Virus record (IMG/VR): IMGVR_UViG_3300035204_001582
Span: 1 to 29,909 of that record
Reading direction: 5' to 3' (one strand)
DNA length: 29,909 nt
Source: a virus
The position numbers and the translations under genes were made by a program. The number at the start of each line of letters is the position of its first letter. Within the stretch, counting starts at the first letter, position 1. Below, piece by piece: positions 1-29,909 of this stretch. The notes beneath the pieces were generated by a model. It searched no databases, was not told the origin of the DNA, and saw nothing but the letters and a program-made list of their open reading frames with translations.

Positions 1-3000
1 GCCGCAAAAGCAGCAGGTGACGCACATGATGAGGGTTTAAGAGCTAATACGGCCGCTTCACAGAAACACGCAGACCAGAAGCGGATATTTGAATCCTCCA
101 AGCACAGCGGGGACGCAGCGTACTATAAAAATATGAAGGCTTTTAATGCGGCTGGAGGTACAGGAGCAATGAGCGCTGCAGATGTGGATGCAGGTTTGGC
201 TTCTCGGGGTATGGGTGGAATGGCAGGAAAAACTATTTCTGAAAAAAGACAGGCGCTCCAAAGAAAGCTCGATGAAGAAGTTCGCATTGTGACAGAGCGA
301 ACCAAGGCCGCTCGAGTAGACATGAATGCTGCAAAAGCACAGATGAACGAGCAAAAAGCTCTTACTAAAGCTAAGGGGGACGAACGTAGAGCCGCTGAGG
401 AAGCTGCTAGACATGCGAAACAGGCCGCAGCAGACAATAAAAAACAAAACAAGGGGATGCGCGGGGCCGCTAATTTCATAGGTAAAAACGCTTTCGGCGC
501 GCAAATGATGCTTACTACCGGTGCTGGTATAGCTAGAGGAATGGTGTCTGAGGATAATCAAACTGCGCAAGGGGCGATTCAGGGCGCAGAAACTTTTGCC
601 CAGTTCACTGCTATGGGCGCTATGTTTGGTCCTTGGGGCGCAGCAGCAGGCGCAGCAGCAGGCGCCATGGCAGGTCTAGGTCAAGCGATGGACAAGATGA
701 GCGACCCAATGCCAGCTTTAGAAAAAAGTCTAGCTGGGGTGACAGAAAAACTAAATAGAGCCAAGGGGGCGGGAATGGATTATCTAAAAGCTTTGGAGGC
801 TCAAGGCAAGGTATTAGATGGCGCAGAAGTAACTGGAGATGATTTAGAAAAAAGTCAAAAAGCTGTATCAGACGCATTCAAAGAATTACCCGCCGACTTA
901 AGATCGAGATTCGCCGGAGTAGTTGGCGACTCAGAAAAAATCAAAAAAATCTTCGGAGAGATGACGCAAGAAATGGCTAAACGGCAAAAAGAAATGCAGG
1001 CTGTTGTAGCTAATCAAAAGGTGATCGAATCGGGTAAGGGTGGATGGTGGACAAAACAATGGAGAAAAAGAGTAAGTGATTCTAGGGATGACTTTTTTGC
1101 TGATGACGCTGGCGGCCAAGCTCAGATGGAGATGATGGCTGGCTCAGTATTTAGATCGATGGATACTGAAAAAATGAAGGGGGCAGCAGGTCAGCAAAGA
1201 TTAGAAGATCTACAAAATGCGATGTCCAATATGACCCAAGAAGGCAGGGGCACTGGTGGCGTTGATGACCTAGTAGAGGCGATGAAAAATTTTGGTGCAA
1301 GCGAAAAACAACTAAAGCAAGTTAAGGAAATCGCTAGTAGAAATGCGGATGAAGGTAGAGCGATGGCCGAAGAGATGATGAAAGGCGTGGTAGATATTAG
1401 AAAACACTGGAAAAATGCTCCAGCTAGAGAACGAGCAGCAAAAGCAGCCAGAGACGCAACAGAAGCACACGCCAAGTCTTTAAGGGATATAGCTACCTTA
1501 AGAAAAAGGCTAAATAATGCCATGTCCGTTCATATGCAGATTATGAAAAAAGCTGTGGAAACAGAAATGAAACTTGCTCATAATAGACAGAAATTCATAA
1601 GAGATATGGGGGTTATGAGGCTATCAGGAGCGAGGGATGTAGCTAAGCCGTTCTTGGGTGAGAGGGAAAGCATAGATTGGGAAACGCAGATAAAAGGTAG
1701 ACAACTACAGAACACTCAATTAACTCAAATTTCTTCAGCTATTCAGAAATCTATGAAAGATGGCTTCAAGGAGGCTAATAAACTTTTAGATTCTACGGGT
1801 AAAAGCTTGGTTGCCCGCTCAGAAAAAGCAGCGACCGAAAGGACTACAGAAAGTAGAAAAGAAAGAGATGCGCAAAAACAAGGTCAATTACAAAAAGAAT
1901 TGATGCCTATACTCCAAAATTATATGGAGGAAATGAGAAAGAATAGTACTAGCTCCGAAGTAAATAGAAAAAAATTAGTCGCAGATTTGACAGGAGCAAT
2001 ACAAAGAAGTACTGGTAATGAAGGTCCAGCTGCGGGGACAGCAGCATTAGTAATTGCAAGCAAACTGCACGAGATTCAGGGAGATCTGGGAAATAGATTA
2101 GCTCAGATTCTTCAAGAAACTAACATGCAGAGAATCCAGCAAGAAGAGCAAGCTAAATATCAAAAGCTCGCGTTAGAGGTCCAAGAAAGGTTAGAAAAAT
2201 TGGGCGGAGCGAAAGAGTTCGTTGCTGAAGCCGGGAACTATGGTTGGTCAAAGAATTTCGATAAACAAACTAAACTTTTAGAACAAATATATTCTACTAC
2301 TGGCACGGCGCGTACTGGGGGCATGGGCGCAGGGAATGTAGATAGAGGGAGAAACTCAGCAATGCTCTTAGAGGGTTTAATAAACGATTTAAAACTAAGG
2401 GGGACTGGGAAAGACAAAGGGAATATGCTTGGTAGTGGCGCCTTCGGCCCACTTGGAGGTCGAGCCGTAGCGGGTAGGGCTCTAGATATAAAGGAACAAA
2501 TTGCGATGTATCGTAAGATGACTGAGCTTGAGCTAGGAGGAGCCTTAGGCAAGGAAACTGGCACTGAGGATTTGGAAAAGAGCTTTAAGGCTGCGGAAGA
2601 TGACGCTGGTAAAACTGCCGCAGATCAAATCGCTGCACAATTTAAATTTCAAGACATGCCTCAAGAAGTTGAGCGGCTGAGGGTTCAGGCTGATTTGTTA
2701 AATGAGATAATGTCATCTCATACAGATCAATATTTCAAAAATAACGAAGAAGCCTTTATGAACGCGTTACAAAAATCAGGGCTTAACGCAAAAAATCTTG
2801 CCGACATTGAAAATAAAGGAATAGCAGCGACAGTAAAATCTACTGAGGTGAGTATCGGCGCTCAAGACAGATTCACAGGTGAGCTAATTACTGCTGGCAG
2901 TACTAATTCCAGCATGATCGCTAATAAAAACTGGGCTGGGTTTAAGGCTTTGTACCAACTACTTGGAAAAGGCGAGCAATTAGAAGTTTTAACTGCATTA

Positions 3001-6000
3001 GAGAATAAATGGAAAGCCCAAACAGATACCATGCGCGCTCGTGGAGCTAGTTTAAAGGAGGGCCGCAGTGGAGAGTCAGTTGACGACTTTGTTCTTGATA
3101 AAAACTTTTTTGGCCACACAGGAAACCTCCGTTTTCAATCAGGAGTAGGTACTTTGTCAGCTTTGGGTAGCGGCGTTGGCAATACAGGTGGGTTTGACAG
3201 TATCGTAGATTATATGGCGCAGAACCGTAAGGCGGGCGAGAGGGGGCACGAACTCGCAGCAGCGATGCCCGGGGTTCAAGGGGGTTTATTGGGCACGGGT
3301 CGGGGCGGTTGGAATGTAAATCCACAGCACGACCGGGGACAAGCCTCTGGAGGGCGAGGGTGGCACGTAGAGGTTTCTGATGCGCAGTTCGCAGACATGA
3401 CCGCGGAGCAGAGGGCAAAGGCAACGGTAGAATTCCAAGCAAAACTTCAAGCCGAAAAAAGTTTACAAGCTTTCGCAAATCTATCTAAAATACAAGATCA
3501 CATTCGAACAGGACAGAGAAGTGGAAGAATCTCTAGGACAGGGCAAAGCTATGATGTGGATAAGCCCTTTGACCAATTTGATGATGACGGAGCGTTATTG
3601 AATAAACACACTAAAGGGGCGCGTGGGTTCATAGGAGGTTTGGGGAAAATTGGATCATATCGTCTACCCAAACCGGGTGAAACTCCGTTGATGTTTAACC
3701 AGACAAGTGGTGGCACCGATGCTGACGCGGATAGGATGGGCTTTGCTAGCGCGTTAGCGGGGCGGGAATTCGATATGCCCATTGCCGGAAAAGCTCGTTT
3801 ACACCACAAATGGGGGGGCGCTTTTAGTGATACAAATAGAGCCAAAATGCAGATGATGGTCCAGCAACAAATGGGGTTTAATCTGCAGAGTAAAAAAATT
3901 GTAGATCAGATGTTCGGAAAAGGAGCTTTTGAACAGTTAAGAACCGGAAAAACTGGGGCCGGTACGGTTTTTAAGGCTGACGCAATGGGCGGAGGTTTTA
4001 GTACAGCAACCGGAAGGACTCTCACCGGAAGTCAGATGCAGCAACTTCAAATGGCTGCCGGAAATGTGAAACAATTTACCCGTAGTGGATTACTTACTGG
4101 CGACAAAAGGTTTTCAGGAGAGACGGGTAGCTACCTAATGAATCTAGCACAAGAATCAGGTCATGGAACCCGAGAGGATCTCGCCTTAGATCAAATAAGC
4201 GGGTTAAAGGGGGTGGGATTTAGGCATGATAAGGCAGAGAGTCACATATTAAAAAATTGGCTTGACACAACTGCTCAAGGAAATAAAACTTTATTCATTC
4301 TTCTGCAAGAATCTCAAAAGCAATGGGCTAAAGAAAATATTGCGACTGGCAAAGCAGAGAACATATTGAAGGATAACACGACGAGGCTTTCCCATAAGGC
4401 CAAACGCGATCAAAAATATTACAATGATAACATAAAACTTTTACAAGCAGTTACTTGGTCGGCGCATTATAAGAACTTGGCTAAAAAAGGTCAAATGCAT
4501 GGAACGGCGGGGATGAGTCAAACACATAAAAACATAGCTTTAACTGGTTTTGATGCACTATCTACCCAAGGACAAAAAAAAGCACTGCAAAGCCTAGATC
4601 CAGATCTTCAGAAACAGTTTTTGGCGGGATTGTCGAAAGACGACGCTGCAAAGTATGCTCATTTGCTACGTAACCCAATGGAAGCTCAGGACCTTACGCA
4701 ATGGCAGGCTGCAGAAAGACACGTAGCGAAGATGAAGCCCGGCGAAACTCCATCGGCGTATATGCAACGGATAAATCCGGCAAGCGCGTTAGGTGGTTTG
4801 ATGATAGGGGATGAGTATTCAGCTACAGCACCTGATCTTAAGTCTCGAGACGCTTCTAGGCAAAAGTACGTTAACGATCTCAAAAAGTTGGTTAATAAAT
4901 CAGAGATGGCGCTCTCACCTGAGCAAGCAAGACTTCTAGAAGGCAGGGGGCTGGATATTAAAGATGGTAATTTAAGTTTCCTTCAAGATGGTAGATTAAC
5001 GAGTCAACCGTACAATACCGTCACAAGCGCCCTAACAAATCGACTGGGGGGTATAGGCCAACAGCAATCGGCCCTTGACAAGATAATAGCTTATAAGGAA
5101 GCAAACAGAACAAAGCATACTTGGGGGACTGCTGCGTCTTTGACGTTTGGAGGTCAAGCAGGGAAAGACCGCCAAGCTAAAATAGATGCAGAACAAAAGC
5201 AAATCGACGAATGGAAAAAACAAAAAAAGGAATTAGAGAAGGAGTCCATAGGCCTGAGCGGCTCGCTGAAGGCGCTGGCTAAATTCGGCGAGATGACAGA
5301 GAGGATGAGGAAACAAAATGATAATGCTAAAGCGCTCGCGCAACAACAGGCAGCTTTATTGGAATTAGATGAAGACGAAAAGGGTAACGCAGAGAAAAGA
5401 AAAAAGATACTTGATGATATTATAGTACTAAAACAAGAGGCTGCAGATAGGCAATGGAAGTTAGCGAGAAACCAGCTGGACATGCAATTGGCAGATCCAA
5501 CAAAATTTGCAAACGAAAAGGCCGCTGCCGTAAGGAATACTACCAACCTAGCTATTAGAAGTGGAAACTACGACTTCTTTGAAGATACCATGGCGGAAAT
5601 CAAAGAGAGTTGGCATTACGGCACTATGGAGATGGATCGTGACGTTAATAAGCTGTTCACTAACATGGCTGGTACGTTTAGGACTGGCGTTAAGAACGCC
5701 TTTAAGGATGCTATAACTGGTACAAAGGATTTAAAGGAAGCTTTCGGCGGTCTCTTCCAAGCTTTATCCGATCAGGTGTTGGATACTATTATGGAGATGG
5801 CAACTAATAGATTATTATCGGGCCTGATGAGTGGTATAGGTCAGGGGCGGAAATTTGCCAGAGGTGGAGAAGTAACAGGGGGAACTGGGACTAGGGACGA
5901 CGTTCCCGCTAGATTAATGGCTGGTGAATTCGTAATTAGAAAGAGCGCTGTTAATAAATACGGTAGAGATTTCTTTGCGAATTTAAATAAAGGAGCTACT

Positions 6001-7335
6001 GAGCAACACAGCTTAGGAGGAGTAGCTGGTCTAGCGGCGATCGGCGGGCTGGCTGCGTATGGCGCGAGAAGGAAACCTACGGAAGCAGAAAAGAAAGCTG
6101 AAGAACGCCAACGGAAGATGTTGGATAAGCATAGGGGCCTAATGGACGACGCAAGAGCCAGAGGTCTAACCCCGGGAACCACACAGACAGATAGGCAATT
6201 TAATGTCGCTAAGGGCATAAGAACTACCGGTAGTTCTGCTAAGGTAAATCTCGCAAACGCATTTTTATACAACGATCCAATGTTCGCTTCCGCCTTCGCT
6301 GGTAAAACACATGGGCAACTGGGCAAAGGTATGTTCTCCATTAGTAAAAGCGAGGGAAGTAAATTCGACATAGACAGAAGACTATCGAATAAAGCTCTAA
6401 CAGATCCAGATAATCCTCGTAATCAAATCAGAATTGAAAAAGAAAAAGCTTTATGGGATTTCGAGAAGAGCGAAGCTAGTCGCTATCAGTCTCATAGAAA
6501 AAGTATAGATAAATGGAGGGAACAAAAGAAAGACAGAATGAAGGCTGCGTACATAGCTGCTGGAACTTCTTTGGCTACGGGATGGTTAAGCGGCGAAGGT
6601 TCTGGGTTTAGTGGCGACTTTTCTGGAGGCAAAGGAGGCAACGTAGGGGGCAAATTGTGGAAGGGCGGCAAGAAAGGGTGGAAGAATTTTAAATCTGGAA
6701 AATGGTGGGAATCTCGCCCGACATGGATGGGAGGAAAAGGTCGAATAAAGCCCGGTTACGGAAAGAAAATGGGATTTAGAAATCCTGATGACTTACACGG
6801 ATTAATGTCTGATAATGGCTTCATGAAAGGTAGCGGCAGCTATAATTATAAAGCCTATGCACAGGACCATGGAGGCTTAAACTGGAAGAAACTCAGAGGC
6901 TGGGCTCGAAGGGCTCGAGGAGGGTATACTCAAGATGACATACCTGCTCTTTTAACGGGCGGAGAATACGTAATAAACAGAGACGCCGTAAGCAGATACG
7001 GTAGGCAATTTTTTGAAGATATCAATAGCGGACGATCCACAGGAGTTCAAGGATATAATAAGGGTGGTTTCGTAACTAAGAGGGGGCCCGCTGGATCTCC
7101 GGCAAACTCAGCAGCTTTAGGTAATCAAAATAATAACGTAAACGTGACGGTTAATATCGATCAGGCTGGAGGAATCAGTTCAACTATCTCTGGGGGAGGA
7201 ATGGGCGAGAAGGAAGGAAGAAACTTCGGAGAGCTTATTAAGAACCAAGTAATGAAAGTAATCGTTGAGCAAAGAAGACAAGGCGGAGTTCTTTCTCCAG
7301 CGATGCTAAGAAATGATGTTAGGACGAGCGGCTAA
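1..7335 (+). CDS. Tail tape measure protein (5' end outside window)
   Basis: Tape measure protein, which sets siphovirus tail length and fills the tail tube. The frame is open from base 1 (codons GCC GCA AAA GCA...), so the ATG at 133 is internal and the true start lies upstream; at least 2,444 residues are present. Seen: long Ala/Lys/Glu/Gln-rich helical and coiled-coil stretches (for example nt 5160-5250), a Gly/Ala-rich hydrophobic segment at nt 610-690 of the kind that may insert into membranes, and Gly-rich C-terminal parts. Two copies of a motif of the form ARGG...DD(V/I)PA.L..GE(F/Y)VI...A(V)..YGR.FF..(L/I)N lie at nt 5857-5994 and 6913-7044; similar motifs occur near the C-termini of other phage tape measures. 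The stop codon overlaps the stop of the convergent gene by a few bases. Identity rests on size, composition and the adjacent tail-tip genes. Confidence 0.9.
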   Translation, partial: AAKAAGDAHDEGLRANTAASQKHADQKRIFESSKHSGDAAYYKNMKAFNAAGGTGAMSAADVDAGLASRGMGGMAGKTISEKRQALQRKLDEEVRIVTERTKAARVDMNAAKAQMNEQKALTKAKGDERRAAEEAARHAKQAAADNKKQNKGMRGAANFIGKNAFGAQMMLTTGAGIARGMVSEDNQTAQGAIQGAETFAQFTAMGAMFGPWGAAAGAAAGAMAGLGQAMDKMSDPMPALEKSLAGVTEKLNRAKGAGMDYLKALEAQGKVLDGAEVTGDDLEKSQKAVSDAFKELPADLRSRFAGVVGDSEKIKKIFGEMTQEMAKRQKEMQAVVANQKVIESGKGGWWTKQWRKRVSDSRDDFFADDAGGQAQMEMMAGSVFRSMDTEKMKGAAGQQRLEDLQNAMSNMTQEGRGTGGVDDLVEAMKNFGASEKQLKQVKEIASRNADEGRAMAEEMMKGVVDIRKHWKNAPARERAAKAARDATEAHAKSLRDIATLRKRLNNAMSVHMQIMKKAVETEMKLAHNRQKFIRDMGVMRLSGARDVAKPFLGERESIDWETQIKGRQLQNTQLTQISSAIQKSMKDGFKEANKLLDSTGKSLVARSEKAATERTTESRKERDAQKQGQLQKELMPILQNYMEEMRKNSTSSEVNRKKLVADLTGAIQRSTGNEGPAAGTAALVIASKLHEIQGDLGNRLAQILQETNMQRIQQEEQAKYQKLALEVQERLEKLGGAKEFVAEAGNYGWSKNFDKQTKLLEQIYSTTGTARTGGMGAGNVDRGRNSAMLLEGLINDLKLRGTGKDKGNMLGSGAFGPLGGRAVAGRALDIKEQIAMYRKMTELELGGALGKETGTEDLEKSFKAAEDDAGKTAADQIAAQFKFQDMPQEVERLRVQADLLNEIMSSHTDQYFKNNEEAFMNALQKSGLNAKNLADIENKGIAATVKSTEVSIGAQDRFTGELITAGSTNSSMIANKNWAGFKALYQLLGKGEQLEVLTALENKWKAQTDTMRARGASLKEGRSGESVDDFVLDKNFFGHTGNLRFQSGVGTLSALGSGVGNTGGFDSIVDYMAQNRKAGERGHELAAAMPGVQGGLLGTGRGGWNVNPQHDRGQASGGRGWHVEVSDAQFADMTAEQRAKATVEFQAKLQAEKSLQAFANLSKIQDHIRTGQRSGRISRTGQSYDVDKPFDQFDDDGALLNKHTKGARGFIGGLGKIGSYRLPKPGETPLMFNQTSGGTDADADRMGFASALAGREFDMPIAGKARLHHKWGGAFSDTNRAKMQMMVQQQMGFNLQSKKIVDQMFGKGAFEQLRTGKTGAGTVFKADAMGGGFSTATGRTLTGSQMQQLQMAAGNVKQFTRSGLLTGDKRFSGETGSYLMNLAQESGHGTREDLALDQISGLKGVGFRHDKAESHILKNWLDTTAQGNKTLFILLQESQKQWAKENIATGKAENILKDNTTRLSHKAKRDQKYYNDNIKLLQAVTWSAHYKNLAKKGQMHGTAGMSQTHKNIALTGFDALSTQGQKKALQSLDPDLQKQFLAGLSKDDAAKYAHLLRNPMEAQDLTQWQAAERHVAKMKPGETPSAYMQRINPASALGGLMIGDEYSATAPDLKSRDASRQKYVNDLKKLVNKSEMALSPEQARLLEGRGLDIKDGNLSFLQDGRLTSQPYNTVTSALTNRLGGIGQQQSALDKIIAYKEANRTKHTWGTAASLTFGGQAGKDRQAKIDAEQKQIDEWKKQKKELEKESIGLSGSLKALAKFGEMTERMRKQNDNAKALAQQQAALLELDEDEKGNAEKRKKILDDIIVLKQEAADRQWKLARNQLDMQLADPTKFANEKAAAVRNTTNLAIRSGNYDFFEDTMAEIKESWHYGTMEMDRDVNKLFTNMAGTFRTGVKNAFKDAITGTKDLKEAFGGLFQALSDQVLDTIMEMATNRLLSGLMSGIGQGRKFARGGEVTGGTGTRDDVPARLMAGEFVIRKSAVNKYGRDFFANLNKGATEQHSLGGVAGLAAIGGLAAYGARRKPTEAEKKAEERQRKMLDKHRGLMDDARARGLTPGTTQTDRQFNVAKGIRTTGSSAKVNLANAFLYNDPMFASAFAGKTHGQLGKGMFSISKSEGSKFDIDRRLSNKALTDPDNPRNQIRIEKEKALWDFEKSEASRYQSHRKSIDKWREQKKDRMKAAYIAAGTSLATGWLSGEGSGFSGDFSGGKGGNVGGKLWKGGKKGWKNFKSGKWWESRPTWMGGKGRIKPGYGKKMGFRNPDDLHGLMSDNGFMKGSGSYNYKAYAQDHGGLNWKKLRGWARRARGGYTQDDIPALLTGGEYVINRDAVSRYGRQFFEDINSGRSTGVQGYNKGGFVTKRGPAGSPANSAALGNQNNNVNVTVNIDQAGGISSTISGGGMGEKEGRNFGELIKNQVMKVIVEQRRQGGVLSPAMLRNDVRTSG
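637..660 (+). repeat. Tandem 12-nt repeat inside tape measure gene
   Basis: Two exact copies of GGCGCAGCAGCA, coding for Gly-Ala-Ala-Ala twice in the hydrophobic Gly/Ala segment of the tape measure protein. It is in frame and probably reflects local duplication. Confidence 0.7.
5857..7044 (+). repeat. Duplicated C-terminal tape-measure motif (copies 5857-5994 and 6913-7044)
   Basis: The protein sequence contains the same ~45-residue unit twice, about 350 residues apart. Shared residues include ARGG, DD(V/I)PA, L..GE(F/Y)VI, YGR.FF and N. The two copies are diverged at DNA level, so this is an old intragenic duplication. The unit resembles the conserved GEFVI..SAV..YG element near the C-terminus of many phage tape measure proteins, which usually carry one copy. 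Confidence 0.75.
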
Positions 7336-8231
7336 TCTGAACACTCGTCGCACTGATCTAATTTATACAACCTCTCTTCTAATTGTTTAATTTTCTTATC
7401 TAATTTATAGAGCGCTTGATTGTATACTTGATGATTTATAGATGACCCCCTGTGCATGAACGGCATTTTCATGTGGGAACTAAAGTCTTTAATGACCTGA
7501 TAATCTACATTAAATTTAGACTCATGTGGATAATTAACTTCAAGAATAATTTGATATTTATCTACTGAAATTTTTACTTCATGTACTCTAGGTGGCAACG
7601 GGTGATCTAATTTTATTTTTGTATTACCCTCTTCAAAAGAAATAGCTGTAATTGTTCTGTGCTCTATAGTCCTGTTCTCTATTAACTCTGTTTTTATTTC
7701 AATGGTTGCATTGGATCCGAGACCGTTATCTAGCTCACATATATTATCTGGAGCTACATTGTATATACCATTGCTCTCTAAAGATAAACTTTTAATCTCG
7801 CCGTTTTCGTCAACCTCTTCTACTTTTAAGCTGGCAGGAACATCTACGCCGTCGTATGAATTAAATTTACATAGCCCCCCGTGAGGTTTTAATACATCTC
7901 CAACTTCGTACCCCGTTCCCCCAGATTTTATCTTTACGATATCGGAAACTTGGTATTCTTTATGGGTAATAGTTAAGGTATCTTCAACGGAAAGTTTAAT
8001 ATTCGTATCTTCCCTAACAAGAAGTTCTTCGTTTGTAGATACTTCCGCATCTTTAATAAAAAAGAATTTTTCTTTCTTTACAATTTTTAAAAAATCTTCG
8101 TCTTCGCCTAGACAGATAAGATTGCCGGGTTGAATGGCTCCCCAGTCAGCCTTGGAGGACGCTACAACTTTATTGGTGTTCTCTACTACTGACGCAGTAT
8201 ACCCATACGTTTTTGTTACTTCTATACCCAT
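7332..8231 (-). CDS. Distal tail/virion protein with GxGY repeat and C-terminal coiled coil
   Basis: A 299-residue protein, last in the tail-tip operon, whose start overlaps the stop of the preceding gene by 1 nt. No named family is recognised. The sequence is mostly predicted beta strand, with a GGTGYEVGDVL element (around residue 105) like the GGSGY...P element of the neighbouring 8231-9004 gene; such units occur in structural proteins of marine phages. The last ~30 residues form a heptad-like coiled coil (LDKKIKQLEERL) ending in CDECSD, which suggests oligomerisation. Position after the J homologue suggests a fibre or tip accessory protein (inference). Its TAG stop overlaps the TAA stop of the tape measure gene on the other strand, leaving no room for an intergenic terminator. 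Confidence 0.6.
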   Translation of the reverse strand: MGIEVTKTYGYTASVVENTNKVVASSKADWGAIQPGNLICLGEDEDFLKIVKKEKFFFIKDAEVSTNEELLVREDTNIKLSVEDTLTITHKEYQVSDIVKIKSGGTGYEVGDVLKPHGGLCKFNSYDGVDVPASLKVEEVDENGEIKSLSLESNGIYNVAPDNICELDNGLGSNATIEIKTELIENRTIEHRTITAISFEEGNTKIKLDHPLPPRVHEVKISVDKYQIILEVNYPHESKFNVDYQVIKDFSSHMKMPFMHRGSSINHQVYNQALYKLDKKIKQLEERLYKLDQCDECSD

Positions 8232-9004
8232 TATTCAACCTTCTTTCCGTCTCTATATTCTAAGTGACTTATATTATCATATATATCATTTTCTGGCGGA
8301 GATGCAAATGCTTCCGCCTGTATTCCGTCTGAATCGTCAGGGGGAGAAATTGTTACCACAGGCTCAAGTACATAAGAACTACCCATTTGAGTCATTTCTA
8401 TAGACTGAACAGATCCATCTTTAATTAACGCTATGGCTTTGGCGGGAAAGCCGGGGTATCGTCCATCAGGTAGAGAAATTTCTACTGTTGGAGGGGTGGA
8501 GTATCCCGAGCCTCCCTCATCTAGCTCTATTCTAAATATATTATTATAAGAATTAAAAGCAACAATATCTTCTATTCCCATCTCAGGTAAATAAGCTGAT
8601 AATAAACTGGGCAAATCTCTTAAGTAATTTTTAATATCTATTATATGCTGTTTAGTTTCATTCGATTCATAGGTATCTTCTTCCATGGATTTCATGAATT
8701 CTAAATCTAATTTTTGCAATAAAATTGATCTTTGTTTTCTGACTTCTTCTAGCTTGTGATCTATAGCCATAGCTGTTTCGTCAAGAGACTTACTTTCTTC
8801 ATCCCAATATCTAGCGTACTGCTCGGGGGTATATTTAGTTCTGCTAAAGAAGTGGAACCCCGCTAGGTCTGAAACATCTAGCTTTTCGGTTTGCTTTATG
8901 CTTTCAAAGGCGGTTTCAGCCTTCTTGCCAAAAGGTACAGTGTATATTCTTTGCGCTCCATCCTTGTAAATAAGCATTAATATGTCATTGAGTAACGGCT
9001 TCAT
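8231..9004 (-). CDS. Tail-tip accessory protein with APC-like chaperone motif and GGSGY repeats
   Basis: A 257-residue protein directly after the J homologue (2-nt gap). Residues ~80-135 form a charged helical segment with R..RS.LL..LD...M...E...I..IKNYLRDLP. This matches the layout of the Phage_tail_APC family (R..RN.LL..TDW ... YRQ.LRD(I/L)P) found in proteins associated with tail fibres. After it come two beta-rich units: GGSGYSTPPTVEIS and MGSSYVLEPVVTIS, each followed by an A(K/E)A(I/F)A strand. Together they suggest a fibre-associated structural or assembly protein. The APC assignment is by eye and moderate; the exact role is unknown. Confidence 0.6.
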   Translation of the reverse strand: MKPLLNDILMLIYKDGAQRIYTVPFGKKAETAFESIKQTEKLDVSDLAGFHFFSRTKYTPEQYARYWDEESKSLDETAMAIDHKLEEVRKQRSILLQKLDLEFMKSMEEDTYESNETKQHIIDIKNYLRDLPSLLSAYLPEMGIEDIVAFNSYNNIFRIELDEGGSGYSTPPTVEISLPDGRYPGFPAKAIALIKDGSVQSIEMTQMGSSYVLEPVVTISPPDDSDGIQAEAFASPPENDIYDNISHLEYRDGKKVE

Positions 9005-9006
9005 GA

Positions 9007-12000
9007 TTATATATTCTGATAAGGTTGTCCATCAGCGCTAAATACATAAGAAGTAGCGCTGTATGTTGAGTCATGTAGGTCTGGGGAGCCTGCATGGAAG
9101 TAAGCTGATTGATCTACAATAGAGTAATCGTTATGAGTTACTACTCCAAAGAATGCTTCATTAAGATATGAATCATCTATCATTCTACCCAAGTGCACAT
9201 CAAAATAAGTTCTCTCTTTAATTAATCCGCCGAATCCTTGTCCGAAGCCAGCGGGGTGGTGGTTCCATACTCCGGGAATATTTTCGAAAAGATCGCCTTG
9301 GTCCATCCAAGATTTAACTACCTCGGTAAATATACCTGTTCCGTCTTTTGCAAAGAAAATGTTATCAGTTAAAGCACTCTGATTATTACTTCCGGGCCAG
9401 CTTTCGTACGGACCATTCCAAGCATTTACTCCTACGACAGAGTAGGACGCTAACCCGTTAGGCTTAAATGTCGGGGGTAAATTGTATGGATCGAAATATA
9501 CCCTGAATCTTCTATAACCGTATAATGGTCGATCTGCATTAGCAATAAGATCTCCTCGATGATTGTAGGAAGGAATGTCGTCGTCTTGTGGCTGCGAGGT
9601 AAGATGTACGCCCGCTTTTTGTCCTACATTAACAGTGTTTGCGTTGGGCATTCGTACTGCCCCGGTCGCTATATAATTCGCATTTGGGAAATTGTTAATG
9701 TCTACATAGATATCTTGATCTACGTCTAGCGTTTGATAATTATTGCCGACACCTTGGCCCTTTTTACCTTGCCTAAATCTACACCTTGAAATCGAGTTAG
9801 AATGATTAGGTCTGTGGTATCCGTTACCGTCGATATATTCACTCATTACGCAAGAGTATTCAAAAAATCCGTCATATTGGTAGTACTCATCTACGTCCTT
9901 CTGGGTTAATGTCTTAACGTTATGTATACCGTGCCCTTCCCACTGCCCATTTACATTGATTCTAATCCAGTATTTGAATCCTCCTTCGAGGTTTGCACTG
10001 GTGTATTTTTTCTGAGCTAATGGACATGAAAAGATCCCGGAGCCCATACCATCTAACTCAGAGCCCATACCTCTGGCCTGAGGGGTACCGTTATCCGTGT
10101 CTGCTAAGAAAGCTCCAGTGAAACAGCAGTCATCTCCTATGTTGGTCGTATAGGGGTTTTCGTACATCTTGTACTGCTTTGTCAAAACTTGACCATTGCT
10201 CCCAGTTGTATGCCTGACAAAGCCTAGATATAAATCGTCGTCCCAATCTCCATACTGTGATCGATTTACTGGATCTGCTTCGTAGTAATCTTTTGTGGCC
10301 TTGTCAAAGCTGTCGTAAAATTTGACCGCCATATAGTATTGAGTATTTAAGTTAAACTCAAAGGGCGATGATCCAACGCTGTCGGGATGAACTATAATTC
10401 TCGGGGCTTTACTGTTGGTAGAGTCCTCCAAGTCGAATGGAATTTTAATAATTTGAAATTGTCCAGAGCGATGATCGAATTCTTCTTCTGTAAGTTTTAA
10501 ATATGTTCTTGAATAATTGTCTGGCTCATTGTATTGGTCAAAATCTCCATCTGCTCCGCCAGAGAAAGGCTGGGCAGATAGGTAGATGTATCCTCCTGCT
10601 AAGTCTGGGACGGTAGTTTGCATGATATCAAGTACAACATTGCCTTGAGCATCCATGTATTGATCTGTGGTCATTACGTCTGTCATGCCGCATGAACTGT
10701 ACGAGCATTGCTTACCGGGTCTTCCTACATCTGTTCTTGGCGTGAGAAAATAATCTCTTGGTCGTGGGTTTTCTACTTCTATGATATCCCAACCTTGGGT
10801 GGAGTAATTTCCTCCCCCCGGAGAATAGTCTGAAGTATTTCCGTCTATATCGACCGCTATAACTGAAAGATCATAATGTCTATATGGGCCATTGACCGTG
10901 CTTAGGTTCCTTGAAAAAGAGAAATTAAAAACATTTCCATCTGAGGAACCTATAATAAAGTCTCCTAGCGCTGGCATATTAGGGGTAAGCCCAGCAGAGT
11001 TAACCGTGTGGATTCTTATTTTATAATAAAATTCAAGATTGCTAAATTGTGTGTTGGGATAAGATGTGTCAAAGGTAACTACGGCGTTCTTGTCTGTAGC
11101 GTGGCCGAAACTTGATTGACTTACCGACCAATTCGGATCTGTGGGGTCTTCTTCAATATACTGCCCAACTAATCTAAGAGAGTGGAGTTTTATATCTCTT
11201 ACTGGGAAGTGGTTTGTAACTAAGATATTATCTTCTTCATATCCAGCAGAAAGGGTGGAGGCGCTATTCACCGCAAATACTCTAACGATATATCCAGAAT
11301 TATTTCTATCGGGTAGATAGACTATAACTGGATCAGTGTTGTTATATTCACTTAAGTATACTGTTGTCCATAAGAAGTCCCCCTTTGGTCTGCTTCCCCA
11401 ATCCATATCTGCCGCATCAAAAGTAGAACCCGCGCCGAAAGATGCCGACGGGACTCGTTTAATGTATATTCGGTATCCCACCGTGGTTTCGTTTGTCATG
11501 CTGGGCCTACCAATAGTTATCTTAAGTTGCTTGGTGTAGGTAGTGTTCGGCATGGTTTCTTCAACAATAGATACGCTCGCAGGCTTATTAGGGGCAACTG
11601 TAGACCCTCCGTAGCTGGGTGCAGTATCTATGGGTATTCCTGATTCTATTGAAAGGTATTTTTCTGGTCTGTGCTTGAGCGTTTCTAAGGAATATCTAAA
11701 GTCTGCGGACTCTTTAATGGACACTACGGAATAAAGGTCTTCTACATACCTTCCCGTCTCTAGTAAAGTCCATGTTGATTCGCCTGTTAATAATCCTGAG
11801 GCAGGATTAAACATCGTAGTTCCACCATTATATTGTATGGATGTTCCGTAGATAGGCCCGTCTGATCCAGAGTCAATTATTACATCTGAAAAAACATAAT
11901 TACTATCGTTCGGGTCTATTCCTGTTGATTGTATTTGGGGTCTTCTTATATCAGAAATTTCTACTGTATCTTCTCTGAACGTAGTGGAATCTTCCGTATC

Positions 12001-14037
12001 AACTAGAGAACTGTCATAATAATAAGTAGGCGTGGTCAGCGTAATCAAATACGAAGAAGAATAATCTATTCCTGTTAATTGCCTGTCTAGAATGACCCCC
12101 GTCTCGTTTGCTCTAATAGTTCTTCCTCCTTGGGACGAGGCGAATCTATTCGAGTCTGAAACTTTAACAATATCTCCGGGGCGCAGAGCCATGGCTTCTG
12201 GGCCGATATTAAATTGGCACATCTCAGTTTCATTCAACTCTGTTAAGAGCATCCATCTTCCGAGCCTCTTTGCTTGAGATCTACTCGTACACCCAAACGC
12301 GGTAATCTCTTTCTCTATAACTCCATATTTTCTTATACCCTCGGTGTCTTCTACGTATTCTATAGCGGGAATATATCCCGCTTCCTTATCGTTGTATCTT
12401 ACAATTATGACTGTATTTCTAGTTTTCTTAGAGCTAGAAGTATAAGTAAATAAACCGTTTTCTACATTGGAGTTGGTGAATTGAGCTATTGTTTTTTTGG
12501 GGCGATCTTGTACTGCGTGTATGTTCCCTAGCCCGTAATAAATCATGCCCCTAAAGATGCTGGCAAAATCTTTTAATACTTGATAAGCTTCTTCTCTAGT
12601 ATTTATTAAAACATTACAGGTAAATCTAGGCTCAAGCTCTCCTTCGTCATTTGGTACAAGTGTGTCGCAGTATTTTGCTATTTCCCAAAGAGTCCATTTA
12701 TCTATAGTTAAATTATTTACAAATTTTCCTAGGCCATACCTCTTATTCGTAAGTAGGTCGTAGAATACCCAAGCCGGATTGTCTGTCCATTGTTTCTCTG
12801 CTTGAAATGTCCCGTCCCAGTTGGGCTTGTCAGTATTGGGGTCTACTGGGTAATGTTTTTTTATCGGATCGTATCCAGTGGGGACTTTGACTTTTTGTAA
12901 GTAGATATCAAACGCTCTATTAGGGATTTGAGAGAAATATTCTGCGTTAAAATTCATGGAGATTAACGAAGAGTTGGGGTAAGATAATTCGTTGTTGAAA
13001 ATTTCAGTTATAGAATCTACATAAGATTGATTCGTTACATGAGCTTGCATCGAATCCGTGGTGATTCTTGTGACTTCGACTTCCCATCCCACTAGATCAT
13101 CTCTGTTCAGGTCATCAAAGTCTGGGTCTGAGGTAAAGTCTATTTCCATTGGATGAAGATAAGCTTGCCTGATAATACCTTTTACTTCTGACTGGATCTT
13201 ATTGTTTATTGGGTACCAAGTTTTTGCGACATTAAGATCTGTTCCTATTCCGATAGGGGTACTATAAATTGGCCTGTACCTTACTCTAAATGTAAGTTTA
13301 GACCCAACCATCTTTCCTATCTGTTCTATCTCTGCGTCGGTTGCATCTCGGGTTGATTTAGACCCTATTACATCAACCGTTCTTTTTGTCCAACTTAATG
13401 CGGGTATTCTAATATTTACTCTGACTTTGCTAACTTCTCTATTCTTGACCGCATATATTTTACTGTTATAAATAAATGGATTTTCTTTATCTGAGTCGTC
13501 TGGCCCATAGAGTCTTTCGTTTAATGTTCTGGTTTTTTCTAACTGAGGGGTTTCGCCTACAGCGAGGAAGTCATCCCCGTCTCTGATTCCGGAGGGGGTC
13601 CCGTGAGTAAACGCTACTTCGACGGTTTGAAAATTATAATATCCCCCTTCGCTTACTATTGGTGTGTCATTTAAATATATGGATCTTAAAAAACATTCTG
13701 GCCACGCGCCGTCTTGGTATGGCTCAAATTCTACATCTGTCCACCCTACTTGCCCTAGTTGCTGTGTTCCTTTGGGTATATATTCTCCACTAACTAGTCC
13801 ACCAATCTCTCCTTCAGTGATTAGGTCTAACGTCTTGGATACCGTCCTAGAGGTGAACCAACCGCTAGATCCGTCAACTTGCCCAGCATATACTCCCTCA
13901 CCGGTATGGTCAAACATCTCTACGTTTTGACTGCCAAATACGAATGTGTTTTGTGAGGACTGTTCTCCGGTATTTATACCATAGATCGGAATCCCCTGAA
14001 CAACGTTTATATTTGTAATTGTGCGTTTGGTTGACAT
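9007..14037 (-). CDS. Tail tip attachment protein J (lambda gpJ-like host-specificity protein)
   Basis: The central tip protein that closes the tail tube and contacts the host receptor. At 1,676 residues it is longer than lambda gpJ (1,132). The N-terminal 700 residues carry the gpJ-family core: NPAWVFYDLLTNKRYGLG (about residues 418-436), a Trp-rich helix, REEAYQVLKDFASIFRG, the DRPKKTIAQFTNSNV block (about 515) and the RPGDIVKVSD turn. A fibronectin type III-like domain begins near residue 813 (PNKPASVSI), and a second beta-sandwich-like region follows. The last ~600 residues, rich in Tyr, Asn, Gly and Asp, are not recognised and are the likely receptor-binding part (inference). The gene follows the I homologue with a 3-nt gap, as expected for the M-L-K-I-J order. 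Confidence 0.93.
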   Translation of the reverse strand: MSTKRTITNINVVQGIPIYGINTGEQSSQNTFVFGSQNVEMFDHTGEGVYAGQVDGSSGWFTSRTVSKTLDLITEGEIGGLVSGEYIPKGTQQLGQVGWTDVEFEPYQDGAWPECFLRSIYLNDTPIVSEGGYYNFQTVEVAFTHGTPSGIRDGDDFLAVGETPQLEKTRTLNERLYGPDDSDKENPFIYNSKIYAVKNREVSKVRVNIRIPALSWTKRTVDVIGSKSTRDATDAEIEQIGKMVGSKLTFRVRYRPIYSTPIGIGTDLNVAKTWYPINNKIQSEVKGIIRQAYLHPMEIDFTSDPDFDDLNRDDLVGWEVEVTRITTDSMQAHVTNQSYVDSITEIFNNELSYPNSSLISMNFNAEYFSQIPNRAFDIYLQKVKVPTGYDPIKKHYPVDPNTDKPNWDGTFQAEKQWTDNPAWVFYDLLTNKRYGLGKFVNNLTIDKWTLWEIAKYCDTLVPNDEGELEPRFTCNVLINTREEAYQVLKDFASIFRGMIYYGLGNIHAVQDRPKKTIAQFTNSNVENGLFTYTSSSKKTRNTVIIVRYNDKEAGYIPAIEYVEDTEGIRKYGVIEKEITAFGCTSRSQAKRLGRWMLLTELNETEMCQFNIGPEAMALRPGDIVKVSDSNRFASSQGGRTIRANETGVILDRQLTGIDYSSSYLITLTTPTYYYDSSLVDTEDSTTFREDTVEISDIRRPQIQSTGIDPNDSNYVFSDVIIDSGSDGPIYGTSIQYNGGTTMFNPASGLLTGESTWTLLETGRYVEDLYSVVSIKESADFRYSLETLKHRPEKYLSIESGIPIDTAPSYGGSTVAPNKPASVSIVEETMPNTTYTKQLKITIGRPSMTNETTVGYRIYIKRVPSASFGAGSTFDAADMDWGSRPKGDFLWTTVYLSEYNNTDPVIVYLPDRNNSGYIVRVFAVNSASTLSAGYEEDNILVTNHFPVRDIKLHSLRLVGQYIEEDPTDPNWSVSQSSFGHATDKNAVVTFDTSYPNTQFSNLEFYYKIRIHTVNSAGLTPNMPALGDFIIGSSDGNVFNFSFSRNLSTVNGPYRHYDLSVIAVDIDGNTSDYSPGGGNYSTQGWDIIEVENPRPRDYFLTPRTDVGRPGKQCSYSSCGMTDVMTTDQYMDAQGNVVLDIMQTTVPDLAGGYIYLSAQPFSGGADGDFDQYNEPDNYSRTYLKLTEEEFDHRSGQFQIIKIPFDLEDSTNSKAPRIIVHPDSVGSSPFEFNLNTQYYMAVKFYDSFDKATKDYYEADPVNRSQYGDWDDDLYLGFVRHTTGSNGQVLTKQYKMYENPYTTNIGDDCCFTGAFLADTDNGTPQARGMGSELDGMGSGIFSCPLAQKKYTSANLEGGFKYWIRINVNGQWEGHGIHNVKTLTQKDVDEYYQYDGFFEYSCVMSEYIDGNGYHRPNHSNSISRCRFRQGKKGQGVGNNYQTLDVDQDIYVDINNFPNANYIATGAVRMPNANTVNVGQKAGVHLTSQPQDDDIPSYNHRGDLIANADRPLYGYRRFRVYFDPYNLPPTFKPNGLASYSVVGVNAWNGPYESWPGSNNQSALTDNIFFAKDGTGIFTEVVKSWMDQGDLFENIPGVWNHHPAGFGQGFGGLIKERTYFDVHLGRMIDDSYLNEAFFGVVTHNDYSIVDQSAYFHAGSPDLHDSTYSATSYVFSADGQPYQNI

Positions 14038-14040
14038 AGG

Positions 14041-14673
14041 TTATAGTTTTCCTGCGTTTCTTACTAAAATATTTTTAATCCCGTAGGACGCCATTATAAC
14101 CTGACTTCCAACAGTAAGTCTTCCGTAGCCTAATGGAACGGGCCCTCCTTCATTTATTACATTAACTGGGCCGTTGAATAAATAAGAATTAGCCAAGGCT
14201 GCCGGGTCCGAATTGGGATTAGTCATTTGTCTCGCTTCAGGCATGGGGGGAGGTTTAGCTAACATATTCGCTAACCCTTGGGTGATTAAAGATAAGGAGG
14301 CCATTATGGAGAATGGGTTGTTAGCAAAACTTAATCCTACTACTCCTAATATAATTCCACCCCATGCGGAGTCAAAGAATCCAGAGCCTTCTAGTACAGG
14401 TATGATATCTAGTTCTTTTAAGTTATCTCTTTCTATGTTTAGTTCGTTGTTTCTAAGGTCACCATTAAATTCTACATCTTTTCCGTCTATCAGTACTCTG
14501 TATTTTGCGTGGCGTTTGTCTTCTCTTAAGAAATACTCTCTAACACTATCTTCTGTTTGTACGTTTACTGCGTGAAGCGCTTCTGCTGCGCTTTTAACGT
14601 GGAGCTTCCAAGTTTTTTTGCCAATTACTTCGCCTAGTTCTCCGTGAAAATTAATTTTTATTGGTGCGTTCAT
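14041..14673 (-). CDS. Tail assembly protein I (lambda gpI-like)
   Basis: A 210-residue homologue of the lambda tail-tip assembly protein I. It has a ubiquitin-like N-terminal half (INFHGELGE.IGKKTWKLHVKSAAEALHAV, typical of the family), then IIPVLEGSGFFDSAWGGIILGVVGL with a Gly-rich hydrophobic stretch, and a C-terminal VNVINEGGPVPLGYGRLTVGS motif that is highly characteristic of gpI proteins. The start overlaps the end of the K homologue by 4 nt, so translation is probably coupled. gpI acts in tip assembly and is not thought to be a major part of the finished tail. Confidence 0.93.
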   Translation of the reverse strand: MNAPIKINFHGELGEVIGKKTWKLHVKSAAEALHAVNVQTEDSVREYFLREDKRHAKYRVLIDGKDVEFNGDLRNNELNIERDNLKELDIIPVLEGSGFFDSAWGGIILGVVGLSFANNPFSIMASLSLITQGLANMLAKPPPMPEARQMTNPNSDPAALANSYLFNGPVNVINEGGPVPLGYGRLTVGSQVIMASYGIKNILVRNAGKL

Positions 14674-15008
14674 ACTGGGAAATACTCCTTAAATTTATCG
14701 TGCTTTATAGAATATAATATTGTTGGAAAGCCATGAATATCACTTATAAATTTATCAAAATTTGAAAATTCTGATTCATGTTCTGTGTGCGAGTGATAAT
14801 ATGCAACTATTTCTCCAGTCTTTGAGGCGGATAGATAGTCATTAGGGTCTATTTCGAAGAAGTCATTTTTATTTTGAGCTCTGTTTCTGCAGGAATAGGC
14901 GTCTAGCATCCCCTCCTTCTGTACTATTAGACCGCAGCATTCTTGGGGAGACTCCTTTAAAGCATGCTCCTTGATTTTATTTTTTAATTTATTATTAAAA
15001 TCTATCAT
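14670..15008 (-). CDS. Tail assembly protein K-like JAMM (Mov34/MPN) metalloprotease, no NlpC domain
   Basis: A 112-residue JAB/MPN-fold protein. The complete JAMM zinc motif is visible: Glu23 (PQECCGL), then H72-x-H74-x7-S82-x2-D85 in YYHSHTEHESEFSNFD. Lambda gpK joins this domain to a C-terminal NlpC/P60 peptidase; here the protein stops after the JAMM domain, so the peptidoglycan-cleaving half is missing. It sits between the L and I homologues with 4-nt overlaps on each side, as gpK does. Intact catalytic residues imply an active isopeptidase/metalloprotease. Its substrate is unknown, as for lambda gpK. Confidence 0.9.
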   Translation of the reverse strand: MIDFNNKLKNKIKEHALKESPQECCGLIVQKEGMLDAYSCRNRAQNKNDFFEIDPNDYLSASKTGEIVAYYHSHTEHESEFSNFDKFISDIHGFPTILYSIKHDKFKEYFPV

Positions 15009-16168
15009 ACGCTTATTCTCGTGTTCGTTCCCGGGAATCCTCCGAAATTTAAAAATTTATTATTATAAGTTTTACCTGCTCCCTGTGTGTTTTTGGCTGA
15101 CCCTGTCGCTCCGAATCTCTGTTTACATCCCCTCATGGTTTTCGAGCATCTATCTGGAGCCCAGTAATTTACATTAGGTGGGGGCGCATATGCTGGTACA
15201 GGTTGCGAATAGGCGGGGGAAGAGGCATAATTTCCTTTGGCTACGAAGTAATATTTCAATCCATTTTTTTCTATATATACAACTGCTCCTGTGCTATAAG
15301 TTTGGCTGGGGTCGTATTCGGATGTGGACGATAACGTGACGTTGTCTGGATTGTATGTGCTTATAATTTCAGATATTTTTTGGTCATCTTCTGTGGCTAT
15401 TGGTGGGGCAAAATCTGGTAGATGATCAGTAGCTCCAAAAATTTCTTTTTGTTTCAGTAGCTCTGCGTTTGTAGTTTCTTTGAATTCATACGAACACCCT
15501 TCTCCTCTATATAAAAACGGACATCTACTCGATAAAACGAAACGCCCCGGTAGTTTGAAATTCTCCATGTCTTGATAAGACGCTAATTCAAATGACATGG
15601 CATTTTTATCTTCTTTGGTTTTAGAATCTACAAAGTATGTTTCCCTAGGAAATTGGGCGTGAGGATCGGGTGATTGGGCGACATTGGGGATCTCGTTGGT
15701 AGCGTCTAGATATTTCGCTAAGGTTCTAATTCTCGTGACCTTTGCTCCAATTAGATTATCTAAATTCAGAATGGCAGATTTTAATGCTGGCCAGACATAG
15801 TTGTTGGGGTCTCTTTCTTCAGCCTCCTTTACTCCCTCCATCGAAGTCATCATCATCGTGGGACGAGGCAATTCTCCGGAGGAGCTCATTTCAAAGCCCT
15901 CCATTAAAATCGGCATCGCAAAATAAGTATGGCCGTCGTATTTAACTTTCTTACCTTCCAAAATTTCCATGTTATGGAAGGCTAATATGTCTCCCTCAAT
16001 GAGAATGCTTTGGTTAAGGTTCAGGTTCTTTTTTATTTCAGATATATCTATTTCAAAAAGCGTGATTAGCGAGTCTGGCGTAAGTCCATGCGCATCTTCC
16101 GCAACCTTCTTCATAGAAGTGCGGGCTTCGCTGGGAGTCATTCTTACAAACGGGTCTTGTTGTCCCAT
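15005..16168 (-). CDS. Minor tail protein L (lambda gpL-like, with inserted sugar-binding-like module)
   Basis: A 387-residue homologue of lambda gpL (232 residues), a tail-tip protein that binds an iron-sulphur cluster. The four family cysteines are present as C216 and C225 (CPFLYRGEGCSYEF) and C341 and C348 (DRCSKTMRGCKQRF), followed by the diagnostic NFGGFPG near the end. About 105 residues are inserted between the two Cys pairs. The insert contains YDPSQTYSTGAVVYIEKNGLKYYFVAK ... YW, which looks like a CBM5/12-type carbohydrate-binding fold. The 3' end overlaps the K homologue by 4 nt and the start overlaps the M stop by 1 nt. Confidence 0.9.
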   Translation of the reverse strand: MGQQDPFVRMTPSEARTSMKKVAEDAHGLTPDSLITLFEIDISEIKKNLNLNQSILIEGDILAFHNMEILEGKKVKYDGHTYFAMPILMEGFEMSSSGELPRPTMMMTSMEGVKEAEERDPNNYVWPALKSAILNLDNLIGAKVTRIRTLAKYLDATNEIPNVAQSPDPHAQFPRETYFVDSKTKEDKNAMSFELASYQDMENFKLPGRFVLSSRCPFLYRGEGCSYEFKETTNAELLKQKEIFGATDHLPDFAPPIATEDDQKISEIISTYNPDNVTLSSTSEYDPSQTYSTGAVVYIEKNGLKYYFVAKGNYASSPAYSQPVPAYAPPPNVNYWAPDRCSKTMRGCKQRFGATGSAKNTQGAGKTYNNKFLNFGGFPGTNTRISV

Positions 16169-16707
16169 TATGAAACCTCCTCAAACGACGCGGTAACCGT
16201 AAAGTTGTCTTTGAAGACAAAATTAGACGCCCAAGTTTTGCAAACGAATTTCTTAACTTTTTCGTATGGGGGCTGAGTTTTGTAATAAAACGTTTCTATC
16301 GCGTGTTTTGAGTCTAGGAAGTGCACAATGGCTGCAGCTTCTTTTTCGTCCCGACCATCAAAGGTTAATTCTAGTCTTAGCAAATGGGTGTAAACTCCAT
16401 CTTGGATTCTCTGTTCGTATCCGTCTCCGAAACGAATAGCATTAACCCTAGGGCTTTGTGATATATTTGTACCATACGAAGGTGTCCAGAGGAAATAAGG
16501 CTGGTCTGCTGCTAGGTTTGTAGAATAAATTACCCCATCCCAATAAACAGAACCTTTCGCTGGCGTATAGGTAGTGCCGCCATTTGTATGAGCTTTAGTA
16601 CAATACCAATAAAAATTACCATATTTTACTATATCATTTACTGTAAAAGAGGTAAAATTAGGGGAAGTACCTGCTGACCAGTTCTGTATATTATAGATTG
16701 ATGCCAT
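16168..16707 (-). CDS. Minor tail protein M (lambda gpM-like) with N-terminal CBM5/12-like module
   Basis: First gene of the tail-tip operon, 179 residues. Residues ~70-178 match the gpM family: FLWTPSYGTN, RFGDGYEQRIQDGV, a ...LTFDGRDEKEAAAIVHFLDSK helix and the F.YKTQPPY ... F.CKTW strands. Residues ~4-56 (YNIQNWSAG...FTVNDIVKYGNFYWYC.KAHT ... YW) are an extra module with the W...G..Y..ND.V.Y.....Y.C pattern of CBM5/12 chitin-binding-like domains; lambda gpM lacks it. An AAGGA ribosome binding site lies just upstream of the ATG. The divergent leader contains a 9-bp inverted repeat and a TATAAT on this strand. Confidence 0.9.
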   Translation of the reverse strand: MASIYNIQNWSAGTSPNFTSFTVNDIVKYGNFYWYCTKAHTNGGTTYTPAKGSVYWDGVIYSTNLAADQPYFLWTPSYGTNISQSPRVNAIRFGDGYEQRIQDGVYTHLLRLELTFDGRDEKEAAAIVHFLDSKHAIETFYYKTQPPYEKVKKFVCKTWASNFVFKDNFTVTASFEEVS

Positions 16708-16727
16708 AAACCTTATTCCTTGGTTTT

Positions 16728-16751
16728 ATTTACACTTATTATAGTGTAAAT
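16728..16751. promoter_or_regulatory. Inverted repeat in the divergent tail-gene promoter region
   Basis: In the 73-nt gap between the divergent M homologue and the 16781 gene lies ATTTACACT-TATTAT-AGTGTAAAT, a perfect 9-bp inverted repeat around a 6-nt centre. Its centre holds TATAAT on the minus strand (16743 to 16738) and TATTATAG on the plus strand, so it could be a two-way promoter/operator. No well-spaced -35 hexamer accompanies either, which fits control by a phage-specific factor, but this is inference. Confidence 0.5.
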
Positions 16752-16780
16752 TAGGTTAAAATATAGAAGGAAAAAGGCAA

Positions 16781-17845
16781 ATGGTTCATTCATTCGAAGA
16801 TATTGTAGTTAAAGTCGGTGGCGACGAGATTTATTGTCAGAGCGCTTCCGTAGATTATAGTGCATCGGTCTCTCCAAATATAAATACAAAAAGTAAATAT
16901 GGTTTTTCTTATCATCCGGATTCAGCGCCTCAAGGTAATATAAAATTGTCTTATTACTTAACTGGGGTTGATCCAATGTATAGTTATGTGATCGATGAAA
17001 ACCAGTCAATTGCCGTAGACGTGGGGGGTCTGACCGTAGGCTCTGGGTATCTTGGGTCTTATTCATTTTCCATAGAAGAATCTAACCCGTTACTCGTGGA
17101 CGTATCGATAAGTTTCTTTGAAAAAATGGGAGGCTCTTTGCAGGCCTCCCAAAGCTCGTTAGGGGATATTGAGTTTCTTAATTCTGTCAATGTCTCTCTC
17201 TCGAATGGAAATTACATAAGTCATAGTGATTTAACTAGTCTTAGTTATGATTATGGAACTCAAGTGGAGCCGTATTATTCAATCGAGGAGGGGCATTCTG
17301 ATGATGAAATTCTTCCTAGTTCCGTTAAGTTTAAACAAAAGGAAGTAAATCTTTCATTTAAATCTTACAAGGAGGAGATTACTATTCCGGTTACTGGGCT
17401 ACACGAAATGGTTACAATAAATTTAGAAAACAGAGCGGGGAACACTGTAGCTTCTTATTATGTCAATGGAATTATAAATGAAAAAACTCTGGGCACAAGT
17501 TCTTCAGAGCTTTTAGAGCATACCTACGGAGTTGACCAAGCTAATCTCGGTGGTTCTTTACCTATAGCAGCCTCGCTGTCAGACTTAATGGTTGACGTCG
17601 GGGATACTGTGACTTTGGCTGGATCAAATCTCGATGGACTAGAGTCTGTCTCATACTTGGGGTTTGATTGCGAGGTAATATCAAATAATGCTGTTAGTAT
17701 CGTGTTTAAGGTAAGCGATCATGCTTATCTTTCAGGCATCGGGCCAGTAGAAGTTGCAACAAAAGCTGGATTAACTTCTACGTTATCTAGTATGCAAATA
17801 ACTGGTGACTCCACCTCTAGGAGTTGGTCTAACGCTCTATTTTGA
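16781..17845 (+). CDS. Predicted tail structural protein (tube-like beta domains plus IPT/TIG Ig-like domain)
   Basis: A 354-residue, almost purely beta-strand protein. Residues ~1-115 and ~127-240 look like two related units (VKV/VNV start, S..D(Y)S, GNIKLSYYLTG / KEVNLSFKSYKEE), reminiscent of the repeated beta-barrel of tail tube proteins such as T5 pb6. Residues ~262-345 (LSDLMVDVGDTVTLAGSNLDGLESVSYLG...) fit an IPT/TIG Ig-like domain, common as a surface decoration on tail proteins. It is the only plus-strand gene between two minus-strand operons, divergent from M, and its 3' end overlaps the next minus-strand gene by 9 nt. GAAGGA precedes the ATG. A major tail tube role is a guess; a virion structural role is more secure. 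Confidence 0.6.
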   Translation: MVHSFEDIVVKVGGDEIYCQSASVDYSASVSPNINTKSKYGFSYHPDSAPQGNIKLSYYLTGVDPMYSYVIDENQSIAVDVGGLTVGSGYLGSYSFSIEESNPLLVDVSISFFEKMGGSLQASQSSLGDIEFLNSVNVSLSNGNYISHSDLTSLSYDYGTQVEPYYSIEEGHSDDEILPSSVKFKQKEVNLSFKSYKEEITIPVTGLHEMVTINLENRAGNTVASYYVNGIINEKTLGTSSSELLEHTYGVDQANLGGSLPIAASLSDLMVDVGDTVTLAGSNLDGLESVSYLGFDCEVISNNAVSIVFKVSDHAYLSGIGPVEVATKAGLTSTLSSMQITGDSTSRSWSNALF

Positions 17846-18538
17846 TTTAGGCTTTGCTTTTTTCATTCGCTCGATAAGCTCAAAGCATTTTATTTTAGGG
17901 ATATCTCCTACGGATGAAAGCTTGTCTGCTCCGTCAAACTTTTCTTTTTCAAGCTTAGATTTAACTATGTCAAATCCGATACCTTTCGACTTCATTATTT
18001 CTGCCAGCATATCTCTTGGGTCTAAAGAATTGGTAGATTCTTCTTGCTGCTCTGAGACTACATTAGTGTTGCCAAGCTCTTCTTGGGCTACAATGTTAAT
18101 CTTTAAGAAGTTGCGTACGCATCTTACAAAAGATCTATTCTCTGCAATGGGCCCCAGAAAATGCCTTGCAAAACTTTTTGTATTATTAGGGGAGGCATCT
18201 CCTACCGATGAAAACGAAACTTCTCTGCCTTCTGTTTCGTAATTAGGAATCCATGAAATACTACATGCGGAGACAACGTAATCTGAAGAAGGGGAATGTA
18301 TGTCGTATTTAACATCTGTGTAGCCCCTGATTTGAGCGAGCTCCTTAATTCCCCCTAAAAGGATAATTAATTGGTAGTCTTTTAGCTTGGTTACATCTGT
18401 CTCGCCGTTAGAGCGATCTTTGTTCGCTACAAGGAATTCGGGCCTAATCATTTTCCGCCAATCAATTAGCCCTTCATCAGTGAAGACATAATCTACACCC
18501 GTGATTAAACCATTCGAATCGCGTTCTATTTGTTTCAT
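17837..18538 (-). CDS. Putative Rad52/Erf-like single-strand annealing protein
   Basis: A 233-residue cytosolic protein. Residues ~65-155 read ...LGGIKELAQIRGYTDVKYDI...VVSACSISWIP...G.EVSFSSVGDASPNNTKSFARHFLGPIAENRSFVRCVRNFLKI. This follows the layout of Rad52/Erf/Sak annealing proteins: a variable beta sheet, a G(D/Y)A/S.N element, then a helix with an (A)E.R...RA(L/V)R.FL pattern. The C-terminal ~80 residues are Glu/Lys-rich, with a linker and a Lys-rich tail. If right, it would anneal phage DNA ends in recombination-dependent replication. No nuclease partner is seen here. The assignment is from pattern alone; an unrelated conserved phage protein remains possible. No clear ribosome binding site precedes the ATG. 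Confidence 0.4.
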   Translation of the reverse strand: MKQIERDSNGLITGVDYVFTDEGLIDWRKMIRPEFLVANKDRSNGETDVTKLKDYQLIILLGGIKELAQIRGYTDVKYDIHSPSSDYVVSACSISWIPNYETEGREVSFSSVGDASPNNTKSFARHFLGPIAENRSFVRCVRNFLKINIVAQEELGNTNVVSEQQEESTNSLDPRDMLAEIMKSKGIGFDIVKSKLEKEKFDGADKLSSVGDIPKIKCFELIERMKKAKPKSK

Positions 18539-18569
18539 AGAATAATTTTAACAAAAAACCCAAAGGGGA

Positions 18570-19757
18570 TCAAGCTTTTTCTAGTATCCAATAATGCTCA
18601 GATTCTTCCCAAAATTCTTTGGAATCTATAACGGGTTGAATTGGGCATTTCGCTATATTTTCAACCGGCGCGCTATAAAAGGAGGAGTCCTTGGATGCAT
18701 AACAGAATTCTCCTTTAATGGAGAAAGTGTTACTTCTAAAGTAGAGCTTTTCAATATCTTTTCCATCTAACTCTTTAATGGATTCTTTGGTTGGTAATTC
18801 TATTGGATGTATTTTTCCAAAATCTAAGAATTTAAGTTTTATATCATCTAGGTCTTCGCCCTCTTTATCTGACATAATTAAGAGGTTTACTCCCAACTCT
18901 TTTATCGTGGTTAAGTAATCTCCATTAGTATGCTCGTCTACTATGTAAACAAATTCTCTGATATTTTTCTTTAACGAGCTTACTAGTCCCGCGTTTATCT
19001 CTTTGTTAGTTACTATAGAGCACGGGCCTCTCACTAACTGCTGGGTCATGGATTTTTCGTTAAAGTCTAAGTCCATTCTAATTATTAGTGAGTCAATATT
19101 TAGAGCGTCTGTGTTTTCCATCCAGCTTTCTGGTATTAGTTCTACTTTCTTGCGGTTAAATTTTGGTCCCATATATAAGGTCTTATACGGAAAACTAAAG
19201 TCTAAATCTAAAAGTTCCGCTACGTTCCGAGCGATGTCTTCTGGTCTAATCTTATTGATAGTTTTGGGCGACTCTATGTTTGAGTAGGAAGGGTGTTCCC
19301 CCTCCGCTCGTTCGGGTTCCAATAGTCTGACTCTATTTTTTTTGCTCCAATATGGGCCGCACTCAGTTGGGTGCATTATGTTATAAAGCGCTACGATCTT
19401 TTTATCGTATCCAGAAGCAATATGCACTGCACAGCTATCCGTCCCTAGGTGAAGTACGGAGTTTTTTATAAGATATGCCATCTGGTTAATGGTCGTCCTG
19501 CCTCTCAGGTCGTAAGTGCCGGGGACATGGCGCTCTTCTCTTGAACCCAGTTGCATTACGTTAATCCTGTTTTTAGTAAGAGACGGCTCTAGTAAGTCTA
19601 ATACATCTTTCCAATATTCATAATTTTTACTTTCTTTGCTGTAGGGTTGAAAGGTAATATATTTAGCCTGTGAAGCTAAAGGGAAAAAGGCTTCCATTAT
19701 ATATGGCTTATCTATCTTGAGACCAGTGTTTAATGCGTAGCTTTCTAGTAAATGCAT
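18570..19757 (-). CDS. Glycosyltransferase family 9 (heptosyltransferase)-like protein with unknown C-terminal extension
   Basis: A 395-residue protein. Residues ~30-185 resemble the C-terminal, nucleotide-sugar-binding half of GT9 heptosyltransferases: ITFQPYS, NVMQLGS, DLRGRTTINQMAYLIKNS, HLGTDSCAVHIASGYDKKIVALYN (103-126) and CGPYW. The N-terminal acceptor-binding half of classical GT9 enzymes is absent, so catalysis is uncertain. Residues ~190-395 are a second region of unknown fold, possibly a degenerate second domain that carries SLIIRMDLDFNE and ends HYWILEKA. It is followed 2 nt upstream by the small membrane protein gene, and the two are probably co-transcribed. It may act on sugars of the host surface or virion (inference). 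Confidence 0.65.
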   Translation of the reverse strand: MHLLESYALNTGLKIDKPYIMEAFFPLASQAKYITFQPYSKESKNYEYWKDVLDLLEPSLTKNRINVMQLGSREERHVPGTYDLRGRTTINQMAYLIKNSVLHLGTDSCAVHIASGYDKKIVALYNIMHPTECGPYWSKKNRVRLLEPERAEGEHPSYSNIESPKTINKIRPEDIARNVAELLDLDFSFPYKTLYMGPKFNRKKVELIPESWMENTDALNIDSLIIRMDLDFNEKSMTQQLVRGPCSIVTNKEINAGLVSSLKKNIREFVYIVDEHTNGDYLTTIKELGVNLLIMSDKEGEDLDDIKLKFLDFGKIHPIELPTKESIKELDGKDIEKLYFRSNTFSIKGEFCYASKDSSFYSAPVENIAKCPIQPVIDSKEFWEESEHYWILEKA

Positions 19758-19758
19758 A

Positions 19759-20103
19759 TTAGGATTCTAAAAGTTTAATGGTTAATTTATAAATTATTAA
19801 TCCTAAAATATAGGAAATGGGGAATACTGCAAAATTATCTACAAAAGCACATAGGCCTAATGTAATCCAAAAGGAAAAGCATAACGGACAAGTTACTAAT
19901 CTAATAAAAAAGCTATTATGATGCAGCTGTAAATACATTATCCAGTCTAGGGTGGGGTCTTCCTTCTGCTTCTCTTTAAAGTCGTCAATATAAAAAAACT
20001 TATTGCCACTGAAAAGGGTCGCATATTCGATAAAAGCCTCGCTATGAAGCCAAACTAGCAGCACTACGGCTGTGACGCATGGTATAAAAAGAAATTCAAT
20101 CAT
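19759..20103 (-). CDS. Small membrane protein with CPLC motif (DUF1360-like)
   Basis: A 114-residue protein with hydrophobic helices at about residues 3-20, 76-92 and 94-111 and a charged soluble loop (DDFKEKQKEDP) between. The TCPLCFSFWITL motif at the start of the second helix (CxxC followed by F/W) is typical of DUF1360-type small membrane proteins, whose function is unknown. It lies between the dCMP deaminase (5-nt gap) and the GT9-like gene (1-nt gap), so it is part of the minus-strand operon. The cysteine pair could bind metal or be redox active; nothing in the context decides this. Confidence 0.55.
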   Translation of the reverse strand: MIEFLFIPCVTAVVLLVWLHSEAFIEYATLFSGNKFFYIDDFKEKQKEDPTLDWIMYLQLHHNSFFIRLVTCPLCFSFWITLGLCAFVDNFAVFPISYILGLIIYKLTIKLLES

Positions 20104-20108
20104 ACTAT

Positions 20109-20516
20109 TTACTTAACATGAAATAAATTAATATCAAATTCAAGAGATAAATCAAGCGAGGAGTCGTCTTTATCATAAAAGTCTCTAAAAATTATATCTT
20201 TGACTCCATAAGATGCTATTGTTTTCAGGCAATCGTTGCAAGGCAACAATGTTACTGCTAGGAAGGAGCACTCCCCCGGAGAAACATATCTGAGGGCGTT
20301 AATTTCTGCATGAATAACCCTTTTTCGTCGTTCGTCTCGGTTAGACCAGTCTATGTTAATTCCGGGGGGAGCCCCATTGTACCCTAGTCCAGCAACACTG
20401 TTGTCCTTCCTCATCGCGCAAGCCCCTACTTTTACGTAGGGATCTTCACTGCGAAGAGAGGCAACTTCTGCTAGCCTAAGGGCGTACTCTCTCCAGTTGA
20501 TTCTTCCGCTGTGCAT
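20109..20516 (-). CDS. dCMP deaminase (cytidine/deoxycytidylate deaminase family)
   Basis: A zinc-dependent deaminase, most likely converting dCMP to dUMP for dTTP synthesis. The 135 residues contain the zinc and catalytic motif HAE at 69-71 and PCNDC at 92-96 (ligands H69, C93, C96; proton shuttle E71). The N-terminal W..YALRLAEVASLRSEDPYVKVGACA is the usual dCMP-deaminase start, as is GYNGAPPG. It is short compared with T4 gpcd (193 residues), and the allosteric zinc insert is reduced or absent. The only available Met start lies 46 nt inside the upstream gene and has no clear ribosome binding site, so translation is probably coupled to it. It fits the phage's nucleotide block with NrdA/NrdB and dNMP kinase. 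Confidence 0.9.
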   Translation of the reverse strand: MHSGRINWREYALRLAEVASLRSEDPYVKVGACAMRKDNSVAGLGYNGAPPGINIDWSNRDERRKRVIHAEINALRYVSPGECSFLAVTLLPCNDCLKTIASYGVKDIIFRDFYDKDDSSLDLSLEFDINLFHVK

Positions 20517-20779
20517 TGATTTTCGCTACGGGGAGACTCTTCCTCAAGGAGGACGCTCTGGCACGATTGTACAGGCATTTGATAAACAAGCTCCGGTCTT
20601 CCCGTGTTATTCATAACCTTGTCTACCACTTTTAGTTCTCCGCTCTGTGAAGCAGATTTAATTTTATTTCTTAGGGAAGACGCACACAGTTTTCCTCTTT
20701 GGGTCTCTAGTAAGTTCTTGAAAGTGAACTTAGATTGAGGCCAGTCAACTGCAATTTTAGGTCTACCCTTCTTGCTCAT
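20471..20779 (-). CDS. Small winged-helix-like DNA-binding protein
   Basis: About 102 residues from the ATG at 20779 (MSKKGRPKIAVDWP). The N-terminal region reads GRPK...DWP...FTFKNL......LCASSLRNKIKSASQSGELKVVDKVMNNTGRPELVYQM, a helix-turn-helix followed by a beta wing ending in GRP.LVY, as in small phage transcription regulators. The C-terminus is Ser/Glu-rich and overlaps the dCMP deaminase gene by 46 nt. In-frame starts also exist at 20791 (ATG) and 20797 (GTG). A sigma70-like promoter places the transcript start near 20791, which favours the 20779 ATG. First gene of the leftward operon and divergent from 20858, it could be the local regulator (inference). Confidence 0.6.
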   Translation of the reverse strand: MSKKGRPKIAVDWPQSKFTFKNLLETQRGKLCASSLRNKIKSASQSGELKVVDKVMNNTGRPELVYQMPVQSCQSVLLEEESPRSENQCTAEESTGESTPLG

Positions 20780-20797
20780 GTATTGTTGCATGGACAC

Positions 20798-20826
20798 ATC
20801 TTAGTACTTATCCAAAAAAATATCAA
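20798..20826 (-). promoter_or_regulatory. Sigma70-like promoter for the leftward nucleotide/glycosyl operon
   Basis: On the minus strand, TTGATA (plus 20821-20826) and TAAGAT (plus 20798-20803) are separated by exactly 17 nt, giving 5/6 and 4/6 matches to the host -35 and -10 consensus. The predicted start near 20791 leaves a leader of about 12 nt to the ATG at 20779. Confidence 0.55.
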
Positions 20827-20857
20827 GTTTTTTTTCTAAAAAGGAGTATCATAAAAT

Positions 20858-21259
20858 ATGACCATTTTGGACGCAACAAGCCTACTATTCGGTTGGTTCA
20901 AGGATAACGACTCCTTCGAATCGTCAAAAGATTTCTCTAAATTAGTATTAGTTACTGATAACCCCCAAAGGGATAAGGCGGCAGTTATTTTAGCTTTAGA
21001 GAATTTACAAGAATCTGAAATTCTTAAAAAGAAAGAGCTAGACGAAAAAGTTTATTGGATACTAAACAAACCTTTTGAAACATATGAACAAACCGTTAAC
21101 GTCTCGCCTGTCCTTGCGGCTTCTATAGCTAAAGTTGTAAATGATTATTGTGAGTATTTAGAAGATCAAACTGAAATGGTAGACCCTACTAATATAAAAG
21201 AAAAGGATATTCAAAATATGTTGTATATCTGCACAAAGTTTTTAGAAGATAACTCTTGA
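20858..21259 (+). CDS. Small phage protein of unknown function
   Basis: A 133-residue protein preceded by a strong AAAAAGGAG ribosome binding site 11 nt before the ATG. No family is recognised. The first ~70 residues (LFGWFKDNDSFESSKDFSKLVLVT ... RDKAAVILALENLQESEILKKKELDEKVYWILNKP) read like a winged helix: helices, then a K.LDEKVYWIL beta wing. The rest is helical and acidic, ending IQNMLYICTKFLEDNS. It begins the rightward block, divergent from the DNA-binding protein at 20471. A structural or adaptor role via a winged helix is possible but unproven. Its stop codon lies within the -35 region of the candidate RNA promoter. Confidence 0.65.
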   Translation: MTILDATSLLFGWFKDNDSFESSKDFSKLVLVTDNPQRDKAAVILALENLQESEILKKKELDEKVYWILNKPFETYEQTVNVSPVLAASIAKVVNDYCEYLEDQTEMVDPTNIKEKDIQNMLYICTKFLEDNS

Positions 21260-21284
21260 CTTAGATCTGGTCAAAGGGTACTTT
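21256..21284 (+). promoter_or_regulatory. Sigma70-like promoter upstream of the candidate structured RNA
   Basis: TTGACT (21256-21261, 5/6 match) and TACTTT (21279-21284, matching T1, A2 and T6) are separated by 17 nt. The predicted start is near 21291, just before the conserved-looking AAAGGTGAAAGTCC. The weak -10 limits confidence. Confidence 0.4.
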
Positions 21285-21289
21285 CTTTT

Positions 21290-21647
21290 CTAAAGGTGAA
21301 AGTCCTTTTTATCCTGCTGAGAGTCATCAGATAAGGTTTTCCCAAGACAAGCCGAAGTATAGTAGGGGGACGGATTGGTCTGCCGTCGCATCAAGGGTGA
21401 CTTCACTTCATACAGGTGATAAAAAAACTCACGGTTAGTTACCGTGGCAATGCCCCGGCGTGTTGTGGTTAGTCGTTGTAACGGAGGTTTTAAGCACAGT
21501 TCCTCCTCCCAATGTGGCAGACGATTTCAGTTGTAAGGCTGATGTTTGTATGTGTCCCTGAATGTCCCATCAGAAAAATCACAGGGCCTCAGAAGGTGAA
21601 GGACATATAGTAATGACATAACCCCTCTCTAGGGGTTTTTGTCGTTA
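21290..21647 (+). ncRNA. Candidate structured non-coding RNA (~350 nt), family not recognised
   Basis: About 500 bases between two genes have no credible ORF. Within 21290-21647 there are many consistent helices: a possible closing helix pairs GTCCTT (21302-21307) with AAGGAC (21599-21604). Local hairpins include CTG/CAG plus TTTTAT/ATAAGG (21307-21336), GACGG/CCGTC (21369-21387), CACGGT/ACCGTG (21430-21446) and GGAGG/CCTCC (about 21483-21507). An H-type pseudoknot joins CTGATG/CATCAG (21539-21544, 21568-21573) with CCCTG/CAGGG (21556-21560, 21582-21586). A promoter precedes it and a strong hairpin with a T-run ends it. It looks richer in G+C than flanking DNA. I could not match it to tmRNA, RNase P RNA, 6S, SRP RNA, group I/II introns or known riboswitches. 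An antisense or 5'-leader role for the FkbM gene remains possible. Confidence 0.6.
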
Positions 21648-21650
21648 TTT
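21611..21650 (+). terminator. Rho-independent terminator-like hairpin ending the candidate RNA
   Basis: AACCCCT-CTCT-AGGGGTT (21620-21637) forms a perfect 7-bp stem followed by TTT. An outer 8-bp extension pairs TAATGACA (21611-21618) with TGTCGTTA (21640-21647, one G-T pair). The short T-run with the extended stem suggests a terminator or processing/stability element. Confidence 0.65.
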
Positions 21651-21657
21651 CCTAAAA

Positions 21658-21677
21658 GGTGATATACATATCTCACC
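21658..21677. promoter_or_regulatory. Short inverted repeat GGTGA...TCACC upstream of the methyltransferase gene
   Basis: GGTGA (21658-21662) pairs with TCACC (21673-21677), with an inner ATA/TAT pairing, giving a small hairpin or operator-like dyad in the AT-rich leader between the candidate RNA terminator and the 21766 gene. Confidence 0.3.
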
Positions 21678-21739
21678 AAAAAGCTGGGCGTTACTAAAAC
21701 GTTTAAAAATAGATAGACAAGAAAATTTATTAAAATATA

Positions 21740-21747
21740 TATAAATA
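21740..21747 (+). promoter_or_regulatory. T4-like late promoter element (TATAAATA)
   Basis: An exact TATAAATA lies in the AT-rich leader 18 nt before the ATG at 21766, inside TATATATAAATATAAAG. T4 late promoters use this octamer with the gp55 sigma factor and no -35 element. This phage encodes a sigma-like protein at 22992, which makes the match plausible, but the DNA here is AT-rich enough for chance. Confidence 0.35.
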
Positions 21748-21765
21748 TAAAGTGGTACGTTTTTT

Positions 21766-22422
21766 ATGCATGAAACATTATCTAAATTAAAGAATCTTGG
21801 ATTCAATCCTTCTAACATTTTAGACATAGGAGCTTATCATGGAAAATGGGCAGAAATGGCTAAAAACATTTTCCCAAATTCAAGGATAACCTTGATAGAA
21901 CCGATTCAGTACGAAGAACTCAAAAGACTTACAGAGTGGAATTTTTCCTGTAAACATATCCTTCTACACGAAGACGTAAGGGAGGTTAATTGGTATGAAA
22001 TGAGAAATAGTGGAGACTCAATATTCAAAGAAACAACTTACCATTTTCAAAATTGCGCACCGCAAAGAAAAACGACAACCACATTAGATATTGAATTTGC
22101 TAATCATTTTTATACTGGACCAGAATTGGTTAAAATAGACTGTCAAGGGGCGGAGATTTCCATACTGAAAGGTGGAAAGAATATTATTAATAAAGCGGAG
22201 GTCATTATACTAGAAATGCCATTTTTCGGTAGATGGAACGAAGGAGCACCCACATTTGCAGAATACATAGGCTATATGGATAGCATAGGATTTGAGCCGT
22301 TTGACATAGCCGAATACCATAAACATGAAAATGTTATCTTTCAAGTAGATTTTGCTTTTATTAGAAAGGGTCATAGGTTATACTTGGAGTTTCAGAGTAA
22401 AATTTCTGATATGGGGAAATAA
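21766..22422 (+). CDS. FkbM-family SAM-dependent methyltransferase
   Basis: A 218-residue Rossmann-fold methyltransferase of the FkbM type, which usually O-methylates sugars or small molecules. Motif I is ILDIGAYHGKW (residues ~18-28), an acidic end of strand 2 is TLIEPI, and VKIDCQGAEISILKGG (about 122-137) is the FkbM hallmark (D.EG.E..L.G-type, here with CQGAE). It ends with a beta-rich tail (FQVDFAFIRKG). It starts 18 nt after a TATAAATA element and lacks an obvious Shine-Dalgarno. The next gene begins 1 nt after its stop. With glycosyltransferases and a 2OG oxygenase in the region, its target may be a glycan (inference). Confidence 0.88.
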   Translation: MHETLSKLKNLGFNPSNILDIGAYHGKWAEMAKNIFPNSRITLIEPIQYEELKRLTEWNFSCKHILLHEDVREVNWYEMRNSGDSIFKETTYHFQNCAPQRKTTTTLDIEFANHFYTGPELVKIDCQGAEISILKGGKNIINKAEVIILEMPFFGRWNEGAPTFAEYIGYMDSIGFEPFDIAEYHKHENVIFQVDFAFIRKGHRLYLEFQSKISDMGK

Positions 22423-22423
22423 A

Positions 22424-23026
22424 ATGTCTGATAACATAATAATAGGACTTAGTGGATATGCAGGTTCAGGTAAGGATTTGTTTTATAAATTAATTAGTAA
22501 TAAAATTAATATTAAAAGATACGCCTTAGCAGATGAACTCAAGTTAGATATTAGAGATCAAATTAAAAAAACTCATGATATAGACATTTTGACTTGCTCC
22601 AGAGAGGAAAAGGACTCCATAAGACATTTATTAGTAGAATACGGAACAACGAAGAGGGAGATAACTAATGGTAGATATTGGATAGACAAACTGAATGAAA
22701 AAATTTCACCAATTAAAGAACATGTATGCATAACTGATGTGAGGTACGCCCATTACGAAAAAGACGAAGCTCACTGGATAAAGGAGGAGCTCGGGGGAGT
22801 CCTTGTCTGGATAGATCAATACAGGGTAGACGTCAACGAAGGAGCGAGGGTAATGAATACTGCACCCAACGAAGAAGAAGCAGTTAACGGGCCGAAAATC
22901 AGAGCATGCGCAGATTACGTAATAGAGTGGGAATATTTAGAAGATAAAAGTTTGCTACATCACCACGTAGATGGATTCCTAACATGGTTAAATGGCAGAG
23001 AGAAATACCGACGAACAGCTTATTAG
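22424..23026 (+). CDS. Deoxynucleoside monophosphate kinase-like P-loop NTPase
   Basis: A 200-residue P-loop kinase with Walker A G-Y-A-G-S-G-K-D at residues 11-18 right after the N-terminal strand NIIIGLS, as in T4 gp1 and other dNMP/adenylate-kinase-fold enzymes. Further features are YALADELKLDIRDQ (substrate-binding helix), a YGTTKRE.....YWI segment, ITDVRYAHYEKDEAHWIKEELGGVLVWID (Walker B-like aspartate and catalytic strand), and an ADYVIEW strand near the end. The ATG at 22424 is preferred over the earlier in-frame one at 22352, which lies inside the FkbM gene. It probably phosphorylates dNMPs for phage DNA synthesis. Its 3' end overlaps the sigma gene by 35 nt. Confidence 0.75.
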   Translation: MSDNIIIGLSGYAGSGKDLFYKLISNKINIKRYALADELKLDIRDQIKKTHDIDILTCSREEKDSIRHLLVEYGTTKREITNGRYWIDKLNEKISPIKEHVCITDVRYAHYEKDEAHWIKEELGGVLVWIDQYRVDVNEGARVMNTAPNEEEAVNGPKIRACADYVIEWEYLEDKSLLHHHVDGFLTWLNGREKYRRTAY

Positions 23027-23561
23027 TCGAATTCAAACAAAGCAGTGCGATACAAGCATTAAGGAACTTATAAACAGACATTCTGATCTGTTTTATTCTA
23101 TCTGTAATAAGACCTCTCCCATTGTACTAAGGCAAGAAGTCTACAGAGATAAACATTTTGTAATATATAAAGCGGCGACCTCATTCAAGTCGTCCAAGAA
23201 AGTAAAATTCTCCACATGGTTAGGAAACATAACGAAATACCATTGCTTAAATTATACAAAAAAAGAATCCAAATACATAGAGTCAGATGAAGCGACAAAG
23301 ACCTTTTTCTTTAATAGCGTATCAGCGGAACAATACCAAAAGAAGATACTTAATGAAAAAATAGATCATATTTTTAGTTTACTTTCGACGCTCAGGGATA
23401 AAAGAATAGTTGAAATTTTTAAGTTGAGATACCTGAGCCCCGAAAAACTTACTTGGAAAAAGATTGCCAAAGAATTCAAGCTAACCCCGCAAACTATAAT
23501 TACCCTGCACTCTAAAGGGAGAAATTTTCTCAAAAATAAACTTGACGCACAGCCGGATTGA
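22992..23561 (+). CDS. Phage RNA polymerase sigma factor (sigma-70 family, ECF-like)
   Basis: A 189-residue sigma factor. Region 2 spans residues ~6-92: DEQLISRIQ, IKELINRHSDLFYSICNK, then YKAATSFKSSKKVKFSTWLGNITKYHCLNYTKK, matching the -10-recognition helix (FSTW). Region 4 is at ~134-184: LRDKRIVEIFKLRYLSPEKLTWKKIAKEFKLTPQTIITLHSKGRNFLKNKL, with the helix-turn-helix. There is no region 1 or long region 3, so it is ECF-sized. It likely redirects host RNA polymerase to phage promoters. The start lies 35 nt inside the dNMP kinase gene, suggesting coupling. Candidate target sites are the TATAAATA/TATAATA elements noted elsewhere (inference). Confidence 0.85.
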   Translation: MAERNTDEQLISRIQTKQCDTSIKELINRHSDLFYSICNKTSPIVLRQEVYRDKHFVIYKAATSFKSSKKVKFSTWLGNITKYHCLNYTKKESKYIESDEATKTFFFNSVSAEQYQKKILNEKIDHIFSLLSTLRDKRIVEIFKLRYLSPEKLTWKKIAKEFKLTPQTIITLHSKGRNFLKNKLDAQPD

Positions 23562-23579
23562 GCGTAAGATAGGTGAATC

Positions 23580-23816
23580 ATGGACAATGAAAACAAGAAA
23601 TCCGACTGGCAGGAGCGCGAAGTAGGCGCTCTCTGGAAAAAAGATGGAGCTAATCAAAAATATTTGACTGGCCACATCAAAGATCAAGAAGGTAATTCCC
23701 AACAAGTTGTTATCTTCTCTAACAAGCAGAAGACAAAAGACACTCAGCCCGACTTTAGGGTTTACAAGTCAGTTCCTAGGGAAGACCGTCAGCAATCCAC
23801 AGACGACACTCTTTAA
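23580..23816 (+). CDS. Small DUF736-like protein
   Basis: A 78-residue protein with REVGALWKKDG...YLTGHIK ... VVIFSNKQKTKDTQPDFRVYKS, which follows the DUF736-type pattern (G.LWKK...G.YLTG.I......V..F.NK.K....PDFRVY). Such small proteins are common in phages and plasmids, and their function is unknown. The N-terminus is Lys/Asn-rich and the C-terminus Ser/Gln/Asp-rich. AGGTGA precedes the ATG. It lies 18 nt after the sigma gene and so may be co-expressed. Confidence 0.7.
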   Translation: MDNENKKSDWQEREVGALWKKDGANQKYLTGHIKDQEGNSQQVVIFSNKQKTKDTQPDFRVYKSVPREDRQQSTDDTL

Positions 23817-23838
23817 CTAGAACACTAACTATAATAGC

Positions 23839-24918
23839 ATGTCCTTTGTATTTCACGCCCCTTTTAACTCTGTTTCTTTTGGTCAGGTCTCTACGGCCAT
23901 TCTGAGGGAATTATTTAGAAGGGGCGTGGACTGCAAAATTTCCCCTTTAAAAGGGAGCGCCAATTTTCAGTCGCAAAATTTGCCAGAGGATTTCGTTGAA
24001 TGGTTTAAAGATAGAGTGGACGCCTTCCACAAGACGCACGACAGAAAAGATCCCTGTCTTAATTTATGGCATTTTCAAGACTCTATTCACTCACCCAGCG
24101 AAAAGCAATTTCTTTTTACTTTTTATGAGCTTGATGACCCGACAGAGATAGAGCTTAATACAGCTAAAAATATGGAGAAGGTTATCTTTAGCTCTAAGTA
24201 TGCAGTAGACCTTTTTACCTCCCATGGGGTGGACGCAGTTCACGTACCCCTAGGGTTTGACCACCATAATTTTAACACCACTGAAAAGAGTTACTTTGAT
24301 GATGACAGAATTGTCTTCAATTTGGGTGGGAAGTTTGAACACAGGAAGCACCATGCTAAAATCCTAAAAGCTTGGACTAAGAGGTTCGGAAATGATCCTA
24401 AGGTCCATCTGCAGTGCGCTATATTTAACCCTTTCTTAAGTGCGGAGGATAACAACGCTTTAATTAAAAGTGCATTAGATGGGAATAAGTTTTTCAATGT
24501 GGTCTTTTTAAACAACATGAAAACTAACGCTGAATACAATGATTACCTTAATTCAGCGAATATCATAATTGGCATGTCCGGAGGAGAAGGTTGGGGACTA
24601 CCAGAGTTTCAGTCGGTATCGCTAGGTAAACACGCAGTATTACTTAACGCTCACGCGTATAAAGATTGGGCGGATAGATCTAACTCGGTAATGGTAGACT
24701 CCCTATCAAAAATCGAATGCTATGACGGGATATTTTTCAAGAAAGGTATGCCCTACAATCAAGGTAAAATTTTTGATTGGAATGAAGATGATTTTATTCA
24801 CGGATGTGAAGAAGCTATCAAAAGAGTAAAGAGCAACCCCGTCAATGAAGAAGGGCAGAAATTGAAAGATAAGTTTTCTTACGAAAAAACGGTGGATGCT
24901 CTATTGGAGCTATTATGA
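23839..24918 (+). CDS. Glycosyltransferase (GT-B fold, family 4-like)
   Basis: A 359-residue GT-B enzyme that would transfer a sugar from a nucleotide-sugar donor. The N-terminal domain starts FVFHAPFNSVSFGQVSTAILREL and includes FTFYELDDPTEIELNTAKNMEKVIFSS..AVDLF..HGVDAVHVPLGFD, the usual acceptor-side pattern. The C-terminal donor-binding domain has VFNLGGKFEHRKHHAKILKAW (around residue 163) and GMSGGEGWGLPEFQSVSLGKH at ~245-265, which is the GT4 E-G-x-G-L-P-E signature. The ATG has no Shine-Dalgarno; a TATAAT lies only 4 nt before it. The stop overlaps the next ATG (ATGA). The target could be the host surface, the virion or DNA bases; the sequence does not decide. Confidence 0.85.
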   Translation: MSFVFHAPFNSVSFGQVSTAILRELFRRGVDCKISPLKGSANFQSQNLPEDFVEWFKDRVDAFHKTHDRKDPCLNLWHFQDSIHSPSEKQFLFTFYELDDPTEIELNTAKNMEKVIFSSKYAVDLFTSHGVDAVHVPLGFDHHNFNTTEKSYFDDDRIVFNLGGKFEHRKHHAKILKAWTKRFGNDPKVHLQCAIFNPFLSAEDNNALIKSALDGNKFFNVVFLNNMKTNAEYNDYLNSANIIIGMSGGEGWGLPEFQSVSLGKHAVLLNAHAYKDWADRSNSVMVDSLSKIECYDGIFFKKGMPYNQGKIFDWNEDDFIHGCEEAIKRVKSNPVNEEGQKLKDKFSYEKTVDALLELL

Positions 24919-25802
24919 GCGAAACACAATTGGAAATTGAGAAAATTTACGAAGCTAAAAGGCAAGAATTAACCCCAGAAGCTTACGCGGATTCGATATT
25001 CAACAGAGAAGGGCTAGACTCTTTCGCCAACGCCTTTAGTGAGGGGTTTAAAAGTTCCCACCCTTTTCCTTTCATACATTTCGAAAACATTCTACCCAGA
25101 GACATAGCGAAACAAGTGTCTGAAGACTTTCCCGACCCAGACAAACTAGAGTACTATAGATACGATAATCCACTAGAAAAGAAGATGGCCTTCGACCGCA
25201 TACACAGAATGCCCCATTCCTTAGCCTCCTTATTTTATCAGCTAAATTCTCCAGTTTTCATTAACTTTCTAGAGAGACTAACGGGAATAGAAGGACTGAT
25301 TCCTGACCCCTACCTCAGAGGTGGAGGTTTACACTTAGGAATGAGAGGTTCGAAGCTAGATATACATGTAGATTTTAATATTCACCCCAAATTAAATCTA
25401 TATAGGAGAATTAACGTTATAATATTCTTAAACAAACTGTGGGAACCAGAATGGGGAGGGAACTTAGAGTTTTGGGAGGGTTTTAAAAATGATATCGGAG
25501 ACCATTATTTACTAAAGCGGAGAGAGAGCATCGCTCCTAGCTTCAATAGATTTGTTTGTTTTGAAGTATCAGATAAATCCTACCATGGATACCCAGACCC
25601 AATACGTTGCCCAACTAGATCACCAAGGAAATCGATAGCGCTGTATTACTACACATCCGAAGCCCCAGAAGGCTACGACGAGACTCCTCATTCTACTATT
25701 TACGTAAAGAGGCCTAACGATTCAAACGAACACGATGAGCTAAGAAAACAGAGAGCAAAAGCTCGCTTGTCAACTGAAATTAATTCGGATATATTATCTT
25801 AG
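24915..25802 (+). CDS. 2-oxoglutarate/Fe(II) oxygenase (prolyl 4-hydroxylase type)
   Basis: A 295-residue dioxygenase. The Fe(II) triad is visible as H151-x-D153 (HVDFN) and H224 (YHGYP), with R238 (RKSIALYYYT) as the 2-oxoglutarate-binding residue. FPFIHFENILP at the N-terminal end and RRINVIIFLNKLWEPEWGGNLEFWE mid-protein are typical double-stranded beta-helix segments. P4H-type enzymes are common in marine phages and have been linked to hydroxylation of proteins or sugars. ATGA overlap with the glycosyltransferase suggests coupled translation, so the two may act on the same substrate (inference). A further gene starts 2 nt after its stop. Confidence 0.88.
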   Translation: MSETQLEIEKIYEAKRQELTPEAYADSIFNREGLDSFANAFSEGFKSSHPFPFIHFENILPRDIAKQVSEDFPDPDKLEYYRYDNPLEKKMAFDRIHRMPHSLASLFYQLNSPVFINFLERLTGIEGLIPDPYLRGGGLHLGMRGSKLDIHVDFNIHPKLNLYRRINVIIFLNKLWEPEWGGNLEFWEGFKNDIGDHYLLKRRESIAPSFNRFVCFEVSDKSYHGYPDPIRCPTRSPRKSIALYYYTSEAPEGYDETPHSTIYVKRPNDSNEHDELRKQRAKARLSTEINSDILS

Positions 25803-25804
25803 CT

Positions 25805-26179
25805 ATGCCATTGTACACATACATGCACCCTGATACAGAAGAAACGGTTGAAGTAGTACAGGGCATGAAAGATAAGCATTTCTACATAGATGAAAACGGC
25901 GTCGAGTGGGTAAGAGTTTGGGAACCCACATCCTTAGCGGTAGATACCGGAGCGTTAGATCCATACTCCCAAGATGATTTTGTGAACAAAACTAGAGGTA
26001 AAAATTATTCAGTAGGGGATATGTGGGATCTATCACGAGAACTTCACGAGAAGAGAAAGGCTAAGGACGGCAAGGACAACATAAAAGCTAAACATAATAA
26101 AGACAGGGCTAATCAGATGCAAAAAAAACAGCGCGCAAGGATTAAAGCTCAAACTAAACATGCGCAAAAGAAGTCCTAG
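25805..26179 (+). CDS. FmdB-like small protein lacking the zinc-ribbon cysteines
   Basis: A 124-residue protein beginning MPLYTYMHPDTEETVEVVQGMKD...YIDENGVEWVRVWEP. This resembles the FmdB zinc-ribbon start (MPLYEY.C..CG..FE), but all cysteines are missing and PDT replaces the usual ribbon. A middle acidic part (DFVNKTRGKNYSVGDMWDLSRELHEKR) is followed by a strongly basic Lys/Arg/Gln/Ala tail that could bind nucleic acid. Similar Cys-less proteins occur in marine phages; the function is unknown. It follows the oxygenase with a 2-nt gap. Confidence 0.6.
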   Translation: MPLYTYMHPDTEETVEVVQGMKDKHFYIDENGVEWVRVWEPTSLAVDTGALDPYSQDDFVNKTRGKNYSVGDMWDLSRELHEKRKAKDGKDNIKAKHNKDRANQMQKKQRARIKAQTKHAQKKS

Positions 26180-26231
26180 ATACACTTTATTTTCCTTGAC
26201 AGAAAAAAATTTTAGTAATCCTCTTTTTTTC

Positions 26232-26260
26232 TTTTTTGCGACTTGGATCACATGTATAAT
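26232..26260 (+). promoter_or_regulatory. Candidate promoter for nrdA (TATAAT)
   Basis: A perfect TATAAT lies at 26255-26260 in the 102-nt gap upstream of nrdA, giving a short leader with AAGGGAAG before the ATG. No good -35 sits 17 nt upstream (only T-rich sequence). A perfect TTGACA at 26196-26201 is too far away. This would fit a promoter that needs a phage factor rather than a normal -35 (inference). No clear NrdR box is seen. Confidence 0.4.
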
Positions 26261-26281
26261 ACCATTACAGACTAAGGGAAG

Positions 26282-28714
26282 ATGGAAGCTAAATCAATAA
26301 GCGTAAAGAAGAGAAACGGCCGACTTCAAAAGATAGACATTAATAAGATTAATTTCTGTGCGGAAAGAGCATGTTTAGGACTAGAAGACGTATCAGCGAG
26401 CGAAGTAGTGCTTGACGCTCACGTTCAATTCTACGATAAAATCCCAACATCAGAGATAGATAAGGCTCTCATTATGTCGGCTAGATCTAAAATCGAAAAA
26501 GAGCCTAATTATAGTTATGTCGCAGCGAGGCTCCTTCTAGGAAATATACATAAAGAAGTATTCGGCAGCAGTGTAGACAAGGACGCTTTCGACCACCAGT
26601 ATAGACTCTCCTTCATTAAGAATATTAAGAATCTAGTTAAAGAAGGAATACTCAGCGAAAAGATGTTGGATTTTGATTTGAAAAAACTTTCTTCTGAGCT
26701 ATTATTAGAGAGAGATTTCAAATTTAAATATCTAGGTATACAAATTTTACATGACAGGTATTTTCACAAGATAGATAATAGAACCATGGAATCCCCTCAG
26801 TCCTTTTGGATGAGGGTAGCCATGGGTCTCGCCATAAATGAAAAAAATAAAGAAAAAAAAGCCGTCGAGTTCTACGAAGCAATCTCCTCATTTAGACTTT
26901 GCCCGTCAACTCCGACTTTGTTTAACAGCGGGTCTGTACGCTCTCAGCTTAGCTCTTGTTATCTTAATACTTTCGATGATTCTATAGATGGAATTTTTGA
27001 AGGAGCTTGGCAGGAAGCCAGAAAGTCTAAATTTGCAGGAGGATTAGGTTTTGACGTTACTAACTTTAGATCTACAGGTTCACATATTAAAGGAACGAAT
27101 GGTACATCTAGTGGGCTTATTCCTTGGCTCAAGATTTTCAATGATTTGCTTGTCGCAGTTAACCAAGGAGGCAAACGTCCCGGTGCTGGTTGTGCTTACC
27201 TCGAACCTTGGCACCTAGATATCGAAGATTTTTTGGATCTTAAAAAGAATACAGGTGAAGAGCGAAGGCGCTGCCACGACTTAAATACCGCGAACTGGCT
27301 TCCAGATTTATTTTTTAAATATATTGAGAAAGATGCGGATTGGTACCTCTTCTCACCTTCCGACGTTAGAGACTTACATGATTCCTACGGGGAGGAATTT
27401 AATAAAAAATACAAGAAATATTGTTCTCTAGCAGATAAAGGAGATATAACTAACTTTAAGAAAGTAAGCGCCAAGGGTCTTTGGAAAAAGATGTTAAGAA
27501 GCTTATTTGAAACAGGGCACCCTTGGATAACTTTCAAAGACAGTTCGAATATGCGCTACTCCAATGCTCACGAGGGGGTAGTACATAGCTCTAATCTTTG
27601 CACGGAGATTTTCTTGCACACAATACCCTCTCAATATGATAAAGGCAATAAAACTGAGGTAGGAGAAACGGCGGTTTGTAACCTTAGCTCGGTGAACCTA
27701 AAAGAACACATTAAAGATACCAATAAATTAGATTTTAAATTACTAGCTAAAACAATATCTACACAGATAAGGATGCTCGACAATGTTATTGACCTAAACT
27801 TTTACCCAACAGCAGAAGCGAATAAGTCTAACACTAGGCACCGCCCCATAGGAGCAGGAACGATGGGATGGGCAGACGTATTCAATGCATATAAAGTAAG
27901 CTTTTCCGACGACGAAGCATCGAGATTTTCAGATGAATTATATGAATTTATATCTTTTCACTGCATATTAAACTCCAATAAACTAGCAAAGGAAAGGGGG
28001 GTATATAATTCCTATGAAGGCTCAAAGTGGTCGGAAGGAATACTGCCAGTAGACACTTACAAAAAAGTAATGGATTTTTTAGGTGAGAAGCCTACGATTT
28101 ACAGGGGAAAAAAGTTTGCTCCTGAAGTAGACTGGAAATCCCTTAGAGCAGACATAAGCAACGACGGTATGCGCAACAGCAACACAATGGCTATCGCCCC
28201 GACAGCAACGATCTCTTATATCCAAGGCTGTAGTGCCAGTATAGAGCCAGACTTCTCCACCCTTTTTGTTTATGAAAATAAATCCGGCAACTTAATAATA
28301 CTTAACGATTGGTTCGTTAAGGAATGCAAGGACAGAGATTTATGGACGCCCAATTTCGTCGAGATGCTTAAATCTGTAGACGGAGACGTACTCAGACTCA
28401 ATGGAGATGTGCCAGAAGATTTAAAGCGTCGATTTAAAACCGCATTCGATCACGATCAATTTAAATTGATAGACTGCGCGGCTTCAAGGCAAAAATGGAT
28501 AGACATGGGGCAGTCATTAAATTTATTTAATAATTCCACTTCATTAAAATACTTGAATGATTTATATTTTTATGCTAGAAATAAAGGGCTAAAAAGTACA
28601 TACTATTTAAGAAATAAAAGCGCTAGCAATATAGAAAAGTCTACCAGCACCTCAAGCACCGAGGAGCCTCAGGCTTGTAATATACTAGACCCAACATGCG
28701 AAAGCTGTCAGTAA
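26282..28714 (+). CDS. nrdA: Ribonucleoside-diphosphate reductase class I, large subunit
   Basis: The catalytic subunit reducing NDPs to dNDPs. The 810 residues start with an ATP-cone (about 3-92; ISVKKRNGRLQKIDINKIN), so overall activity is dATP/ATP regulated. Active-site residues are present: C226 and C466 (redox pair), N438, C440 and E442 (NLCTEI), the Tyr pair Y774/Y775 (STYYLR) of the radical path, and the C-terminal shuttle CESC (C806, C809). RPIGAGTMGWAD and APTATISYIQGCSASIEP are the usual NrdA motifs. Numbering is within a few residues of E. coli NrdA up to C466. AAGGGAAG is the ribosome binding site. It pairs with the NrdB downstream, separated by two small genes. Confidence 0.97.
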   Translation: MEAKSISVKKRNGRLQKIDINKINFCAERACLGLEDVSASEVVLDAHVQFYDKIPTSEIDKALIMSARSKIEKEPNYSYVAARLLLGNIHKEVFGSSVDKDAFDHQYRLSFIKNIKNLVKEGILSEKMLDFDLKKLSSELLLERDFKFKYLGIQILHDRYFHKIDNRTMESPQSFWMRVAMGLAINEKNKEKKAVEFYEAISSFRLCPSTPTLFNSGSVRSQLSSCYLNTFDDSIDGIFEGAWQEARKSKFAGGLGFDVTNFRSTGSHIKGTNGTSSGLIPWLKIFNDLLVAVNQGGKRPGAGCAYLEPWHLDIEDFLDLKKNTGEERRRCHDLNTANWLPDLFFKYIEKDADWYLFSPSDVRDLHDSYGEEFNKKYKKYCSLADKGDITNFKKVSAKGLWKKMLRSLFETGHPWITFKDSSNMRYSNAHEGVVHSSNLCTEIFLHTIPSQYDKGNKTEVGETAVCNLSSVNLKEHIKDTNKLDFKLLAKTISTQIRMLDNVIDLNFYPTAEANKSNTRHRPIGAGTMGWADVFNAYKVSFSDDEASRFSDELYEFISFHCILNSNKLAKERGVYNSYEGSKWSEGILPVDTYKKVMDFLGEKPTIYRGKKFAPEVDWKSLRADISNDGMRNSNTMAIAPTATISYIQGCSASIEPDFSTLFVYENKSGNLIILNDWFVKECKDRDLWTPNFVEMLKSVDGDVLRLNGDVPEDLKRRFKTAFDHDQFKLIDCAASRQKWIDMGQSLNLFNNSTSLKYLNDLYFYARNKGLKSTYYLRNKSASNIEKSTSTSSTEEPQACNILDPTCESCQ

Positions 28715-28723
28715 CATAAACCC

Positions 28724-28984
28724 ATGAAAGAGTATAAGGTAACCATAGAAGAGCACGGTAGATACTGCACCTCCTCAGCAGGGGAGGCTGTATCCGAGCT
28801 AGGATTAGTCTTGCAGATCTATCAAGATCTCAAGAAACTTGACTCCTCCGCCGAGGAGGATGTCTTAATTCAAAAAATCCTGATGCAAATCTTACTAGAG
28901 CATTTTAATGACGAAGAAAGCATCCCCATCCCTCAAGAATATAGAGATAAAGATGAAAAAACAGACTACTATGAACAAAACTGA
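28724..28984 (+). CDS. Small acidic protein of unknown function between nrdA and nrdB
   Basis: An 86-residue acidic protein starting 9 nt after nrdA. It is predicted as a beta hairpin (EYKVTIEEHGRYCTS) followed by helices (SAGEAVSELGLVLQIYQDLKKL..., EDVLIQKILMQILLEHF). No family is recognised. Its 3' end overlaps the next small ORF. Position suggests co-expression with the reductase; a modulating role is only a guess. Confidence 0.55.
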   Translation: MKEYKVTIEEHGRYCTSSAGEAVSELGLVLQIYQDLKKLDSSAEEDVLIQKILMQILLEHFNDEESIPIPQEYRDKDEKTDYYEQN

Positions 28985-29129
28985 GATATACTTAACGCAA
29001 ATGTACGACAGCGTAGACAGAATGAACCAATATGAATTAAATGGAGACTTCGTTAAAGCTGAAGAAGAGAAGTATAGACAAACAATTATTAAAAGAAAAT
29101 TCTTTGGCGACAGAAAAAATGAAAAATAA
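28971..29129 (+). CDS. Very small basic/helical ORF between nrdA and nrdB
   Basis: A 52-residue ORF (MNKTEIYLTQMYDSVDRMNQYELNGDF...) from the ATG at 28971, predicted helical with a basic C-terminus (IKRKFFGDRKNEK). It overlaps the preceding gene by 14 nt and nrdB by 11 nt, as expected for a compact operon. An upstream in-frame ATG at 28953 is possible, and the ORF may also extend to 28908. No family is recognised; it could be a real small gene or an artefact of the overlap. Confidence 0.45.
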   Translation: MNKTEIYLTQMYDSVDRMNQYELNGDFVKAEEEKYRQTIIKRKFFGDRKNEK

Positions 29130-29909
29130 AAAAGATGGGATGTTACTAGGTGAAAACTTAGCTGGGGTAAATCAGATATTACCTCATAAACATCAGTACG
29201 CTTGGGATTTATTTCTAAAAGGGGTAGCGAACAACTGGAGCCCAGCGGAGATCAATATGTCGGATGATATATCTCAGTGGAAGGGAGACGCATTAACAGA
29301 CGACGAGAAATTACTTGTCAAAAGGTGCCTTGGCTTTTTCGCTGGAACCGAATCGCTAGTTGGTAATAATTTACTACTTACCGTTAACCGTTGGGTAACA
29401 GACCCAGAATGTCGCCAGTACATCCTCAGGCAAGCGTACGAGGAGTCTCTACACAACTGGACCATCGTTACTTGTTGCGATAGTTACGGGTTAAAGATTT
29501 CCGAAGTTTATGAAGCGTATTTAAACATTCCATGCATAAAAGATAAAGATGATTTTTTGATGGGTATTACCACCAGTGTTAATCGTCCCGACTTTAACAC
29601 GAAAACGGTAGAGGGAAAAAGAGAATTTCTTCGAAATCTTATTACTTATTATACTATTTGCGAAGGAACGTTTTTCTTTAGCGGCTTTGCCATGCTTCTC
29701 GCCTTGGGTAGACAAAACAAGCTCCCCGGACTTTCCGATCAAATTAGGTACACCCTTAGAGATGAGAGTTTGCACATAGAATTTGGGGCGTATTTAATAA
29801 ACACCATTAAAGAGCAGTATCCTTCGGTGTGGACAAAAAAATTCGAGCAAGAGACCGTGAACCATATCAAAAAAGCTGTCGAGCTTGAGATAAGATATGC
29901 TCACGATGT
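29119..29909 (+). CDS. nrdB: Ribonucleotide reductase class I, radical-generating small subunit (3' end outside window)
   Basis: The frame is open to the right edge (263 codons seen). The protein resembles chlamydial-type R2c: LGFFAGTESLVGNN, NRWVTDPECRQYILRQAYEESLH, REFLRNLITYYTICEGTFFFSGF, GRQNKLPGL and RYTLRDESLHIEFG. Metal ligands are E78, E109, H112, E182, E216 and H219. The position of the radical tyrosine (four after H112) is I116, not Tyr. Every one of these residues lies exactly 11 below the published Chlamydia trachomatis R2c numbering (E89, E120, H123, F127, E193, E227, H230), so the alignment has no gaps there. It is therefore class Ic- or Id-like, lacking the Fe2-tyrosyl radical. 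The ATG at 29119 overlaps the previous small gene. Confidence 0.95.
   Translation, partial: MKNKKDGMLLGENLAGVNQILPHKHQYAWDLFLKGVANNWSPAEINMSDDISQWKGDALTDDEKLLVKRCLGFFAGTESLVGNNLLLTVNRWVTDPECRQYILRQAYEESLHNWTIVTCCDSYGLKISEVYEAYLNIPCIKDKDDFLMGITTSVNRPDFNTKTVEGKREFLRNLITYYTICEGTFFFSGFAMLLALGRQNKLPGLSDQIRYTLRDESLHIEFGAYLINTIKEQYPSVWTKKFEQETVNHIKKAVELEIRYAHD

Follow-up and report, generated by a model that had tools for sequence, protein, structure and literature searches.

GOLLD is a large pseudoknotted RNA of bacteria, prophages and phages, which is often longer than 800 nt and located near tRNA islands (PMC12286853). ROOL, an RNA of phages and prophages, has a complex pseudoknotted fold, and one example is 659 nt long (PMC12286853). 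OLE RNAs are ~600 nt in length and occur in Gram-positive extremophiles (PMC9723947). Large structured phage RNAs are few, and the functions of GOLLD and ROOL are still open. The locus analyzed here lies at 21290-21647 on the plus strand of a 29.9-kb IMG/VR record (29,909 nt, referred to as the window), between up133 (20858-21259, plus strand, 133 aa) and an FkbM methyltransferase gene (21766-22422). Comparison with its homologues shows that it is a real conserved structured RNA gene of ~350 nt, termed class 1, with a probable transcript running from ~21290 to the terminator, both ends being predicted. We infer the expression and the mechanism of this RNA.

An earlier note on this DNA had proposed a novel structured non-coding RNA in a phage, with no plausible protein in the region and no match by eye to known families. 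In the window, no ORF of at least 60 aa overlapped 21290-21644, and a 60-aa ORF on the minus strand (21645-21827) only touches the edge of the RNA region. All reading frames were broken by stop codons across 30 homologues and none was conserved, so the region is non-coding in the homologues as well as in the window. In Rfam 15, no family matched at gathering scores (GOLLD, ROOL, OLE, HEARO, tmRNA, RNase P, 6S, introns and riboswitches among them), and even at E values up to 10 only eukaryotic and viral chance matches well below the cut-offs were returned. Together with the covarying homologues described below, these results support the proposal of a novel structured non-coding RNA in a phage.

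Two specific identities were rejected. For tmRNA, neither a tRNA-like domain nor a tag ORF was found with ARAGORN and Rfam, and neither search reported a tmRNA in the window, whereas both detect tmRNA elsewhere in related phages. These tmRNA genes are located at L120:3676-4080 (minus strand), L133:18881-19294 (plus), L146:10910-11327 (plus) and L168:1169-1569 (minus), with Rfam scores of 124-146 bits; the tags in L120, L133 and L146 are unusually long (21-31 aa) and similar to one another according to ARAGORN. For a retron- or telomerase-like template RNA, no PF00078 reverse transcriptase was found in 21 contigs, which are possibly incomplete, and the controls were positive.

Relatives were retrieved with three baits, namely the nearby dCMP deaminase gene, sequence patterns of the RNA core and the neighboring dNMK (deoxynucleotide kinase). 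Class 1 homologues were identified by nhmmer and the covariance models R1 and R2 in ~33 distinct IMG/VR phage contigs of up to 178 kb. The closest homologues share ~70% identity and an invariant CCCCGGCGTGTTGTGGT, and the distant members vary even within CCCCGGCGTGTTGTGGT. L203:5678-5853, on a 124-kb contig without up133, was a weak but significant relative (44.8 bits). L107 and L096, the latter a match in a Bacteroidales bin, were dismissed as chance matches. Among 50,697 annotated phage records (isolates), no credible match was found to class 1 or to the class 2 RNA described below. The sequences place class 1 in a lineage of large uncultured phages.

The minimum free energy of the RNA is -117.8 kcal/mol (z = -3.0), and none of 100 dinucleotide shuffles was equally low. 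A z-score of -3.0 alone proves little, and by itself it is not decisive against a chance structure in conserved intergenic DNA with no functional RNA. The pairs were judged by their changes among homologues. In an alignment of 13 sequences made with MAFFT, independently of the covariance model, both-sided changes were observed in 23 of 32 pairs. In an alignment of 30 sequences, which was fitted to R1 and hence biased towards it, 95.3% of the cells were paired and 24 of 31 pairs showed double changes. In the latter alignment, pair-keeping double changes occurred in 247 cells; shuffles gave 75, and slid controls, which preserve relatedness, gave 14-34. These shuffle and slide statistics include no phylogeny model. 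The compensatory changes thus exceeded both kinds of control, and the MAFFT alignment, made without model fitting, agreed with the fitted one. The core helices covary strongly, and a chance structure is refuted by the covariation and can be regarded as vanishingly improbable. The long-range pairings, which are specific to each phage, also argue against it.

All features described in the following are on the plus strand. The RNA begins with hairpin P1 (AAAGG/CCUUU, 21292-21308), and most homologues form the same hairpin with other letters, such as AAAACGG/CCGUUU in L082 and AAAGAT/ATCTTT in L006. It is followed by hairpin P2 (CCU-CUGA/UCAG-AGG, 21313-21336), which carries a conserved GAGAG loop in the RNAalifold consensus, and by P3 (21341-21397), a 5' multibranch domain that is closed by CCC/GGG and contains inner hairpins. 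This domain is an RNAalifold prediction from 22 homologues, and its closing helix is wholly altered yet still paired in L007, L082, L091 and L106. Hairpin P4 (21403-21419) presents the loop UUCAUACAG. A closing helix between 21302-21307 and 21599-21604, suggested as possible in the earlier note, is perfect only in the window, and the homologues do not conserve it. In them, 21304-21308 forms the 3' arm of a local hairpin, and the partner of 21601-21609 is 21549-21557.

The core matched by R1 and R2 spans 21422-21592 (161.9 bits) and is supported by the structure counts. It contains hairpin P5 (21429-21447) with a conserved UARUU loop and double changes in 6 of 7 pairs, the short hairpin P6 (CC-CGG-CGUG-UUG-U-GG, 21453-21468), and the three-way junction P7 (21471-21526) with P7a, whose loop UUUUAAGCACAGUU is invariant, and P7b. 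For P6 the variants were found by eye only (CGG/CCG and GCC/GGC in L104, CAG/UUG in L105). P7 showed double changes in 6 of 7 pairs with 99% of the cells paired, and all 5 pairs of hairpin P8 (21527-21542) showed double changes. Hairpin P9 (21557-21586) covaries as well, and its loop CCC (21566-21568) may form a further pseudoknot with GGG (21584-21586), for which compensating variants were noticed by eye in L006, L095 and L197. A core pairing GCAAUGC/GUGUUGU was discarded, because L003 and L090 contradict it.

The 3' domain contains strand X (21543-21557), which pairs both with the P4 loop, forming a pseudoknot, and with a strand at 21601-21609 within the first copy of a direct repeat. In permutation tests, the P4 loop and strand X from the same phage paired with an average of -4.9 kcal/mol compared with -3.2 kcal/mol for permuted partners, and the values for strand X and the copy-1 strand were -10.5 and -7.2 kcal/mol, respectively; in neither case was any of 20,000 permutations as good. 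The repeat is 20-22 nt long, with copy 1 (21587-21608) just before the terminator hairpin and copy 2 (21651-21671) just after it, at the end of the conserved module. In the close pairs L084/L211, L003/L090 and L174/L191, copy 2 coincides with the end of the module. The two copies are alike within a phage and different between phages (own score 9.3, permuted 6.1, 0 of 20,000 permutations as high). No additional copies were found in seven contigs, and for the purine-rich half no partner or guide was found in the RNA.

Many up133-bearing relatives that have no class 1 carry another conserved structured RNA, termed class 2, which is unrelated to class 1. In these relatives it occupies the same gap of ~500 nt between up133 and dNMK, directly upstream of dNMK. 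Class 2 loci include L172:6501-6993, L168:6400-6986, L193:6547-7001 and, on the minus strand, L002:5292-5694 and L008:5222-5698. A profile search gave 30 loci, including duplicates of a single contig, and a sequence pattern gave 22. No Rfam family matched class 2, and no credible match was found in plasmids. RNAalifold predicted 53 pairs from 16 sequences, 24 of them with double changes. Class 2 starts near GTTCTTTGT, which may resemble an rRNA boxA. Since no clear terminator follows it, class 2 may be a processing product of a longer transcript. It also has two co-changing repeat copies, ~260 nt apart (two copies of GGCTGGCAGACA in L182 and of GGACGGTAGC in L008). No contig among those searched, which are mostly fragments rather than whole genomes, carried both classes. 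In L213 the gap between up133 and dNMK (6598-7000) is similar in length, has neither class and contains a repeated TTTTAA(A)GGGAAGT; it perhaps encodes a third RNA type.

Both classes contain a strand that is complementary to a pair of co-evolving copies. This feature, the invariance of the unpaired core sequences and the position of copy 2 at the end of the module would be expected of a self-processing, ribozyme-like RNA, in which strand X and the two copies mark equivalent sites of cleavage or exchange, so that the 3' segment would be cut off, exchanged or circularized. However, strand X shows weak pairing with copy 2 (P ~0.03), which may do no more than reflect the likeness of the two copies, and no self-splicing or self-cleaving Rfam family matches. 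Self-processing is for these reasons considered quite improbable.

The upstream promoter claimed in the earlier note was upheld in its -35 element and less so in its -10. TTGACT (21256-21261), which overlaps the up133 stop codon, is followed by a 17-nt spacer and a weak -10, TACTTT (21279-21284). In 26 of 30 homologues, TTGAC lies at a constant distance from the core, with 0.037 expected per window. In one homologue alignment TTGAC was invariant, and so was the TA of the -10, which is otherwise degenerate. Generic promoter scans, including a generic sigma-70 scan, were not above chance. With regard to the early/middle timing named in the earlier note, this host-type -35 element was the sole element seen. 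A gene at 22992-23561 has weak similarity to sigma-70 region 2 and is conserved in most relatives; judged by this similarity, a phage with such a gene may alter host transcription. At the other end, a terminator-like hairpin with a T-rich tail was located at 21610-21647 (hairpin proper 21620-21637), which agrees with the terminator hairpin described before. In most class 1 members the RNA is followed by a GC-rich hairpin whose 3' side is T-rich, and some distant homologues (L203 and L207) have no clear T tract.

Alternatively, the RNA could be a cis-acting leader (a riboswitch, attenuator or antiterminator) that controls read-through past the terminator into downstream nucleotide-metabolism genes. 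dNMK lies downstream in the same direction in about half of the homologues, class 2 is directly upstream of dNMK, and strand X is able to pair with the bases adjoining the 5' arm of the terminator, all of which suit a leader. Class 1, however, does not hold a fixed position upstream of a regulated set of genes. It is located after up133 or after dUTPase, and the gene on its 3' side differs: besides dNMK, it is a membrane-protein gene in L006, L007, L082 and L091, FkbM in the window, and a convergent gene in L003, L009, L083, L085 and L088. The form of the RNA and the hairpin are kept whatever the downstream gene. Since the neighbors differ and are partly convergent, class 1 is better described as a free-standing gene, and a leader is unlikely. 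The kept RNA sequence amid changing neighbors after up133 or dUTPase favors action in trans. In the window, sugar-related genes, namely a glycosyltransferase family 9 gene (18570-19757) and the FkbM methyltransferase gene, adjoin the nucleotide-metabolism genes.

The protein encoded by up133 is a predicted winged-helix protein and a candidate partner of the RNA. Its AlphaFold2 model is winged-helix-like (pLDDT 93.6), with weak fold matches. Class 1 RNA possibly forms a ribonucleoprotein with up133. Of the class 1 contigs checked, L203 alone did not carry the gene, and a strict partnership initially appeared from its presence in 8 of 8 class 1 contigs compared with 0 of 2 contigs counted as RNA-less. 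This association was weakened when the latter two, L002 and L008, from which up133 is absent, were found to carry class 2, and a strict partnership was abandoned. In L217, up133 is followed by a gap of just 129 nt, and the 142-kb contig gave no R2 match. Because up133 is missing from L002, L008 and L203, and L217 gave no class 1 match, a direct partnership is offered only as a hypothesis; the link may reflect shared gene order alone.

The locus adjoins a point at which gene blocks diverge (20471-20860 in the window, left block on the minus strand, right block on the plus strand), which is a possible replication origin. ColE1 RNA II, the replication primer, is a structured transcript some hundreds of nt long that acts at an origin. 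By analogy, the class 1 transcript or its DNA hybrid could prime or direct initiation, with the repeats as part of the origin. The minimum of the cumulative GC skew is near the locus in G005, G028, G030, G001, G007 and roughly in G004 (~6 of 9 contigs), which speaks for an origin RNA, but not in G025, G026 and G027, and such a skew can be obtained from gene direction alone. Nor is the AT-rich stretch after copy 2 constant, since it is absent where the next gene is convergent. The spacing of the repeats varies from 56 to 67 bp (~260 in class 2), and therefore no helical phasing is indicated. Class 1 showed no sequence similarity to ColE1 RNA II and lies at the skew minimum in some contigs only. 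We regard an origin RNA as an improbable function of class 1.

Instead, we propose, with about even confidence, that class 1 is a stable, trans-acting pseudoknotted RNA gene with its own promoter, which functions in a ribonucleoprotein, perhaps with up133. Host RNA polymerase would transcribe the RNA from this promoter, and the RNA would fold into the 5' multibranch domain, the core with its invariant loop and the 3' domain, in which strand X would join the P4 loop to the copy-1 strand. Possibly with the winged-helix protein up133, the RNA would make up its half of a ribonucleoprotein and serve in trans a step needed by the phages of this lineage, for which some relatives would substitute the unrelated class 2 RNA. 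Copy 2 would take part in a processing or conformational step, either by replacing copy 1 or by being recognized like it. More tentatively, one lineage with two interchangeable, unrelated RNAs at one locus could represent a new phage ribonucleoprotein or ribozyme, and strand X with the two copies could point to a shared, undescribed mechanism of processing or strand exchange. Non-homologous replacement suggests a function needed by the phage, and the two classes provide two independent handles on it.

A literature search returned no description of class 1 RNA, and one beyond the literature searched or Rfam 15 is possible. By these comparisons class 1 is a new RNA class with no known relative, and its precedents are found in the category of large phage RNAs of unknown function. 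Like tmRNA, it would be a stable structured RNA carried by phages, and some of these phages have real tmRNA genes elsewhere; Rfam and ARAGORN detect tmRNA in those other regions and not at the present locus. The resemblance to OLE lies in a conserved structured RNA in a ribonucleoprotein, which for class 1 is a prediction; the OLE RNAs differ in their length and hosts (PMC9723947) and have no sequence match to class 1. With GOLLD it shares being a large structured phage RNA with pseudoknots and a function that is not known (PMC12286853), and it differs in its length of ~350 nt compared with often more than 800 nt, in the lack of an Rfam match and in its setting, GOLLD being found by tRNA islands (PMC12286853). 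ROOL is likewise a phage RNA with a complex pseudoknotted fold and a function that is not known (PMC12286853), whereas class 1 has no Rfam match, is shorter than the 659-nt ROOL example and nearly always keeps the adjoining protein gene. To these RNAs the present locus adds a compact, well-supported RNA class, together with an unrelated second class that takes its place at this locus in relatives.
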